The translations under genes and the position numbers were made by a program. Below the pieces are notes generated by a model that saw nothing but the letters and a program-made list of their open reading frames with translations, had not been told where the DNA came from and made no database searches. A DNA stretch of 64,000 nt from Maridesulfovibrio salexigens DSM 2638 (lineage in GTDB: Bacteria > Desulfobacterota > Desulfovibrionia > Desulfovibrionales > Desulfovibrionaceae), in assembly GCF_000023445.1 (NCBI RefSeq), contig NC_012881.1, forward strand, positions 1,679,501 through 1,743,500, given 5' to 3'. How positions within the stretch are numbered: the stretch's first letter is position 1; every line of letters begins with the position of its first letter. Of this stretch, positions 1 to 64,000 are shown piece by piece.

Positions 1-1206
1 GGTGTAACAACCGATATCAGAAGAACATACAGCATCAGGACCGAATACCTTTTTAACTGCGTAGTAGGCGGCACGGTGTGTACAGCCTGCACAGAGGTTC
101 GGCGGACGCATGGGCAGTCCTTCTTCTGCGGGACAGCTTTCGATCTTTTCGGCTTCCATACCCAGAACTTCGCGGATAATCGCGGTGATGTTCAGGGTGG
201 AGTATTCGTCATTCAGCGGCAGCAGTGCGTTATCTTTACCGATTACTTCTACTGCAATAGAGTTCTTCTGGGCCAGAATCCTGATTTCATTTTCAAGGAA
301 AGGCTCAAGCTCTTCGAGGACAACAACTTTTTCTACGGAAGAGATAAAGTCGGTAATCATCTTGGTGGGCAGCGGATAAGTGAAGCCCAACTCAAGGATT
401 TTAAATTTATCGGCAAGGCCGGTATCAGCCAGTGCATCTGCGAGATAAGCTCTACAGATACCGGAAGCTACAATACCGATTTTTCCGTTGCCGGAAATTT
501 TGTTGTACTTGGAGGTTTCTGCCATTTCACGCAGCTTTTCTAGCTTTTCAAGAAGATCTACGTGCATTCTGCGGGCAAAAGCCGGGATTGGTACGAACTG
601 AGCGGGATTCTTTTTGAATCCTTCAGCAGGAGCAAGCTTGGCGATATCACCGTATTCAACCGGACCGCGAAGATGGTTGACTCGGGTGGTGGTGCGAAGC
701 AGGAACGGAGCAGACATCTCGCGGGACATATTCAGCGCATCGCGGGTCATATCCTTGGCTTCCTGAGCTGTGGAAGGCTCGAAGCAGGGCATACCGGCAA
801 GGCGTGCGTAGTAGCGGTTGTCCTGTTCGTTCTGGCTTGAGTGGCATCCGGGGTCGTCTGCGGAAAGCAGTACCATACCGCCGGGGGTGCCGGTGTAAGC
901 CAGAGTCATGAGCGGGTCGGCAGCAACGTTTACGCCGACATGCTTCATAGTGGTCAGGGTCATTGCACCTGCGAGAGTGGCACCACCGCCAACTTCAAGT
1001 GCGACCTTTTCATTAACCGAGTATTCAAAAGTGAAGTCGCCTTCAGGAGAAAGGCGGAAGAAAGTGTCCGGAACTTCGGAGGAGGGGGTGCCGGGGTAGC
1101 ATGTAACTACCTGGATACCGGCTTCAATTGCGCCTCTGACAATGGCTTCATTGCCGAGAAGCAGCTTTTTCATGCCCGGACTGTCCTTGAGAAGTGGGTG
1201 AGCCAT
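1..1206 (-). CDS. iorA: indolepyruvate:ferredoxin oxidoreductase alpha subunit (partial)
   Basis: This is the N-terminal 402 codons of IorA; the C-terminus lies beyond the left edge. The enzyme is cytoplasmic and oxidatively decarboxylates aryl pyruvates (indolepyruvate, phenylpyruvate) to acyl-CoA, reducing ferredoxin. The N-terminal pyrimidine-binding half shows CYPGTPSSEV at residues 36-45 and VNEK at 64-67. The TPP-binding half begins to appear with CAGCTHR at 372-378 and SSDIGCYT at 395-402. The C-terminal 2[4Fe-4S] ferredoxin domain would be outside the window. The ATG is preceded by TAAGGAG. The TPR gene lies upstream on the same strand with a 153-bp gap. The family call is firm from these motifs. 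Confidence 0.93.
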   Translation of the reverse strand, partial: MAHPLLKDSPGMKKLLLGNEAIVRGAIEAGIQVVTCYPGTPSSEVPDTFFRLSPEGDFTFEYSVNEKVALEVGGGATLAGAMTLTTMKHVGVNVAADPLMTLAYTGTPGGMVLLSADDPGCHSSQNEQDNRYYARLAGMPCFEPSTAQEAKDMTRDALNMSREMSAPFLLRTTTRVNHLRGPVEYGDIAKLAPAEGFKKNPAQFVPIPAFARRMHVDLLEKLEKLREMAETSKYNKISGNGKIGIVASGICRAYLADALADTGLADKFKILELGFTYPLPTKMITDFISSVEKVVVLEELEPFLENEIRILAQKNSIAVEVIGKDNALLPLNDEYSTLNITAIIREVLGMEAEKIESCPAEEGLPMRPPNLCAGCTHRAAYYAVKKVFGPDAVCSSDIGCYT

Positions 1207-1359
1207 GAATGTGCTCCTTAGGTCATGGGGTTAACAGAATGTTCACAAACGCACGACTGGTTAGTCTCAGCGGGGATCCGGCCCCTATGGTTAATGCCGG
1301 AGCCCCGTTCTGCGGCTTATCGTGTACCGTCGTACACTTATGATCAGCCTGTGTTAAAT

Positions 1360-2010
1360 TTAGATTTTAGCCTTGAGCTCTTTGATTTTGAACTCAAAGA
1401 AAGAAGCTTCCTGAGGAGAACTGGTCAGCAATGCCTGATAAGCCTGAATTGCAACCTGAGCGTTGCCGGCTTTCTCTGCTGCTTCACCAAGCAGTCTGTT
1501 GATGGAAGATGCGTAAGATGCACCTGCGCTCTCTTTCATTTTCTGAAGAACGGTAACTGCTTCACCTGCTTTGTTCTCAAGCATCAGGCATTTAGCCTGT
1601 CCGAGAGCAGCAACAGGTGCCATCTCGGGAGAAGTTTTGGCAATAGCAGCCCATACTGCTTTAGCATCGGCATAACTACCTGCGTCCATCCATGCCTTGG
1701 CGAGGGCAAGTTGCACTGCGGGCTTCATGGATGCGGGAACATCTTTTTCAAAAGCAGACAGTTCTTCAGCCTGTTTTGCTCCGCTGTACTTGATCAGGAT
1801 AGTTCCCATTTCGCTTTGGGCTTTGATCAGTTTCTGCTGGTTCATGTATTTGAACCCGGAGACGCCACCGGCGATAAGAATAATAGCCGCAACCCCGGCT
1901 GCAATCATCTTTCCGTTCTTAATAATGTAGTCAAGGATAGGGTGCAGGGTGTCGGGGGTGGATTCGTGAACCTGATTCAGAATGTCCTGTGTGTTGTTTT
2001 GTTCTTCCAT
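1360..2010 (-). CDS. TPR-containing membrane-anchored protein (YfgM-like)
   Basis: A 216-residue protein with a short cytoplasmic N-terminus, one transmembrane segment at about residues 36-53 (AAGVAAIILIAGGVSGF), and an alanine-rich helical remainder that reads as degenerate tetratricopeptide repeats (for example AVQLALAKAWMDAGSYADAKAVW). This is the architecture of YfgM-type ancillary proteins that scaffold envelope factors. No enzyme motif is visible. It has its own good promoter (TTGACC-17-TATATA, 2058-2086) and lies upstream of iorA on the same strand, though a 153-bp gap with a small hairpin separates them. The exact role is unknown. Confidence 0.85.
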   Translation of the reverse strand: MEEQNNTQDILNQVHESTPDTLHPILDYIIKNGKMIAAGVAAIILIAGGVSGFKYMNQQKLIKAQSEMGTILIKYSGAKQAEELSAFEKDVPASMKPAVQLALAKAWMDAGSYADAKAVWAAIAKTSPEMAPVAALGQAKCLMLENKAGEAVTVLQKMKESAGASYASSINRLLGEAAEKAGNAQVAIQAYQALLTSSPQEASFFEFKIKELKAKI

Positions 2011-2057
2011 TTTAAAGGAAAGCCTCCATGAAAATTTTATACAAAGTTGAAGTGCGC

Positions 2058-2086
2058 TATATAATGCAGTCTGACAAAAAGGTCAA
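2058..2086 (-). promoter_or_regulatory. sigma70-type promoter for the TPR gene
   Basis: On the minus strand TTGACC (2086-2081) is followed after 17 nt by TATATA (2063-2058), about 50 nt before the TPR start codon. The call rests on consensus match and position only. Confidence 0.6.
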
Positions 2087-2318
2087 AAGCGAAAAGTTAA
2101 AATAACGTCCCGTAAAATTTGACTTATTGCTAAAGTGCTTGAAAAAGATGACAAAAAAAGAAAAAATAATTTTACATATTTTACGTCAAAACCTCCTGCT
2201 GATGGCTATCATTGGTAAATGGTAGTTGACTTTTTTGCAATATCCTTAGTAGCCAAAAAGAATCAATCGGCGGAAAAAATAATATTTCAGTCAATATAAA
2301 TGTTTTTGAGGTGGAATA

Positions 2319-3578
2319 ATGAGCCATTCTGAAGCAATGAAAGCTGTGGCTGTAAAGGCCAAGGAAGCTTCCCGAAAAATAGCCTGTGCCGACGGCACCG
2401 CAAGGAATGCGGCCATCATCGAGCTGGCTGCTTTGCTGGAGCAGGAAAAAGAATTTATTTTTGCAGAGAATAAAAAGGATCTCGATGCAGCTAAAGAGCG
2501 TGGTTTGGATCAGGCCCGCTTGCAGCGTCTGGAAATTACCCCTTCTGTTTTGGAGTATATGATTCAAGGCTGCAACGAGGTTGCCGGACAGGCTGATCCT
2601 GTAGGCGAAATTGAGAAGATGGAACGCCGCCCCAACGGTATGATGGTTGGCAAAATGCGTATCCCTCTGGGCGTGATTATGATGATTTTCGAATCTCGTC
2701 CAAATGTTACTGTCGATGCCGCTGTACTTTGTCTCAAGGCCGGTAACTCAGTCATTCTGCGCGGTGGATCAGAGGCAATTCATTCTAACCTTGCGCTTGC
2801 TTCTTTGTTGCAGAAGGCTCTCGGCAAGGCAGATCTTCCTGCTGAGGCTGTACAGGTTGTCGAAGTTACTGACCGTGAAGCCGTTGGAGAACTGCTCAAG
2901 TTGGATGAGTATATTGACGTAGTCATTCCCCGCGGTGGTGAAGGGCTGATTCGCGCAGTTGTCTCTCAGGCAACAATGCCTGTGCTCAAGCACTACAAAG
3001 GCGTATGCCATATGTATGTAGATAGTGATTGTGAGATTCCCGAGGCAATGGACATTATCAAAAATGCCAAGACTCAGAAGCCCGCAGCCTGCAACTCTCT
3101 TGAGTGTCTGCTTGTCCATGAAGATATTGCAAAGGAAATTCTGCCTTCCCTTGGTGTTCTGCTTGGAGCATGCGGTGTGACTATGAAAGGTTGTCCTCGC
3201 GCGATGCCTCTGCTCGGGCCCAAGGCTATTGCTGCGGATTTCGATGATTGGGGTATGGAATATCTGGATCTTATCCTTTGTGTTAAAGTTGTCAGCACTC
3301 AGGATGAAGCTCAGGATCACATTTCCCGCTATGGTTCCAACCATAGTGAGGTTATCCTGACTAAGAACCATGATCGCGCTATGCGATTCATCCGCGAAGT
3401 TGATGCTTCTATGGTCGGTGTTAACGCGTCTACCCGTTTCAACGATGGCGGACAGCTCGGACTTGGTGCGGAGATCGGTATTTCCACCTCCAAGCTTCAT
3501 TCTTACGGTCCTATGGGGGCAACTGAACTTACTTCAACTAAGTTCGTACTCCTTGGTAATTGGGATGTTAGAAATTAG
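2319..3578 (+). CDS. proA: glutamate-5-semialdehyde dehydrogenase (gamma-glutamyl phosphate reductase)
   Basis: Second enzyme of proline biosynthesis: it reduces gamma-glutamyl phosphate to glutamate-5-semialdehyde with NADPH in the cytoplasm. The 419-residue length is normal for ProA. Visible marks include the nucleotide-binding region FESRPNVTVDAA (124-135), and the active-site stretch KPAACNSLECLLVH with the catalytic cysteine at about residue 258. The C-terminal LGLGAEIGISTSKLH block is also typical. The ATG has a GAGGTGG ribosome site. proB is not adjacent. nadD follows on the same strand after a strong hairpin terminator. Confidence 0.97.
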   Translation: MSHSEAMKAVAVKAKEASRKIACADGTARNAAIIELAALLEQEKEFIFAENKKDLDAAKERGLDQARLQRLEITPSVLEYMIQGCNEVAGQADPVGEIEKMERRPNGMMVGKMRIPLGVIMMIFESRPNVTVDAAVLCLKAGNSVILRGGSEAIHSNLALASLLQKALGKADLPAEAVQVVEVTDREAVGELLKLDEYIDVVIPRGGEGLIRAVVSQATMPVLKHYKGVCHMYVDSDCEIPEAMDIIKNAKTQKPAACNSLECLLVHEDIAKEILPSLGVLLGACGVTMKGCPRAMPLLGPKAIAADFDDWGMEYLDLILCVKVVSTQDEAQDHISRYGSNHSEVILTKNHDRAMRFIREVDASMVGVNASTRFNDGGQLGLGAEIGISTSKLHSYGPMGATELTSTKFVLLGNWDVRN

Positions 3579-3600
3579 TATTAACTTTTTTGAAATCAAT

Positions 3601-3638
3601 CCCGGTGAAAACGTATGGTTTTCACCGGGTATTTTTTT
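3601..3638 (+). terminator. intrinsic terminator between proA and nadD
   Basis: A 12-bp perfect stem (CCCGGTGAAAAC, loop GTATG, complement) is followed by a run of T at 3630-3637. It ends only about 12 nt before the nadD start codon, so it would release proA transcripts, and nadD would then rely on read-through or another promoter. Confidence 0.85.
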
Positions 3639-3649
3639 AGGTTCCAAGT

Positions 3650-4300
3650 ATGAAAATCGGTTTGTTTGGCGGTAGTTTCAACCCTGTTCACCTGACGCAT
3701 CTTGATGTCGCAAACGGTGTTTTGAAACGGCTTGGCCTTGATAAGGTCCTGTTTGTTCCGGCTGGTAATCCTTATCATAAAGAGCAGGGCGAAATGCTTT
3801 CTGCTGAGCTGCGTTATGAACTGGTGAAAAAGGCTGTACAGGGCTGTTCCGGTCTTGGTGTCAGCGATATTGATATTTCAGCAGATGGCCCTACCTATAC
3901 CGTCGATACTTTGCGCGAAGCCTCTCGTCGGTATCCAGATGCCGAACTCTATTTTATCATGGGGCAGGATTCGCTGGAGACATTCACTACATGGAAGGGC
4001 TGGCAGAGTATTCCAGAATTAGCCAATGTTGTTGCTGTGAGTAGGGCAGAAGCTGATCATGGCGCTATGTCTCAAGAATTGAAGCGTATTTTTCCTGAAG
4101 TAGTCGAAAGCGGGCAAGATGTCTGGCAAATGAAGGGCGGAAAGTCGATTTACATTATCGGAGATTTTGATTTTGTAATCAGTTCCACTTTAGTTCGTGA
4201 GGAGTGGAAAAAGGGACGGGATGTGTCCAAGCTGGTCCCGAAAGCTGTTGCTGAATGCATGAATGAAAAGGGTGATAAGCTAAAGAAATTTTGGCGCTAG
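3650..4300 (+). CDS. nadD: nicotinate-nucleotide adenylyltransferase
   Basis: Transfers AMP from ATP to nicotinate mononucleotide to give deamido-NAD in NAD biosynthesis. The N-terminal nucleotidyltransferase signature GGSFNPVHLTH (residues 7-17) carries the (H/T)xxH motif, and ISSTLVREEWKKG near residue 180 is the second ATP-binding motif. The C-terminus VPKAVAECM is typical. At 216 residues it matches the family. The start sits just after the proA terminator, with a weak AGG upstream. A dispersed palindrome separates its end from the convergent glycosyltransferase gene. Confidence 0.96.
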   Translation: MKIGLFGGSFNPVHLTHLDVANGVLKRLGLDKVLFVPAGNPYHKEQGEMLSAELRYELVKKAVQGCSGLGVSDIDISADGPTYTVDTLREASRRYPDAELYFIMGQDSLETFTTWKGWQSIPELANVVAVSRAEADHGAMSQELKRIFPEVVESGQDVWQMKGGKSIYIIGDFDFVISSTLVREEWKKGRDVSKLVPKAVAECMNEKGDKLKKFWR

Positions 4301-4412
4301 CAACGGCGAAGCCTCAATAAAAGTATTTTGGGAGTCTTGAACCCTTTTTAAAAAAAAGGGTTCAAGACGCCGGAGGCGAAATCTATTTATTCCTAAAGCG
4401 CGTTAGCGCATC
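4301..4412. repeat. dispersed intergenic palindrome, copy 1
   Basis: The core is a perfect 16-bp stem (left arm 4334-4349, right arm 4353-4368, GTCTTGAACCCTTTTT) flanked by GGCGAAGCC-like, GCCGGAGGCGAA and GCGCGTTAGCGCATCAA segments that recur elsewhere in the window. It lies between the convergent nadD and glycosyltransferase genes and could act as a two-way terminator. Confidence 0.75.
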
Positions 4413-5416
4413 AAGTCTAAAATCTTTTCAAACACATCTTCGGGAGTGATGTTTCTAAGGCATTCCCGGTCTTTTTTGCAATTGCTCTTGCCGTGCAGAG
4501 AGCAAGGGCGGCAGTCCATATCAGATTCAAGAACGACATCACGTGGTCCGGCGGGGTAGAATCCCCAAGCCTTTGAAGTGGGACCGAACATGGCGATTAC
4601 GGGGGTTCCCACCGCCGCGGAAAGATGCATGGGGCCGGAATCTCCGGTGATCAGCAGTGCAGAATTCTCCAGCAGGGCGCATGTTTCGCGTAATTGTAAC
4701 TGACTGGTGAAGTTGCAGCCTTCTGACTGGGGCTCAAAAACATTGTCGTCACGTCCAATGATAGTCCACTTTATTCCAGCATCATCCAGCTTATTGATGA
4801 GCGTGATCCAGTTTTCTTCAGGCCACGCTTTGTCCGGATGGGTGGCATATGGATGCAGGGAAATGAAATCCTGTCCCAGGTCGTGCTCGTCAATCAGTGT
4901 GTGCGCGATTTCCCTTTCATCGTCAGTAAGATATATTCTGGGTATGAGTTCAGATGTAGCCGGGATGTTTTCTTCAAGGGCCGAGGCATAGCGCTGGGTA
5001 ACCCTGAGTTCCGAAAGCTTGGTGTTCAGTTTGGCGGAGCGGGTCATCTTGAACATGCGGCGTTCAAGTGAAAATTTGTTGTAGCGGGAGACCTTTCCTT
5101 TCCAGCGTGCGGCAAGGATTCTGGAACGCAGTGTGGAGTGCAGGTCGATGAGTTCGCAGCCTTCATATTCGGCGGCAATCTGTCCGGCTTTTTTTACCCA
5201 AGCCAGATCACCAAGGTCTTTTTTATCAAGGCTGATGACATTTTTGATATGAGGATTATTTTCTAATACAGGGCTGCTGGAACTTTTGGTAATAACTGTG
5301 AAGGTGCAGTTGTACTTTTGTGCCCAATACTCAATTACGCCAGTGGTCAGCACTACGTCCCCAAGGGCGCTTAGCCTGAATACTACTTTGTGATTTGTGT
5401 TTGTCATCGCGCGCAT
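4403..5416 (-). CDS. glycosyltransferase family 9 (heptosyltransferase-like)
   Basis: A 337-residue GT-B fold protein of the ADP-heptose:LPS heptosyltransferase family (WaaF/WaaC/RfaF-like). It should act at the cytoplasmic face of the inner membrane, adding a sugar to lipopolysaccharide core. The N-terminus FRLSALGDVVLTTGVI is the family glycine-loop signature. LLITGDSGPMHLSAAVGTPVIAMFGPT (about residues 254-280) is the donor-binding signature, and a cysteine-rich C-terminus (CRPCSLHGKSNCKKDRECL) follows. The acceptor cannot be told from sequence. No strong ribosome site is seen; Met4 is an alternative start. Confidence 0.88.
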   Translation of the reverse strand: MRAMTNTNHKVVFRLSALGDVVLTTGVIEYWAQKYNCTFTVITKSSSSPVLENNPHIKNVISLDKKDLGDLAWVKKAGQIAAEYEGCELIDLHSTLRSRILAARWKGKVSRYNKFSLERRMFKMTRSAKLNTKLSELRVTQRYASALEENIPATSELIPRIYLTDDEREIAHTLIDEHDLGQDFISLHPYATHPDKAWPEENWITLINKLDDAGIKWTIIGRDDNVFEPQSEGCNFTSQLQLRETCALLENSALLITGDSGPMHLSAAVGTPVIAMFGPTSKAWGFYPAGPRDVVLESDMDCRPCSLHGKSNCKKDRECLRNITPEDVFEKILDLMR

Positions 5417-5669
5417 ATTTTAATGGCGAAACTCAAAAGGTCAATGTCTTTTTATCTTGTATGGAGTGGGGAGTAATGATTATTTTTTTCACTCTAACCG
5501 TTTGAACTCTTGCTAATTTTAACTTATAAATTTATTTTGTAGCAAAACCGTAGGGATTAAGACTTCTGGTCTCCCTATTTCTATTGCGCCACTATCTGCC
5601 TTCTGATACTGATGCCAGTATCAAATAGATGCCGGATGGCGTCATTCAATAACTTTAACTCAAAAATTA

Positions 5670-6731
5670 ATGCTGGAATTAATACTTTCCGTCAGTGTAG
5701 CTACACTTATTTCTGCTTACTGTTCCGTCAGTGAAGCCGTTTTTTATTCCTTTCCGTGGAGCAGGATCGAAACCCTGCGTAAGGAAGGTCATAAGTCCGG
5801 AGCGATCCTGCATAAACTGCGTTCCAATGTGGATCGTCCCATCACCGCAATCCTGACTCTTAATACTGTTGCCCATACCGCCGGAGCTGCTTTTGCCGGA
5901 GCCGCGTGGGCTTCTGTTTACGGTGTTGAAACCCTGCCTTGGTTCACGCTCGGTTTCACAGTCATTATTCTTGTTCTTTCCGAAATTCTGCCAAAGACCA
6001 TCGGTGTGGTTTATTGTGAACCTCTGGGACGGGTTTTAGCCCGACCCATGGAAATTTTAATTTGGATTTTTCTTCCGGTTATTTGGATCTGCAGTATCTT
6101 CTCCCGCCTTGTTAACAGGAAAGGGGAAGGACCGCAGGCCACGGAAGAGGATATAAGAGCTATGGTCAGTCTGACCAGGAGATCCGGGGCGATTAAACCT
6201 TATGAAGCCCTCTCAATTGCTAACATTTTGTCGTTGGACGACAAAATTGTTGAGCAAATTATGACCCCCCGGACTGTTGTGTTCTCTCTTCCTGCTGAGA
6301 TGACCGTAGCTGAGGCGCATGCCAAATACAGTGCATGGCCTCACAGCCGTATTCCTGTCTATGAAGGGGATGATCCCGAAGACATTGTCGGGGTTATTTA
6401 CAGGCGTTCCGTTTTTGAAGCGCTTGCGGATGACCATGACGATGTAAAGCTTTCCGAGTTGATGAAACCGGTCCGTTTTGCACTGGAAAATATTACACTT
6501 GATAAGCTTTTGGTGAAATTCCTTGAAAGCCGCATGCATCTGTTTGTGGTTCTGGATGAATACGGTGGAATGTCAGGGGTTGTTACCCTTGAAGATGTTA
6601 TGGAAGAGATCCTCGGTAGCGAGATTGTGGACGAGACTGATCAGGTCGTAGACATGCGCGAACTTGCCCGTAGGAGAAGAAAAGAACTGGTCGTCAGCAA
6701 GGAAGATGCTTCCGCTGACGTTTCGAAATAA
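5670..6731 (+). CDS. CNNM/DUF21 transmembrane protein with CBS pair (hemolysin/CorC family)
   Basis: Residues 1 to about 150 form the CNNM (DUF21) transmembrane domain with several hydrophobic segments. Next come two CBS domains: IMTPRTVVFSLPAEMTVAEA at about 196-215 starts the first, and LMKPVRFALENITLDKLL the second, ending in LDEYGGMSGVVTLEDVMEEILGSE. Proteins of this family are linked to Mg2+/Co2+ efflux or homeostasis. The usual C-terminal CorC_HlyC domain is missing; the chain ends in a short basic tail. The gene lies directly upstream of ccmE (13-nt gap). No clear ribosome site precedes the ATG. Confidence 0.9.
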   Translation: MLELILSVSVATLISAYCSVSEAVFYSFPWSRIETLRKEGHKSGAILHKLRSNVDRPITAILTLNTVAHTAGAAFAGAAWASVYGVETLPWFTLGFTVIILVLSEILPKTIGVVYCEPLGRVLARPMEILIWIFLPVIWICSIFSRLVNRKGEGPQATEEDIRAMVSLTRRSGAIKPYEALSIANILSLDDKIVEQIMTPRTVVFSLPAEMTVAEAHAKYSAWPHSRIPVYEGDDPEDIVGVIYRRSVFEALADDHDDVKLSELMKPVRFALENITLDKLLVKFLESRMHLFVVLDEYGGMSGVVTLEDVMEEILGSEIVDETDQVVDMRELARRRRKELVVSKEDASADVSK

Positions 6732-6744
6732 AACGGAGTACGAG

Positions 6745-7161
6745 ATGGCCAAGAAAGGTGGAAAAGGCGTTTATATTGCCGCCTTGATCCTTTTTCTCGG
6801 TGGACTGGGATATCTGATTTATTCAGGCGTTTCTCAGGACAGCGTGTATTTTCTTAATGTTTCAGAGGCCCTTGCCATGGATGAAGCCGAGCTTGGACAG
6901 GCAAGGCTGTTCGGTAAGGTCGCGCCTCAGAATATTGAGACTAAGGCTGGAGGACTCGGTGTTGCCTTTGATCTTAAGGATCAGAAGGAGAGCTCCGGGA
7001 CTATCCGCGTTGACTACAAGGGGGCCGTCCCTGATACCTTTAAGGAAGGTGTAGAGGTTATTGTGGAGGGAACATTTGTCGGCGGTAACAAGCTGTTCAA
7101 AGCCACCTCCCTGATTACCAAGTGTCCTTCCAAGTACGAAAAGGAAAACCGCGAGGGGTGA
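6745..7161 (+). CDS. ccmE: cytochrome c maturation heme chaperone CcmE (CxxxY variant)
   Basis: CcmE takes heme from CcmC and passes it to the CcmF ligation machinery on the outer face of the inner membrane. Translation most likely starts at this ATG (CGGAG six bases upstream); an upstream in-frame ATG at 6664 lies inside the CNNM gene. The 138-residue product has one N-terminal membrane anchor (about 9-28) and the OB-fold beta domain (about 33-125). The heme-attachment region reads TKCPSKY, so cysteine 127 and tyrosine 131 replace the HxxxY of classical CcmE. It starts the operon ccmEFABCD. Confidence 0.95.
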   Translation: MAKKGGKGVYIAALILFLGGLGYLIYSGVSQDSVYFLNVSEALAMDEAELGQARLFGKVAPQNIETKAGGLGVAFDLKDQKESSGTIRVDYKGAVPDTFKEGVEVIVEGTFVGGNKLFKATSLITKCPSKYEKENREG

Positions 7162-7242
7162 TCCCTGTGGTTATACTTCAAGGCTTTTGCCTTGATGTTG
7201 CCGTTTTTATAAAGATTTTATCCGTAATGGAGTAAATATAAT

Positions 7243-9120
7243 ATGCAGCTATTTGCTAACCTTTTGCTCCTCATCGCCCTGCTTGCGGCGTTGGGGGCGG
7301 GTGCTTATGCATGCTTGGCCCTGCTTACGGGCAAGAGAAGTGTGCTGGACCTTATCGACAAGGCGAATATGGCTATTGCCGGTTTGGTTACTGGTGCCAG
7401 TGTCATTCTGACCATAGCACTTGTTAACAGAGATTATTCATTTAAATACATTTACGAATACGTAGATAATACACTTCCCATTTTTTATACGCTTACAGCA
7501 TTCTGGGCAGGAGCTGACGGTTCCCTGCTTTTCTGGATGCTTTCCATTGCGATTATGGGCGTAATCTTTTCGAGACTCCCTCTTTTTAAGGAATTTTCCG
7601 AAAAAACAAGACTTTACTACTGGCTGTTTTATATGGTGGTGCAGGCCTTTTTCCTGCTTCTGCTGACCAGCTGGTCTAATCCTTTTATGGAACTTGTTCC
7701 CACTCCTGCGGATGGTCGCGGTTTGAACCCGTTGCTCCGTAACCCCGGAATGATTTTCCATCCGCCGTTGCTGTTCCTCGGTTATGCCGGCTTTACAAGC
7801 CCTGCGGCTCTGGCTCTTGCGGCATACCTTGCCGGTGAGCTTAAGTCTTGGGTTTCTTTCTGTCGTAACTGGAATATTCTGGCCTGGATTTTCCTTACTG
7901 CCGGAATCGTTCTTGGTTGCTGGTGGTCTTATATGGAACTCGGCTGGGGTGGATACTGGGCATGGGACCCCGTTGAAAACGCATCTCTCATTCCTTGGCT
8001 AAGTGCTTCCGCTTTTATGCATACAGCCATTATCCAGATTAAGCGTAAGGCGCTTCAGCGGACTAATGTCTTTTTGATGGCGCTTACTTTGTTGCTCTGT
8101 ATTTTTGCTACCTATCTGGTGCGCTCCGGTGTCGTGCAGTCCCTGCATGCATATGGTGAGAACGGAGTGGGATTACCGTTGCTGCTGTTTCAGCTTTCTT
8201 TCCTCGGTACTATTCTGGCAGTGCTTTTTGCCGGTCCCCGTCCTGAGTTCAGAACCCTTTCCGGCTTGAATAGCAGGCAGGGTATGCTGGTTATCGCAGC
8301 ATGGGCTTTCCTCGGCCTCGGCCTTGTGGTCGGACTTGGAACCATGTGGCCTGTGATCAGCAAGATGTGGAGTGCTAATCCCATCGGCCTTGATGCCCGT
8401 TTCTACAACCGCGTCTGTCTGCCTTTGTTCAGCTTGATCATTCTTATTTTTACGGTTTGCCCTTGGTATAACTGGAAAGAAGGTATTTTTGATAAGCGCG
8501 GACTGTATCTGGTTGGCGGAGCTTTCATCGGTGGTGGTGCTATCAGTTATGCATGCGGCCTGCACAATCCCCTCGGATTGATTACCAGTGCTGCGGCGAT
8601 TGCCTCCTTGGTGGGAATTCTCGGCGTGTTCGCCTTTATCCCCCAGTTGCGTAAAGTCCGTTCCATGATCGGTGTTTATGGTCTGCATTTTGGTGTAGCG
8701 CTTGTATTCCTCGGCGTGGCTTGGTCCGGACCCAACAAAATCGAACATCAGTATGTGATCAAGGAAGGGCAAAGCGTCCAACTCGGAACATACACTATGA
8801 CTTATAAAAAACTGACCGAAGGCCAGACTCCTGAAATGGCGAAGATTTCCGCAATCGTCGAAGTTTCCGAGAATGGTAAGTTTGTCGGTCTGCTCGCTCC
8901 TGAGCGCAGGCTTTACCGTAACTTTGAGCAGCCTTTTGCTGAAGTTTCAGTAATCCCCAGCCTCGGCAGCGAAATATACGCTACATTGTTGAGTGTGGAT
9001 GCCGAAGGCAACGCTACATTCAAGATGAGCCTTAATCCGCTTATTAACTGGCTTTGGATCGGCGGTACTTTAATGTGCCTGTTCGGATTCATGGCTTTTA
9101 GAAAACCGAAACTGACTTAG
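7243..9120 (+). CDS. ccmF: cytochrome c heme lyase subunit CcmF
   Basis: A polytopic inner-membrane protein of 625 residues that ligates heme to apocytochrome c. It shows the tryptophan-rich WWD signature GGYWAWDPVENASLIPW at about residues 235-252 and many transmembrane helices. A late periplasmic domain (about residues 500-595) precedes the last helix. The length is close to other CcmF proteins. TGGAG precedes the start. The gene lies between ccmE and ccmA in one operon. Confidence 0.97.
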   Translation: MQLFANLLLLIALLAALGAGAYACLALLTGKRSVLDLIDKANMAIAGLVTGASVILTIALVNRDYSFKYIYEYVDNTLPIFYTLTAFWAGADGSLLFWMLSIAIMGVIFSRLPLFKEFSEKTRLYYWLFYMVVQAFFLLLLTSWSNPFMELVPTPADGRGLNPLLRNPGMIFHPPLLFLGYAGFTSPAALALAAYLAGELKSWVSFCRNWNILAWIFLTAGIVLGCWWSYMELGWGGYWAWDPVENASLIPWLSASAFMHTAIIQIKRKALQRTNVFLMALTLLLCIFATYLVRSGVVQSLHAYGENGVGLPLLLFQLSFLGTILAVLFAGPRPEFRTLSGLNSRQGMLVIAAWAFLGLGLVVGLGTMWPVISKMWSANPIGLDARFYNRVCLPLFSLIILIFTVCPWYNWKEGIFDKRGLYLVGGAFIGGGAISYACGLHNPLGLITSAAAIASLVGILGVFAFIPQLRKVRSMIGVYGLHFGVALVFLGVAWSGPNKIEHQYVIKEGQSVQLGTYTMTYKKLTEGQTPEMAKISAIVEVSENGKFVGLLAPERRLYRNFEQPFAEVSVIPSLGSEIYATLLSVDAEGNATFKMSLNPLINWLWIGGTLMCLFGFMAFRKPKLT

Positions 9121-9130
9121 GCGGGTTAAA

Positions 9131-9811
9131 GTGGCTGAGAAGGAAAGTATAGCTCTTAAGGTTAGAAAGGCGGCCAAGTTCTTCGGAACAAGGTTGATTT
9201 TCAAGGATGTCAGTTGCGATGTACTGCGTGGAGAAATTCTTCTCGTAGTAGGGCGTAACGGTGCGGGTAAAACAACTCTGCTCAAGATCATGTCCGGGCT
9301 TTCGAGGCCTTCGGCCGGAGCTGCGGAGATTTTGACTGAGCCGGAAAAGACCGCTTATCTCGGGCATTCCACCTTTATTTATCCGCGTCTCAGCGGGGTG
9401 GCGAACCTTTCTTTCTGGGCTTCCATGTACGGCTTATCCCCGTCTCGCGAAGAGCTGATGGCTCTGCTGAAAAGGGTTGGGCTGGAACGTGCTGCCGAAG
9501 AACAGGCCGGTTCCTATTCACGGGGCATGGCTCAGCGTTTGAATCTGGCTCGAGTATTTCTTGTAAATCCGGATCTTCTTTTTCTGGATGAACCGGGAAC
9601 AGGGCTTGATCAGGCTTCACTCACTTTACTTCGTGATGAAGTTGTAGCCATGCGTGACCGTGGAACTGCCATTGTCTGGATCAGCCATGATGTAAACCAT
9701 GACACTGCTCTGGCCGACCGGGTTCTCGGACTGGCCGGACGCAAGATGGCTTACCTCGGTGCCGCTTCTGAATTCGACCCTGAAACCGTATTGGGAGGGG
9801 AGAATGCTTAA
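9131..9811 (+). CDS. ccmA: heme exporter ATP-binding protein CcmA
   Basis: ABC ATPase that, with CcmB and CcmC, drives release of holo-CcmE. Walker A is GRNGAGKTT at about residues 41-49. The signature region SYSRGMAQRLNLAR is a variant of LSGGQ, and Walker B LLFLDEP is followed by the switch histidine in WISHD. The start is GTG, ten bases after the ccmF stop. At 226 residues it is a normal single NBD. Its last codons overlap the ccmB start. Confidence 0.96.
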   Translation: MAEKESIALKVRKAAKFFGTRLIFKDVSCDVLRGEILLVVGRNGAGKTTLLKIMSGLSRPSAGAAEILTEPEKTAYLGHSTFIYPRLSGVANLSFWASMYGLSPSREELMALLKRVGLERAAEEQAGSYSRGMAQRLNLARVFLVNPDLLFLDEPGTGLDQASLTLLRDEVVAMRDRGTAIVWISHDVNHDTALADRVLGLAGRKMAYLGAASEFDPETVLGGENA

Positions 9812-10481
9812 GCGTGGATTGACAATAGCAGCCAAAGACCTGCGCCTATCTATAGGTGGAGGACAGGGACTGACTCAGGCTGTTCTTCTCGGACTTTTGC
9901 TGATCTTTGTATTCAGCTTATCGCGTCCGGCAGGGCAGTTGGTTGAGCCGCAGGCTGCTTCGGCCATCTTCTGGCTGGCATCCTCCTTCGGACTGGTTTT
10001 GGTTTTCAACACTTTGTTCTCAATGGAAGAATCAAACGAAGCGCGTTTGGGACTGCTTTCATCACCTGTCCCGCTTCACGCTGTCTGGTTCGGAAAAGGT
10101 CTTGCCGGATTCGGGCTGTTGATTTGCTCTCAGCTTGTATTCCTTCCGGCAACAATTGTATTTCTTGGTCAGGATATGAAGGGATCATTTGCAGTTTTTG
10201 CTGTAACCCTTCTGGCTGCTGACTGGGGATTGGTTTCACTCGGGGCTTTGCTTGGCGCAATTTCCCAAGGGCAGGCCGCAAGGGAATCATTGCTTTCAGT
10301 GATCCTTTTTCCCCTGTTGCTTCCTATCCTCCTTGGAGCGATACAATTGATGACTTCGGTATTTTCCGGAGTTAACCTTATGGACGAAAGTTCGTGGATG
10401 GGTATTATTGTTGCCGCCTCGGCTTTGTTCAGTGGTGCGGGCCTGATCCTGTTTCCTTTTGTATACAGCGGCGAGCAGTAG
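9804..10481 (+). CDS. ccmB: heme exporter membrane protein CcmB
   Basis: A 225-residue protein with about six hydrophobic segments, the CcmB permease partner of CcmA. The start at 9804 overlaps the ccmA end by 8 nt and has a very strong GGGAGGGGAG ribosome site; a longer frame to 9699 runs inside ccmA and is not credible. The sequence FNTLFSMEESNEARLGLL at about residues 66-83 is the conserved cytoplasmic loop of this family. Confidence 0.95.
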   Translation: MLKRGLTIAAKDLRLSIGGGQGLTQAVLLGLLLIFVFSLSRPAGQLVEPQAASAIFWLASSFGLVLVFNTLFSMEESNEARLGLLSSPVPLHAVWFGKGLAGFGLLICSQLVFLPATIVFLGQDMKGSFAVFAVTLLAADWGLVSLGALLGAISQGQAARESLLSVILFPLLLPILLGAIQLMTSVFSGVNLMDESSWMGIIVAASALFSGAGLILFPFVYSGEQ

Positions 10482-10515
10482 GCTGGTCGTTTAATATAGT
10501 TTACGGAGTTTATAA

Positions 10516-11181
10516 ATGAACCTTGCAATCGCAGCACTGCTGGCTGGTGTAGCACTCTGTGCCGGGCAGTATCTTATCTGGATGTATGCACCTATTGAAG
10601 TGACAATGGGTCTTGTTCAGAAGATTTTCTATGTCCACATGCCAATGGCGGCTTGGGCCATGATTAGTTTTTTCGTGGTTTTTCTCGCCAGTGCGGCGTA
10701 TTTGCTGAAACGTGATATTAAGTTTGATTACATTGCCGGAGCAGCTGCTGAGATCGGAGTTATCTTCAGCGGACTTGCACTTGTAACCGGTTCCATTTGG
10801 GGCAGGGCGGCATGGAATGTCTGGTGGACATGGGATCCGCGGCTGACCACTACATTAATTATGTGGTTTGTCTATGCTGCTTATCTTGTACTCAGGACTT
10901 CCCCCATGTCGGCGGAACGGCGTTCCCTTGTCTGTGCTGTTCTCGGAGTTGTCGCATTTGTAGATGTCCCTCTCGTTTTTTACTCTGCGCGACTCTGGAG
11001 AAGTGTGCATCCCAACGTAATCGGCGCAAAGGGCGGCGGAATGGAGCCTGAAATGTTGACTACTCTTATGGTCAACCTTGCTGCATTCGGTCTGTTCTGG
11101 CTGGTCCTGCTGGCTGTGCGTTACCGTCAGGTAAGGCTTTCCGGTCAGCTGGATGCAAAAATGGTCTGGGACCAAGATTAA
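10516..11181 (+). CDS. ccmC: heme handling protein CcmC
   Basis: A six-helix inner-membrane protein of 221 residues that presents heme to CcmE. The WWD motif appears as WGRAAWNVWWTWDPRLT near residues 95-111. The axial-ligand histidines are in FYVHMP (about residue 41) and SVHPN (about residue 165). A CGGAG ribosome site precedes the ATG. The following 170 bp before ccmD hold a dispersed palindrome. Confidence 0.96.
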   Translation: MNLAIAALLAGVALCAGQYLIWMYAPIEVTMGLVQKIFYVHMPMAAWAMISFFVVFLASAAYLLKRDIKFDYIAGAAAEIGVIFSGLALVTGSIWGRAAWNVWWTWDPRLTTTLIMWFVYAAYLVLRTSPMSAERRSLVCAVLGVVAFVDVPLVFYSARLWRSVHPNVIGAKGGGMEPEMLTTLMVNLAAFGLFWLVLLAVRYRQVRLSGQLDAKMVWDQD

Positions 11182-11199
11182 TATTAAATGACTAAACTG

Positions 11200-11345
11200 C
11201 CATACGATGCGGCAAGCCTTTACTGAAAAAGTTTGGGATTCTTGCATTAGCCCTTAGGCGAGCGGTCCTCCGCGAGTCTTAGGGATAACGACAGTGGAAC
11301 AAACCCTTTTTAGATGGTTTAAGCCGCCGGAGGCGAGGAGTACAT
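11200..11345. repeat. dispersed palindrome, copy 2 (interrupted) between ccmC and ccmD
   Basis: The outer parts AAAAAGTTTGGGATTCTT (11226-11243) and GGTTTAAGCCGCCGGAGGCG (11317-11336) match other copies. About 70 bp containing its own imperfect hairpin (CCCTTAGG...TCTTAGGG, about 11251-11284) is present between them. The GAGGAG at its right end lies close to the ccmD start and may serve as its ribosome site. Confidence 0.65.
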
Positions 11346-11350
11346 ATATA

Positions 11351-11491
11351 ATGAACAGTGAAACATATCTTCTGATTGCTAATGTTGCTGTTTGGGTCGT
11401 TATTGCCGGTTATCTGGCATTTATCGCGGCTAAGGGTGCATCCATGGACCGCCGTATCAGGCAGATGGAGATGCTCGATAATGACAAGTAA
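11351..11491 (+). CDS. ccmD: CcmD-like small membrane protein
   Basis: A 46-residue protein with one hydrophobic helix (ETYLLIANVAVWVVIAGYL) and a charged cytoplasmic tail (MDRRIRQMEMLDNDK). This is the size and topology of CcmD, which stabilises CcmABC-CcmE. The call rests on position directly after ccmC and on topology, since CcmD is poorly conserved. A longer in-frame start at 11294 lies in the repeat. Its end overlaps the next gene by 11 nt. Confidence 0.85.
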   Translation: MNSETYLLIANVAVWVVIAGYLAFIAAKGASMDRRIRQMEMLDNDK

Positions 11492-12104
11492 ATCACTCAA
11501 AGACTTTACCCTCAGCGGAGGACAGAAAGCTGTTGTCTGGCTGTTGGGCTTAGCTCTTGTTGCATTGTTTGTTTCATCTCTTACTTACCGTATGAGCCAC
11601 CCCGGCAATAAGGTAGAATTCCAGCAGCGCAGCAGCGGTGGCGGAATGCCCGGAGGCATGGGTGAGGGAATGAGCGAAGATGCCATGAAGCATGTACGTG
11701 AACTCATGGAACGTATGGGCAAGGATCCCGAGAACATGGAAATCCAGCTCGAACTTGCAAATTCTTTCATGATGATCAGGGCTTATGGCCGTGCACAGAC
11801 TTTCTTTGAAAAAGTAGTCAGTGTAGAGCCGAAAAATGTACAGGCTCTGATGGGTCTGGGTATGTGTTTTTATCAGGCTGAGCAGTTTGAAAAGGCTGCC
11901 GAGGCTTTTGATAAGATTGTGGCTATTACCCCTGATGACTCAATGGCGCTGTTTAATGCTGCTATCGTGAAAAAATACTATCTGCATAAGCATGAAGAAG
12001 CTGACGCACAGCTGAAGCAGATTGTAGATAATCCCAAGTCTTCTGCTGAAATGAAAAAACGTGCAGAAGAAGAACTGAAACGGGACGCTCACGCAGAGCA
12101 ATAG
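11481..12104 (+). CDS. TPR protein of the ccm operon (CcmI-like role inferred)
   Basis: A 207-residue protein with an N-terminal anchor (about residues 15-33), a Gly/Met-rich linker (GGGMPGGMGEGM) and tetratricopeptide repeats from about residue 60 to 190. The start overlaps ccmD and is preceded by GGAG. As the last gene before the operon terminator, it may hold apocytochrome the way the TPR domain of CcmI/CycH does. That role is inferred from context. No CcmG or CcmH gene follows. Confidence 0.85.
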   Translation: MTSKSLKDFTLSGGQKAVVWLLGLALVALFVSSLTYRMSHPGNKVEFQQRSSGGGMPGGMGEGMSEDAMKHVRELMERMGKDPENMEIQLELANSFMMIRAYGRAQTFFEKVVSVEPKNVQALMGLGMCFYQAEQFEKAAEAFDKIVAITPDDSMALFNAAIVKKYYLHKHEEADAQLKQIVDNPKSSAEMKKRAEEELKRDAHAEQ

Positions 12105-12124
12105 TTTTAGTAAATAAGAATTAG

Positions 12125-12160
12125 AAAAAGGGAATCCGCAAAAACGGGTTCCCTTTTTTT
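12125..12160 (+). terminator. intrinsic terminator of the ccm operon
   Basis: The stem AAAAAGGGAA-CCG...CGG-TTCCCTTTTT with a purine-rich loop is followed by more T residues, 20 nt after the TPR gene. Confidence 0.85.
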
Positions 12161-12315
12161 GTTTTTGCGTTTTTGTTCGGTTGTAATTTTGCTTAAAAAG
12201 TATTTGGTGAGCGTTTGCTCCGAATATTATATCTTTTAGAGGGTAAAAAAGGCGCCAAAACAGACTATTTTTTTACGAGTAAGTTAATTTGGTTTACTTT
12301 ATTCGTGATTTCCAG

Positions 12316-12352
12316 GCAAACGTTGACAAGTTTGCTCAATGCTGGGTAATTA
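12316..12352 (+). promoter_or_regulatory. liv operon promoter with operator-like inverted repeat
   Basis: TTGACA at 12323-12328 is followed after 18 nt by TAATTA at 12347-12352. The inverted repeat GCAAAC (12316-12321) and GTTTGC (12330-12335) flanks the -35 box, a layout suited to repression or activation by a dimeric regulator. The rest of the 475-bp gap upstream of livJ holds no gene I can support, only a small hairpin near 12448-12462. Confidence 0.5.
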
Positions 12353-12583
12353 ATACTGCAAGACAGGTTGGTTTTCTCGCAATTTTATTATGTCCGTCTT
12401 GCCGGATTTGGACATTGGCGGGGATTAATCAATGAATTGTCGTAGTCTGCTGTTTTCAACAGCTGTATTAACATGATAGGGTTATTCACGTTTTCTTCTT
12501 GTGGCGATTCACGAGTTGTTACGCAGGTGAATACGGTAACCGGGCTCGAACGGCCCAAATCAACGCAGTCAAGGAGTGTTATG

Positions 12584-13699
12584 ATGAAACGTTCATTGCT
12601 GGTTCTGCTGGTCGCAGCTATGATGACCATCGGTAGTTTCGGTTCTGCATCAGCAGGCAAAATTGTTCTCGGTGTTCCCGGTGCCCATAGTGGCGACCTC
12701 GCTTCCTACGGCCTTCCCACTGTTGAAGCTGCCAAGCTCGTAGTTAAGTCTATCAACGAGTCCGGCGGTGTTAACGGTGAGCAGGTTGTTCTTTCCCTTC
12801 AGGATGACCAGTGCAAACCTGAATTCGCCACCAACGCGGCTATGAAGCTTCTTTCCGATCAGGTAAACGTTGTTCTCGGCCACATTTGTTCCGGTCCGAC
12901 CAAGGCAGCTCTGCCCATCTATAAAGATTCCGGTCTGGTCTGCATGTCTCCCTCCGCAACCAGCCCCTCGCTGACCTTAAGCGGTGACTACCCCAACTTT
13001 TTCAGAACAATCGCTTCCGATGACGCTCAGGGTGCATTGGCAGCTATGTTTGCTATTGAAAAACTCGGCCTCAAAAAGCCTGCTATCATCCATGACAAAG
13101 GTGACTACGGTAAGGGTTTTGCTGAGTACACTATGAAGTACATCAAAGAAAAAGGTGTTGAGCCTGTTCTTTTTGAAGGTGTAACTCCCGGTGCTGTGGA
13201 TTACTCCGCTGTAGTACAGAAAGTTAAGGCTTCCGGTGCAGACGGCGTTATCTTCGGTGGTTACCATCCTGAAGCATCCAAGGTTGTTTCCCAGATGCGT
13301 AAAAAGAAAATGACCATCCCCTTCCTTTCCGATGACGGTGTTAAGGCTCAGACCTTTATCGACATCGCTGGTGAAGCATCTGAGGGTGTATACGCAACCG
13401 GTCCTCAGGACATTACCGGTAACCCCATGTATAAGGTTGCTCTCAAGCAGTACAAAGATTCCCATTACGGTGCTGAGCCCGGTGCTTTCTACTTTGAAGC
13501 ATATTCCGCAGCTCTGGCCCTGCTCAAGGCTATTGAATTCGCCAAGTCCACTGATTACGACAAAATCGTTGAAGCTCTGCGCACCAACGAAGTTGAAACT
13601 CCTGTAGGTAAGATTAAGTTCGATGCCAAGGGTGATGCAATCGGTGTAGGTTTCGCTGTTTATCAGGTGAAAAATGGTGAGTACGTAGAAGTTAACTAG
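12584..13699 (+). CDS. livJ: branched-chain amino acid ABC transporter substrate-binding protein
   Basis: A periplasmic binding protein of the Leu/Ile/Val type. Residues 1 to about 24 are a Sec signal peptide (KRSLLVLLVAAMMTIGSFGSASA), followed by the mature start GKIVLGVPGAHSGDLASYG. It has the two-lobed type 1 periplasmic-binding fold over 370 residues. AAGGAG lies upstream of two adjacent ATG codons (12581 and 12584); the second has the better 7-nt spacing. It is the first gene of livJHMGF. Substrate preference within aliphatic amino acids cannot be read from sequence. Confidence 0.95.
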   Translation: MKRSLLVLLVAAMMTIGSFGSASAGKIVLGVPGAHSGDLASYGLPTVEAAKLVVKSINESGGVNGEQVVLSLQDDQCKPEFATNAAMKLLSDQVNVVLGHICSGPTKAALPIYKDSGLVCMSPSATSPSLTLSGDYPNFFRTIASDDAQGALAAMFAIEKLGLKKPAIIHDKGDYGKGFAEYTMKYIKEKGVEPVLFEGVTPGAVDYSAVVQKVKASGADGVIFGGYHPEASKVVSQMRKKKMTIPFLSDDGVKAQTFIDIAGEASEGVYATGPQDITGNPMYKVALKQYKDSHYGAEPGAFYFEAYSAALALLKAIEFAKSTDYDKIVEALRTNEVETPVGKIKFDAKGDAIGVGFAVYQVKNGEYVEVN

Positions 13700-13775
13700 G
13701 CTTCTTTTTTAGCAATTCCGGTTCAGGGGACAGGTGTATTGCCTGTCCCCTGAGTCTTGATTCAGCAGGGTCCAA

Positions 13776-14678
13776 ATGGAATATTTTCTGGAATTATTCT
13801 TCAGTGGTCTGACCAGAGGAAGCATTTATGCGCTTATCGCTCTTGGTTACACCATGGTTTACGGCATTATTGAACTGATCAACTTTGCCCATGGCGAAAT
13901 TTATATGATCGGGGCCTTTGTGGGACTCGTTGTCGCAGGTATTTTGACCAGCTTCGGCTTTCCAGCGGCTTCCATCATTGTTCTGGCCTCCATTGCAGCT
14001 ATTATTTACGCTGCTGCATATGGTTATACTCTTGAAAAGATTGCTTACCGCCCCCTGCGTGATGCGCCGAGACTTTCTCCGCTCATTTCTGCAATCGGTA
14101 TGTCCATTTTTCTCCAGAACTATGTGATGCTTTCCCAGACTTCCGATTTTCTTTCCTTCCCTAACCTTATTCCCGAATTTCACTTTCTCGGAAAATTTGA
14201 ATCCATGATCGGCTCATCCGACTTTGTAATTATTGTCGTTGCCGCTGTGGTCATGGTTGCCCTTAACCTTTTTATCAAATTTACCAGAATGGGTAAGGCC
14301 ATGCGCGCCACGGCTCAAAACCGTAAAATGGCCATGCTTGTCGGTATCAACGTTGATCAGGTTATTTCAGCCACCTTTGTTATCGGTTCCGCACTTGCGG
14401 CGGTCGGTGGTGTTCTTATTGCCTCGCATATCGGGCAGATCAACTTTTTTATTGGATTTATCGCAGGTATCAAGGCTTTCACAGCCGCTGTTCTTGGCGG
14501 AATCGGTTCTGTTCCCGGCGCTATGCTGGGCGGCCTTATTCTCGGCTGGACCGAAAGTTTCTGCACCGGATACGTTTCCAGTGACTACGAAGACGTTTTC
14601 GCCTTCGCACTGCTGGTTCTGATCCTCATCTTCAGACCTTCCGGACTGCTTGGAAAGGCTAAGACCCAGAAGGTATAA
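13776..14678 (+). CDS. livH: branched-chain amino acid ABC transporter permease LivH
   Basis: A 300-residue membrane protein with about eight hydrophobic segments. The N-terminus SGLTRGSIYALIALGYTMVYGIIELINFAHGEIYMIGAF is the classic LivH opening, and the C-terminal AVLGGIGSVPGAMLGGLILG loop is the EAA-like contact with the ATPases. It pairs with LivM. A short palindromic spacer (GGGGACAGG...CCTGTCCCC, about 13725-13751) separates it from livJ. Confidence 0.96.
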   Translation: MEYFLELFFSGLTRGSIYALIALGYTMVYGIIELINFAHGEIYMIGAFVGLVVAGILTSFGFPAASIIVLASIAAIIYAAAYGYTLEKIAYRPLRDAPRLSPLISAIGMSIFLQNYVMLSQTSDFLSFPNLIPEFHFLGKFESMIGSSDFVIIVVAAVVMVALNLFIKFTRMGKAMRATAQNRKMAMLVGINVDQVISATFVIGSALAAVGGVLIASHIGQINFFIGFIAGIKAFTAAVLGGIGSVPGAMLGGLILGWTESFCTGYVSSDYEDVFAFALLVLILIFRPSGLLGKAKTQKV

Positions 14679-14746
14679 CAGCAAGGCTGATGGTGCGGGA
14701 ACCGCTTCCCGCTGATTGAAAATGATAAAAATGGATATCTTTTAAT

Positions 14747-15970
14747 ATGGAAGGCTTGAAAAAATCTATTCTGGCTTCATTGTGGTTCATGTTTTTGACC
14801 CTGCCTATTATGGGGGTCTTCGTGAACACCATTGATAAGTCTGTCACCTGGCATTTGGACCGGGTTTTATATGTGGGTGCGGCGGCCTTTGTCCTTTCAT
14901 TTCTCTGGCGGTATATGCTTGAGCGCAAAGAAAAGGGCAAGAAGGCGGAAGAACAATCCAGTGTTGAGAAAATTACGATTCTTAATAAATTACTGGCTAA
15001 TCCGAAATTTTTCTGGCCTGCGGTCATTGCTGTTGCCGGTTTTGCAATCGCATTTCCCAAACTGTTTTCAATGTATCAAGTCAACGTCATGACTTCGGCA
15101 CTAATCTATGTAGTGCTTGGTCTGGGGTTGAATATTGTTGTCGGTCTTGCCGGACTGTTGGACCTTGGTTTTGTAGCTTTCTATGCTGTCGGCGCATATT
15201 CTTACGCACTTATGAATATGTACTGGGGAATCAGCTTCTGGGTGGCATTGCCGCTTGGAGCACTGCTGGGAGCCTTCTGCGGTATACTGCTCGGTTTTCC
15301 GGTACTGCGCCTGCGCGGTGATTATCTGGCTATCGTAACCCTCGGTTTCGGTGAGATTATTCGTCTTGTGCTGGAAAACTGGGGTAGCTTTACTCATGGC
15401 CCGGCCGGTATCTCCAATATTGCCCGTCCTGAATTCTTCGGCCTCGCCAAAGGATTCATGGCCCAGATCAACTTTATGTATTATTTGATGCTGGTTCTGG
15501 TGGTTTTTACCATCTTCGTGGTTAACAGGCTTAAGAATTCCCGTATCGGGCGTGCATGGCAGGCCTTGCGTGAGGATGAGATCGCTTGTCAGGCTATGGG
15601 TATCGATAAGATGAAAACCAAGCTCATGGCCTTCTCGCTGGGAGCTACATGGGCCGGTATGGTAGGGGTTGTTTTTGCTGCCAAGACCACTTTCATCAAC
15701 CCTGCGTCATTCACGTTCCTTGAATCGGCAATTATTCTTTCCATTGTTGTTCTCGGTGGTATGGGTTCCATCCTCGGGGTTATTCTCGGTGCATTGGTGC
15801 TGATTCTGCTGCCCGAATACATGAGGGATTTTTCTGAATACCGTATGCTCATCTTCGGCGCGACCATGGTTCTGGTTATGGTCTTCAGGCCGCAGGGACT
15901 GGTTCGTGATGTTCGGAAGAAAATTGATATCAGCGCAGTGAAAAAGGCTTTAGGTGGCGCCCATGAGTAA
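14747..15970 (+). CDS. livM: branched-chain amino acid ABC transporter permease LivM
   Basis: The second permease, 407 residues. It has an N-terminal extension with two helices and a charged linker (residues 1 to about 85) before the family core. The core includes VLGLGLNIVVGLAGLLDLGFVAFYAVGAY (about 124-152) and VVLGGMGSILGVILGALVL near the C-terminus. The last eight bases overlap livG. Only a weak ribosome site is seen at the ATG. Confidence 0.96.
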   Translation: MEGLKKSILASLWFMFLTLPIMGVFVNTIDKSVTWHLDRVLYVGAAAFVLSFLWRYMLERKEKGKKAEEQSSVEKITILNKLLANPKFFWPAVIAVAGFAIAFPKLFSMYQVNVMTSALIYVVLGLGLNIVVGLAGLLDLGFVAFYAVGAYSYALMNMYWGISFWVALPLGALLGAFCGILLGFPVLRLRGDYLAIVTLGFGEIIRLVLENWGSFTHGPAGISNIARPEFFGLAKGFMAQINFMYYLMLVLVVFTIFVVNRLKNSRIGRAWQALREDEIACQAMGIDKMKTKLMAFSLGATWAGMVGVVFAAKTTFINPASFTFLESAIILSIVVLGGMGSILGVILGALVLILLPEYMRDFSEYRMLIFGATMVLVMVFRPQGLVRDVRKKIDISAVKKALGGAHE

Positions 15971-16766
15971 TGAAAGAAGAACAGTTCTCCAAGTTAAGGG
16001 TGTCAGCAAGGATTTCGGTGGATTGCGTGCTCTTGATGATGTTGATCTTGATGTGAAGGAAGGGGAGATTGTTGCTCTTATTGGACCAAACGGGGCAGGT
16101 AAGACAACTTTCTTTAACTGCATTACCGGAATCTATACTCCGACAGAGGGTGATGTTAATATCGATCCCAAAGGTGAAGGCTTTAAACGCATCAATGGCA
16201 TGAAGCCAAATCATGTAACCGAATTGGGAATGGCCCGTACTTTCCAGAATATCAGGCTGTTTCCGTCCATGTCGGTTATTGAAAATGTCATGATCGGTTG
16301 TCATTGCCGGACTAAGGCTACTTTCCTCGGTGCAGTTTTTCGTGATCCCCGAACCCGTAGAGAAGAGCAGGAGACCATCCTAAAAAGTTATGAACTTCTG
16401 CAGGAACTCGGTCTAGATCAGTATGCGGACGAACTGGCCCGTAACCTTCCGTATGGTGCGCAACGCAGGCTGGAGATTGCTCGTGCTTTAGCAACTGATC
16501 CTTTCATTTTGCTTCTGGATGAACCTGCGGCAGGTATGAACCCGCAGGAAACCTCAGAGCTTGAAGAGCTTATCGTTTCCATCAAGGATAAGCACAACAT
16601 CTCAGTTCTGCTCATTGAGCATGATATGAAAATGGTTATGTCATTGTCGGACCGTTTGTTTGTGCTTGAATACGGTCGCGAGATTGCCCACGGCACACCT
16701 AAGGAAGTCAGCGAGAACCCCGCTGTAATCAAGGCTTATCTCGGGGAGGAACTCGTCGATGCTTAA
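15963..16766 (+). CDS. livG: branched-chain amino acid ABC transporter ATP-binding protein LivG
   Basis: A 267-residue ABC ATPase with Walker A GPNGAGKTT, an insertion typical of LivG (residues about 65-90), the unusual signature LPYGAQRRLEIARAL in place of LSGGQ (normal for LivG), and Walker B LLLDEPAAGMNP. The ATG at 15963 overlaps livM and has TAGGTGG upstream; a GTG nine bases earlier is less likely. Confidence 0.96.
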   Translation: MSNERRTVLQVKGVSKDFGGLRALDDVDLDVKEGEIVALIGPNGAGKTTFFNCITGIYTPTEGDVNIDPKGEGFKRINGMKPNHVTELGMARTFQNIRLFPSMSVIENVMIGCHCRTKATFLGAVFRDPRTRREEQETILKSYELLQELGLDQYADELARNLPYGAQRRLEIARALATDPFILLLDEPAAGMNPQETSELEELIVSIKDKHNISVLLIEHDMKMVMSLSDRLFVLEYGREIAHGTPKEVSENPAVIKAYLGEELVDA

Positions 16767-17466
16767 ACTTAAGAATGTAAACACCTTTTATGGTAATATT
16801 CAGGCCCTTCGTAATATCAATATCGAAGTAGAGCAGGGAGAAATTATCACCCTTATCGGGGCCAACGGTGCAGGGAAGACCACCACTCTGATGACTATCA
16901 GCGGTGTCGTGCCGCCGAGAACAGGTGAAGTGCTCTACAATGGAGAGCCGATTCATAAGACTAAGCCGGATAAGATCGTAAAAATGGGTATTTCACAGGT
17001 TCCGGAAGGGCGTCTGATTTTCCCGGACCTGACCATTACCGAGAACCTTGATATGGGTGCGTTCCTGCGTGACGACAAGAGCGGGGTAAAGGCTGACATG
17101 GATCATGTATTTGAGCTTTTTCCCATCCTCTATGAACGTCGCAAGCAGCTTGGCGGTAACCTTTCCGGCGGTGAACAGCAGATGCTGGCCATTTCCCGCG
17201 CACTCATGGCTCGTCCAAAGCTTTTACTCCTGGATGAACCGTCCCTTGGTCTTGCCCCGCTGATTATCCGCCAGATCTTTGAGATCGTGAAAAAGATTAA
17301 CGAGGAAAGCGGCACCACTGTTTTCCTGGTAGAGCAGAACGCAAACCTTGCTTTGAAAACTGCTCATCGTGGATATGTAATGGAAAATGGAGAAATCATC
17401 CTTTCCGACAGTAGTGACAAACTCCTCGCCAACGAAGATATCAAGAAGGCATATCTTGGCTTGTAG
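16759..17466 (+). CDS. livF: branched-chain amino acid ABC transporter ATP-binding protein LivF
   Basis: A 235-residue ABC ATPase with Walker A GANGAGKTT, signature LSGGEQQMLAISRAL, Walker B LLLDEPSLGLAP and the switch region VEQN. It forms the nucleotide-binding heterodimer with LivG. It overlaps livG by 8 nt, with GGGGAGGA upstream, and closes the operon. A 19-bp perfect palindrome follows. Confidence 0.96.
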   Translation: MLKLKNVNTFYGNIQALRNINIEVEQGEIITLIGANGAGKTTTLMTISGVVPPRTGEVLYNGEPIHKTKPDKIVKMGISQVPEGRLIFPDLTITENLDMGAFLRDDKSGVKADMDHVFELFPILYERRKQLGGNLSGGEQQMLAISRALMARPKLLLLDEPSLGLAPLIIRQIFEIVKKINEESGTTVFLVEQNANLALKTAHRGYVMENGEIILSDSSDKLLANEDIKKAYLGL

Positions 17467-17486
17467 TTTAATTATAAAATTAAAAC

Positions 17487-17560
17487 GGCAAAGCCGTGAG
17501 AAAAGTTTTATGAGAGTCCGGAGAACCCTTTCCCAAAAGGGTTCTCCGGACTCTGAAGGT
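17487..17560. repeat. dispersed palindrome, copy 3, after livF
   Basis: A perfect 19-bp inverted repeat (arms 17513-17531 and 17536-17554, beginning AGAGTCCGGAGAACCC) with a 4-nt loop. GGCAAAGCC lies upstream, as at other copies. No T-run follows, so it is not a standard terminator. Confidence 0.75.
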
Positions 17561-17646
17561 TTGTTGGTGGCAAATTAATTATTGACAAAAATCAGCCCTG
17601 CACATATGCGGGGCCGAACACTTTTAATAACTTTTCTGTTACGGCC

Positions 17647-17674
17647 TTGAGTCCGGTGCAAAAAAGTATATAAT
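17647..17674 (+). promoter_or_regulatory. strong promoter upstream of the guaB leader
   Basis: TTGAGT (17647-17652), 16 nt, then a perfect TATAAT (17669-17674). Transcription would begin near 17681. Confidence 0.75.
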
Positions 17675-17680
17675 CAGTTT

Positions 17681-17820
17681 ATCAAAGATTGAAATTCCCG
17701 GCAGGGAAGAACCTGCCAAAACCCCTGAGAAACTGATGGTGCCGCTGCCCGGTAGATCGCCAAAAATGACCGGAGCGCGCCTTTGAGAGGAATCATATGT
17801 AATGATTTCTCTTTTCTTTT
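17681..17820 (+). ncRNA. candidate structured leader or small RNA upstream of guaB
   Basis: About 140 nt between a strong promoter and a terminator-like hairpin. Three helices can be drawn: GGCAGG/CCTGCC near 17701-17718; a long one near 17739-17783 (GGTGC, GCT, CCGGT pairing with ACCGG, AGC, GCGCC); and GAGAGGAATCAT/ATGATTTCTC at 17785-17811 followed by TTTTCTTTT. It could be an attenuator or riboswitch for guaBA or an independent sRNA. I do not recognise it as purine, ZTP, guanidine or another known riboswitch. Confidence 0.5.
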
Positions 17821-17826
17821 AGCTAA

Positions 17827-19311
<1,485 letters not shown>

Positions 19312-19323
19312 TCAGGAGTCGTC

Positions 19324-20871
19324 ATGCAGCACGATAATAAAGTAATTATTCTGGATTTCGGGTCTCAGTTTACTCAGCTGATCGCTCGTAGAATCCGTGA
19401 AGCGGGTGTGTATTCCGAAATTCACCCCTGTAATGTTGATCCCCAGAAGATTAAGGATCTCAATCCCGGTGCGCTGATTCTTTCCGGTGGACCTTCCTCT
19501 GTTCTGGAAGATGAATCTCCGCAGCTTGATCCTTCCCTGCTGGAACTGGGCGTTCCCGTGCTTGGCATCTGCTACGGCATGCAGCTCATGACCAACGATC
19601 TCGGCGGTCGCGTTGTTTCTTCCGAGGACCGTGAATACGGCCGTGCGGAATTCAAAGGCGATTCCAGCTGCACTATTTTTGAAGGAATCGAAGACATCGA
19701 AAAGCTCACCGTATGGATGAGCCACGGTGACCGTGTTGAAGCAATCCCCGAGGGATTTAAAGTTTGCGGTACTACCGAGTCTATTCCTTTCGCAGCAATG
19801 GCTAACGAAGAAAAGAAAATGTACGCACTCCAGTTCCACCCCGAAGTGGCACACACCGAGAGCGGTACCACCATCATCAATAACTTTGTTTTCAAAGTTG
19901 CAGGCCTCAAAGCTGATTGGACCATGTCCTCTTTCGTAGAGAACTGCATCGAGGAAATGCGCGAAAAAATCGGTGACAACCAGGTGGTTCTCGGTCTTTC
20001 AGGCGGTATTGACTCCACTGTTGTTGCTGTTCTTCTTCACAAAGCCATCGGCAAGCGTCTGCACTGCATCTTCGTAGATAACGGTCTGCTGCGTATGCAC
20101 GAGCGTGAAGAAGTTATCGGCTTCCTCGAAGAGCACTTCGAACTCAACGTTAAGTGCGTTGATTCCGCAGAACTCTTCCTTGATAAACTCAAAGGTGTTG
20201 AAGATCCCGAGAAGAAGCGCAAGCTCATCGGTTACACCTTCATTGATGTTTTCAACGAAGAAGCAAGCGCACTCAAGGATGTAAAATTCCTCGCACAGGG
20301 TACTCTTTACCCCGATGTTATTGAGTCCGAATCCTTCAAAGGCCCCTCCGCGGTCATCAAGTCCCACCACAACGTTGGCGGACTGCCCGAAGATATGGAT
20401 CTCGATCTGGTTGAGCCTCTGCGTGAACTTTTCAAAGATGAAGTACGTAAGGTTGCTTACGAGCTTGGTCTGCCCGAGTTCATTATTTGGCGTCAGCCCT
20501 TCCCCGGTCCGGGTCTTGCTATCCGTGTTCTGGGTGAAATCACTGAAGAGCGTCTTGAAATCCTGCGTCAGGCTGACAAGATTGTACAGAACGAAATGCA
20601 TGCCTCCGGCTGGTACCGCAAGGTATGGCAGGGCTTCGCTGTTCTGCTGCCTCTCAAGACTGTCGGCGTAATGGGTGATGACCGTACTTACGAGCACGTC
20701 ATTGCACTGCGTATCGTAGACAGCATCGATGCTATGACCGCTGACTGGTCCCGCATCCCCAACGATATCCTCGCACGTATGTCCAACAGGATCATCAACG
20801 AGGTTAAAGGTGTTAACCGCGTGGTTCTGGATATTTCCTCCAAGCCGCCGGCAACCATCGAATGGGAATAA
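19324..20871 (+). CDS. guaA: GMP synthase (glutamine-hydrolysing)
   Basis: Converts XMP to GMP using glutamine and ATP. The N-terminal class I amidotransferase shows GICYGMQLM with the nucleophilic cysteine and [10 protein letters not shown] with the catalytic His/Glu. The ATP pyrophosphatase domain has the PP-loop [16 protein letters not shown] near residues 220-235. The C-terminal dimerisation domain ends in PPATIEWE. The length of 515 is normal. CAGGAG precedes the start. Confidence 0.98.
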
Positions 20872-20897
20872 TTATTCCCTCGCAAATGAGTTAATTA

Positions 20898-20932
20898 AAT
20901 GCCTCCGACATTCTGTCGGAGGCATTTTTTTT
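20898..20932 (+). terminator. intrinsic terminator of guaBA
   Basis: A perfect 13-bp stem (AATGCCTCCGACA, loop TTC) followed by eight T residues, 26 nt after guaA. Confidence 0.93.
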
Positions 20933-21159
20933 GTGAAAATAAGTATTGAAGGTCTTGGTTCCTTATCAAGCAAATGTTTTTAACCGTACGATGTAAAACG
21001 CAAGATAAGAAGGAAGTCCTATTAAATTGCGTTGCTAGTGCGCTATGTGTTTTGGACATTAATTTGTAAATAGTTAAAAGCTAACCGATTACTCTGAATT
21101 TCTATGGAGATAAGACGTAGATAAAGTTTTAGAAATCGGTTACAAGACGTCAGCAAATT

Positions 21160-21187
21160 TTGAAAAAGCCTATGCTAGGCATAAATT
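21160..21187 (+). promoter_or_regulatory. candidate tatBC promoter
   Basis: TTGAAA, 16 nt, TAAATT. It lies about 64 nt before the tatB start. The preceding 20936-21159 stretch holds no supported gene, only a long inverted repeat (AACCGATT at about 21082-21089 with AATCGGTT at about 21134-21141). Confidence 0.45.
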
Positions 21188-21250
21188 AGGTCAGTGTCGG
21201 CTTTCCGCGCATTAGCGTGTTTTTATTGTCGCAACGAAGAAGGAATTAAT

Positions 21251-21589
21251 ATGTTCGGTATCGGTTCTACAGAACTTATCGTAATTTTGGTTGTAGCCCT
21301 TATTCTCATTGGACCCCAGAAACTGCCGGAACTTATCAAGAATCTTGGTAAAGGCCTTTCCGAAGTGAAGAAGATGTCTAATGATGTAAAAAACACTCTT
21401 GATGCTGAAATTTCTGCTGCTGACGAAGAAAGAGCACAGAAAGAAGACGCTGAGCGCGAGGCTGCACGTAAGAAAGCTGAAGCAGAAGCTATGGAAAAAG
21501 CACGTCAGGCTGAAGCTGAAAAACAGCAGGCGGCTGACGAGACTGAAAAGGTTGCTGAAGCACCTAAGACCGAGAGCGAGAAAGCATGA
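21251..21589 (+). CDS. tatB: Sec-independent protein translocase subunit TatB
   Basis: A 112-residue protein with a single N-terminal membrane helix (MFGIGSTELIVILVVALILI), the GPQKLPEL hinge, an amphipathic helix, and a long acidic/alanine coiled tail. The glutamate in the helix and the GPxxLP motif favour TatB over TatA. It partners TatC in recognising twin-arginine signals on folded proteins. The start at 21251 has AAGGA upstream; an extra 19-codon frame to 21194 is not supported. It overlaps tatC by 4 nt. No separate tatA lies nearby. Confidence 0.9.
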   Translation: MFGIGSTELIVILVVALILIGPQKLPELIKNLGKGLSEVKKMSNDVKNTLDAEISAADEERAQKEDAEREAARKKAEAEAMEKARQAEAEKQQAADETEKVAEAPKTESEKA

Positions 21590-22746
21590 GTTCAGCGGAG
21601 AAAGATTCGCGTGAAGTAGGGCAGGAGAGTCCTGAAGAAAAAAAGCAGGCTGAAGAGACTGCTGCGGAATCTCTAAATCCCGAAGAGGAAACCGCCGAAA
21701 GCATTGAGTTCGAAGCCGGGCTGCCTGCTGAAAAGGATGCGGACGGACTTGCTGTGTCTGAAGATGATTCAGCCGCTGATGAAGATGCGGAGGATGATGA
21801 CGAGCTTGATGAAGAAGAAGCTCCCATGACTTTCCTTGAGCATCTTGAAGAACTGCGCCGCCGTTTTGTCAGGATTATGATTGCGTGCGGTATCGGTTTT
21901 CTGGCTTGCTATTCCTTTGCAAAACCGCTTTTTTCCCTGCTCATGGCACCGCTGGTTGCGGTTCTGCCGCCTGATTCAACATTGATTTTTACTTCCCTGC
22001 CTGAAGGTTTTGTCACCTACTTGAAGGTTGCTTTTGTGGCCGGGATTTTTGCTGTATCTCCCTATATTTTTGCCCAGGTCTGGGGCTTTATTGCGCCGGG
22101 ACTTTATGAACATGAACGTAAGTGGATGATTCCGCTGGCTTTCCTGTCCGCATTTTTCTTTGTGGGCGGAGCATTGTTCGGGTATTACGTGGTATTTCCG
22201 TTCGGCTGTGAGTTTTTCATGGGCTTTGCTGATGAATTTATTAAACCTATGCCGACCCTGCGTGAATACTTGGGCTTTTCGCTTAAGCTGCTCTTTGCTT
22301 TCGGGCTTATCTTTGAGCTGCCGTTGTTCATTTTCTTCCTTGCCAGACTGGGGGTCGTCACTGCTGAAGGTCTGCGTGAAAAGCGTAAGTATGCCATTCT
22401 GGTTTGCTTCATCTGCTCCGCAATATTGACTCCTCCGGATGTTATGACTCAGACCTTGATGGCTGGGCCGCTGATTATTCTTTATGAGATTGGTATCTGG
22501 GTGGCCTACTTCTTCGGTAAGCGTGGCGGCAGGAAGCTGAAAAATGCTGATCCTGAAAATGACGGTCCGGATGATTCCGGTCCTGACGGTGGAGATTCCG
22601 CTGCAACCGCTGAAGACAGCTCTTCTGAAGCAAAAGCCGAATCTACGGCTGAAAAAAAGCCTGAAGCAGAAGAACCCGGCTCAGATAAGAAAAAGAAGTC
22701 TAAAGCGGCAGATTCAGGTTACGATGAAGATTTGATTGAAATGTAA
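21586..22746 (+). CDS. tatC: Sec-independent protein translocase subunit TatC, with long acidic ends
   Basis: The core (residues about 81-313) is a standard six-helix TatC: MTFLEHLEELRRRFVRIM with the conserved Glu for signal binding, SLPEGFVTYLKVAFVAGIFAVSPY, and the late ILTPPDVMTQ motif. Unusually, it carries an 80-residue N-terminal extension of Glu/Asp/Ala/Ser and a 70-residue C-terminal tail of similar make-up. The ATGA overlap with tatB supports starting at 21586. An internal Met81 would give a normal-length TatC, so the extension needs protein evidence. Confidence 0.93.
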   Translation: MSSAEKDSREVGQESPEEKKQAEETAAESLNPEEETAESIEFEAGLPAEKDADGLAVSEDDSAADEDAEDDDELDEEEAPMTFLEHLEELRRRFVRIMIACGIGFLACYSFAKPLFSLLMAPLVAVLPPDSTLIFTSLPEGFVTYLKVAFVAGIFAVSPYIFAQVWGFIAPGLYEHERKWMIPLAFLSAFFFVGGALFGYYVVFPFGCEFFMGFADEFIKPMPTLREYLGFSLKLLFAFGLIFELPLFIFFLARLGVVTAEGLREKRKYAILVCFICSAILTPPDVMTQTLMAGPLIILYEIGIWVAYFFGKRGGRKLKNADPENDGPDDSGPDGGDSAATAEDSSSEAKAESTAEKKPEAEEPGSDKKKKSKAADSGYDEDLIEM

Positions 22747-22782
22747 TGGCCGCAACAGGCCGCACCATAAGAGAGGTTGGTT

Positions 22783-23370
22783 TTGTCACAGAGATCCGCA
22801 GCAATTGCCCGTACCACTAAGGAAACTGATATTTCCCTGAAGCTCAATATCGACGGTGAAGGTAATACTAATATCGATACCGGAGTCGGTTTTGCAGACC
22901 ATATGCTGACTTTGATGAGCTTTTGGGCCGGGTTTGATCTTGATCTCAAATGCAAAGGCGACCTCGAAATTGATTCGCACCATACTCTAGAAGATATTGC
23001 GCTTGTTCTTGGACAGGTTCTTTCCGAGGCCATGGGCGACAAGAAAGGCATTAACCGTATCGGTTTTGCCAAGGTGCCTATGGATGAAGCGCTCGTTGAG
23101 GTTGTAATTGACCTTTCAGGACGGGCCTATCTTGTGTATGATGATGACATCCTGCCCCCGATTATTGCCGGGGACGAAAGAGATGTCTGGCGTGAATTTT
23201 TCAAGTCACTGGCTTTCAAGGCCGGTATGAACCTGCACATCAAGTTTGAATACGGACGTAATGGCCACCACCTGCTCGAAGGAGCTTTTAAGGCCCTCGG
23301 ACTTGCTTTCCGCAATGCTCTGTCCGTTGAAAGACAAGGTGTTTCCAGTACAAAAGGGAGTCTCGATTAA
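22783..23370 (+). CDS. hisB: imidazoleglycerol-phosphate dehydratase
   Basis: Dehydrates imidazole glycerol phosphate in histidine biosynthesis; this is the monofunctional 195-residue form. Metal-binding motifs are [32 protein letters not shown], and [17 protein letters not shown] chose the TTG at 22783 because GAGAGG lies 6 nt upstream and gives the typical start [16 protein letters not shown]; a TTG at 22777 is an alternative. Its stop overlaps the lipoprotein gene (TAATG). Confidence 0.96.
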
Positions 23371-24026
23371 TGAAACGGCTTTTCCCTCTGCTCATTCTCT
23401 GTGTTTTCGCCCTTGGAGCACTCAGTGGTTGTGCCTCCAAAAGTGACATTGTCAAACTCCCGCGTCCTAGCGGAAAAATTGCCGTAGCCGGGTTCACCAA
23501 CCCTGTGTTTAACTGGGAGCTGCTGGCCGGCTACCTGCCGCACGAAGGCAAGCCCATCAAGAAGGACATTCTGCAAGAGCTTGATGCCAAGATGGTGGGA
23601 GTGCTTTCCAAGCATGGTGTTACCGCTTTTGCGCGTCCGGCAATTACCCGCCAGTGTCAGGAAATTGAAGTTTTTGAAAATTTGGGCGGCCGCCGCGAAG
23701 CCGCTTTTGCTTATTGGGTTAAGGTCGGTCAGTGCATGAGTGCCGACTACATTCTGGTTCCCCAGATTCTTTTCTGGCAGGACCTGCGCGGCATGCAGAA
23801 GGCTGATTTCAATATCCAGCCTGCATCTGTAATTATTGATCTGTATCTTATTGATGTTAACAACAGGCGCATCATTAGACGGTTTCATTACGACGAAACC
23901 CAGCAGCCTCTGACTGAGAATATGCTGGAAGCCGGTACTTTCTTCAAACGTGGCGGCAAATGGGTTACTGCAATGCAACTTGCTGATGAAGCTCTTGAGA
24001 CAGGACTTATGGAGCTTGGTTTATGA
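23370..24026 (+). CDS. predicted lipoprotein of unknown function
   Basis: A 218-residue protein with a clear lipoprotein signal ([21 protein letters not shown], lipobox LSGC with Cys21). The mature part includes [14 protein letters not shown] and [17 protein letters not shown], suggesting an envelope protein with a compact alpha/beta domain. I do not recognise the family. It overlaps hisB by 1 nt and hisA by 4 nt, so it is co-translated with two histidine enzymes, although nothing suggests a role in histidine synthesis. Confidence 0.85.
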
Positions 24027-24751
24027 TCGTTTTCCCCGCTGTAGATATCAAGGACGGCGTGTGCGTACGCCTCTCACAGGGACAGGCTGATGCTGTTACC
24101 GTATTTTCCAGTGATCCCGTTGCCCAGGCAAAATACTGGGAAACTCAGGGCGCAAGATATCTACATGTAGTTGACCTAGACGGTGCATTCAGCGGAATGC
24201 CCAAGAACTTCGAACTTATCAGGGACATTTGTAGCCAGCTCAGCATTCCGGTGCAGCTCGGCGGCGGTATCCGTGATATTGAAACTGCATCCAAGTACCT
24301 TGAAGCAGGCGTAAGAAGACTGATCATCGGCACCATGGCCCTTGAAGACGAGGAAACCTTCGCTGAGCTTTGTGCCAAGTTCCCTGGTCAGATCGGGGTA
24401 TCTCTTGATGCCGTAAATGGACAGCTTAAGTCTCGCGGCTGGGTGGAAGATGCAGGAATTACCGTATTCGACATTATACCCCGCATTGAAGCAGCCGGGG
24501 CTGCATTCATTATTTATACCGATATCAGCCGCGATGGTATGCAGACCGGTGTGAATGTTATGGCTCTTTCTGAGCTTTGCTCCAAAACTAAGCTTCCTGT
24601 TATCGCAGCCGGTGGTGTTGCTACACTTGAAGATGTAATTAATCTCCAGCCTCTGGTTTCCAAAGGTCTCGAAGGCGCAGTTTCCGGTCAGGCAATCTAT
24701 ACCGGGACTCTCAATTTCGCAGAAGCTATGGAATGGATTGAGAATAATTAG
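24023..24751 (+). CDS. hisA: phosphoribosylformimino-5-aminoimidazole carboxamide ribotide isomerase
   Basis: Amadori isomerase of histidine synthesis (ProFAR to PRFAR). It is a 242-residue TIM barrel with [17 protein letters not shown] carrying the catalytic Asp8, phosphate-binding GGGIRD, and SLDAVNG with the second catalytic Asp near residue 129. AAGGVAT and SGQAIYTG near the end form the second phosphate site. It starts by ATGA overlap with the lipoprotein gene. Confidence 0.97.
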
Positions 24752-24868
24752 CAGCGCTTGATGCCGACACAACTACATGATATATGTTCTCAATTAGAGA
24801 ATAGGGTAGTGAACGCTGCCACCCTCCCAAATAGCTTAAGTATTCAGAAGTGAATAAGGAGATTAATC

Positions 24869-25075
24869 ATGAAAAAAGTAGAAATAAAAGGCATGAGCTG
24901 CATGCATTGCGTTGGTTCCGTTGAGAAGGCCCTCAGTGCGATCGAGGGTGTAACTGACGTTAAGGTCAGCCTTGAAGACGCATGCGCTACCTATGAAGAA
25001 TCAGCTCCTGTTGATGAAGCCAAGATCAAGGAAACCATTACTAAGATTGGTTTTGAGGTCGGCGAAGTTAAGTAG
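24869..25075 (+). CDS. heavy-metal-associated domain protein (CopZ-like metallochaperone)
   Basis: A 68-residue ferredoxin-like HMA domain with the metal site GMSCMHC (residues 8-14, Cys11 and Cys14). Such proteins carry Cu(I) to P-type ATPases, but none is adjacent, so the partner is unknown. AAGGAG precedes the ATG and its own terminator follows, so it is probably monocistronic. Confidence 0.92.
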   Translation: MKKVEIKGMSCMHCVGSVEKALSAIEGVTDVKVSLEDACATYEESAPVDEAKIKETITKIGFEVGEVK

Positions 25076-25098
25076 ATTTGTTTTGATATGGAAATCTC

Positions 25099-25133
25099 AA
25101 GCCCCGTGTTCTTATGAGCACGGGGCTTTTTTT
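25099..25133 (+). terminator. intrinsic terminator after the HMA protein
   Basis: A 10-bp stem AAGCCCCGTG/CACGGGGCTT followed by T7. The AAGCCCCGC-type stem recurs after the aminotransferase and gatA genes. Confidence 0.92.
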
Positions 25134-25249
25134 GCGTTCTGTTGTTTGTTGGATAGTCTCAAAAATGAATCATATGGAAATAGGTTGCCAGTAAATTTAA
25201 ACTAAGTTAGTTGGTTGTCAGTTAGACAAAAAATAAGAGAGGCTTTTGG

Positions 25250-26443
25250 ATGAAAAATACTTTTGCTTTTCCCGGCCGAGAATTGTTGGTTCCGGAGATT
25301 GTAAAATCAGATAACTGCACTCTTATTGACGCCGATGGCAATCAGTACATTGATCTGGAAGCGGGCATATGGTGCACCAGCATTGGCCATGCGAATCTGG
25401 CGGTTAGGAATGCTGTCATTTCGCAGATCGATAATATTTCGCATGTAGGCTTTTGCTATAGTACTAATGTTGTTGAGCGTGCTGCCGGAGCGGTTCTTGA
25501 TCTCTTGGGGCATGGCGGAGGGCGGTGTTCCTTCCTTTGTTCCGGGAGTGAGTCTGTTGAATATGGGGTGCGTGCGTTACGCACGGTACTGAATTCGAAG
25601 CGCATTATGACCATGTCTGATTCATATTTCGGTGCCTATGGTGATGCGTCCGCAAAGGATTCCGACAAGTGGTTTCTTTTTGATTGGAGCGAATGTGAGC
25701 GTTGTACTCATGAGGTTTGTTCTAAGGATTGTTCTGTTTATTCCGCCATTCTATTTGATGATGTTGGGGCCTTCTTATTTGAGCCCGGTAGTTCGTCTGG
25801 AATGGTCCGTTTTCCTCCTGCAAAATTGATCAGTAATATAGTTAAAGATGTGACTGCTGCTGATGGGCTGGTGATGGTCAATGAAGTTACCACGGGCGTT
25901 GGCAGGACTGGAAAATGGTTCGGATTTCAGCATTATGAGATGCAGCCGGATATTGTCGCTATGGGAAAAGGTATCGGAAATGGTTACCCCGTAAGCGCTG
26001 TTTCGCTCAACAGTCGTGTTGTCGACCTGCTTGGCCCTGATGCCGTTGCCTATGGGCAATCCCATCTCAATGATCCTTTAGGCGCTGCTGTAGTAGAGGC
26101 AGTTATTAACGAGATTAATGGGCACAACCTGATTCAGCATGCTGAAGTTCTTTCAGATGTTCTCATGGATGGTTTACAGCGAGTCGCTGCGGGATCAGAT
26201 TTGATCGAATGCGCGCGCGGCAGGGGGCTGATGGCGATTCTGATTATGGCCGATCACGTAGATGTTTCACAAGTGGCAGAGCTGCATAGGAAATTGGTTT
26301 CGCGGGGATTCATAGTGGATCACCGTCTTGGGACCAATGCTTTACGGATGCATCCAGCTCTTACAATCGGTGTGGAGAAAATTTATAATTTTATTGCCGT
26401 GCTTGAAGAAGTTGTGGGGGCCATGGAGATTGAGTTGGGTTGA
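25250..26443 (+). CDS. class III aminotransferase with a cysteine cluster
   Basis: A 397-residue PLP enzyme of the acetylornithine/4-aminobutyrate aminotransferase group. The PLP lysine is in AMGKGIGNGYPVSAV (Lys240), and CSGSESVEYGVRALR is the phosphate-binding region. Two oddities stand out. The usual Asp of the DEVxTG motif, which contacts the pyridine nitrogen, is Asn211 in VNEVTTGVGRTGKW. Residues 149-161 carry four cysteines (CERCTHEVCSKDC, C-x2-C-x4-C-x3-C) that could bind a metal. The substrate is unknown, and neighbours give no pathway. AGAGAGG precedes the ATG. Confidence 0.88.
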   Translation: MKNTFAFPGRELLVPEIVKSDNCTLIDADGNQYIDLEAGIWCTSIGHANLAVRNAVISQIDNISHVGFCYSTNVVERAAGAVLDLLGHGGGRCSFLCSGSESVEYGVRALRTVLNSKRIMTMSDSYFGAYGDASAKDSDKWFLFDWSECERCTHEVCSKDCSVYSAILFDDVGAFLFEPGSSSGMVRFPPAKLISNIVKDVTAADGLVMVNEVTTGVGRTGKWFGFQHYEMQPDIVAMGKGIGNGYPVSAVSLNSRVVDLLGPDAVAYGQSHLNDPLGAAVVEAVINEINGHNLIQHAEVLSDVLMDGLQRVAAGSDLIECARGRGLMAILIMADHVDVSQVAELHRKLVSRGFIVDHRLGTNALRMHPALTIGVEKIYNFIAVLEEVVGAMEIELG

Positions 26444-26472
26444 TGGATTTAGAACAAATTTTGGAAGAATGG

Positions 26473-26507
26473 AAAGCCCCGCACTCATATGAGCGCGGGG
26501 CTTTTTT
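26473..26507 (+). terminator. intrinsic terminator after the aminotransferase
   Basis: The stem AAAGCCCCGC/GCGGGGCTTT with a 12-nt loop and T-run lies between the convergent aminotransferase and pentapeptide-like genes. Confidence 0.88.
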
Positions 26508-26516
26508 GGCGATCTG

Positions 26517-28010
26517 TTAGCGGCGCAGCTTGTTTCTCAGGGCGAAACCGAAGAGGGCTGCTTGGAGGGTTATGAGCGTAACTGAAATGCCTTTTAGGAG
26601 GTACTGATAACCGACAGCCTCATCAAATTTGATTTTAATTAGTGGCATGTACCACATTGCTCCTTTTATCCAGTCTTTGGGACCATTCGGTGTGATGCTA
26701 AACGCTAGTTGTATGCAAAATGGTAAAATAATCAATGCAAATAGCAGGAGGCCAGCCTTAATAGGCTTTTCACCATAGCCACTTATGAAATGGTAAACAT
26801 TAAGATATATTTTTGAAAACCAATTCTTACTGATTTGACAGTTTTTGGTTTTATTTTTGAAATTTCTATATTGGATTAATATTGGAATGAGAGGAAGAAG
26901 TAGGAAAGTCTTTTCAAGATAAGCGTTAAGTGTTGAAGGGTGATAGTCGTACGAAATGCTAAACAGGTAAGATGTAAATAGTAGAAGTATGCAAATGAGT
27001 GAAACTGGCAGTGTCGGAAAGTAGAAAGCAGAATCAACTACACGTCTTGTCATTTCTTTTTCGCGATAATGCCAATGTGAGGTTTGTTCTTCGTCTGCGC
27101 TTTCGCGGGCGATTTTTTTTAGGCGGCGGTAAATTTCGGCTAGCGTGGTGTCGCTGCAATTGCTGTCTATTTGATGTTTCTCATCGTAAATTTTAGCAAA
27201 TCTCTCTTCGCTCCAGCTGCAGTCTATAAATTTAAATGATTCGATATTGGTTTCAGCAAATTTCAAATTAGATAGGTCTACTGATTCCATCAGGACTGTT
27301 TCTTTGGATATGGCTCCGGCAAAGGATGTTTCTTTATCGAATTCAGCATTGCGGAAGTATGCCCATTCTTTGAAAAAGGCTAGATTAAAATCAGCACCGC
27401 CGTTGAATTTTGTGTGTTCGAAGTTGGAGTAATCGTGGAATATCGCATATTTAAATGACACTTCTTCGTTTTTATATAAAAATTTAGCTCTATCAAAATA
27501 TATAGGGGCATTGAATTTCATTGCGTTGAATTTTACGTTTTTCTTGAATCTTGCTTGTTCAAAATGAATTTGCTTTTTTGCTTCTGTTGCCAGAAACGAT
27601 GTTTCGCCAAGAAAAAATGTATTAGTAAAAATTGCGTATTCATAGATTTGTGAATTTTCAAATTCAACATCAGAAACAAAAATAGCATCGGCGAAAATTG
27701 CAATATCATGAAATTTTGTTTCATTGAAATATGTACTTCCTTCGAATCGTACTTTCCTAAATGACGTTTTTCCTAGGAATATTGATTTCGTGAAATTGAT
27801 TGGCGGAAAACTGTCACCTTCCTCAATGAATTCATAAAGGTAAATGTTATAAGGAAAGACTGTTCCTGTAAAATTACACCTTGGGTTCCATCCACCCATA
27901 AGTGGATCTAATAAAATATCTCTTCTATCCCGCTCCTCATCCTCCCCAGCATCAATAACCTTCTGAATCCGCTCAAAAACCATCCCATTAAATTTCTTCG
28001 CCCCCATCAA
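26517..28010 (-). CDS. pentapeptide-repeat-like membrane protein (frame broken near its N-terminus)
   Basis: The open frame gives 497 residues. From about residue 70 to 265 there is a loose pentapeptide-like series with Phe every five residues (for example AIFADAIFVSDVEF, ADFNLAFFKEWAYF), which would form a quadrilateral beta helix. After a charged linker with HWHYREKEMTRR, four hydrophobic segments (about 335-490) make a C-terminal membrane domain. The gene is clearly more AT-rich than its neighbours, hinting at transfer. The true start is probably at 28168 in another frame (see the fragment upstream); the ATG at 28010 is internal. The function is unknown. Confidence 0.75.
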   Translation of the reverse strand: MMGAKKFNGMVFERIQKVIDAGEDEERDRRDILLDPLMGGWNPRCNFTGTVFPYNIYLYEFIEEGDSFPPINFTKSIFLGKTSFRKVRFEGSTYFNETKFHDIAIFADAIFVSDVEFENSQIYEYAIFTNTFFLGETSFLATEAKKQIHFEQARFKKNVKFNAMKFNAPIYFDRAKFLYKNEEVSFKYAIFHDYSNFEHTKFNGGADFNLAFFKEWAYFRNAEFDKETSFAGAISKETVLMESVDLSNLKFAETNIESFKFIDCSWSEERFAKIYDEKHQIDSNCSDTTLAEIYRRLKKIARESADEEQTSHWHYREKEMTRRVVDSAFYFPTLPVSLICILLLFTSYLFSISYDYHPSTLNAYLEKTFLLLPLIPILIQYRNFKNKTKNCQISKNWFSKIYLNVYHFISGYGEKPIKAGLLLFALIILPFCIQLAFSITPNGPKDWIKGAMWYMPLIKIKFDEAVGYQYLLKGISVTLITLQAALFGFALRNKLRR

Positions 28011-28168
28011 AGCAGGCTTCTCATCACCATCCCTTTCATCATAAAGCTCAATAAACTTACACTCCGCAGGAGCATGAAAAATACAATATTTTTCCCCTCA
28101 GCATCAATATAAACGATGTCGTACTCTTCACACCAATTACTATGATCAGCCCCAACGCAGCAGCCCAT
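28011..28168 (-). other. out-of-frame N-terminal segment of the pentapeptide-like gene
   Basis: An ATG at 28168 with AAAGAGG five bases upstream opens MGCCVGADHSNWCEEYDIVY, then IDAEGKN. At a run of five A (28089-28093 on this strand) the frame must shift; the other frame then reads CIFHAPAECKFIELYDERDG and leads directly into the downstream protein. One extra A would join the two into a ~549-residue protein. This is either a frameshift mutation, a base-call error, or slippage. Confidence 0.7.
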
Positions 28169-28274
28169 GTGTACCTCTTTTGAATGACGAATTTCAGTAA
28201 GTGGAAGTCTTATATCTTATAAGGTTACGTTTAATCCAGCGGAAAAGAGTAGGGCGACAAGTTCTGATTAATTT

Positions 28275-28365
28275 ATTAAAAGTTTTTGGGATTCTTAAAC
28301 ACTTTTTTCAAAAAGGGTTTAAGCCGCCGGAGGCGAAATTGTTTTATTAAATCCGCGTAGCGCAC
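28275..28365. repeat. dispersed palindrome, copy 4
   Basis: It contains AGTTTTTGGGATTCTTAAAC, an imperfect complement ending GGGTTTAAG, then GCCGCCGGAGGCGAA and a CCGCGTAGCGCACCAA tail as in copies 1 and 6. The 28169-28436 gap otherwise holds only the RRM gene terminator. Confidence 0.7.
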
Positions 28366-28370
28366 CAAAC

Positions 28371-28410
28371 AAAAAACGCCCGATTCTCAAAAGAGAACCG
28401 GGCGTTAAAA
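28371..28410 (-). terminator. intrinsic terminator of the RRM gene
   Basis: On the minus strand AACGCCCGGTTCTC pairs with GAGAATCGGGCGTT, followed by TTTTTTG. Confidence 0.9.
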
Positions 28411-28436
28411 AGTCTTTTACGACTTAGATAAACAGA

Positions 28437-28700
28437 CTACCAACGGGGGCGCGCTTCTCTGGGGCGTGCTTCGTTAACCTTGAGGTTACGACCGCCGAAG
28501 TCTTTACCGTCGAGTGCTTCGATAGCATCGATAGCGCCGTTGTCGTCCATTTCTACGAAACCGAAACCACGGGGGCGACCGGTTTCACGATCTTCGATGA
28601 GTTTAACGGATACAACTTCACCGTAAGCTTCAAAGGAAGCACGTACATCTTCTTCAGTAGCGGACCAAGGCAGGTTACCAACATAGATATTCTTAGACAT
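28437..28700 (-). CDS. RNA-binding protein with a single RRM
   Basis: An 87-residue RRM protein. RNP2 is IYVGNL (residues 5-10) and RNP1 is RGFGFVEM (about 44-51). A short basic tail (EARPREARPRW) follows. Such single-RRM proteins in cyanobacteria and other bacteria respond to cold or act as RNA chaperones. TTGGAGAA precedes the ATG. It has a long structured leader and its own promoter and terminator, so it is monocistronic and probably controlled at the RNA level. Confidence 0.95.
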   Translation of the reverse strand: MSKNIYVGNLPWSATEEDVRASFEAYGEVVSVKLIEDRETGRPRGFGFVEMDDNGAIDAIEALDGKDFGGRNLKVNEARPREARPRW

Positions 28701-28862
28701 TCAAAATTCTCCAAAAAAATTAAAAAGTATATTAGTGCCCGTGCACCAAAAAAAAGGGCCGTGTACAAGATGCGTACTCGGCTCCTCGATAGACATGTTC
28801 AATTTCAACCAGCGCTAGTCACAGTCTGACCGTGCCTTCACGGGTACGGCTGGTGTTTACTG
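28701..28862 (-). promoter_or_regulatory. structured 5' leader of the RRM gene
   Basis: The ~160-nt leader can fold, near its 5' end (28854-28808), into ACCAGC/GCTGGT enclosing two hairpins, CCGTG-AAGG-CACGG and GTCA-GACTG-TGAC, a three-way-junction shape. AT-rich sequence then leads to the ribosome site. It could be a thermosensor or autoregulatory element; this is not shown. Confidence 0.45.
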
Positions 28863-28868
28863 ATCAAT

Positions 28869-28896
28869 TAATCAACTATTTCTGATCTAAAGTCAA
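28869..28896 (-). promoter_or_regulatory. candidate promoter of the RRM gene
   Basis: TTGACT (28896-28891), 16 nt, TGATTA (28874-28869) on the minus strand. The AT-rich remainder up to 29017 shows nothing else. Confidence 0.5.
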
Positions 28897-29019
28897 GCGG
28901 TAGTAGAACAGGAAAATGGATTTTATTTAAGTTTATGTTGCGTTGGTGGTTTAAGTCTTCAAATAATCAGACTAATTTTATTTATAAAAAGAATAAATAA
29001 GTGTGTTTTGATCAAAGAA

Positions 29020-29058
29020 AAGCCCCACACTCATATTGAATGCGGGGCTTACTTTTTT
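29020..29058. terminator. terminator at the end of gatA (two-way)
   Basis: The stem AAGCCCC...GGGGCTT sits 23 nt after the gatA stop. T-rich sequence is present on both strands, stronger on the plus side. Confidence 0.75.
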
Positions 29059-29072
29059 TTAGGGTATCACTC

Positions 29073-30536
29073 CTAGAGCTTAACTTTGGGCAGCTCGGGG
29101 AGGTTCTTTTCAAGTACGTGTGCAGCCTGCAGCATGGTCTTTTCGTCAAAGGCGGGGGCCATGAACTGGAGACCTACGGGCATGTTAGTTTCCTTGCCGA
29201 ATGCTACGGGCAGGGACATGCCGGGCATTCCCACGAGGTTGAGGGAAATGGTGAAGATATCCTGCAAGTACATCTGCAAGGGATCGGAAGTCAGCTCACC
29301 CACGGGGAAGGCAGTGGTGGGGCATGCAGGGCTTGCGATGATGTCGCAGGACTCGAATGCCTTGTTGAAGTCTTCGCGCAGCAGGCGGCGAATCTGAGCG
29401 GCCTTGCGGTAGTATGCATCGTAGTAACCTGCGGAAAGAACGTAGGTACCGATGATGATACGGCGCTGAACCTCGTCACCGAAAGCTTCGGTGCGGGACT
29501 TGGTGTAAAGCTCTGCCAGTTCTTTGGGATCTTCGGTGCGGTGACCGTAGCGTACGCCGTCGAAACGGGACAGGTTGGAGCTCGCTTCGGCCATTGCGAT
29601 AATGTAGTAGGTGGCAATGGCGTATTCGGTCATGGAAAGCTTAACCGGAACGGTCTTGGCACCCAGTTCTTCGGCCTTGGCGATTGCTGCGCGGCAGGCT
29701 TCGGAAACTTCTTTGGAAAGACCTTCGCCCCAGTACTCTTCGGGCAGGCCGATGGTCAGGCCGGAAAGATCTTTGCGCTCTTCAAGGGCGGCTACGAAAT
29801 CTTCCATGGGCTGCTCCGCGGAAGTGGAATCGCGCTGGTCGTGACCTCCGATTACGTTGAGCACGCGGGCGGCATCTTCAACGGTTCTGGTCATGGGACC
29901 GATCTGGTCGAGAGAAGAACCGTAGGCGATCATGCCGTAACGTGAAACACGGCCGTAGGTGGGCTTAACGCCTACACAGCCGCAGAAAGATGCGGGAAGA
30001 CGGATGGAACCACCGGTATCGGTACCAAGTGCGGCGTAGCACTGTCCGGCTGCGACAGTTGCGCCGGAACCACCGGAAGAACCGCCGGGTACGCGGCTGG
30101 CGTCCCAAGGGTTGGTAGTGGTCTGGTAGGCGGAGTTCTCAGTAGTGGAACCCATGGCGAATTCATCCATGTTGGCCTTACCCACGATGATGGCACCTGC
30201 TTCCTTGAGCTTGGCAACTGCGGTGGAATCGTAGAAGGGGGTGAATCCTTCAAGAATTTTAGAACCGGCAGTGGTGGGAATTCCGTTGGTTGCCAGTGCG
30301 TCTTTGATGACTACCGGAACACCCCAGAGCGGCTTGGATGCGTCAGGGCCTGCGGCATCCATTTCTTCGGCCTGCTTGAGTGCTTCATCGTTGCAGATGT
30401 GCAGCAGCGCCTTGGTTTCGGGTTCACTTTTGGCGATCTGTTCAAGACAGGCTTTGACAGCTTCAGTTGCGGTCACTTCCTTAGTCATGAGCATGGCGTG
30501 GATTTCAGTGAGTGATTTTTCTATGAGTGCGGACAT
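29073..30536 (-). CDS. gatA: Asp-tRNA(Asn)/Glu-tRNA(Gln) amidotransferase subunit A
   Basis: The glutaminase subunit of GatCAB, which makes Gln-tRNA(Gln) (and Asn-tRNA(Asn)) from mischarged tRNA. The amidase Ser-cisSer-Lys triad is visible as Lys78 (VVIKDA), Ser153 (GGSSGGSG) and Ser177 ([11 protein letters not shown]). At 487 residues it is full length. It follows gatC by 22 nt; gatB is not in this window. A GAGATATAAA stretch precedes the ATG. Confidence 0.98.
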
Positions 30537-30558
30537 TTTATATCTCTGCGTATTTTAA

Positions 30559-30852
30559 TTAAACAATTCTAGGTACAACGAAGTACTTGCCATCAGAATC
30601 AGGTGCATTGGAAAGAACTTCTTCTCTTGTGTGTTCTTTCTTAACCTCATCCTTGCGCAGTCTGGTGGTGTGTTCTACCGGGCTGAACATGGGTTCCACT
30701 TCGCTGGTGTCGATTTCGTTCAACTTGTCCATATATGTGAGGATGTTATTGAGCTGTCCTGCAAAAAGTTCAGTTTTCTCTTCTGAAAGATCAAGACGGG
30801 CCAGTCGCGCAACTCGCGCTACTTCCTCAAGATTGAGTTTCTCATCACTCAT
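30559..30852 (-). CDS. gatC: Asp-tRNA(Asn)/Glu-tRNA(Gln) amidotransferase subunit C
   Basis: A 97-residue GatC that wraps around and stabilises GatA and GatB. Typical features are VARVARLARLDLSEEK at the start, LNEIDTSEVEPMFSP in the middle and the C-terminal GKYFVVPRIV. I chose the ATG at 30852, with AAAGGAGA seven bases upstream; the frame extends further only through a repeat. It heads a gatC-gatA pair. Confidence 0.97.
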   Translation of the reverse strand: MSDEKLNLEEVARVARLARLDLSEEKTELFAGQLNNILTYMDKLNEIDTSEVEPMFSPVEHTTRLRKDEVKKEHTREEVLSNAPDSDGKYFVVPRIV

Positions 30853-30867
30853 TAAATATCTCCTTTT

Positions 30868-30965
30868 TATGATGCCTCCGGCGGCTGGGGAAGGGAAAAC
30901 TTTTGCAAAAGTTTTCCCTTCCCCAGACCCCAACCTTTTCAAAAACTTTTGTCGGGGCTTCGCCG
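30868..30965. repeat. dispersed palindrome, copy 5, with a 42-nt perfect palindrome
   Basis: A 21-bp perfect inverted repeat with no spacer (30885-30926; centre AACTTTTGCAAAAGTT), flanked by GCCTCCGGCGGC and a GGGGCTTCGCCGC tail. It lies just upstream of gatC. Confidence 0.8.
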
Positions 30966-31039
30966 CTGGAGACAGTCTCTTTACTTTAAATTTAGATTAT
31001 TATTCCCACGTCTAATTGTGTAAGATGCGTGAATTATAA

Positions 31040-31133
31040 AATATACTTGGCGAAGCCATACTAAAAGGTTTTGCGATTCTTAAGCCCTTTTGGAAAAGGG
31101 TTTAAGTCCGCCTGAAGGCTCGCCGAAGGCAAT
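31040..31133. repeat. dispersed palindrome, copy 6, after the large lipoprotein gene
   Basis: It contains GGCGAAGCCATACTAAAAGG, TTTTGCGATTCTTAAGCCC, a stem CTTAAGCCCTTTT/AAAAGGGTTTAAG (31079-31106), and GCTCGCCGAAGGC. It lies between the lipoprotein gene end and copy 5. Confidence 0.75.
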
Positions 31134-33203
31134 CTATTGCTCAGTCTTTGTTCCGTCAAGTTTGGCAGCTTCTTCTCTCTTTGCTTCCAGTTCAGCCTGC
31201 TTTTCTTTCCAAGCATTTACACGTGCCTCACGTCTGGCTTTGGCTTTAGCGAGTGTGTTGCTGACCAGATCTGCATCGATGCGGGTCTTGCCGTTTTGTT
31301 CAGGACGGAACAGGTAAAGCTTCTGGCTGGCCTGACCTTCAGCGTTCCAGCTGATAGGTGCGAGGCTGAAATCCATGTGCTGGGCATCATTAATGCGGGC
31401 ATTAACGGTTTCAGCGGTCCAGCCTTCGGAAAAGGTTCCGAGCTTGCCTGCGAATTTAATGAAGTCGTATCCCAGTGCAACCCAGAAGTCGGGAGTGCCG
31501 AGACCTTCACGGTCCATTACCTCTTTGAGGCGTGATGCACCGTCACTGGCTGGCCACCATGCTCCGGGGGCAACGGTCAGACGCAGGTTGCGCGCTTCAA
31601 CGTCGCGGGCAGAGTTCAGTGCCTGACTCCAGAGTTCAGGGCCGAGGAAGACAAGGGTGTCTGCCTCATGAAAAAAGAAGTGCGGGATCAGCAATTGTGC
31701 CTGATGCCATGTGTCCGGAATGAACACCGCACCGAAATCTGTTTCCGGTAGGGGAGCGTCTTCGCCCAGACCATTAGCTTCGTTTTGAGCCTGTTTCTGG
31801 GGAGCGCGGACCAGATTGCCGACCACCTTGCCCCATTTGGGGAAATCTCGGGGCGGATAGGACGCCATACCTGTGATTTTCGCGCCGCGCATGGAAGCCA
31901 TATTAAAGAATTTCTTGGACATCTGGCGACCGAATTTCTCCTGCGGATAAAGCACGGCCAGTCTGGTGATACCCAGATCATTAACTGCGAGGTCCAGAGT
32001 AGAGCGGATCTGGTCTTCAGGACTGGAGAAAAATCTCCAAGCCTGCTTGCCTTCTTCAAGGTTGCCGGGCTTGGCAAGGAAGGAGAAGGTTACTTTGTCT
32101 GCGTAGGTTCCAGCCTGTTCCATCTGCTTGAATGCCTTAACGCTGATGGGACCACCTATAGTGGTGTACCACGGGGGCAGATTCTGGAGCCTTTCCAGCC
32201 AGTCGGGTGCTTCGGTGTTAATGACCTGTACGTCCACATCGAGACCTGCCTTGGTCATTTCCCATTGGGCAGCGCCCGCACCGCGTACAATTTTCCAGCC
32301 GTATTCCTGAAAACGTCCGGAGATAGGCAACACCAGTGCGATACCTACGCGCGGGATGCCGTATTCAGCCTGAAGCTTGTTCAGGGTTTCGGTAAAGAAA
32401 GTTTTGTCCGCGATCTGACCGTTCTGGATGATGCCGGACATGGTGCGCCAAGACATGGGCCAGTACTCAATATCTTCAGACTGGCGAACCGCTTTTTCGA
32501 AAACCAGCAGTTCGTAAGGAAATTTCAAATTGTTGCCGCTGAGAACGAGTTCGTTCATGACATCTATTTCAGCCTTACTTTTTTCTGCAAGGCCTTTCAT
32601 GAACCATTGTTCCAGTTCCTGCTTGTTATTGTCTGCTGGTGCAATAGCGTAAAGACGTTCAAGCGCTTCAAGAGATCCGGCATCCTGTTCCATGCCGGAA
32701 AGTCTTTTACCCGCAGCGGAACGGATATCCCAAGTCAGGAAAGGATCTTCCATGGTTTGGGAGAGATGGGCTCTCAGCTTGGAGAAATCCTTGATAGCGG
32801 TGAGGGTCTCGAAATAATAACCCTGCCAGACCGGAGAGCTGATAGCGTCTTCAGAAAGTTTCTGCCACTGTTCAAGACGTGCTTCGGCTTCATGGTAATG
32901 ACCGGATTTGAAGGAGCTGACAGCCAGTCTTTCCGTTGCCGGGAGGATTACCCGTTCGGGAATATCTGTGCGTTCCAGCAGTCTGGTGTAGTATAGTTCG
33001 CTGGTGATGTAGTCCTTCAATCGCCAAGCTTTATCAGCTTCGCTTATAAGGTCTGAAGTGCTCAACATTTCAGTGGAAATGGTAGGCATTTTAACCGGCT
33101 GCTTCTGGAGAGAAACACAGCCTGATGCGGCAAAGATAAAAGCCGCCAGCATGACTAAGGTAAAAATATGGTTTGAAAGGCGTATGGCCTTGTCTCTATT
33201 CAT
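31134..33203 (-). CDS. large lipoprotein with periplasmic-binding (LpoA/LppC-like) domain
   Basis: About 689 residues. The signal ends in a lipobox (AAFIFAASGC), so the mature protein is lipid-anchored. Residues about 40-290 are helical and TPR-like; from about 295 onward (VGIALVLPISGRFQEYGWKIVRGAGAAQWE) it has a type 1 periplasmic-binding fold. This is the architecture of LpoA/LppC, the outer-membrane activator of penicillin-binding protein 1A, so that role is a reasonable inference. The C-terminus is a charged helix. The start is uncertain: Met codons at 33203, 33215 and 33233 are all in frame, and 33203 gives the best signal peptide. Confidence 0.85.
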   Translation of the reverse strand: MNRDKAIRLSNHIFTLVMLAAFIFAASGCVSLQKQPVKMPTISTEMLSTSDLISEADKAWRLKDYITSELYYTRLLERTDIPERVILPATERLAVSSFKSGHYHEAEARLEQWQKLSEDAISSPVWQGYYFETLTAIKDFSKLRAHLSQTMEDPFLTWDIRSAAGKRLSGMEQDAGSLEALERLYAIAPADNNKQELEQWFMKGLAEKSKAEIDVMNELVLSGNNLKFPYELLVFEKAVRQSEDIEYWPMSWRTMSGIIQNGQIADKTFFTETLNKLQAEYGIPRVGIALVLPISGRFQEYGWKIVRGAGAAQWEMTKAGLDVDVQVINTEAPDWLERLQNLPPWYTTIGGPISVKAFKQMEQAGTYADKVTFSFLAKPGNLEEGKQAWRFFSSPEDQIRSTLDLAVNDLGITRLAVLYPQEKFGRQMSKKFFNMASMRGAKITGMASYPPRDFPKWGKVVGNLVRAPQKQAQNEANGLGEDAPLPETDFGAVFIPDTWHQAQLLIPHFFFHEADTLVFLGPELWSQALNSARDVEARNLRLTVAPGAWWPASDGASRLKEVMDREGLGTPDFWVALGYDFIKFAGKLGTFSEGWTAETVNARINDAQHMDFSLAPISWNAEGQASQKLYLFRPEQNGKTRIDADLVSNTLAKAKARREARVNAWKEKQAELEAKREEAAKLDGTKTEQ

Positions 33204-33256
33204 TGATTTTTCCATGCAAAGTTTGTGGCCCATGAAAGTAAATTCGTCAAGGGAAG

Positions 33257-33299
33257 GTAAAAAAAATCCGGCCTTCCTTAACTTAAGGAAGGCCGGATT
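33257..33299 (-). terminator. intrinsic terminator of dnaK
   Basis: A near-perfect 17-bp palindrome (AATCCGGCCTTCCTTAA and its complement) followed on the minus strand by T8, 43 nt after dnaK. Confidence 0.92.
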
Positions 33300-33341
33300 A
33301 AATTATACTTTACTAATCAGCTATGCAAGCTTGCACGGGAA

Positions 33342-35258
33342 TTATTTTTTCTCGTCTTTAACTTCGGTGAAGTCTGCATCGACTACATCGTCGTCTGCGC
33401 CTGCAGCTCCGGCATTAGCAGCACCTTCGGGGCCTTCTGCGCCTTCTGCTCCGGCATTCTGCTGTGCGTAGAGCTGTTCAGCCAGCTTGTGGGAAGCCTG
33501 AGCAAGAGCATCGGTAGCCTGCTTGATGGTTTCGGGATCATCAGAATCCTGAACCTTCTTGAGGTCTTCGATTTTAGCTTCGATGTCAGACTTGAGAGCT
33601 GCATCTACATTTTCGCCTACTTCACGCAGGGATTTTTCAGTGGTGTAGATCAGGGAGTCAGCCTGGTTGCGGGCTTCAATGAGAGCCTGCTTTTTCTTGT
33701 CGTCTTCAGCGTGGGACTCAGCATCCTTAACCATCTTCTCAATGTCTTCTTCGGAGAGACCGGAGGAAGCGGTGATCTGGATGGACTGTTCTTTACCGGT
33801 ACCCATGTCCTTAGCGGATACATTTACGATACCGTTCGCATCGATGTCGAAGGTAACTTCGATCTGGGGTACGCCACGGGGAGCTGCGGGAAGTCCGGTC
33901 AGTTCGAAACGGCCGAGGGTCATGTTGTCGGCAGCCATGGGGCGCTCACCCTGCAGAACGTGGATGGACACGGAGGGCTGGTTGTCAGCCGCAGTTGTGA
34001 ACACCTGGCTCTTACGGGTAGGGATGGTGGTGTTTCTTTCGATCAGGTTAGTGAAAACACCGCCCATGGTTTCGATACCGAGGGACAGGGGGGTAACGTC
34101 GAGCAGGAGAACGTCTTTAACGTCACCGGCGAGGATACCACCCTGAATGGATGCACCCATTGCAACAACTTCGTCCGGGTTAACGGAACGGTTGGGCTCT
34201 TTGCCGAAGAATTCCTGTACCTTCTGCTGAACCAGAGGCATACGAGTCATACCACCAACGAGGATAACTTCGTCAATGTCAGCTGCAGTCAGGCCTGCGT
34301 CTTTCAGTGCTTTCTGGCAGGGAACCTTGGTGCGTTCAACAAGATCTTCAACCAGTTTTTCCAGCTTGGCGCGGGAAATTTTGACCATGAGGTGCTTGGG
34401 ACCGTTCTGGTCAGCAGTGATGAAGGGCAGGTTGACTTCGGTTTCCATTGCTGTGGAAAGTTCTTTTTTAGCTTTTTCTCCAGCTTCTTTCAGGCGCTGC
34501 AGAGCCATGCGGTCAGCGGAAAGGTCGATGCCGTTTTCACGCTTGAATTCTTCAACGAGGTACTGGATTACAGCGTTGTCAAAGTCTTCACCGCCGAGGA
34601 ATGTGTCACCGTTGGTAGCGCGAACTTCAACAACGTTGTCGCCTACTTCAAGGATGGAAATATCAAAGGTACCGCCACCAAGGTCGAATACCGCGATCTT
34701 TTCGTTGGCTTTCTTGTCAAAGCCGTAAGCCAGAGATGCTGCGGTAGGTTCGTTGATGATACGTTTAACTTCAAGACCAGCAATGCGGCCTGCATCTTTG
34801 GTTGCCTGACGCTGGGAGTCGTTGAAGTATGCGGGTACGGTGATAACTGCTTCGGAAACAGTTTCGCCGAGGTAGGTTTCAGCATCTTTTTTTAGCTGCT
34901 GCAGGATGATTGCAGAAACTTCAGACGGGCTGTATTTTTTGCCTTCGATTTCAACCCATGCATCGCCGCCTTTACCGTCAACGATGGGGTAGGGGCAGTG
35001 GTCAGCCCATTTTTTTACTTCAGGGGAGCTAGCCTGACGACCCATGAGACGCTTGATAGCGAAAACGGTCTTTTCAGGGTTGGTAACAGCCTGACGTTTA
35101 GCGATTTCACCAACGAGGCGTTCTTTATCAGTGAAGCCTACGATGGAGGGAGTGGTGCGGCCGCCTTCTGCGTTGGTAACACATTTGGGGTCTTTACCTT
35201 CCATAACGTAAACGCAGGAGTTGGTAGTACCGAGGTCGATTCCGATGATTTTAGACAT
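33342..35258 (-). CDS. dnaK: molecular chaperone DnaK (Hsp70)
   Basis: A 638-residue Hsp70. The ATPase domain begins [13 protein letters not shown] and contains [13 protein letters not shown] and [11 protein letters not shown]. The substrate domain starts near [15 protein letters not shown], and the chain ends with a Gly/Ala-rich linker and the acidic [12 protein letters not shown] tail that binds co-chaperones. GrpE is encoded 88 bp upstream. The DnaJ-type partner in this window (CbpA) is encoded elsewhere. Confidence 0.99.
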
Positions 35259-35346
35259 ATATAAATTCCTCCAGATCTATGTTCAAATTTATTGCATTAT
35301 GATTTAAGGCCTGATTTCTGCTTGTAAAGAGGTCAGGCTATAAAAA

Positions 35347-35925
35347 TCAGGATAATTTGTTCACCATTACTTTTGCAGGACGAATTACTCGTTCTTTAAG
35401 TACGTATCCGCGCTGCATGATCTGGGCGATGGAGTTGTCGGGAAGATCCGCAACCTGTGCCATGCCCATGGCTTCGTGAAAATTGGGGTCGAACTCATCG
35501 CCGACTTTGCCCACAGCTTTAAGGCCGTGCTTGCCGAGGGTGTCCAGAAACATCTTTCTGGTCATATCCACGCCGATTACGAAGTCCTTGCAGGCATCGA
35601 GGTTCTGGGCATGGTCAAGGGCGAGATCAAGGTTGTCGAGCACGGGCAGCAGGTCGGAAAGGATGGAGTCTGCCGCAAACTTTTTCAGTTCTTCAGTCTC
35701 GCGGGCAAGTCTCTTTTTAATGTTTTCCGTTTCAGCCAGTGCGCGGAGCCTTTCTTCCTTGGCTTCTCCCATCACATCGCATGCGGGGCATACGTGTTCC
35801 CGGCAGAGGGCTTTGAGCTCATCTTCGCTTAAGGTCACTTCATTCTCAGCTTCCGCAGTTTCTTCAGTTTCAGTTGCTGCGGTTTCCTGTTCGTTCATTT
35901 CTTTATTATCTTCTTTTCCAGACAT
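35347..35925 (-). CDS. grpE: nucleotide exchange factor GrpE
   Basis: A 192-residue GrpE that releases ADP from DnaK. It has an acidic N-terminus, a long coiled coil (about residues 50-95), and the C-terminal beta domain with GDEFDPNFHEAMGMAQV and MQRGYVLKERVIRPAKVMV. Unusually, residues 41-49 are CREHVCPAC, three cysteines just before the coiled coil. It leads a grpE-dnaK operon; hrcA is not adjacent. GGAGAG precedes the start. Confidence 0.97.
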   Translation of the reverse strand: MSGKEDNKEMNEQETAATETEETAEAENEVTLSEDELKALCREHVCPACDVMGEAKEERLRALAETENIKKRLARETEELKKFAADSILSDLLPVLDNLDLALDHAQNLDACKDFVIGVDMTRKMFLDTLGKHGLKAVGKVGDEFDPNFHEAMGMAQVADLPDNSIAQIMQRGYVLKERVIRPAKVMVNKLS

Positions 35926-35994
35926 GGACTCTCCGGTGTCATGAATTAGCGGCCTGAGAACCTTAAAAAAGGACAGTCAGACCGCACAATTAGA

Positions 35995-36022
35995 CAAATA
36001 AGCATCCCGCATATCTTGTCAA
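35995..36022 (-). promoter_or_regulatory. candidate grpE-dnaK promoter
   Basis: TTGACA (36022-36017), 16 nt, TATTTG (36000-35995) on the minus strand. No good sigma-32 consensus or CIRCE element is visible. Confidence 0.45.
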
Positions 36023-36068
36023 CACATGAAAGGGGATCAAAGGAAACTTTTTTTAAATTCATGCATTT

Positions 36069-37280
36069 TTAAGGCATTTTGAACCGTCCGCCCTCGTAAA
36101 TAGTCACTTTTTTGCCATCGGCAAGGTTTGCGGTAACAATTTTTTCTTCGGTGTTCACAAGATCCCAATGGATGGACGAAGTATTGAAGCCCAGTGAATC
36201 CATCATCATTTTATCGAGAATTTCAGGCGGACCGGCGAAAGTTTCGCTTAAAGATTGTCCCAAAGCTATGTGGCAGCTACCTTGCTCTCCACCGAAGTTT
36301 TCATCGAGGATGGTCTGGGCCATGAAATGATCGACCCGTGATATGGATGCATCGGTCAAAGAAAATTCACCGACCCTTCGTGCTCCTCCGTCAGCCCTGA
36401 GTTGATCAAGCAGGAATTTTTCCCCGCCCATGGCTTTCACGCGTATTGCAATGCCATCCATGAATTCAATCTGCACTCCATATGTGGCTTTATCCATATA
36501 TAAAGAAGGCAGATCGGCGTAGTATATGCCGTTCACGGTACGGCAGTCTGGCGAAACGTAAATCTCATATCCGGGAATGTTTTCTCCGGCAGCTCCCTGC
36601 CAGCGTCTATTTTCGCCGGGTGAGAAAAAAAGGTCGCAAAGCTCTGATTGCATGCGGATAGTTTTGATATCCAGTGAAGTAAGCCATTTGGCAATCTCGG
36701 TGGTATGATCAGAAATCTTCTGCCATTCACGAGCTGGATCTGGCATATTCAGGTAACAGGCCCGCATAAGCCGGGTGGTGTAATCCTCAAGTGAAAGGCC
36801 GGATTTTGTCGCCAATGCTGCGGTTGGGTAGGCGCATTCAGTCCAGGCCAGCTTGCCGTGCAGTTTTCGTTTTTCAATTGATTGGCGGACGGAACGTGAA
36901 CCATTCCGGTTTTCCATTATCGAACGAGGGTCGACCTCGGTCATGGCTTCCACTTCTTCCGGGGCGTGTATGCGGACAACTCCTGCTGCGTTCGCGTAAA
37001 GTTCCTCTTTGCCCGGAGGATGAAAAGTCAGCTGACCGTAGCTGGAATTGATGTACAATTCAGCTTTCATTGCGGGAGTCAGTCCGGTTTCCATGACCGG
37101 ATGCATATGCTTTTCGATGAGCAACGCAAAAAGAGCCTCAGCGAGAGGTGTTGCCAGATAGTCATATTTAATGATGACGATATCTGTGTTTTTTAAACCA
37201 TCTATTTTTTGGCTGTCTAAAGCCCAGAACAGGACTTTGGCGTACTGGCGCAGATCTTCGTAGGAGATTAATTTTTTCAT
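36069..37280 (-). CDS. M29 family aminopeptidase
   Basis: A 403-residue metallopeptidase of the M29 (aminopeptidase T/AmpS) family. The C-terminal metal site is recognisable: RRVGEFSLTDASISRVDHFMAQTILDE, then FGGEQGSCHIALGQS and GFNTSSIHWDLVN, ending in IYEGGRFKMP. The usual NLPSGE motif is altered to ENIPGYEIYVSPD. It should trim N-terminal residues from peptides in the cytoplasm. The gene stands alone, divergent from feoA. Confidence 0.9.
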   Translation of the reverse strand: MKKLISYEDLRQYAKVLFWALDSQKIDGLKNTDIVIIKYDYLATPLAEALFALLIEKHMHPVMETGLTPAMKAELYINSSYGQLTFHPPGKEELYANAAGVVRIHAPEEVEAMTEVDPRSIMENRNGSRSVRQSIEKRKLHGKLAWTECAYPTAALATKSGLSLEDYTTRLMRACYLNMPDPAREWQKISDHTTEIAKWLTSLDIKTIRMQSELCDLFFSPGENRRWQGAAGENIPGYEIYVSPDCRTVNGIYYADLPSLYMDKATYGVQIEFMDGIAIRVKAMGGEKFLLDQLRADGGARRVGEFSLTDASISRVDHFMAQTILDENFGGEQGSCHIALGQSLSETFAGPPEILDKMMMDSLGFNTSSIHWDLVNTEEKIVTANLADGKKVTIYEGGRFKMP

Positions 37281-37407
37281 TTAGAAGTATGAATGGTTAG
37301 AGGGGTAGTTGATTTTAGCAGTGTAAATGTTCTGTCCAATCTTTTCTACAATTAAAATGATGCTAGCTGATTGACTTGCGGTGATGCATACTTAATTGGT
37401 GTGAAAT

Positions 37408-37533
37408 TAAATGTGTCAAACTTTTCACATTAAAATTGTAGGGTTTGAGATTGACTTTCAATCATCTGCATGCCTATGAAACTCATTTCTCGCAGCACTC
37501 AAATAGACTGTGTGTTGTTGAAAATGCTATTCA
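37408..37533 (+). promoter_or_regulatory. feoAB upstream region with Fur-like and other inverted repeats
   Basis: Three inverted repeats occur in the 288-bp gap before feoA: AATGTG/CACATT (37410-37431), GATTGA-CTT-TCAATC (37449-37463) and a 7-1-7 TGAAAAT-G-CTATTCA (37519-37533) resembling a degenerate Fur box. The AT-rich sequence just before feoA may hold the promoter. Confidence 0.45.
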
Positions 37534-37568
37534 TATTCATGTATATCGATATATAGTAGAGGGGAGTT

Positions 37569-37802
37569 ATGTCCGTATCACTTAGAACAATGAGAAAAGA
37601 CCAGAAAGGTGTTGTCGTTGCAGTCAATGCCAGTGGTGAACTTGGCCGCCGCATCCGCGACATGGGGCTCGTTCCCGGCACTGAATTCATGGTCGTGGGC
37701 CGCGCGCCTCTCGAAGATCCTGTTGCTCTGCGCATGAAGGGGTTTACTTTGACACTGCGCAACAATGAAGCTGATTTCATAGTGGTTCAGCCGGAGGATT
37801 AG
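37569..37802 (+). CDS. feoA: ferrous iron transport protein A
   Basis: A 77-residue SH3-like cytoplasmic protein (GVVVAVNASGELGRRIRDMGLVPGTEFMVVGRAP, ending ALRMKGFTLTLRNNEADFIVV) that associates with FeoB. It lies 3 nt upstream of feoB with a GAGGGGAG ribosome site. Confidence 0.96.
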   Translation: MSVSLRTMRKDQKGVVVAVNASGELGRRIRDMGLVPGTEFMVVGRAPLEDPVALRMKGFTLTLRNNEADFIVVQPED

Positions 37803-37805
37803 TTC

Positions 37806-39986
37806 ATGGGTAAGGAATATTTTGTAGCTGTTTCAGGCCAGCCAAACTGCGGTAAGAGTACCATGTTCAATGCCCTTACCGGGGCAACTGCGCGGGTGGG
37901 TAATTATCCGGGAATTACCGTTGATCGTACAGAAGGGCGCTATTGTACTCCTGAGTTCTGCGCAAATCTGGTTGATCTGCCTGGTACATACTCGCTTACT
38001 TCTTACTCGATGGAAGAAGTTGTCGCTCGTGACGTGATTGTTGATGAAAAGCCCGATGTGGTCATCAACATGCTTGATGCGACCTCTCTTGAGCGCTCTC
38101 TTTATCTTGCTGTTCAGTTTATGGAAATCGGTGTGCCTGTTGTGCTCGGATTGAACATGATGGACGAGGTGCGCAAGAAAGGTATTCGCATCGATACTGA
38201 AAAGCTTTCTGAACTCATGGGTGTTCCTGTCATTGAGTGTATTGCCCGCAGGGGAGTGGGTAAAGATGAGCTTATGGAATCTGTCCAGAAGGTCGTTGAA
38301 AAAACTCAAGGAAAGTGGAGTCCTGTAAATATTTCATATGGTCATGACCTTGATCCGGTTATTGAAGAAATGACTGCCTTGATCAAAGAAAACGAATTCA
38401 TGACAGACCGCTATGATCCGCATTGGTTGGCGGTCAAGTATCTGGAAGAAGATGAAATTGTCATGAAGAACGGTCGTAAGGCCGGCCCTCTTGCAGAGCA
38501 GCTGGAAGAAGAGGTGCAGAAGGTTTCCGAGCATATCCAGAAAACCCTGAATACCTATCCTGAAGCAGTGCTCGCCGATTATCGCTACGGTTTCATTAAC
38601 TCCATTCTCAAGCAGGGGGTTATCAGCCGTGAAGATGATCTTCGTTTTGATTTTTCTGACAAGATCGATCTCGTGCTGACTCACAAATTTCTTGGTCCGG
38701 TAATCATGCTTCTGATCATGTACGGCATGTTCTACATTACTTTTAATGTCGGTGCTGTGCCACAGGGCTGGGTTGAAGACGCTTTCGCGTGGTTCTCCAG
38801 TACCGTAGGATCTTTTTTGCCGGATGGACTTCTCAAATCAATGATCACTTCCGGCGTTATTGATGGCGTTGGCGCGGTCATGGGTTTTACCCCGCTGATT
38901 TTGATCATGTTCGCCATGCTCGTTTTTCTGGAAGACCTCGGCTATATGGCCCGTGTATCTTACATGGTAGACCGTGTGTTCCGTTCATTCGGTTTGCACG
39001 GTATGTCGATTATGCCTTTTATTATGTCCGGCGGTCTTCCGGGCGGCTGTGCTGTTCCCGGGGTCATGACCTGTCGAACCTTGCGCAGTCCCAAGGAACG
39101 TATCGCCACCATTCTGACCGCTCCGTTCATGATCTGCGGCGCGAAGACCACCGCATACCTTATGCTAGTCCGTGCTTTTTATCCGGACAATGCTACTACG
39201 GTCATGTTTTGTCTGGTGCTGGTCTCCTGGCTTTTGGCTCTGTGTTTCGGACGTTTACTGCGCTGGACCGCGCTTAAGGGTGAATCTACTCCATTTGTAA
39301 TGGAATTGCCGCCTTACCGTATTCCTACTTTGCACGGTGTTGCCATCCATACTTGGGATCGCGTCTGGGAATACGTGAAGAAGGCGGGTACTGTAATTCT
39401 TGCCATTTCTATTCTTATGTGGGCCTTAATGACCTTCCCGCAGCTTCCTGCTGACCGCGTAGCTGCCTTCGAAACCCAGCGAATTCAGGTCGTTGAACAG
39501 AGTGCTGCATGGTCCGGTACCGCTGAGGAAAAAGAATCCAAGGTAGCGAAAGCCCTTGCTGATATCAGCTACAATGAAGGCGAGGCTGCGCTTAAGCATT
39601 CCTATGCCGGTCGCCTCAGTGAGGCCATTTCTCCGGTAACAGACGTAGCAGGATTTCCGTGGCAGGCTAATATCGCTTTCATCGGCGCATTTGCAGCTAA
39701 GGAAGTTTTTGTTTCTACTATGTCCACAGCATATTCTCTCGGAGAGGAAGATCCGGAAGAGCCTCTTTCTCTTACTGAAAAGATTGCAGCGGATAAGGCT
39801 TGGACCACTCCTGTTATCTGGTCGGTATTTATCTTCCTGATGGTTTATGTGCCGTGTATGGTTACTGTGGCGGTTATTGCTCGCGAAACTAACTGGAAAT
39901 GGGCGACATTCTCGGTTTTCGGGTCGCTGGCTTTCGGTTACACGCTGTCCGTAATTATTTATCAGGTTGGGAATTTGTTGATTTAA
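37806..39986 (+). CDS. feoB: ferrous iron transport protein B
   Basis: A 726-residue Fe2+ importer. The N-terminal G domain has G1 GQPNCGKST (about 10-18), G3 DLPGTYSL and G4 NMMD; a helical GDI domain follows to about residue 270. The membrane part contains the two Gate motifs with cysteines: SGGLPGGCAVPGVMTCRT and the later MVYVPCMVTVAVIARE. The full length and intact motifs point to a working transporter. It forms an operon with feoA. Confidence 0.98.
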   Translation: MGKEYFVAVSGQPNCGKSTMFNALTGATARVGNYPGITVDRTEGRYCTPEFCANLVDLPGTYSLTSYSMEEVVARDVIVDEKPDVVINMLDATSLERSLYLAVQFMEIGVPVVLGLNMMDEVRKKGIRIDTEKLSELMGVPVIECIARRGVGKDELMESVQKVVEKTQGKWSPVNISYGHDLDPVIEEMTALIKENEFMTDRYDPHWLAVKYLEEDEIVMKNGRKAGPLAEQLEEEVQKVSEHIQKTLNTYPEAVLADYRYGFINSILKQGVISREDDLRFDFSDKIDLVLTHKFLGPVIMLLIMYGMFYITFNVGAVPQGWVEDAFAWFSSTVGSFLPDGLLKSMITSGVIDGVGAVMGFTPLILIMFAMLVFLEDLGYMARVSYMVDRVFRSFGLHGMSIMPFIMSGGLPGGCAVPGVMTCRTLRSPKERIATILTAPFMICGAKTTAYLMLVRAFYPDNATTVMFCLVLVSWLLALCFGRLLRWTALKGESTPFVMELPPYRIPTLHGVAIHTWDRVWEYVKKAGTVILAISILMWALMTFPQLPADRVAAFETQRIQVVEQSAAWSGTAEEKESKVAKALADISYNEGEAALKHSYAGRLSEAISPVTDVAGFPWQANIAFIGAFAAKEVFVSTMSTAYSLGEEDPEEPLSLTEKIAADKAWTTPVIWSVFIFLMVYVPCMVTVAVIARETNWKWATFSVFGSLAFGYTLSVIIYQVGNLLI

Positions 39987-40017
39987 AGAATGCCTCCGGC
40001 GTTACCAAAGAATTAAG

Positions 40018-40052
40018 GCCGCAATATCATATAAGATATTGCGGCTATTTTT
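40018..40052 (+). terminator. intrinsic terminator of feoAB
   Basis: An 11-bp stem GCCGCAATATC/GATATTGCGGC followed by TATTTTT, 32 nt after feoB. Confidence 0.9.
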
Positions 40053-40068
40053 GTGTTCTATGAATAGC

Positions 40069-40110
40069 AAAAGGCGGAATGCTCGGGTGGTGTCGAACAT
40101 TCCGCCTTTT
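40069..40110. terminator. second hairpin, probably terminating the convergent winged-helix gene
   Basis: AAAAGGCGGAATG pairs with CATTCCGCCTTTT around a 16-nt loop. It can serve either strand and lies 42 nt past the small gene on the minus strand. Confidence 0.7.
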
Positions 40111-40151
40111 TACTTGGGGTGTGAGTGGTATAATGAGGCTTTTAAAATATT

Positions 40152-40322
40152 TTAAAGAGGCTCGTAGTAGCAGCGTTTGGGGCTGTGTACTTTTCCTGCT
40201 TCTCTGAGAGCCTTAATGGCTTTAGAAATTTCTTTGGATTCTTCGCCGATGGCTTTTGCGACATCACCGGGACGAACGGGCTTACCTGCATCTTTCATTG
40301 CTTCGAGTACTTTATCTTGCAT
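40152..40322 (-). CDS. small winged-helix DNA-binding protein (56 aa)
   Basis: A 56-residue protein beginning MQDKVLEAMKDAGKPVRPGD and ending KVHSPKRCYYEPL. The pattern, helix then PVRPGDVAKAIGEESKEISKAIKALREAGKV, is a minimal winged helix of the MarR/FeoC-like kind. It has AAGGAG eight bases upstream and a promoter at 40358-40386. It lies convergent to feoB; a FeoC-like role is tempting, but it lacks the FeoC cysteine cluster (one Cys only) and is on the other strand. I regard it as a regulator of unknown target. Confidence 0.85.
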   Translation of the reverse strand: MQDKVLEAMKDAGKPVRPGDVAKAIGEESKEISKAIKALREAGKVHSPKRCYYEPL

Positions 40323-40357
40323 TTCTTAATCTCCTTGTTTGTTGCTGTTGATAACTA

Positions 40358-40386
40358 TTACTATTTAAATTTGAGTTTGCTGTCAA
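40358..40386 (-). promoter_or_regulatory. promoter of the winged-helix gene
   Basis: TTGACA (40386-40381), 17 nt, TAGTAA (40363-40358), minus strand. Confidence 0.6.
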
Positions 40387-40389
40387 CAT

Positions 40390-40426
40390 AAAAAAGAAGC
40401 CCGCATGAAAAGTTTCATGCGGGCTT
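40390..40426 (-). terminator. intrinsic terminator of clpB
   Basis: A 14-bp stem AAGCCCGCATGAAA/TTTCATGCGGGCTT followed by CTTTTTTATG on the minus strand, 27 nt after clpB. Confidence 0.92.
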
Positions 40427-40452
40427 GTACTAGTGATTCTGTTTAGTTAAAT

Positions 40453-43074
40453 TTAATCAGTCTTAAATTCCAAACCATCATCTCCGGCATCAATATTGAC
40501 TACATGCTCCTCACGAAGCTCGCCGCCGATAATCTTTTTCGCCAGTGGAGTTTCCACATGGGATTGCAGATATCTGCGCAGCGGCCTTGCCCCATAGATG
40601 GGATCGTAGGACGCATGGGCGATGAATGCCTTGGCTTTGTCGGTGACTTCCATGGACATTTTTTGTTCTTCCAGACGCGCACGCAGTCCTGCCAGTTGCA
40701 GGTCAACTATCTTAACGAGGTCTTTTTCAAGCAGCGGCTTGAAGAGCACTGTTTCATCCACGCGGTTCAGAAATTCAGGTCTGAAATGTCCGCGCAGAAC
40801 GTTTATTACACCGTCCTGAACACCATTTTTGAATTCTCCGTTTGCTTCGATTCCTTCAAGCATGAGCTGGGAACCGAGGTTGGAGGTCATGATGATGATG
40901 GTGTTCTTGCAATCAACGGTGCGGCCTTGCGAATCGGTGATTCGACCGTCATCGAGAATTTGCAGTAGCACGTTGAACACATCGCTGTGCGCTTTTTCGA
41001 TTTCATCAAAGAGCACTACGGAATATGGCTTGCGTCGGATGGCTTCGGTAAGCTGACCGCCTTCGTCGTAGCCGATGTAGCCCGGAGGGGCTCCGATGAG
41101 CCGTGCGACCGCATGTTTTTCCATGTACTCGGACATGTCCATGCGCACGATGTTTTCTTCACTGTCAAAGAGTGCTTCAGCAAGGGCCTTGCAAAGCTCG
41201 GTCTTACCGACCCCGGTGGGGCCGAGGAAGATAAATGAACCGATGGGGCGCGAGGGATCTTTCAATCCGGCACGGGCGCGCAGAACCGCTTCGGATACCG
41301 CGCGGACAGCATCATCCTGACCGATTACCCGGTCATGCAGTATTTCTTCAAGGCGCAGCAGTTTTTCGCGTTCACCTTCAACAAGGCGGCTGACCGGAAT
41401 TCCGGTCCAGCGAGAGATGATCCCTGCAATGTCATCGGGGCCGACAAATTCCTTGAGCAGACGTTTGCTGTCCGCTGTGACTTTGTCATCTTCGCCTTCG
41501 ATGTCGTTTGATATCGCAGCTAGCTGACTCTCCAGACCGGGCAGCACGGAGTAGGTCAACTCCGATGCTCGGCCAAGGTCGCCTTTGCGTTGTGCTTCTT
41601 CAATATCTATTCTGGTCTTCTCAATCTGTGCCTTGAGGTCGCGCACAGTGTCGATGGAACCTTTTTCTTTTTCCCATTGTTCAACCAGTTCGGACTGCTT
41701 GATTTTCATCTCGGTGAGGCTGTCTTCCAGCTTGGAAAGACGCTCTCGGGATGCGGCATCGTCTTCTTTACGCAGTGCTTCGCGCTCGATTTCAGCCTGC
41801 ATGATCTGGCGGTTGACCTTATCCAGCTCGTAAGGCTGGGAGTCGATTTCGGTCCTGATCATTGCTGCGGCTTCATCGATTAAGTCAATGGCCTTGTCTG
41901 GCAGTTGGCGGTCAGTGATGTAGCGTGCGGAAAGGCTTGCAGCCTCCACCAGTGCACTGTCGCTGATTCGTACACCGTGGTGCACTTCAAAACGTTCTTT
42001 CAATCCGCGCAGGATTGAGATGGTATCCTCAATAGTCGGTTCCTCAACCAGAATGGTCTGGAAACGGCGTTCGAGGGCCGGGTCCTTCTCAATGTATTTG
42101 CGGTATTCGTCAGTGGTGGTCGCGCCGATACAATGCAGCTCGCCACGGGCCAGCATAGGCTTGAGCAGGTTCCCGGCATCCATTGCGCCGTCAGTCTTAC
42201 CTGCGCCGACAATAGTGTGAATCTCATCAATAAAGATGATGATCTGGCCTTCGGATTCCTGAACTTCCTTGAGCACGGCTTTGAGGCGTTCCTCGAACTC
42301 GCCGCGATATTTAGCACCCGCAATGAGTGCACCCATATCGAGCATGAACACGGTTTTATCTTTTAAACCTTCGGGAACGTCCTGTTTGACGATACGCTGG
42401 GCCAGTCCTTCGATGATGGCGGTTTTACCTACCCCGGCCTCACCTATAAGGATGGGGTTGTTCTTAGTCCTGCGGGACAGGATACGGATAACACGCCGGA
42501 TTTCGGAATCACGGCCGATGACCGGATCAAGCTTGCCTTTGCGGGCTTCTTCCACCAGATCGCGACCGTATTTCTTAAGCGCATCGTAGGTGGCTTCCGG
42601 GTTATCGGTGGTTACACGCTGGTTGCCTCGGATGGAGGTCATTGCTTCCAGAACCTTGTCTTTGGTCAGGCCGAAAGTCTTGTTGACCTTGCCCGCTCCG
42701 GTGGAGCCGTGTTCGTCCATGATGGCGAGGAAAAGGTGTTCTACACTGATGAATTCGTCCTGCATGCGCTGGGCGATTTCTTCAGAGGCCACAATAATCC
42801 TGTTCAGCCGCTGGGTAACAAATACCTGACCGGGCTGTGCTCCGGGGCCGCTGACCCTAGGCAGTTTGCGGATTTCATCCTCTACAGCCTTTTTATAGTC
42901 TGCGGGATTAATGGACGATTTTTCGAGAATTTTGGAAACAATCCCTTTTTCCTGCTCGATGAGAGCGAGGAGGAGGTGTTCCACTTCTATCTGCTGCTGA
43001 CCATTTTTAACAGCCAGAGATTGTGCCGCAGCAATTGCGTCGTTGGTTTTTTGTGTGAATTTGTTCGGATCCAT
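40453..43074 (-). CDS. clpB: ATP-dependent chaperone ClpB
   Basis: An 873-residue Hsp100 disaggregase that works with DnaK. In order: the N-terminal Clp repeat domain (about 1-145), NBD1 with GEAGVGKT and [14 protein letters not shown], the coiled-coil middle domain (about 410-525), and NBD2 with [14 protein letters not shown] and FDEIEKAH. The length matches ClpB, and the middle domain excludes ClpA. AAAGGAGA precedes the ATG. It is the last gene after cbpA and cbpM. Confidence 0.98.
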
Positions 43075-43170
43075 ATATAGTCTCCTTTTGCTTTATCTTA
43101 GTTGACTTGCATTCAGATTCACAACTCTTTTCAACCCGCTTGGGTGAATTTTGGACGCACCTTTACTGTT

Positions 43171-43203
43171 CTTCAGGGAGAGAGGGTAGCCCTCCCCCTG
43201 AAG
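43171..43203. other. hairpin between cbpM and clpB
   Basis: CTTCAGGG-AG-AGAGGG-TAG-CCCT-CC-CCCTGAAG forms a strong two-part stem about 100 nt upstream of clpB. With no T-run it is not a simple terminator; it might be a leader structure or processing site. Confidence 0.4.
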
Positions 43204-43263
43204 TTGTCCGGCGTATTAGGCAGGAGTTTGAATCTATTTATAAACTCGCAAGTCATTGCGGTT

Positions 43264-43578
43264 TTAAATTAACTTTTTCATTTCTTCGATTTGCGACTCA
43301 AGTTTTTCAACCCTGTCGAGCAGGTCTACGATGATAGAACCGCCTGTTGGGGTTACATCAAGGTCCTTGCAGAGCCTTGATAGTTTGGTCATGCGATATA
43401 GATCGCGTGTTTCAAAGAGATAATGTCCGTCCCCGGTTGTTCCGGGGCGCACCCATTCCATACTGATCAGTTCCAGTACCACGGCTTCTTTCAGTCCGGT
43501 CATTTCCATGACCTGAGTGATAACCAGCCTTTTGGAGCTGGATGGAGGCTGTGCTTCGGTACGTTCTTTAATGTCCAT
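43264..43578 (-). CDS. cbpM: chaperone modulator CbpM-like (MerR-fold) protein
   Basis: A 104-residue protein with a MerR-like helix-turn-helix core (LVITQVMEMTGLKEAVVLELISMEWVRPG), the tyrosine-containing YLFETRDLYRMTKLSRLCKDLDV segment, and a C-terminal coiled coil (VDLLDRVEKLESQIEEMKKLI). CbpM binds the J domain of CbpA and inhibits it. Position 12 nt after cbpA supports the call; it could alternatively act as a transcription factor like HspR. Confidence 0.85.
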   Translation of the reverse strand: MDIKERTEAQPPSSSKRLVITQVMEMTGLKEAVVLELISMEWVRPGTTGDGHYLFETRDLYRMTKLSRLCKDLDVTPTGGSIIVDLLDRVEKLESQIEEMKKLI

Positions 43579-43590
43579 TGCCGGCCTCCT

Positions 43591-44586
43591 TTAGAATGAG
43601 CGGGGTGAGAAGTCGGACTTTTCAGCCAGTTCTTCCCAGAGTTTTTTCATTTCATCGGTTTCGGCTTTGGGGACCTGAATCATGATGCGCACAAACTGGT
43701 CGCCCTTTTTAGATCCGGTGCCGAGTCCGCGCCCCTTGATGCGTAGCTTTTTACCGCTGCCAAGGCCCGCGGGGATGTTCATTTCAACCATACCGTCAAG
43801 GGTGGGCAGCTTGAATTTTCCGCCAAGAGCCGCTTCCCAAGGGGCAAGGTGCAGGTCGAGGATTACGTTGCTTTCTTCGACTTTGAAATTCTTGTGCGCT
43901 GCAAGCTTGATCTTAAGGTACAGGTCGCCGCGCGGTCCGTCGTGCGGGCCGGGTGATCCCTGACCGGAAAGGCGGATTTTCTGTCCTTCCTTGATTCCAG
44001 CGGGAATCTTAACATCCAGAGTCTTGGACTGCACCATAGGATGCCCGCCCGGACCTGTTGCCCTTTCCTGCACGGTAACGGATTTAGGTCCGCCTTTGTA
44101 CGCTTCCTCAAGGGTCAGCAGCAGGGTGGTTTCGGAATTTTCGCCTTTGCGAGGACGCTGCTGATGGAATCCGCCACCGCCAAAGCCCTGTGCTCCGCCG
44201 AATCCGCCACCGCCGAAGTTTGCGCCTCCGCCACCGAAAATGGTTTCAAAAAAGTCGCTGAAATCACCACCGCCTGCGCCGCCGAATCCTCCGAATCCGC
44301 CGCCACCGCCGAAGTTCATGTTTTCGTAGCCCGGAGGCGGACGGAAATTCTGCCCGTGCTCCCAGTCCGCGCCGAACTGGTCGTACATTTTCCGCTTTTC
44401 GGGGTCCTTAAGAACTTCGTAAGCTTCGTTGATTTCTTTAAACTTCTTTTCAGCATCCGCATTGTCCGGGTTCAAGTCCGGGTGGTACTGCCGCGCCAGC
44501 TTTTTGAAAGCCTTGGCAATCTCATCCTTGCTTGCGGACCGGGAAACTCCCAGAAGTTTGTAGTAGTCCTTATATTTCACGCTCAT
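43591..44586 (-). CDS. cbpA: DnaJ-type co-chaperone (CbpA-like, no zinc finger)
   Basis: A 331-residue J protein. The J domain (about 1-72) contains YHPDLNPDN with the HPD motif. A long Gly/Phe-rich stretch (about 90-150) follows, then the two beta C-terminal domains directly. The four CxxCxGxG zinc repeats of DnaJ are absent, making it type II like CbpA. It heads a cbpA-cbpM-clpB operon that should serve DnaK. AAGGAG lies ten bases upstream. Confidence 0.94.
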   Translation of the reverse strand: MSVKYKDYYKLLGVSRSASKDEIAKAFKKLARQYHPDLNPDNADAEKKFKEINEAYEVLKDPEKRKMYDQFGADWEHGQNFRPPPGYENMNFGGGGGFGGFGGAGGGDFSDFFETIFGGGGANFGGGGFGGAQGFGGGGFHQQRPRKGENSETTLLLTLEEAYKGGPKSVTVQERATGPGGHPMVQSKTLDVKIPAGIKEGQKIRLSGQGSPGPHDGPRGDLYLKIKLAAHKNFKVEESNVILDLHLAPWEAALGGKFKLPTLDGMVEMNIPAGLGSGKKLRIKGRGLGTGSKKGDQFVRIMIQVPKAETDEMKKLWEELAEKSDFSPRSF

Positions 44587-44641
44587 CTTGTAATTACTCC
44601 TTGAGTGATTGGGCGATCAACTTTTTCATCGCCACTCTACC

Positions 44642-44669
44642 AGAATAAAACAGAGTTTGGGCAAGTCAA
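44642..44669 (-). promoter_or_regulatory. candidate promoter of cbpA-cbpM-clpB
   Basis: TTGACT (44669-44664), 16 nt, TATTCT (44647-44642) on the minus strand, 56 nt before cbpA. Confidence 0.55.
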
Positions 44670-44760
44670 GCGTAATAATTGAAATTTGGTGGGGAGGTGG
44701 GAGGATTTGTTTAAGAATGATTGAAAGCGGTGAATTTTGTTTCTTTGTGACCAGAAATAT

Positions 44761-45492
44761 CTAAAAATCCTCCGGCAACTCATAATCCTTCTTCTCTGGC
44801 ACATAACAATAAACACAACGATCCTTCTTCACAAAAAAACGAATCAATATCACTCCGGCAATAAACCCACCTATATGGGCGGCCCATGCGACTTTTTGTG
44901 CTCCTTCGGCAAAATGTTCGGATACACCGGAAAAAACCTGAAGTATGAACCAGAGTCCTAAGAATAAGGATGCGGGAATTTTGAAGAAAAACGGTATGAT
45001 GATCACAGGGAATAAAGTCAGTACCTGCCCGTGCGGGTAGAGCACCATGTATGCTCCCATTATTCCGGCGACTGCGCCGGATGCACCGATTACGGGTGCA
45101 CTGGCAGAGGGGTTTATTATCATCTGTACTGCGATGGCTATGATCCCGCAGACCAGATAAAACAAGATGAACCGTCCATGCCCCATGGCATCTTCGATGT
45201 TGTCTGCGAAAATCCAGAGCATCCATAAATTTAAAATGATATGCAGCCAGCCGCTATGCAGGAACATGTAAGTGAAGAGCGGCAGTATCCCGGAATCGGG
45301 ATATCCGGCGGCTACTGCCCATTCCGGATTGAAGAATCTTGCCGGGACTACGCCCAGCAGGTGGAAAAGTGCCAGCCGTCCTTGCGGAGTCAGCATCTGT
45401 TCAAACGCAAAGACAATGACGTTTACGATCATAATTCCGCGCAGCACGTACGGCGTGATCAGGCAGGGGACGTTGTCGCGGATTGGGATCAT
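44761..45492 (-). CDS. rhomboid family intramembrane serine protease
   Basis: A 243-residue polytopic protein. The rhomboid motifs are HSGWLHIILNLWML (HxxxxHxxxN, about 79-92), the catalytic serine in GASGAVAG (Ser138), and the catalytic His206 in AAHIGGF. The catalytic dyad is intact, so it is likely active. The cytoplasmic tail has a CVYC pair (226-229). It cleaves membrane proteins within the bilayer; targets are unknown. It is probably monocistronic. Confidence 0.94.
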   Translation of the reverse strand: MIPIRDNVPCLITPYVLRGIMIVNVIVFAFEQMLTPQGRLALFHLLGVVPARFFNPEWAVAAGYPDSGILPLFTYMFLHSGWLHIILNLWMLWIFADNIEDAMGHGRFILFYLVCGIIAIAVQMIINPSASAPVIGASGAVAGIMGAYMVLYPHGQVLTLFPVIIIPFFFKIPASLFLGLWFILQVFSGVSEHFAEGAQKVAWAAHIGGFIAGVILIRFFVKKDRCVYCYVPEKKDYELPEDF

Positions 45493-45581
45493 TGAGTTAG
45501 CCTTTGTTGGAGCTTGAGATTTATGAATTTAAATTAAAGCTTAACAGAAAAGTATTATGATCTCTATGGGGATAGTCCTGC

Positions 45582-45615
45582 AAAAAAACGACCCCCGCAG
45601 CAGAAGCTGCGGGGG
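45582..45615 (-). terminator. terminator of the candidate RNA gene
   Basis: A 10-bp GC stem CCCCCGCAGC/GCTGCGGGGG (45615-45592) followed on the minus strand by TCG and T7. Confidence 0.92.
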
Positions 45616-45795
45616 CGTGACGAGATTGAGTTGGTAGGTAAACTAGGGGTACTCACTCCCTAAACACTAAACCTGATGCCGAAAGCGGGGTTGGACCTTG
45701 CGTAGAATTCTTTTATGTATAATGGACTTGCATCCTAACAATTAAATTGTGTTCATTCTTCCGACTACGGCCCTGACCACACGCCTCAGGTCTCA
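45582..45795 (-). ncRNA. candidate ~214-nt structured RNA (6S-like possibility)
   Basis: The 355-bp gap between the rhomboid and rluD-coaE genes holds a complete RNA gene layout: a promoter, no ORF, internal inverted repeats (ACAATT/AATTGT; TAGGG/CCCTA), a possible end-pairing of GTGA with TCAC, and a strong terminator. The size and elongated pairing would suit 6S RNA, but I cannot confirm the central bubble. It lacks tmRNA, RNase P and SRP RNA signatures. Confidence 0.5.
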
Positions 45796-45800
45796 CTTAT

Positions 45801-45828
45801 AAAATAACACATGGGGCGGGTAAGTCAA
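45801..45828 (-). promoter_or_regulatory. promoter of the candidate RNA gene
   Basis: TTGACT (45828-45823), 16 nt, TATTTT (45806-45801). It lies just after the rluD-coaE stop codon. Confidence 0.55.
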
Positions 45829-45847
45829 TACTCACAGGCGCGAAAAC

Positions 45848-47497
45848 CTAGCTCTCATCAGGGTTGAACAGCTTTTTCAGGTAGTTCTCGAATGATGTTT
45901 CCTTGTCCTTGCGCAGGTCAGCCAGAACTTCGAGAATTCGCGTTGTTTCCGAATCAAGTTTAGCCAGATCAGCGTCATTTTCTATGATCGCGGTGCAGCA
46001 ATCCATTTTGGATTTTTCATCCCACTGCCATGAATCGAAAACCGCAAGCATTTCAGGATCAATTCCACGTTTCTCGCGCAATTCTCCCGTCCGCTTCTCT
46101 TCCGGTGTGCGGATTCCGATTACAGCATCAACCAGTTTCTTGGTATGCCAGCCGCCTTCCAGCAGCAGGGGAACTTCCGCAACTGCCAGCGGTTGGTTTG
46201 AGTTGGTTTTGTAGAATTCGGTTACATCGTGTTGCACTATGGGGTGGATTATATTCATGACTTCCCGGCGCAGGTCTTCATTTTCGCACATTGCGGTGAA
46301 GAGTTCAGCCTTATCAATGTTGCCGGTTTCGTTGTCGATGAAACGGTTGCCGAATCTCTGGCGCATTAGTTCCCATCCTGCTCCGTCTTTTTCATAGGAA
46401 CGGGCTACGGATTCATCTGCACTGAAAGTGGGGATTTTCTTTTCTGCAAGAATTTTAAGTACTGCGGATTTGCCTCCACAGGGCATGCCGATTAAGCCGA
46501 CACGCTGTACTGATTTATCAAGAGCCTTGAGCATGTTGATGAAATCTTCGGGCGGTGCCTGAGTGAAGCTCAGCTCTTCTTCAGAGTCGGGGTGAGTGAA
46601 TGAGAGCGAGTAGGCATGCAACATCTGGCGTTCAGCCAGTTTTGCCAGCTGCGGCTGATCCTGTTCCCAAATAGCGTGAGGCATGGAACCGTATACCTGA
46701 TCGCCAACCAGCGGATGACCTATGTGGGCCATATGGACCCTGATCTGGTGGGTGCGTCCTGTGTAAATTTTTACTTTAACTAGGCTGGCACGTCCGGCTG
46801 GGTCGGACCAGAGAACTTCATATTCGGAACGGGCATCGCGTCCACCTTTGAGGACAACCGCCATTTTGGTCTTATGTACCGGATGTCTGCCCATAGGCTG
46901 GTCAATTTCACCAAACTCACGTTTTGGAACACCGTGTACGATTGCAAGGTACGCCTTGTTGACCTCGCGATCAGCAAAAGCGGTGGACATGGCAAGACGG
47001 TCATGTTCGTTCAAGGCTACGGTAATGAGGCCGGATGTAAATTTGTCCAGACGGTGCACAATTCCGGGCCGCCATTCGTCCATATCCCGGATTTCAGGGA
47101 AGTGGTGAATCATGCGGTGAACGAGTGTTCCTGTGGGGCAACTTGGAGCTGGGTGAGTGGTCAGTCCTGCTGGTTTATTGATAACCGCGATCTTTCCATC
47201 ATTATATATAATTTCCAGTGGCAGCTCTTCGGGGACCAGTGAAGTCAGTTCTGCCTCACCTTTGAGGGTAAGCTCTTCATTTCCCATCAATTTCTGGTTA
47301 GGCTTTTTGCAGATCTTACCATTTATCTCAGCGAATCCGGCCTTGATCCAGTCTTTTACCTTTCCCCGAGAAATACCTTCTTCCTCCAGAGCGGTTCCCC
47401 AGAATTTATCCAACCGGGTATTGCGGTCAGAAAATTCTGCAGTTTTTGTCCAGAGAAGTTCGGTCTCATTTTCTTGAAAATCTTCGTTATTGCACAT
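45848..47497 (-). CDS. coaE: fused RluD-type pseudouridine synthase and dephospho-CoA kinase
   Basis: A 549-residue fusion. Residues about 25-80 are an S4 RNA-binding domain and about 90-325 an RluA/RluD-family pseudouridine synthase with HRLDKFTSGL (catalytic Asp151) and KIYTGRTHQIRVHMAHIGHPLVGD. From about 330 a dephospho-CoA kinase follows, with P-loop GMPCGGKS (337-344), the IPTFSADE region and VAEVPLLLEGGW. The first half modifies rRNA; the second does the last step of CoA synthesis. No internal stop or frameshift is seen. The start has no strong ribosome site. Confidence 0.93.
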   Translation of the reverse strand: MCNNEDFQENETELLWTKTAEFSDRNTRLDKFWGTALEEEGISRGKVKDWIKAGFAEINGKICKKPNQKLMGNEELTLKGEAELTSLVPEELPLEIIYNDGKIAVINKPAGLTTHPAPSCPTGTLVHRMIHHFPEIRDMDEWRPGIVHRLDKFTSGLITVALNEHDRLAMSTAFADREVNKAYLAIVHGVPKREFGEIDQPMGRHPVHKTKMAVVLKGGRDARSEYEVLWSDPAGRASLVKVKIYTGRTHQIRVHMAHIGHPLVGDQVYGSMPHAIWEQDQPQLAKLAERQMLHAYSLSFTHPDSEEELSFTQAPPEDFINMLKALDKSVQRVGLIGMPCGGKSAVLKILAEKKIPTFSADESVARSYEKDGAGWELMRQRFGNRFIDNETGNIDKAELFTAMCENEDLRREVMNIIHPIVQHDVTEFYKTNSNQPLAVAEVPLLLEGGWHTKKLVDAVIGIRTPEEKRTGELREKRGIDPEMLAVFDSWQWDEKSKMDCCTAIIENDADLAKLDSETTRILEVLADLRKDKETSFENYLKKLFNPDES

Positions 47498-47608
47498 GTA
47501 ATTTATTCCATATTGGGTTATATTCGTATTCAGTAATAGGATGCTTATTGGTAATTCTCAGTTATGCCAAGTAGATATGTTTTAACTGGAGAATAATTTA
47601 AAATTTGC

Positions 47609-47635
47609 TTGACTGTCAAAGCTGTGTCTTATAGA
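47609..47635 (+). promoter_or_regulatory. candidate upp promoter
   Basis: TTGACT, 15 nt, TATAGA; the spacing is short but both boxes are good. It lies about 60 nt before upp. Confidence 0.4.
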
Positions 47636-47694
47636 AACACGAAGTTTTGACTTTTCGGATTTTATAACAAATAACATGGGATCAAGGAGGCACC

Positions 47695-48321
47695 GTGGCG
47701 GTACATGTGGTAGACCATCCTTTGGTAAGACACAAGCTCGGCATTCTCCGTGAAGACGGCATCAGCACAAGTCGTTTTCGCGCACTGGCTCAGGAAATTT
47801 CCAGACTGCTTACTTATGAAGCAACCAAAGACCTCGCAACCGAAGCTAAAACCATTACTGGTTGGGCGGGTGAAGTTGAGGTTGAGGAAATCAAGGGTAA
47901 AAAAATCACCGTAGTTCCTATTCTTAGGGCCGGCCTCGGTATGATGGACGGCGTTCTGGACATGGTTCCCGGTGCCCGTGTCAGTGTTGTCGGCTTTTAC
48001 CGTGACGAAGAGACTTTGCAGCCTGTCGAATATTACGTCAAGCTTGCAAGTAACATTGATGAGCGTATCGCTCTTATTCTTGACCCCATGCTCGCTACCG
48101 GCGGAACCCTGATGGCAACAATCGATCTTCTCAAGAAGTCCGGTTGTACCAATATTAAAGGTCTGTTCCTCGTAGCTGCTCCTGAAGGGATTGAGAAAAT
48201 TGTTAAAGCTCATCCGGACGTTGATATTTACACGGCGTCCATCGATGAAAAACTCAATGATGCAGGATACATTCTCCCCGGTCTCGGAGACGCGGGCGAT
48301 AAGATATTCGGCACTAAGTAA
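47695..48321 (+). CDS. upp: uracil phosphoribosyltransferase
   Basis: Salvages uracil to UMP with PRPP. It has 208 residues, with [13 protein letters not shown] early and the PRPP loop [17 protein letters not shown] near residue 128. The C-terminal [14 protein letters not shown] binds uracil. The start is GTG, with AAGGAGG four bases upstream. It sits 61 bp before uraA, with a hairpin terminator between. Confidence 0.97.
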
Positions 48322-48329
48322 ATGTTTTT

Positions 48330-48358
48330 AAAGGCACCAAATACGGTGCCTTTTTTTT
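48330..48358 (+). terminator. terminator between upp and uraA
   Basis: The stem AAAGGCACC/GGTGCCTTT with a 6-nt loop and T8, 25 nt before the uraA start. It should lower uraA expression relative to upp or act as an attenuator. Confidence 0.88.
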
Positions 48359-48382
48359 GGAATAATTTTACGGAGATTACTA

Positions 48383-49636
48383 ATGAGCACATCCAGTACT
48401 GACTATAATTTCAGGGCAAAAGACGTTGTCCTCGGCGCGCAGATGCTTTTCGTCGCATTCGGTGCACTCGTCCTTGTTCCCCTGTTGACCGGGCTTGATC
48501 CCAACGTGGCCCTTTTTACTGCCGGCGCTGGTACACTTGTTTTTCAGGTTGTTACCAAGGGTAAGATTCCCGTATTTCTGGCATCCTCATTTGCATTCAT
48601 TGCGCCCATCATCTACGGCGTACAGACTTGGGGTATCCCATCCACTCTCTGCGGTCTTGCTGCCGCTGGTCTTTTCTACGTTGTACTCAGTTTTCTCATC
48701 CGCTGGCGCGGTACAGATATCCTTAAGCGTGTTCTGCCTCCGATTGTAACCGGTCCGGTCATCATGGTTATCGGTCTGATCCTTGCCCCGGTAGCAGTCT
48801 TCATGGCTGTTGGTAAAACCGGTGATGGCTCAGTTGTGCTGGTTCCAGAAAAGACCGCACTGATCGTGTCCATGGTTTCCCTCGCGGTTACCGTTGCCGT
48901 GTCCCTGCTCGGTAAAGGCTGGCTCAAGCTGATTCCCATCCTCTGCGGTATCGCAGCAGGTTACATTACCTCCCTTTTTATGGGACTGGTCAACTTTGAA
49001 GCTGTTGCCGCTGCTCCGTGGTTTGCAATCCCCAATTTTACCGCACCTGAATGGAACCTAGAAGCAGTGCTCTTTATCGTTCCGGTGGCAATCGCTCCGG
49101 CAATTGAGCACTTCGGTGATGTTCTTGCCATCAGCTCCGTTGCCAACAAGGATTATGTGAAAGAGCCCGGTATCCAGAACACCATGCTCGGTGACGGTCT
49201 GGCTACCTCTCTTGCTGCTTTTCTTGGTGGACCTCCGAACACTACTTACTCTGAGGTTACCGGTGCCGTTGCCCTGATCAAGGTTTTCAACCCCGCAATC
49301 ATGACTTGGGCTGCAATTGTTGCCATGTCACTCGCTTTCTGCGGTAAGGTCGGTGCATTCCTGTCCACCATTCCCGTTCCGGTAATGGGCGGTATCATGG
49401 TCCTGCTTTTCGGTGCGATCATGGTTGTCGGCATGAACACTCTCGTTCGTGCAGGCGATGACCTCATGGAAGCACGCAACTTAGCTATCGTAGCTCTGAT
49501 CGTAATCTTCGGTGTAGGCGGCATGTCCCTGCCTACTCCTTTCAGCGATGAGTTCAGACTCGGCGGAATCGGTCTTGCCGGTATTCTCGGTGTCTTTCTG
49601 AACCTTGTCCTGCCGCAACCGAAGAAAGAAGAATAG
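48383..49636 (+). CDS. uraA: uracil/xanthine permease (NCS2 family)
   Basis: A 417-residue transporter with 12-14 hydrophobic segments. The NCS2 substrate motifs are AIAPAIEHFGDVLAISSV (central Glu) and FLGGPPNTTYSEVTGAVALI. Gene order with upp supports uracil as the substrate, imported by proton symport and trapped as UMP. ACGGAG precedes the ATG. The 190 bp after it hold only short hairpins. Confidence 0.95.
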   Translation: MSTSSTDYNFRAKDVVLGAQMLFVAFGALVLVPLLTGLDPNVALFTAGAGTLVFQVVTKGKIPVFLASSFAFIAPIIYGVQTWGIPSTLCGLAAAGLFYVVLSFLIRWRGTDILKRVLPPIVTGPVIMVIGLILAPVAVFMAVGKTGDGSVVLVPEKTALIVSMVSLAVTVAVSLLGKGWLKLIPILCGIAAGYITSLFMGLVNFEAVAAAPWFAIPNFTAPEWNLEAVLFIVPVAIAPAIEHFGDVLAISSVANKDYVKEPGIQNTMLGDGLATSLAAFLGGPPNTTYSEVTGAVALIKVFNPAIMTWAAIVAMSLAFCGKVGAFLSTIPVPVMGGIMVLLFGAIMVVGMNTLVRAGDDLMEARNLAIVALIVIFGVGGMSLPTPFSDEFRLGGIGLAGILGVFLNLVLPQPKKEE

Positions 49637-49827
49637 CAATAAGCCGGAGTGGTCCGGCATTGTATAGGTTTGACTTGTGAGAGACTTGTCCGGAGGCCCA
49701 TCGGGGGTGTCCGGGCATTTCTCATTTTTTACTTGCTGGGATAAGAGCTGCTCTGTAGTTTGTAACCGGAACGAAATTTCACGGTTGATATACTGTTACA
49801 AATAATAAGTAATTTGTGGAGAATGGA

Positions 49828-50910
49828 ATGGATACAGGGTTTAAATATCCTGAGCTGAAAGATCTGGCAGCGGGGCGGAAGGTCGCTATGGCTGTCAGCG
49901 GCGGTGCGGACAGTCTATTGTCAATGGTTCTGCTCAAAGAGAGCGGGGCGGATATTGTGGCGGTCCACGGTTGTTTTCTGGGTAAGGAAAAGGCCGAAGT
50001 CGCTGTTGCCGGATTGGAGAAGAGATGTGCAGAGCTGGATGTGTCGTTGCATGTTTTTGATCTTACTGCGGAGTTTGACCGTTTGGTGGTCGAGCCCTTT
50101 GTTCAGGAATATCTTAGGGGAAATACTCCCAATCCATGTGCTCTCTGCAACCCTGAAATCAAGTTCGGCGTACTTTACAAAGCTGCGCAGGAACTTGGTT
50201 GCGATCTGCTCGGAACAGGACATTACGTACGTATTGCTGAAGATGCGCGTTATGGTCGTGTGCTGGCCCGTGGTGCTGATATGGGCAAGGACCAGAGCTA
50301 TTTTCTTTCCCTTGTTCCGCGTGATTCCGTTTTGAATGCGATTTTCCCTCTTGGTGGGCACAGCAAGGATCAAACTTATGCCGAGCTGGATAAGCGCGGC
50401 GTGGAGATTCCTCTTCCTTCAGAAAGTCAGGAAATTTGTTTTGTACCTGATGATGATTACCGCCAGTTTTTGATTGATCGCAAGGTAAAGCTTCCCGGAC
50501 CGGGGATAGCGGTACTTTCCGATGGCACCAAGGTCGGTAAGCACAACGGCCTATGGCGCTACACTCAAGGTCAGCGACGAGGTTTGGGTATTTCCTGGAA
50601 GGCTCCGCTTTATGTTCTGGATAAGGACATGAAGCGTAATCTGCTTATCGTGGGAACCAGTGATGAGCTTGAAGCCGGAGGCTGTATTGCTGACAGTTTT
50701 AATTTTCTGATTGATTTTGAACGTTGGCCGGAAACCGTATACATCCAGACCCGCTACCGACAGCGATCCAAGCCCGCAAGGGCCGTGCAGGTTGGCAGCA
50801 GCATAAAATTTGATTTCATTGAGCCGCATTCCCGGCCTACACCGGGGCAGATTGTGGCTGTATATACAGAAGAGGGCGCTGTGCTCGGAGGTGGTATCAT
50901 CCGGGAATAG
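49828..50910 (+). CDS. mnmA: tRNA-specific 2-thiouridylase MnmA
   Basis: Thiolates U34 of Lys, Glu and Gln tRNAs. The N-type PP-loop is AVSGGADSLLSM (22-33), slightly divergent from the usual SGGVDSS. The catalytic cysteines are Cys104 in NPCALC and Cys204 in ESQEICFVPDDDYRQFL. The C-terminal beta domain ends in AVYTEEGAVLGGGIIRE. The ATG at 49828 has GGAG six bases upstream; a GTG at 49816 overlaps that ribosome site and is less likely. Confidence 0.93.
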   Translation: MDTGFKYPELKDLAAGRKVAMAVSGGADSLLSMVLLKESGADIVAVHGCFLGKEKAEVAVAGLEKRCAELDVSLHVFDLTAEFDRLVVEPFVQEYLRGNTPNPCALCNPEIKFGVLYKAAQELGCDLLGTGHYVRIAEDARYGRVLARGADMGKDQSYFLSLVPRDSVLNAIFPLGGHSKDQTYAELDKRGVEIPLPSESQEICFVPDDDYRQFLIDRKVKLPGPGIAVLSDGTKVGKHNGLWRYTQGQRRGLGISWKAPLYVLDKDMKRNLLIVGTSDELEAGGCIADSFNFLIDFERWPETVYIQTRYRQRSKPARAVQVGSSIKFDFIEPHSRPTPGQIVAVYTEEGAVLGGGIIRE

Positions 50911-50928
50911 CCCCGGGAGATATGCGCC

Positions 50929-51510
50929 GTGTTTATCGAGACGCAGAGACTTATTTTAAGGCCCCTTAAGCTGGGTGATGCCGGATTTCTTTCCGGTATG
51001 ATGAAAAATCCGGATGTTTACCGTTACATCCTTAAACAGGAACCGTGGTCAGAGGGCAAGATTCATTCTTTGTTGCAAAAACAGGAAGGATTGTTTGCTC
51101 GGCAGGGTTATTGCTTGTTTGGGGTTGAAATGAAGGGGAGTCGAGCGCTGGCAGGTTATTGCGGAGTGCAGCCCTTGGAAGATTTTTCAGAATCCCTGCT
51201 CGGGCAGGTCGGTATCAGCTGGGTTTTTCAAAGAGATTACTGGGGAGCAGGGTTGGCTACGGAATCTGCTTCCGCCTTTTTGGATTATGCTTATCTCAAA
51301 ACAGATCTTCAGAGTATAAAAGCCCTCATTCATCCGGCTAATCGCGGCTCCATGCGTGTGGCTTCCAAGCTTGGCTTTGAGTTTGATGATCTCGTCTTTC
51401 GTAATGGCAGGCTGCGGGTAATGTATTCACTTTTGAAAGAAAAGTACTCTAGCGAATCACTTCTTTACGCTGGACGCAGCGTGGGGTTCATGCAGCCCGG
51501 ACTGATTTAA
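50929..51510 (+). CDS. GNAT family N-acetyltransferase (RimJ/RimL-like)
   Basis: A 193-residue acetyltransferase: TQRLILRPLKLGDAGFL at the start, GISWVFQRDYWGAGLATESASAFLDYAY as acetyl-CoA-binding motif A, and HPANRGSMRVASKLGFEF as the closing motif. The target cannot be inferred. The start is GTG, 18 nt after mnmA with GGGAGA upstream, so it is probably co-transcribed. Confidence 0.9.
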   Translation: MFIETQRLILRPLKLGDAGFLSGMMKNPDVYRYILKQEPWSEGKIHSLLQKQEGLFARQGYCLFGVEMKGSRALAGYCGVQPLEDFSESLLGQVGISWVFQRDYWGAGLATESASAFLDYAYLKTDLQSIKALIHPANRGSMRVASKLGFEFDDLVFRNGRLRVMYSLLKEKYSSESLLYAGRSVGFMQPGLI

Positions 51511-51617
51511 TTCTCTTGGGTGAGTGTTCAGTTCTTAGAGAGTTTGTTTAAGCCCCGCGGGGACTAGGATCATTTTAAGTTCCGATACTGATATATAAAT
51601 AATTTACAAATATCGGG

Positions 51618-51646
51618 TTGACCTTTGCCTGACAGGGGAGTATTAA
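51618..51646 (+). promoter_or_regulatory. candidate pssA promoter
   Basis: TTGACC, 17 nt, TATTAA. The leader to pssA is about 120 nt and holds no ORF. Confidence 0.6.
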
Positions 51647-51772
51647 CTGTTTCCAGAAAGCGGTTACAGGCATGTTGCCAACCGAACATTTTGACCCTAA
51701 CGGGTTAGGTAAAGTTAAAAACTAATACGATTCTACTGGAATTTATTTTTAAATCAGTTTAAGTATATTTTC

Positions 51773-52540
51773 ATGGCAAAGGAAAAAAGAATACCGAAGC
51801 ACAAGGGCGTATACATTCTGCCCAACCTCCTCACCGTGGCGAGCCTCTTTTGTGGGTTCCTCGCGATGAACTGGGTTGTGGAAGGTGCATACGAGATGAG
51901 TGCTGTAGCCATTCTGGTGAGCTGTCTGTTTGACGGTCTCGACGGAAAGGTTGCCCGGTTGACCGGAACCAGCAGTGAATTCGGCGTACAGCTCGATTCT
52001 CTCGCTGATGCGGTCGCTTTCGGTGTTACTCCTGCGTTCATGGTATATCACTGGCAACTTCACCAGTTCGGAAGACTGGGTATGCTGGCAGCCTTCTTAT
52101 TGATGGCTTGCGGTGTGCTCAGGCTCGCCCGTTTCAATGTTCAGGCAGCGACAACTTCCAAGGCTCATTTCATTGGTCTGCCCATTCCTGCGGCTGGCTG
52201 TACCTTGTCGACTCTGATCCTGTTCACCCCTTATATTCCTGAAAGTCTCGCACAGAGTGTACTGCCTATGTTCACTCTGGTGCTTGTATATTGTCTCGCA
52301 TTTCTGATGGTGAGTACCGTCCGCTATAATTCTTTCAAAGAATTTGGTGTATTCAAAGCTCACCCCTTCAGCTCCATGGTAACCGTTATTGCGCTCTTTA
52401 CCATGGTCGCATCTCAGCCCAAATTTCTGGGTTTCGTGATCTTTGCCGGTTATATTATTTCCGGTCCGATCTACACTATTTTTATTCTATCCCGCAGAAG
52501 CAATAAGCTACTAGGAAAGTCCTCCAAAGAATTGTCATAA
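51773..52540 (+). CDS. pssA: CDP-diacylglycerol-serine O-phosphatidyltransferase
   Basis: A 255-residue integral membrane enzyme making phosphatidylserine, precursor of phosphatidylethanolamine. The CDP-alcohol transferase motif DG-x2-AR-x8-G-x3-D-x3-D is intact (DGLDGKVARLTG, then GVQLDSLADAV). About eight hydrophobic segments follow. The call as the serine enzyme rather than another CDP-alcohol transferase rests on overall resemblance. No ribosome site is evident. psd is not adjacent. Confidence 0.92.
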   Translation: MAKEKRIPKHKGVYILPNLLTVASLFCGFLAMNWVVEGAYEMSAVAILVSCLFDGLDGKVARLTGTSSEFGVQLDSLADAVAFGVTPAFMVYHWQLHQFGRLGMLAAFLLMACGVLRLARFNVQAATTSKAHFIGLPIPAAGCTLSTLILFTPYIPESLAQSVLPMFTLVLVYCLAFLMVSTVRYNSFKEFGVFKAHPFSSMVTVIALFTMVASQPKFLGFVIFAGYIISGPIYTIFILSRRSNKLLGKSSKELS

Positions 52541-52713
52541 GCTTTTTCCAAGGTAGTTCTATAACTACACCCAGAACAAGCTTATACGGTACCAAAATTC
52601 TTTCGGGGACGGTAAATTACTCAGTAGTTTAACCTGTTTCACTGTTTTATTCCCTCTTTTTATTATACACTGCAAATATTCTGTACTTGCAGCTTCCTTC
52701 TGGAGATAGATAA

Positions 52714-54261
52714 ATGTCTGATAAAGTTTACATTTTTGATACAACATTGCGTGATGGCGAGCAGTCCCCGGGTGCAACCATGAACATGGGTGAAAAAATC
52801 ACCATGGCCCGGCAGCTGGAAAAACTCGGCGTAGATATTATTGAAGCCGGCTTCCCCGCAGCAAGTCAGGGTGACTTTGAAGCCGTAACCGCGATCGCCA
52901 AATCAGTAGGCGATATTCAGGTTGCAGGCCTCTGTCGAGCGCTGAAAGCCGACATTGATCGTGCTTTTGATGCAGTCAAACATGCTAAAAATCCCAGAAT
53001 TCATACCTTTGTTGCTACTTCCGACATCCACATGAAGCACAAGTTCAATAAGGAACCGGATGAGATTCTGGAAATGGCCCGTAAAGCTGTCCGTCACGCT
53101 GTATCGCTGACTCCCAATGTTGAATTTTCCGCTGAAGATGCTTCCCGCTCACGCTGGGATTTTCTCGCACAGGTTGTAGAGGTCGCCATCGCAGAGGGTG
53201 CAACTACCATCAATATTCCTGACACTGTTGGTTATGCCCAGCCTGATGAATTCGGTAAATTGATCGAGTACCTGATTAAAGAAGTGCCGAACAGCGACAA
53301 GGCTATCTTCAGCGTTCATTGTCACAACGATCTCGGTCTGGCTTGTGCCAACACCTTGGCTGCGATCAAGGCCGGTGCCCGTCAGGCAGAGGTAACTCTC
53401 TCCGGTATCGGTGAGCGTGCCGGTAATGCTGCTTTGGAAGAAGTGATCATGGCCCTGCATACTCGTAAGGACTACTACGATGTAGAAACTTCTATCCTCA
53501 CCGAACAGTTGTTCCCTTCCTGCCGCAGGTTGGCGACAACAATTGGTCAGCCCATATCCCCGTATAAGGCTATTGTGGGTGCCAACGCGTTTGCTCACGA
53601 GTCCGGCATTCATCAGGACGGCATGCTCAAAAACCGTCAGACCTATGAAATTATGACACCGGAATCCATTGGTAAGAAGGGAACTTCCATTGTCATCGGT
53701 AAACATTCAGGCCGCAACGCTTTGGGATCAAAGCTCAACGAAATGGGTTACCAACTGGATGATGATCAGATTGGACGTGTCTTTTCTGCGGTTAAGGCTC
53801 TGGCTGATAAGAAAGAAGAAATTTTTGATGAGGACGTTGAAGCTCTCGTTCTGGAAGAGGCATACCGTATCCATGACTTGTACCGGGTAAAAGAACTCTC
53901 TGTGTTCTCCGGTACCGCAGGAGTTTCCCCGCACGCAGCAATCGTGCTGGAAGATTTCAGCAAGGATAAAGAAAGTCCTGAAGTAATTCAGGAAGTCGGA
54001 TTCGGCGATGGTCCTATCAATGCGGTGTTTTCCACCATCAACAAGATGGTGAATAGATCACCTAAACTGGAACTTTATTCCGTAAACGCTGTTACCGGCG
54101 GTACTGATGCGCAGGGTGCGGTTACGGTCCACATTACTGACAACGGTTTCAAATCAATCGGGCGCGGTTCTGACGAAGACATCATCGTCGCCAGTGCCAA
54201 GGCTTACGTCAACGCAATTAACAGGGCTGAACGCATGAAACAGGAGAAAAATAATGCCTAA
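52714..54261 (+). CDS. leuA: 2-isopropylmalate synthase
   Basis: First committed step of leucine synthesis: condenses 2-oxoisovalerate with acetyl-CoA. The 515-residue chain has the TIM-barrel catalytic domain (FDTTLRDGEQSPGATM at 9-24, metal ligands in SVHCHNDLGLACAN) and the C-terminal LeuA dimer domain with the leucine feedback site (about 390-505). TGGAGA precedes the ATG. The 173-bp gap upstream shows no run of Leu codons, so classical leu attenuation is not evident. It overlaps leuC by 8 nt. Confidence 0.98.
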   Translation: MSDKVYIFDTTLRDGEQSPGATMNMGEKITMARQLEKLGVDIIEAGFPAASQGDFEAVTAIAKSVGDIQVAGLCRALKADIDRAFDAVKHAKNPRIHTFVATSDIHMKHKFNKEPDEILEMARKAVRHAVSLTPNVEFSAEDASRSRWDFLAQVVEVAIAEGATTINIPDTVGYAQPDEFGKLIEYLIKEVPNSDKAIFSVHCHNDLGLACANTLAAIKAGARQAEVTLSGIGERAGNAALEEVIMALHTRKDYYDVETSILTEQLFPSCRRLATTIGQPISPYKAIVGANAFAHESGIHQDGMLKNRQTYEIMTPESIGKKGTSIVIGKHSGRNALGSKLNEMGYQLDDDQIGRVFSAVKALADKKEEIFDEDVEALVLEEAYRIHDLYRVKELSVFSGTAGVSPHAAIVLEDFSKDKESPEVIQEVGFGDGPINAVFSTINKMVNRSPKLELYSVNAVTGGTDAQGAVTVHITDNGFKSIGRGSDEDIIVASAKAYVNAINRAERMKQEKNNA

Positions 54262-55513
54262 AACTTTAGCTGAGAAAATTTTACAGGCTCATACCGACGA
54301 AACAGTGAAAGAGCCGGGCCAGATTGTCCGCTGCAATGTTTCCATGGTGCTGGCCAACGACATTACCGCCCCTCTTGCTATTAAATCTTTCAGGGCCATG
54401 GGAGCGGATCAGGTCTTCGACAAGGACAAAGTTGCTCTTGTCTGTGACCACTTCACTCCCAACAAAGACATTGATTCTGCTGAGCAGGTTAAGGTTGTAC
54501 GCGACTTCGCTCACGAGAAGAATATTACTCATTACTATGAAGGCGGCGAAGTCGGTGTTGAACACGCACTGCTGCCTGAACTGGGCCTTGTCGGTCCTTC
54601 CGATATCGTAATCGGTGCCGACTCCCACACCTGTACTTACGGCGGCCTCGGTGCATTCGCTACCGGAATGGGTTCCACTGACATCGCAGGCGGTATGGCT
54701 CTGGGTGAAACCTGGTTTAAGGTTCCCCCGACCATCAAAGTTGAGATCGAAGGTACTCCCGGTAAGTACATGGGCGCTAAGGATTACATCCTTAATCTCA
54801 TCGGAACCATCGGAGTATCCGGTGCTCTCTACAAGGCTCTGGAATTCAGTGGCTCCGTTGTAGAAAATCTCTCTATCGAAGGGCGTATGACCATTGCTAA
54901 CATGGCTATCGAAGCTGGTGGTAAGGTTGGTCTGTTCCCGGTTGACGCTAAGACCCTCGAATACTGTAAGGCCGCAGGCCGTACCGGTGATGTGGAAATG
55001 CGTGCAGACGAAGGTGCTAGCTACGAGCGTGTAGTCAAGATTGATGTAACCGGCATGAAGCCTCAGGTTGCCTGTCCGCATCTGCCTGACAACGTCAAGC
55101 CTGTTGACGAAGTTAAGGACATGAGAATTCATCAGGCCGTCATCGGCTCCTGCACCAACGGTCGTATCGAAGACCTGCGTGAAGCCGCAGCTATCCTTAA
55201 AGGTCGCAAGGCTGATAAGAACGTGCGCCTGATCGTGCTGCCCGCTACTCCGAATATCTGGAAGCAGGCTCTGCGCGAAGGTCTGATCGAAACCTTCATG
55301 GAATCCGGCGCAATCGTTGGTCCTGCAACCTGCGGTCCCTGTCTCGGCGGTCACATGGGTATTCTCGCTGGCGGTGAGCGTGCAATTGCTACCACCAACC
55401 GTAACTTCAAGGGTCGTATGGGCAGCCTCGAGAGTGAAGTTTTCCTCTCCAGCCCCGCAGTAGCAGCAGCATCTGCAATCACCGGTATCATCACTGACCC
55501 CGAAGCCTTATAA
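54254..55513 (+). CDS. leuC: 3-isopropylmalate dehydratase large subunit
   Basis: The [4Fe-4S] aconitase-family subunit isomerising 2- to 3-isopropylmalate, with LeuD. The 419-residue length marks it as the compact type. Cluster cysteines lie in IGSCTNGR and in PATCGPCLGGHMG; GADSHTCTYGGLGAFATGMGS is the aconitase signature. AGGAGA precedes the start inside the leuA end. Confidence 0.97.
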   Translation: MPKTLAEKILQAHTDETVKEPGQIVRCNVSMVLANDITAPLAIKSFRAMGADQVFDKDKVALVCDHFTPNKDIDSAEQVKVVRDFAHEKNITHYYEGGEVGVEHALLPELGLVGPSDIVIGADSHTCTYGGLGAFATGMGSTDIAGGMALGETWFKVPPTIKVEIEGTPGKYMGAKDYILNLIGTIGVSGALYKALEFSGSVVENLSIEGRMTIANMAIEAGGKVGLFPVDAKTLEYCKAAGRTGDVEMRADEGASYERVVKIDVTGMKPQVACPHLPDNVKPVDEVKDMRIHQAVIGSCTNGRIEDLREAAAILKGRKADKNVRLIVLPATPNIWKQALREGLIETFMESGAIVGPATCGPCLGGHMGILAGGERAIATTNRNFKGRMGSLESEVFLSSPAVAAASAITGIITDPEAL

Positions 55514-55531
55514 GAATAGGAGAATTTAAAT

Positions 55532-56026
55532 ATGTCTATCAAAGGAACAGCATACAGAGTCGGGGCACACATCGATACTGATGCTATCATCCCGGCCCGT
55601 TTTCTGGTTACCACCGATCCTGATGAACTCGGTGCCAACTGCATGGAAGGTCTGGAAGCAGGCTGGATTAAACGCGTTAAAAAGAACGATATCATGGTCG
55701 CCGATGAGAACTTCGGCTGCGGTTCTTCCCGCGAACATGCTCCAATCTCCATTCTTGGTGCCGGAATCCCTGTTGTAGTTGCTAAAAGCTTCGCCCGTAT
55801 TTTCTACCGCAACGGCTTCAACATGGGCCTGATTCTCCTCGAAGTTGGTGATGATTTTGAAAAGCTTGGCGATGGCGATCAGCTTGAAGTTGATGCTGAA
55901 AAGGGCGAAATCAAGAACGTAACCACTGGCGAAACCATCACTTGTGCTCCGGTTCCCCCGTTTATGAAAGGCATCCTCGATTGCGGCGGACTGGTAGAAT
56001 ACGTTAAAGATCGTCTCTCTAAATAG
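55532..56026 (+). CDS. leuD: 3-isopropylmalate dehydratase small subunit
   Basis: A 164-residue swivel domain with the typical [26 protein letters not shown] and [22 protein letters not shown] motifs. It lies 18 nt after leuC, with AGGAGA upstream. A dispersed palindrome separates it from leuB. Confidence 0.97.
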
Positions 56027-56074
56027 ATCAATAAGGATGCAGGTCAGGTTGTGTATAGAGCGCGCCTTGACCAT

Positions 56075-56190
56075 ATAAGGTGGCGAAGCCATATTAAAAA
56101 AGTTTGGGATTCTTAAACCCTTTTCAAAGGGTTTAAGGCACCCGGCATGGTCGCCGAAGGCATCTAAATATAAAGCGCGATAGCGCATCA
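56075..56190. repeat. dispersed palindrome, copy 7, between leuD and leuB
   Basis: GGCGAAGCC, AAAAAAGTTTGGGATTCTT, the stem CTTAAACCCTTT/AAAGGGTTTAAG (56112-56137), GTCGCCGAAGGC and the tail AAGCGCGATAGCGCATCAAA. The tail runs to 15 nt before the leuB start. Confidence 0.75.
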
Positions 56191-56204
56191 AATAGGAATT
56201 TCAA

Positions 56205-57272
56205 ATGAAAATATGCGTAATGCCCGGTGACGGTATCGGGCCGGAAATCATGGAACAGGGCGTTAAGGTCCTGAACGTAATCGGCGAAAAATTCGGTCAC
56301 AAATTCGAAACTACCGAAGCTCTTATCGGCGGCGCAGCCATTGACGCAACCGGTGTTCCGCTTCCTGACGAGACCGTTAAAGCTTGTAAAGAGTCTGACG
56401 CAGTTCTGCTCGGCGCAGTAGGCGGCCCGAAATGGGATACAATCGATCCCGCAATTCGTCCTGAAAAAGGTCTGCTCGGTATCCGTAAAGAACTTTCTCT
56501 GTTCGCCAATTTGCGTCCTGCTGCACTGTTTCCGCAGCTTAAAGATGCATGTTTTCTGCGTCCCGATATCGTTGAAAAGGGTATCGACATCATGGTTGTT
56601 CGTGAGCTGACCGGTGGCATTTACTTCGGAGAGCCTCGCGGCACCAAGGTCGAGAATGGTGAACGCATGGGTTACAACACCATGGTTTATTACGAGCACG
56701 AAGTAAAACGTATCGCCAAGGTTGCTTTCGAAGCTGCCCAGAAGCGCAATAAGAAGCTTTGCTCCGTAGACAAAGCAAACGTGCTGGATGTCTCCCGTGT
56801 ATGGCGTGAAATCGTCATCGAAGTTTCCAAGGATTACCCAGATGTTGAGCTGACTCACATGTACGTGGATAACGCTGCAATGCAGCTGGTGCGTGATCCT
56901 TCCCAGTTCGATGTTATCGTGACCGGCAACCTGTTCGGCGATATCCTTTCCGATGAAGCTTCCGTTATCACCGGTTCCATTGGTATGCTGCCTTCCGCAT
57001 CACTTGGCGCATCCAACCCCGGTCTGTATGAGCCTATCCACGGTTCCGCACCGGATATCGCAGGCGAGAACAAAGCCAACCCGCTGGCAACCATTCTCTC
57101 TATCGCTATGATGCTGCGCTACTCCTTCAACATGGCTGAAGAGGCAGATTGCATCGAATCCGCAGTAGAGAAGACCCTTTCCGAAGGACTGCGCACTGGT
57201 GATATCATGGATGTGGGCGGTAAGCTCGTAGGTTGCACCGAAATGGGTGAAGCCGTTATCAAGAATCTTTAG
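56205..57272 (+). CDS. leuB: 3-isopropylmalate dehydrogenase
   Basis: Oxidatively decarboxylates 3-isopropylmalate with NAD+. It has 355 residues, with [17 protein letters not shown] at the start, the substrate-binding arginines in [18 protein letters not shown], and the metal/NAD region [25 protein letters not shown], then [12 protein letters not shown]. It completes leuACDB. Whether it shares the leuACD transcript depends on read-through of the palindrome. Confidence 0.98.
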
Positions 57273-57279
57273 TCGTCTC

Positions 57280-57340
57280 CGACGGCCAAAGGAAAGGGAA
57301 ACCCTTATGCGTACGCCAAAAAGGGTTTCCCTCTCCTCTG
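57280..57340. repeat. palindrome after leuB (copy 8, divergent)
   Basis: The stem AGGGAAACCCTT/AAGGGTTTCCCT (57295-57332) with a 14-nt loop; it may terminate leuB but has no T-run. The rest of the gap to 57515 is AT-rich without other features. Confidence 0.55.
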
Positions 57341-57515
57341 GACTCCTCTTCCTTCCCAAAACGCGTTAATAATTTTCATATATAGTTTTTAAGGCTGTCT
57401 TTTATTGAAGGGCAGTTTATATTTTGCAGACAGGTCTTGTTGGGACTGGGCTGCTTTTTTTGTTTGCATTGAGCAAAATTTACATATTGTTTAGTTCTAT
57501 TGTATCATTTTTATT

Positions 57516-58073
57516 ATGATTAAATTTAAGACCGAACGGCTTGTTTTGCGTGGCTGGCAACCTAGCGATTATGCTCCCTTTGCTCGTATTAATGCGGATC
57601 AGGAAGTTATGAAATACTTTCCGGCACCGCTTTCAAAAGTGGAAAGTGACGCCAATGCTGATGTGATAGGTGGTTTGATTGATAAGCGAGGCTGGGGATT
57701 CTGGGCGGTTGAAATACCGGATATCTGTCCATTTACCGGTTTTGTCGGTTTACATATTCCAATTGCAGAATTGCCTTTTTCGCCGTGTGTTGAGATTGGC
57801 TGGCGTCTTGATAAAGAGTTTTGGGGTTACGGTTATGCTACAGAGGCGGCGAGATTTGCCTTGGAATATGGATTCACAAAGCTTGATCTGGATGAGATTG
57901 TGTCCTTCACTGCTAAGCAAAATAAAGCGTCACAGGCAGTAATGAAAAGACTTGGTATGTCCCGGGAAAGTGAAACTTTTGAGCATCCGTCAATTCCTGT
58001 TGGCAATTCTTTGCGTGAGCACTTTCTATATCGGTTACAGCGGAATGCTTGGATCGAAATGCAGTGCTCATAA
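57516..58073 (+). CDS. GNAT family N-acetyltransferase
   Basis: A 185-residue RimJ/RimL-type acetyltransferase: TERLVLRGWQPSDYAPFARI at the start, EIGWRLDKEFWGYGYATEAARFALEYGF as the acetyl-CoA-binding motif, and FTAKQNKASQAVMKRLGM near the end. The substrate is unknown. No clear ribosome site or operon partner. It is not close to the GNAT at 50929 in detail. Confidence 0.88.
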   Translation: MIKFKTERLVLRGWQPSDYAPFARINADQEVMKYFPAPLSKVESDANADVIGGLIDKRGWGFWAVEIPDICPFTGFVGLHIPIAELPFSPCVEIGWRLDKEFWGYGYATEAARFALEYGFTKLDLDEIVSFTAKQNKASQAVMKRLGMSRESETFEHPSIPVGNSLREHFLYRLQRNAWIEMQCS

Positions 58074-58232
58074 TTATCCCAATATAGGCTTTAGGGCTTG
58101 TTTTGCGCCAAAGAGATAGACTTGTATTTGCCAAGTTACTGATAATTAGCTGTATTAATTGTACTGATTTTGTTGGCCTCCTTTATGCAAAATTCAATGA
58201 AAAGAGTAATTAATTTCAGAACAGGAGGCATT

Positions 58233-58727
58233 ATGCTTATCGCTGTAAGTGCAAATAATTCAAATTTGGATGACCAATTTGAACCTCGTTTTGGCAGGGC
58301 TGCTGGTTTTGTGATTTTTAATAGCGAAACAGGCGAAAGTCGATTTATTGATAATTCCGTAAATGCACAGGTTGCTGGCGGGGCTGGATTGCAGACTGCA
58401 CAGTTGCTAGCTGATCAGGGGGTGAACTCCGTTATTTCGGGAACTTTCGGTCCTAAGGCTGAGCAGGCTTTGCAGGCAGGCCACATTGAGATGGTTACCG
58501 TTCAGTCCGGTACCGTGCGCGAACTTGTCGAAAATTATGTGGCTGAAGTTTCCGGAGGGGGTCAGCCTGTTGCGGATTTAAAACGATCACCTAATAGTTT
58601 GAGCCGTTTTGGTGGCGGGTGCCGTCGCATGGGCGGAACTGGCCGTGGAATGGGAATGGCTGGAGGAGGTCGCGGAATGGGCGGCGGAGGCCGTGGTATG
58701 GGAGGTGGAGGGATGGGCCGAAGATAA
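58233..58727 (+). CDS. NifX/NifB C-terminal-like (dinitrogenase cofactor) protein with Gly/Arg/Met tail
   Basis: A 164-residue protein. Residues 1 to about 110 match the dinitrogenase iron-molybdenum cofactor biosynthesis domain (MLIAVSANNSNLDDQFEPRFGRAAGFVIFN, GLQTAQLLADQGVNSVISGTFGPKAEQAL). Residues about 128-164 are GGGRGMGG-type repeats. Family members bind Fe-S or Mo-Fe-S clusters outside nitrogen fixation too; no nif gene is nearby. The start has a CAGGAGG ribosome site; the longer frame to 58170 is not supported. The role is unknown. Confidence 0.88.
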   Translation: MLIAVSANNSNLDDQFEPRFGRAAGFVIFNSETGESRFIDNSVNAQVAGGAGLQTAQLLADQGVNSVISGTFGPKAEQALQAGHIEMVTVQSGTVRELVENYVAEVSGGGQPVADLKRSPNSLSRFGGGCRRMGGTGRGMGMAGGGRGMGGGGRGMGGGGMGRR

Positions 58728-58760
58728 TTATTTTGAATAAATTTAAATGCGACGTGTAAA

Positions 58761-58794
58761 AAAATCCCCGCACGGAAAGCCGTGCGGGGATTTT
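58761..58794. terminator. two-way terminator between the NifX-like gene and dapA
   Basis: A perfect 15-bp stem (AAAATCCCCGCACGG, loop AAAG), T/A-rich on both sides, between convergent genes. Confidence 0.92.
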
Positions 58795-58816
58795 AAATTG
58801 TATTGCTACAAGCAGT

Positions 58817-59695
58817 TTAGATCAGACCGCTTGCTTTGAGCTGTGCTTCAAGTTTTGCCTTGCTTGCTTCCATGAGCGGAACAAGCGGCAGTCTGAAGGA
58901 TGTCTCAAATTTCCCCATCATGCCCAGTGCTGTTTTCACCGGAATGGGGTTGGTTTCAACGAACATCACCCGGTTCAGGGGCTGCATTTTGAAGTGCAGT
59001 TCCTGAGCCTTTTTCATGTCACCGGCTCTGTATGCTGCACACATGCCGGACATCAAGTCAGGCACGATGTTTGAGACAACGGAGATTACGCCGTGTCCAC
59101 CAAGGGCAAGCAGAGGCAGAACAGTGAAATCATCACCGGAAAGAACGGTAAATCCTTCAGGGCACTGTTCGATTACATCAGAAACCTGACCGAGATTGGC
59201 GGTTGCTTCCTTTACACCAACGACATCGGGAACTTCATTCGCGATCATGGCGATGGTTTCGGGCAGGGCATTAAGTCCTGTACGTCCGGGTACGTTGTAA
59301 AGGATGAAGGGCATTGAAGCTTCTTCGGAAAGGGCTTTGAAATGCGCCAGCAAGCCCGCCGGAGTCGGTTTATTATAGTATGGTGTAATCTGGAGGGTGG
59401 CGTCTGCGCCTGCCTGTTTAGCAAGCTTAGTCAGGTTTACGGCTTCCTTAGTATTGTTTGAACCCGCGCCAGCAATGACCGGGACACGTCCCTTGGCCTG
59501 CTCGACACAGATTCTAATAACCTCACCTTGTTCTTCATGGGTCATTGTTGCCGCTTCGCCGGTAGTACCGCAAGGTACAAGACCGTCGATCCCCTGTTCG
59601 ATCTGCCACTCGATCAGTTCGCGGTATGCGTCCTGATCAATCTCTCCGTCCTTGAACGGAGTGACCAGAGCAGTGAATGCTCCTTGGAATGTCAT
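58817..59695 (-). CDS. dapA: 4-hydroxy-tetrahydrodipicolinate synthase
   Basis: Condenses pyruvate with aspartate semialdehyde in lysine/diaminopimelate synthesis. It is a 292-residue TIM barrel with [11 protein letters not shown] (Thr44/Thr45), YNVPGRTG (Tyr133) and the Schiff-base Lys162 in VVGVKEA. It follows the predicted selenoprotein gene by 21 nt on the same strand, with GGAGG upstream of the ATG. Confidence 0.98.
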
Positions 59696-59716
59696 GTTTA
59701 AGCCTCCAAATTTAAT

Positions 59717-60604
59717 TTACTTATCGTCCGAAATACCACTGAGCAGCTTTGCAACTTCCGGCTCCTCACGAAGCTTTTCAGTCAAGGTTTGCAGAAACCA
59801 TTTTACGTTTTGGCCGGAAGACCAATTAAAGTCCTCATCTCTGGAGGGCCAGCCGTAGATATCGATTCTGTTAACCGCTTTTCCGGTAGGGTAGCTGCGC
59901 ACCCATACAGTCTTACCTTTTGCAGTAAGACTGCCGGAAAGTCCCGGACCGTCACCGCTCCCAAGGAGAATGTCCGGGGGAGCCTCGCCAATGACCGGAT
60001 TGGCGAGAAATTTTTTCTCCCTGAAGTAACCCCATGAACTCATGGCAATTACCAGATCCGCTTTCTCCCTGTTTTCCTTGATCAGTGTGGCGCATTCATC
60101 AATGAGATCATCAGGAAGATTGTCGGAGCCTTTTTCAAGGTATGGAAGAATGATTATTGCGGCCTTCTTGCCATCGGCAAGCGGCTTGTTGATAACCAGA
60201 ACTTCCATGGTGCCGAACCAGTTTTGCGGAATTCCTTTGGGGGAATTTTGCAGAAAACTCATTTCGGCAGGACTAAGAATTCCTAAATCATAATTAATGA
60301 TTTGGAAAGCATCAGTCAGCGCATTTCGTTTTTTATCGGAAACTTTTTTGCCGGAAGTCGGCAGAAATTCAAATGCACCGCCCAATATCAGAACATCGTG
60401 CTTCTGAGCGACCCGCAGATCCATAAGATAACCGGCCCGCCGGGCCAGTCCCCCAAGGGTTTTGTTTCCTCAGGTGGGGCAGGGGTTTACAGTCCCGAAT
60501 GTGTTGGCGGTGTTAGCAATAGACAATAGTACATCCTTGTCAGCATAGGACATCGAGGGTCCCATGCTGACAAGGATAAAAAAAGCAAATATGAGAAGGC
60601 GCAT
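59717..60604 (-). CDS. predicted selenocysteine-containing secreted protein (UshA/metallophosphatase-like)
   Basis: About 295 residues if the TGA at codon 45 is read as selenocysteine. The ATG overlaps the HU stop (TAATG). Residues 1-21 are a Sec signal peptide (MRLLIFAFFILVSMGPSMSYA). Then comes NTFGTVNPCPT-U-GNKTLGGLARRAGYL, where other proteins with this C-x-x-C / LGGLARR pattern would have cysteine. The remainder (DVLILGGAFEFL, DLVIAMSSWGYF) resembles a UshA-type metallophosphoesterase domain, probably lacking several metal ligands. If the TGA is a true stop, translation would need to restart at Met61 (60424), which lacks a signal peptide. A redox or metal role for C-x-x-U is inferred. 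Confidence 0.75.
60431..60472 (-). promoter_or_regulatory. in-frame UGA with bacterial SECIS-like hairpin
   Basis: The TGA is at 60472-60470. Twenty-eight nt later on the minus strand is an 8-bp stem ACTGGCCC/GGGCCGGT with loop GGC (60449-60431). A short stem-loop with G at the start of the loop about 16-37 nt after UGA is the form expected of bacterial SECIS elements read by SelB. Confidence 0.7.
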
Positions 60605-60879
60605 TAAGCGTTCAAATATTCTTTCAGCTCTTTACCGGGACGGAAAAAAGGCAGTTTTTTAGGGGTGACGTCTACGACATCCCCTGTTTTCGGGTTACGT
60701 CCGGTGTACCCTTTGTATTCTTTCATCTTAAAGCTGCCGAATCCTCTGATTTCAACTCTGTCGCCGCGAACAAGCGCCTCTTTGATGGCATCTACAAATG
60801 CATCAACAATTTCGGCTGATTCATCCACGTGGAGACCTTTTTCTTCCGCAAGACTCTTGATCAGTTCGCTTTTGTTCAT
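60604..60879 (-). CDS. HU family DNA-binding protein
   Basis: A 91-residue HU/IHF-type protein that bends and packs DNA. It shows the family signature GFGSFKMKEYKGYTGRNPKTGDVVDV and the FFRPGKELKEYLN end; the arm proline is in RNPKTG. The start at 60879 has GAGAGGA upstream; a longer frame to 60927 is not needed. Its stop overlaps the next start (TAATG). Confidence 0.95.
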   Translation of the reverse strand: MNKSELIKSLAEEKGLHVDESAEIVDAFVDAIKEALVRGDRVEIRGFGSFKMKEYKGYTGRNPKTGDVVDVTPKKLPFFRPGKELKEYLNA

Positions 60880-60973
60880 GTCCTCTCCCACATCGTGTTG
60901 AGTGTGACAAGCTAGTGTTATTACCATTTCTAATACAACTATGCCGAAAAGTTACCCTTTTCGTCAAGCATAA

Positions 60974-61798
60974 TTAGTCGTCCAGTGTAGGAAATTTTTT
61001 CATGACAGGTCTTTCACTGAGTCTACCCATATTTTCCATTCTGATCTTCTGAATTTTTACAGCAATATTCAGGATATCGCGGCTTGCTTCAGATTTAGGA
61101 GCATACTTAATAAAAGGAATCTGCCGTCTTACAGCTTCTGTTACTGCAGGATCATAGCGCACATAACCCATATTTTTCAACTTAATATTAAGAAATTTTT
61201 CGCAGGCCATATTTAAGCGGTTAAAAGTCTCCCGTGCTTCTTTCTCATTCGTAGCCTGATTGACTACTATATTGAAATCGCTGACATTATGCTGAGAATG
61301 CAGAACCTTGATCAGTGCGTAACTGTCTGTCAGTGATGTCGGTTCCGGGGTAATTACCACAATTCTCATCTGTGTCATGGCAGCGAAAGAGAGTACTGTT
61401 CCGTTGATTCCGGCTCCGAGGTCGAGCACCAGATACTGATATCCGCCGACAAGTTCAGTTATTTTACTGAACAGCAGATCCTGCATGTCTTCATCCATTT
61501 CGACCAGTTCAGGCACACCGGAAGCTGCGGGCAGGATGTCGAATTTCTTTCCCTGTTCAATAGGGATTACAATATCAGATGGCTTGGCACCGCTGGTCAG
61601 GAGATCCTGCATGTTTGATTCAGGGGAAATCCCCAGCAGAACGTCCAGGTTTGCCAGTCCGAGGTCGCAGTCCATGAGCAGCAGGCTGTTGCCTCCGGTA
61701 TTCAAGGCATAGGAAAGATTAAGGGATAGGTTGGTTTTACCGACTCCGCCCTTACCGCTCATGATAGCAAGGCTTAATGTTTTATTGGCGTTGATCAT
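60974..61798 (-). CDS. MinD/ParA-family ATPase (FlhG-like)
   Basis: A 274-residue P-loop ATPase with deviant Walker A SGKGGVGKTNLSLNL (residues 14-28), DCDLGLANLDVLLG and LDLGAGINGTVL. The C-terminal part (YAPKSEASRDILNIAVKI) resembles FlhG/YlxH, which controls flagellar number and place with FlhF. No flagellar gene is in the window, so the FlhG call is from resemblance only. It may instead be another MinD-type positioning ATPase. Confidence 0.88.
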   Translation of the reverse strand: MINANKTLSLAIMSGKGGVGKTNLSLNLSYALNTGGNSLLLMDCDLGLANLDVLLGISPESNMQDLLTSGAKPSDIVIPIEQGKKFDILPAASGVPELVEMDEDMQDLLFSKITELVGGYQYLVLDLGAGINGTVLSFAAMTQMRIVVITPEPTSLTDSYALIKVLHSQHNVSDFNIVVNQATNEKEARETFNRLNMACEKFLNIKLKNMGYVRYDPAVTEAVRRQIPFIKYAPKSEASRDILNIAVKIQKIRMENMGRLSERPVMKKFPTLDD

Positions 61799-61873
61799 GT
61801 CTTATATGTTCCTTTATTAGGGTAACAATAAAATTTATCGAGATTCAAAATATCCGATCTTGAGAGTGCGGCG

Positions 61874-62725
61874 TCAGCTTCCCGTGAATAAGAATTTCTT
61901 CTCATTGGCGTGTACAAGGGTTTCCTTGGTCACTGTTTCAAAATCAAGAATATCAGCTGAGCAAACCTGATCCTTACCGGACTCTTTGGCTTCATACAGA
62001 GCCTTGTCAGCCTTGCTGATCAGTTCATGCATTTCAACTTCCACCATACCTTTAAAGCAGGAAATTCCGGCGGAGCAGGTTATTGAAAAAGTTTCATTGC
62101 TCCCCGGCTTGGCAAAAGTCAGTCCGCGCACTTTATCCAGCAATCTTTCCAGTAGTTGTTTGGCCTTTACAAGGCCCACACCTGAAAGGATGATTGCGAA
62201 TTCTTCTCCTCCGATTCGGGCAACAAGGTCATAGCGGCGTGAGTTCTGAGAAAGGAGATCTGCAAAATCAATTAAGACTTCATCTCCTTTCAGGTGTCCC
62301 CACGTATCGTTAATTTTTTTGAAATTATCCAGATCAAGAATAGCCAGAGTAAGAGGAGTCTTGCTCCTTCTAGTCCTTTCAATTTCCTGATCAAGGGTTC
62401 TTTCAAAGACCCGTCGGTTGGAGAGTCCTGTAAGAGGATCATGTTCTGTCTTGTAGGAGAGTTCCTGAAGAACAGATTGCACATGGTTAAGATGCGGGGC
62501 CATGTTCCGGTCAAGAGGAACGGTCATCCAATCATTTAAACCGTGCCTTTCCGCAAGAATTTCCCAAGCCTTGAGAGTCATGCCCGGACAGAGCCGTAAA
62601 ACGGCAAGTCCTTCCGGGCACTCGTGCGTGTGGCAGACTTCTTTTTCATTACAGAATCTGTCTCGCACGGAAATAAGCTCTTCGAGAAGGCTGGCTTCAT
62701 TTTCAGCGATGTACTCAGCGCTCAT
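61874..62725 (-). CDS. GGDEF-domain diguanylate cyclase with N-terminal Cys/His cluster
   Basis: A 283-residue soluble protein. The C-terminal GGDEF domain (about 108-265) has HDPLTGLSNRR, ILDLDNFKKINDTWGH and the active-site GGEEF, with an intact RxxD inhibitory site (RRYD) five residues before it. It should therefore make cyclic di-GMP with product inhibition. The N-terminal 100 residues carry Cys25, Cys31, His32, His34, Cys36 and Cys46, perhaps a metal-binding sensor. The ATG overlaps the prfB end and has CGGAG upstream. Confidence 0.9.
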   Translation of the reverse strand: MSAEYIAENEASLLEELISVRDRFCNEKEVCHTHECPEGLAVLRLCPGMTLKAWEILAERHGLNDWMTVPLDRNMAPHLNHVQSVLQELSYKTEHDPLTGLSNRRVFERTLDQEIERTRRSKTPLTLAILDLDNFKKINDTWGHLKGDEVLIDFADLLSQNSRRYDLVARIGGEEFAIILSGVGLVKAKQLLERLLDKVRGLTFAKPGSNETFSITCSAGISCFKGMVEVEMHELISKADKALYEAKESGKDQVCSADILDFETVTKETLVHANEKKFLFTGS

Positions 62726-63834
62726 TTTCTCCGCCGTATGCGTCAAGCATGAATTTCCTGATCAGACCATCGAGTTCACCGTCCAGAACCGCTTCGACAT
62801 TTCCGTCTTCGGCTCCGCAGCGATGGTCTTTGACCAGTCGGTAAGGTTGCAGAGTGTATGTCCTGATCTGACTGCCGAATCCGATAGAATCCTTGGTGGC
62901 ATAGTCAGCTCTCTTGCTTTCTTCCTGCCTCTTCAGTTCCTGCTCGTAGAGTCGGGACTTGAGGACTTTCATTGCGGTTTCTTTGTTTTTCAGCTGTGAC
63001 TTTTCATTCTGGCACTGAACAACAATATTTGTGGGCAGATGGGTAATGCGTACCGCAGAGTTGGTCTTGTTGACGTGCTGCCCTCCGGGACCGCTGGCCC
63101 TGAAAACGTCAAGCCGGATATCTTCGTCTTTTACTTCAATTTCGATGTCCTGTGAAATTTCAGGATAAACGTCTACTGAAGCAAACGAAGTATGCCTTCT
63201 GCCGGAAGCATCAAAAGGAGAAATACGGATCAAACGATGGATACCGGCTTCACCTTTGAGAAAACCATAGGCGTAAAGTCCTTCAATGCGAAGGGTTACA
63301 CTCTTGATACCTGCTTCATCGTCAGGCTGGTAGTCCAGATAACTGGTTTTCCAGTTCCGTTTGTCTGCCCAGCGAAGATACATGCGCAGGAGCATTTCGG
63401 CCCAATCCTGTGACTCAATTCCACCGGCACCGGGGTGAATCTCAAGAATGGCTGTACTTTTATCTTCCGGCCCGGAAAGCAGGGCGGCAAGCTCAGTCTG
63501 TTCCACAAGCTTGGCAAGCTTTTCAACGTTCTCTGAAAGGGCTTCGAGGATTTCCTGATCCTGATCCTCAGAGGCCATCATCAGCCATTCTTCAACATCG
63601 TCTTTGCTGGAAGTAAGATTGTCGTATGATGTGACTTTTTCTTCCAGCATGGATTTCTCGCGCAGGACCGGAGTCAGTGCGTCCGGTTTATCCCATGCAC
63701 CGGGCTTGCTCAGGTCGTGTTCTATCTCTTCAAGCCTTTCCTTGCTTTGAGCGTGGTCAAAGACGCCCCCAGAGGGATTCATATTTTTGTATGCAGGTTA
63801 AGGCCTTGGATCTGAGGTCTGAAAATTGAAGCAT
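62715..63834 (-). CDS. prfB: peptide chain release factor 2 (programmed +1 frameshift)
   Basis: Release factor for UGA and UAA. Frame one (ATG 63834) gives MLQFSDLRSKALTCIQKYES then LWGRL and stops at TGA (63759-63757). A +1 shift at CTT TGA C joins DHAQSKERLEEIEHDL and the rest, giving about 372 residues. The SPF tripeptide (RISPFDASGRR) selects UGA/UAA, and GGQ lies in SGPGGQHVNKTNSAVR. AAAGGAAT precedes the ATG. Reading only the second frame gives a false 355-residue product starting at 63782. It follows lnt by 17 nt. Confidence 0.95.
63756..63771 (-). promoter_or_regulatory. prfB programmed frameshift site
   Basis: TGGGGGCGTCTTTGAC on the minus strand: a G-rich Shine-Dalgarno-like stretch, then the slippery CTT directly before the in-frame TGA and a C. 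It matches the E. coli arrangement (AGGGGGTATCTTTGAC). Confidence 0.92.
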
Positions 63835-63851
63835 ATTCTGAAATAATTCCT

Positions 63852-64000
63852 TTATATTTGAATTCCCGTCTGATTTTTACGACGGTTAATAATTATCCAT
63901 ATTAGACCAAGCATGGTCAGCACCTGCGGGGAGATGGTTACTGCTTGGTAGTTTGCATGGTAAAAAGTAGTACCGCTCATCAGTTCGGCTTCTGCAGCCA
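63852..64000 (-). CDS. lnt: C-terminus of a membrane protein, probably apolipoprotein N-acyltransferase (partial)
   Basis: The last 48 codons of a gene entering from the right edge: ELMSGTTFYHANYQAVTISP, then QVLTMLGLIWIIINRRKNQT. The final transmembrane helix and basic tail match the end of Lnt, and an lnt-prfB order is seen in related bacteria to my knowledge. With so little sequence the name is tentative. Its stop lies 17 nt before prfB. Confidence 0.5.
   Translation of the reverse strand, partial: AAEAELMSGTTFYHANYQAVTISPQVLTMLGLIWIIINRRKNQTGIQI

What the first reader, a model, noticed from the sequence alone, without database searches (positions are those of the whole stretch)
59717..60604. 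Probable selenoprotein: signal peptide, CPT-UGA-G motif and SECIS-like hairpin
The minus-strand frame starting at 60604 (TAATG overlap with the HU stop) encodes a signal peptide and reaches an in-frame TGA at codon 45 inside CPT-TGA-GNKTLGGLARRAG. It then runs open for 250 codons. The residues on both sides of the TGA form one recognisable motif, so the TGA is not the end of the gene. A stem ACTGGCCC/GGGCCGGT with a GGC loop begins 28 nt after the TGA, in the expected bacterial SECIS window. A C-x-x-U pair in a secreted metallophosphatase-like protein is not a selenoprotein family I know.
Basis: partly seen in the sequence, partly recalled or inferred. Interest (0 to 1): 0.9.

Follow-up and report, generated by a model that had tools for sequence, protein, structure and literature searches.

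The report
Known periplasmic selenoprotein (UshA-like family 2)

Summary
In detail: a minus-strand ORF from 60604 with a signal peptide, TGA at codon 45 (60472-60470) in C-P-T-U-G, then 250 open codons. TGA very probably encodes selenocysteine. Of 132 aligned rows, own gene included, the site is Sec in 109, Cys in 22, and one row is shifted. The genome has selA, selB, tRNA-Sec and selD. In 161 genomes Sec or Cys form tracks selA, with ten exceptions. The hairpin overlaps protein-conserved codons, but its wobble pair 29/35 forms in 95 of 106 Sec genes against 11 of 20 Cys genes. The family is not new: 305 bits (cut-off 140) to NCBIfam NF049981, 'UshA-like (seleno)protein family 2', listed as CxxU in a 2026 review. 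My addition: the family is related to UshA/5'-nucleotidases but shows no conserved His and most metal ligands are replaced, so it is probably not a phosphatase. A periplasmic Cys/Sec redox or sulfur-transfer role is my best guess (about 0.45).

The parts
59717..60604 (-). Selenoprotein gene: UshA-like (seleno)protein family 2, 295 aa with Sec45
   Evidence: NF049981 E 4e-91, 305.1 bits against cut-off 140; Sec or Cys at the site in 131 of 132 aligned rows, the other row shifted by one
60542..60604 (-). Putative signal peptide, residues 1-21 (...MSYA|DK)
   Evidence: read by eye from the translation; no signal-peptide program was available
60470..60481 (-). C42-P43-T44-U45 motif; TGA (Sec) at 60472-60470
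   Evidence: Cys42 in 107 of 109 core rows, U 88 + C 21 of 109 at position 45
60431..60449 (-). SECIS-like hairpin, 8 pairs, loop GGC at 60441-60439
   Evidence: fold; pairs in 106 Sec and 20 Cys genes
60604..60927 (-). Context: HU/IHF-family DNA-binding protein, stop overlaps the selenoprotein start (real start probably ATG at 60879)
   Evidence: IHF-beta model 1e-28, below its cut-off; a homologue directly upstream in 89 of 96 core loci
58817..59695 (-). Context: dapA, 4-hydroxy-tetrahydrodipicolinate synthase, downstream
   Evidence: TIGR00674 2.5e-106; homologue in 63 of 92 core loci with at least 1.4 kb downstream
60974..61798 (-). Context: MinD/ParA-like ATPase, upstream
   Evidence: minD models, below cut-offs; 38 of 41 core loci with at least 2.6 kb upstream
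61874..62746 (-). Context: GGDEF diguanylate cyclase, upstream
   Evidence: TIGR00254 2.9e-49; 38 of 41
62715..63834 (-). Context: prfB (release factor 2) with CTT-TGA-C frameshift site, TGA at 63759-63757
   Evidence: TIGR00020 1.3e-149 for the part from 63782; sequence; 40 of 41

Best explanation
This is a genuine selenoprotein gene of a Desulfovibrio-related bacterium and a member of UshA-like (seleno)protein family 2. UGA45 is decoded as selenocysteine, probably with the help of a hairpin whose loop lies 29 nt downstream, giving a secreted 295-aa protein with a Cys42-x-x-Sec45 pair. The protein descends from the UshA/5'-nucleotidase/SoxB type of metallophosphoesterase, but the di-metal site is largely gone. 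Function (inferred, about 0.45): a periplasmic thiol/selenol redox or sulfur-transfer protein in which Sec45 attacks a disulfide, persulfide or other sulfur substrate in the former metal pocket, assisted by invariant Arg55/Arg56, and Cys42 resolves the intermediate as a selenenylsulfide. Shown here: the frame, family, Sec/Cys exchange, machinery, better hairpin pairing in Sec genes, replaced ligands. Inferred: export, the chemistry, the substrate, the position of the pair in the fold. The confidence given is for identity and Sec decoding.
For: Family: NF049981, 305.1 bits, cut-off 140. Site: 132 aligned rows, own gene included, give U 109, C 22, 1 shifted by one; C42 in 107 of 109 core rows. 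Machinery in the same 4.29-Mb genome: selA, selB, tRNA-Sec 82.5 bits, gathering 47, selD with 1 TGA. Co-occurrence, tabulated by hand: of 148 genomes with a copy holding one in-frame TGA, 141 have selA; of 13 with TGA-free copies only, 3 have it (Fisher p 2e-9). In group g26 the two TGA-form genomes (G281, G287) have selA and selB; the seven Cys-form genomes (G168, G170, G179, G198, G223, G233, G291) lack selA and six of the seven lack selB. The fewest Sec/Cys changes on a quick tree of 120 rows is 7; starred branches alone force 2. Hairpin: pair 29/35, third codon positions on both sides, formed in 95 of 106 Sec and 11 of 20 Cys genes (p 6e-4); the second Arg codon is CGG in 71 of 106 Sec genes against 306 of 1325 Arg codons elsewhere in the aligned part of these genes. 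Ancestry: profile A1 against A2 probability 100 over 261 columns; A2 against 5'-nucleotidase 2z1a 3.4e-33 and UshA 4wwl 3.3e-23.
Against: Seven genomes with a TGA copy gave no selA hit (G189, G210, G251, G256, G279, G288, G289); five of the six tested had selB, G289 had neither, G251 was not tested. All seven are draft assemblies of 140 or more contigs, 82-96% complete, but so are most of the ten Cys-form genomes without selA. Three genomes (G023, G095, G247) have selA and only a Cys copy. Folding energy does not separate Sec from Cys genes well (mean z -0.88 and -0.47). CGG at the second Arg is also frequent in Cys genes (10 of 20, against 44 of 177 elsewhere in them), as is CGG at the first Arg (77 of 106 Sec, 13 of 20 Cys). 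The genes are related, so counts and p-values are not independent. For the redox role: 4 of 132 rows keep Sec but lack Cys42, the conserved neighbours that I named are not redox genes, and no usable structure was obtained (pLDDT 34.8).
Confidence: 0.93

Rival explanations
1. Sec45/Cys42 is a soft-metal or metalloid binding site (for example Hg, Cu, Se species) of a periplasmic binding or detoxification protein, not a redox pair.
For: Replacement of the His/Asp ligands of the old metal site with a conserved C/U pair kept; four rows keep U without Cys42.
Against: The conserved neighbours that I identified are not metal-transport or resistance genes; a lone U in four rows would be a poor chelate.
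Confidence: 0.25
2. It is still a metal-dependent phosphoesterase/nucleotidase in which Cys/Sec is an added ligand or regulator.
For: Profile relationship to UshA, 5'-nucleotidases and SoxB; Glu79 and Glu114 are conserved in 105 and 95 of 109 core rows, and E79 may stand for the motif II Asp.
Against: No His, Asp or Asn column reaches 90% in the 55-row alignment; at the positions mapped to motif I, III, IV and V His, His is found in 5, at most 11, 1 and 0 of 109 core rows (for motif III only the eight commonest letters, 98 rows, were printed and none is His).
Confidence: 0.12
3. TGA is a true stop: an early nonsense mutation, with a shorter protein started at ATG 60424 or a dead gene.
For: An ATG exists in frame at 60424.
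Against: The family is found in 42 of 53 genus groups of the class sample, mostly with one in-frame TGA; TGC or TGT replaces it in the Cys forms, ten of which are in genomes without a selA hit; the Cys and the N-terminal part before the TGA are conserved.
Confidence: 0.02

Closest known systems
NCBIfam NF049981 UshA-like (seleno)protein family 2 (Table 1 of PMC13188914: CxxU, example WP_420705249.1, GenBank annotated)
   Same: Residues 27-288 on model 1-261 of 262, above cut-off, CxxU motif
   Different: Nothing found that sets it apart; an ordinary member
NCBIfam NF041198 UshA-like (seleno)protein, PCGU, CxU (Table 1 of PMC13188914; a CxU UshA-like/COG0737 entry also in PMC9312934 and PMC2398784)
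   Same: Homologous, Sec in the same place before GGLAR(R/K)
   Different: CxU instead of CxxU, 519-position model; window protein scores 37.5 against a cut-off of 275. The 19 distant relatives in A2, which all match this model better or worse than family 2, keep more of the metal motifs
UshA / 5'-nucleotidase / SoxB metallophosphoesterases (4wwl, 2z1a, 2wdc)
   Same: Profile relationship: direct for 5h7w and 2z1a at E 2e-4 and 1e-3, strong through A2
   Different: 295 aa against 509-579 aa for the UshA and 5'-nucleotidase chains listed; metal ligands mostly replaced; Sec/Cys pair present

Membership tests
NF049981 UshA-like (seleno)protein family 2 | Score above curated cut-off (140 bits) | tested here: met
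   305.1 bits; 296.4 bits in the genome search
NF049981 UshA-like (seleno)protein family 2 | CxxU motif | tested here: met
   C42-P-T-U45; review lists CxxU
Bacterial selenoprotein | Sec machinery selA, selB, selC, selD in the genome | tested here: met
Bacterial selenoprotein | Cys-containing homologues aligned with the TGA | tested here: met
   22 of 132 aligned rows: TGC in 21, TGT in 1; six more TGC
Bacterial selenoprotein | bSECIS hairpin just downstream of UGA | tested here: inconclusive
   hairpin present; synonymous-site pairing favours it; folding z-scores weak; SelB binding not testable, bSECISearch not available
Bacterial selenoprotein | Sec detected in the protein | not testable with these tools
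   needs mass spectrometry or 75Se
NF041198 UshA-like PCGU | Score above cut-off 275; CxU spacing | tested here: not met
   37.5 bits; spacing is CxxU
UshA/5'-nucleotidase metallophosphoesterase | Conserved di-metal ligands (D-x-H, GD, NH, H, HxH; motifs recalled, positions mapped through) | tested here: not met
   109 core rows: D in 4 at motif I Asp, H in 5 at motif I His, H in 1 at motif IV, G in 109 at the first motif V His. Motif II Asp is uncertain: it maps to A77 or to conserved E79 depending on the alignment
UshA/5'-nucleotidase metallophosphoesterase | Pfam Metallophos domain | tested here: not met
   no Pfam hit up to E 1 for the window protein; 2 of 19 distant relatives hit PF00149
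Thiol-disulfide oxidoreductase | Redox-active C-x-x-C/U pair and activity | not testable with these tools
   motif present; activity unknown; no usable model

The most novel reading that the evidence does not exclude
A metallophosphoesterase fold has been converted into a metal-free periplasmic selenoenzyme: the di-metal site was lost and a Cys-Pro-x-Sec pair next to motif I took over catalysis on a sulfur or selenium substrate, with repeated Sec-to-Cys change in lineages that lost the Sec machinery.
Probability: 0.4. Interest if true: 0.55.

Novelty: already known. Interest (0 to 1): 0.25.

Why it matters
The finding is a correct reading, from raw sequence, of an already catalogued kind of selenoprotein. 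Its value is as test material: a small family of unknown function with natural Sec and Cys versions, within single genus groups, that seems to have lost phosphatase chemistry. Finding out what it does would explain why so many of these bacteria (159 of 297 genomes in the class sample have a copy over the cut-off, most with the TGA) spend selenium on it.

Tried and rejected
Rfam at E up to 1 over 59500-61100 gave only a sub-threshold c-di-GMP-I-UAU match (23.4 bits, gathering 65.9) inside the coding frame; taken as chance. Folding z-scores of 43 nt downstream of the site as a general test of the SECIS hairpin: weak, so I counted pairs at synonymous positions instead. A scan of the viral collection gave 23 candidate stretches and no relative; the genome collection gave 82 and one relative (L051, 62%). 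AlphaFold2 with two sequences (window and L051) gave pLDDT 34.8, so no fold search was made. I first read the motif II Asp as G76; the profile alignments place it at A77 or E79, so I do not claim that ligand lost. Neighbours as a clue to function: prfB, GGDEF, MinD-like, HU-like and dapA homologues are conserved but name no redox partner; the neighbour clusters beyond these were not identified.

Rows dropped: of 154 matched stretches, 132 that run from model position 25 or less to 215 or more went into; shorter or split ones (for example those of L082, L142-L149, L053) were left out. In one search, 3 of 109 Sec and 2 of 22 Cys genes were left out because GG is not at the usual distance from the site. 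One row (L080) is shifted by one in the alignment, which is why it shows F at the site.

The table of Sec/Cys form against selA was made by hand from the printed lists. It covers 161 of the 162 family-positive genomes: G290 was left out (one match, E 8e-4, model 25-188, below the cut-off); G271 and G275, whose genes are in pieces below the cut-off, were kept as TGA forms. 'TGA form' means one in-frame TGA inside the match; that it lies at the site was checked only for the rows. Of the 17 genomes counted as without selA, six are printed as negative and the other eleven were tested again and are negative. Before, made when checking this report, the neighbour counts rested on unlabelled clusters and those eleven on absence from a printed list.

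Searches for earlier print: (held library only). None of the listings showed me a functional study of this family; I did not search outside that library. Seen as passages: PMC13188914, PMC2398784, PMC9312934. All other papers: search listings only. No paper was read in full.

Full report
What is there. The minus strand from 60604 to 59717 encodes MRLLIFAFFILVSMGPSMSYADKDV... with a TGA at codon 45 (60472-60470) in NPCPT-TGA-GNKTLGGLARRAG, followed by 250 sense codons and TAA. The ATG overlaps the TAA of an HU/IHF-family gene. A gene caller that treats TGA as stop could start at ATG 60424 and would lose the signal peptide and the motif (inference).

Family. With TGA read as Sec the protein matches NCBIfam NF049981 'UshA-like (seleno)protein family 2' at 305.1 bits (cut-off 140) over nearly the whole model, and only weakly the sister model NF041198 (37.5 bits, cut-off 275). 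Pfam gives nothing up to E 1. Table 1 of the 2026 review PMC13188914 lists 'UshA-like selenoprotein family 2, NF049981, CxxU' as GenBank annotated (passages seen). A search of the held library for NF049981 returns that paper alone. A CxU UshA-like entry (COG0737) is already in PMC2398784 of 2008 (passage).

Is TGA selenocysteine? The genome (one contig, 4.29 Mb) has selA, selB, tRNA-Sec and selD, itself with an in-frame TGA in KAAGUAAKIAP. In 297 genomes of the class, 162 have a family match, 159 over the cut-off. Of 132 distinct aligned rows from the fetched loci (109 from the class, called core, which include the window's own gene, and 23 more distant), the site is U in 109, C in 22, and one row is shifted by a residue. 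Taking the forms and selA, of 148 genomes with a TGA copy 141 have selA and 7 do not; of 13 with Cys copies only, 3 have selA and 10 do not (Fisher p 2e-9; the genomes are related, so this is not a strict probability). Five of the six selA-negative TGA genomes that I tested have selB, one (G289) has neither, and G251 was not tested. Group g26 is a small natural experiment: G281 and G287 have TGA, selA and selB; G168, G170, G179, G198, G223, G233 and G291 have TGC and no selA hit, and six of these seven have no selB hit. The same holds for the pair G055 (TGA, both genes) and G243 (Cys, neither; 85% complete). Many of these are draft genomes of 78-97% estimated completeness, so single absences are soft. 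On a quick tree of 120 rows with the site masked, 7 changes are needed at the fewest, and starred branches alone force 2.

The hairpin. The stem A60449-C60442 / G60438-T60431 with loop GGC lies on the codons of the conserved GGLARRA. Because the protein sequence fixes most of the stem, I looked at positions free to vary. Pair 29/35 joins the third positions of the Ala and the second Arg codons: it is formed in 95 of 106 Sec genes and 11 of 20 Cys genes (Fisher p 6e-4). Pair 26/38, also third positions, is formed in 93 of 106 and 13 of 20. The second Arg codon is CGG in 71 of 106 Sec genes, although CGG is 306 of 1325 Arg codons elsewhere in the aligned part of the same genes; in Cys genes the same codon is CGG in 10 of 20, against 44 of 177 elsewhere, so part of this preference is shared or inherited. 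The outer pairs are loose: 24/40 in 47 of 106, 23/41 in 61 of 106. Folding energies as such separate the groups poorly. So a short apical helix under RNA-level selection is likely; its recognition by SelB is not tested.

Ancestry and active site. The profile of 55 core members (A1) matches the profile of 19 more distant CxU/CxxU relatives (A2) with probability 100 over 261 columns. A2 matches 5'-nucleotidases, UshA and SoxB, and A1 reaches venom 5'-nucleotidase directly at E 2e-4. Carried through these alignments, the metal motifs (recalled) read in the window protein as N34-T-F36 for D-x-H, P112-A113 for N-H, S190 for the later His, and G217/G219 for H-x-H. Over the 109 core rows these are N 94, D 4 (motif I Asp); H 5 (motif I His); H 1 (motif IV); G 109 and G 96 (motif V). 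The motif II Asp maps to A77 or to E79 (Glu in 105 of 109), depending on the alignment, and I leave it open. Without any mapping, no His, Asp or Asn column reaches 90% in A1; the invariant columns are residue 45 (Sec or Cys), G51, G52, R55, R56, G217 and G241. The more distant relatives keep more: some have NDTHG, LDAGD, LSHLG or GGH. This looks like stepwise loss of a metal site while the Cys/Sec pair stayed (inference).

How it may work. With a signal peptide, a Sec at an invariant position, a nearly invariant Cys three residues before it (107 of 109 core, 21 of 23 distant rows), and two invariant Arg, the simplest reading is thiol/selenol chemistry: Sec45 as nucleophile, Cys42 as resolving residue. 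Against a fixed selenenylsulfide pair, four rows (L117, L141, L076, L078) keep U but lack the Cys. Soft-metal binding remains a serious rival. The neighbourhood is conserved: an HU-like gene directly upstream in 89 of 96 core loci, prfB, GGDEF and MinD-like genes in 40, 38 and 38 of the 41 core loci with enough upstream sequence, dapA in 63 of 92 with enough downstream sequence; no such hits in the 23 distant loci. It offers no obvious redox partner. The two-sequence AlphaFold2 model is unusable.

Verdict. The reading as a selenoprotein is right, and the evidence for it is strong. The family is catalogued, so the finding is not new. The loss of most of the metal site combined with a Cys/Sec pair is the point a specialist might find worth following; I found no statement of it in the passages I saw, but read no paper in full.

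Noticed in passing
63834-63757 (-), prfB: prfB starts earlier than the listed ORF: ATG at 63834 leads in frame to GGGGGCGTCTT-TGA-C, the classical release factor 2 frameshift site (recalled). A second recoded UGA thus lies 3.3 kb from the Sec codon, and prfB is in 40 of 41 core loci with enough upstream sequence. Release factor 2 is the factor that competes at UGA (recalled).
   Followed up: partly
L087, L084, L085 and other loci of group g7: Genomes of this group carry a Cys form (CPTC) and a Sec form (CPSU) side by side, a natural pair for comparing the two chemistries.
   Followed up: partly
L117, L141, L076, L078: Four relatives keep the UGA codon but lack the partner Cys (IKAU, EAGU, DSGU, VHSU), so Sec, not the pair, is the more constrained residue.
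   Followed up: partly
G210 and G256 (group g53; L153, L104/L150): Both sampled genomes of this group have the TGA form and selB but no selA hit down to E 1e-20; incomplete drafts or a divergent route to Sec-tRNA.
   Followed up: no
L010:1489-2529 (+): selD of this genome has an in-frame TGA (KAAGUAAKIAP), so SelD is probably itself a selenoprotein, as known elsewhere (recalled).
   Followed up: no
L142/L146/L149 (G275) and L143/L145 (G271): In two draft assemblies the family gene is in pieces: several frames, one with a TAG, in G275; two contigs in G271. Disrupted gene or assembly error.
   Followed up: no
58170-58727 (+): Protein with a Gly/Met-rich tail encoded by a 21-bp tandem repeat (58653-58711), following what looks by eye like a NifX/NifB-type domain.
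   Followed up: no
L053:583-2211 (-): The same genome also has a 542-aa UshA/5'-nucleotidase-like protein with LGNHEF and without the Cys/Sec motif; its NCBIfam matches are all below cut-off.
   Followed up: partly
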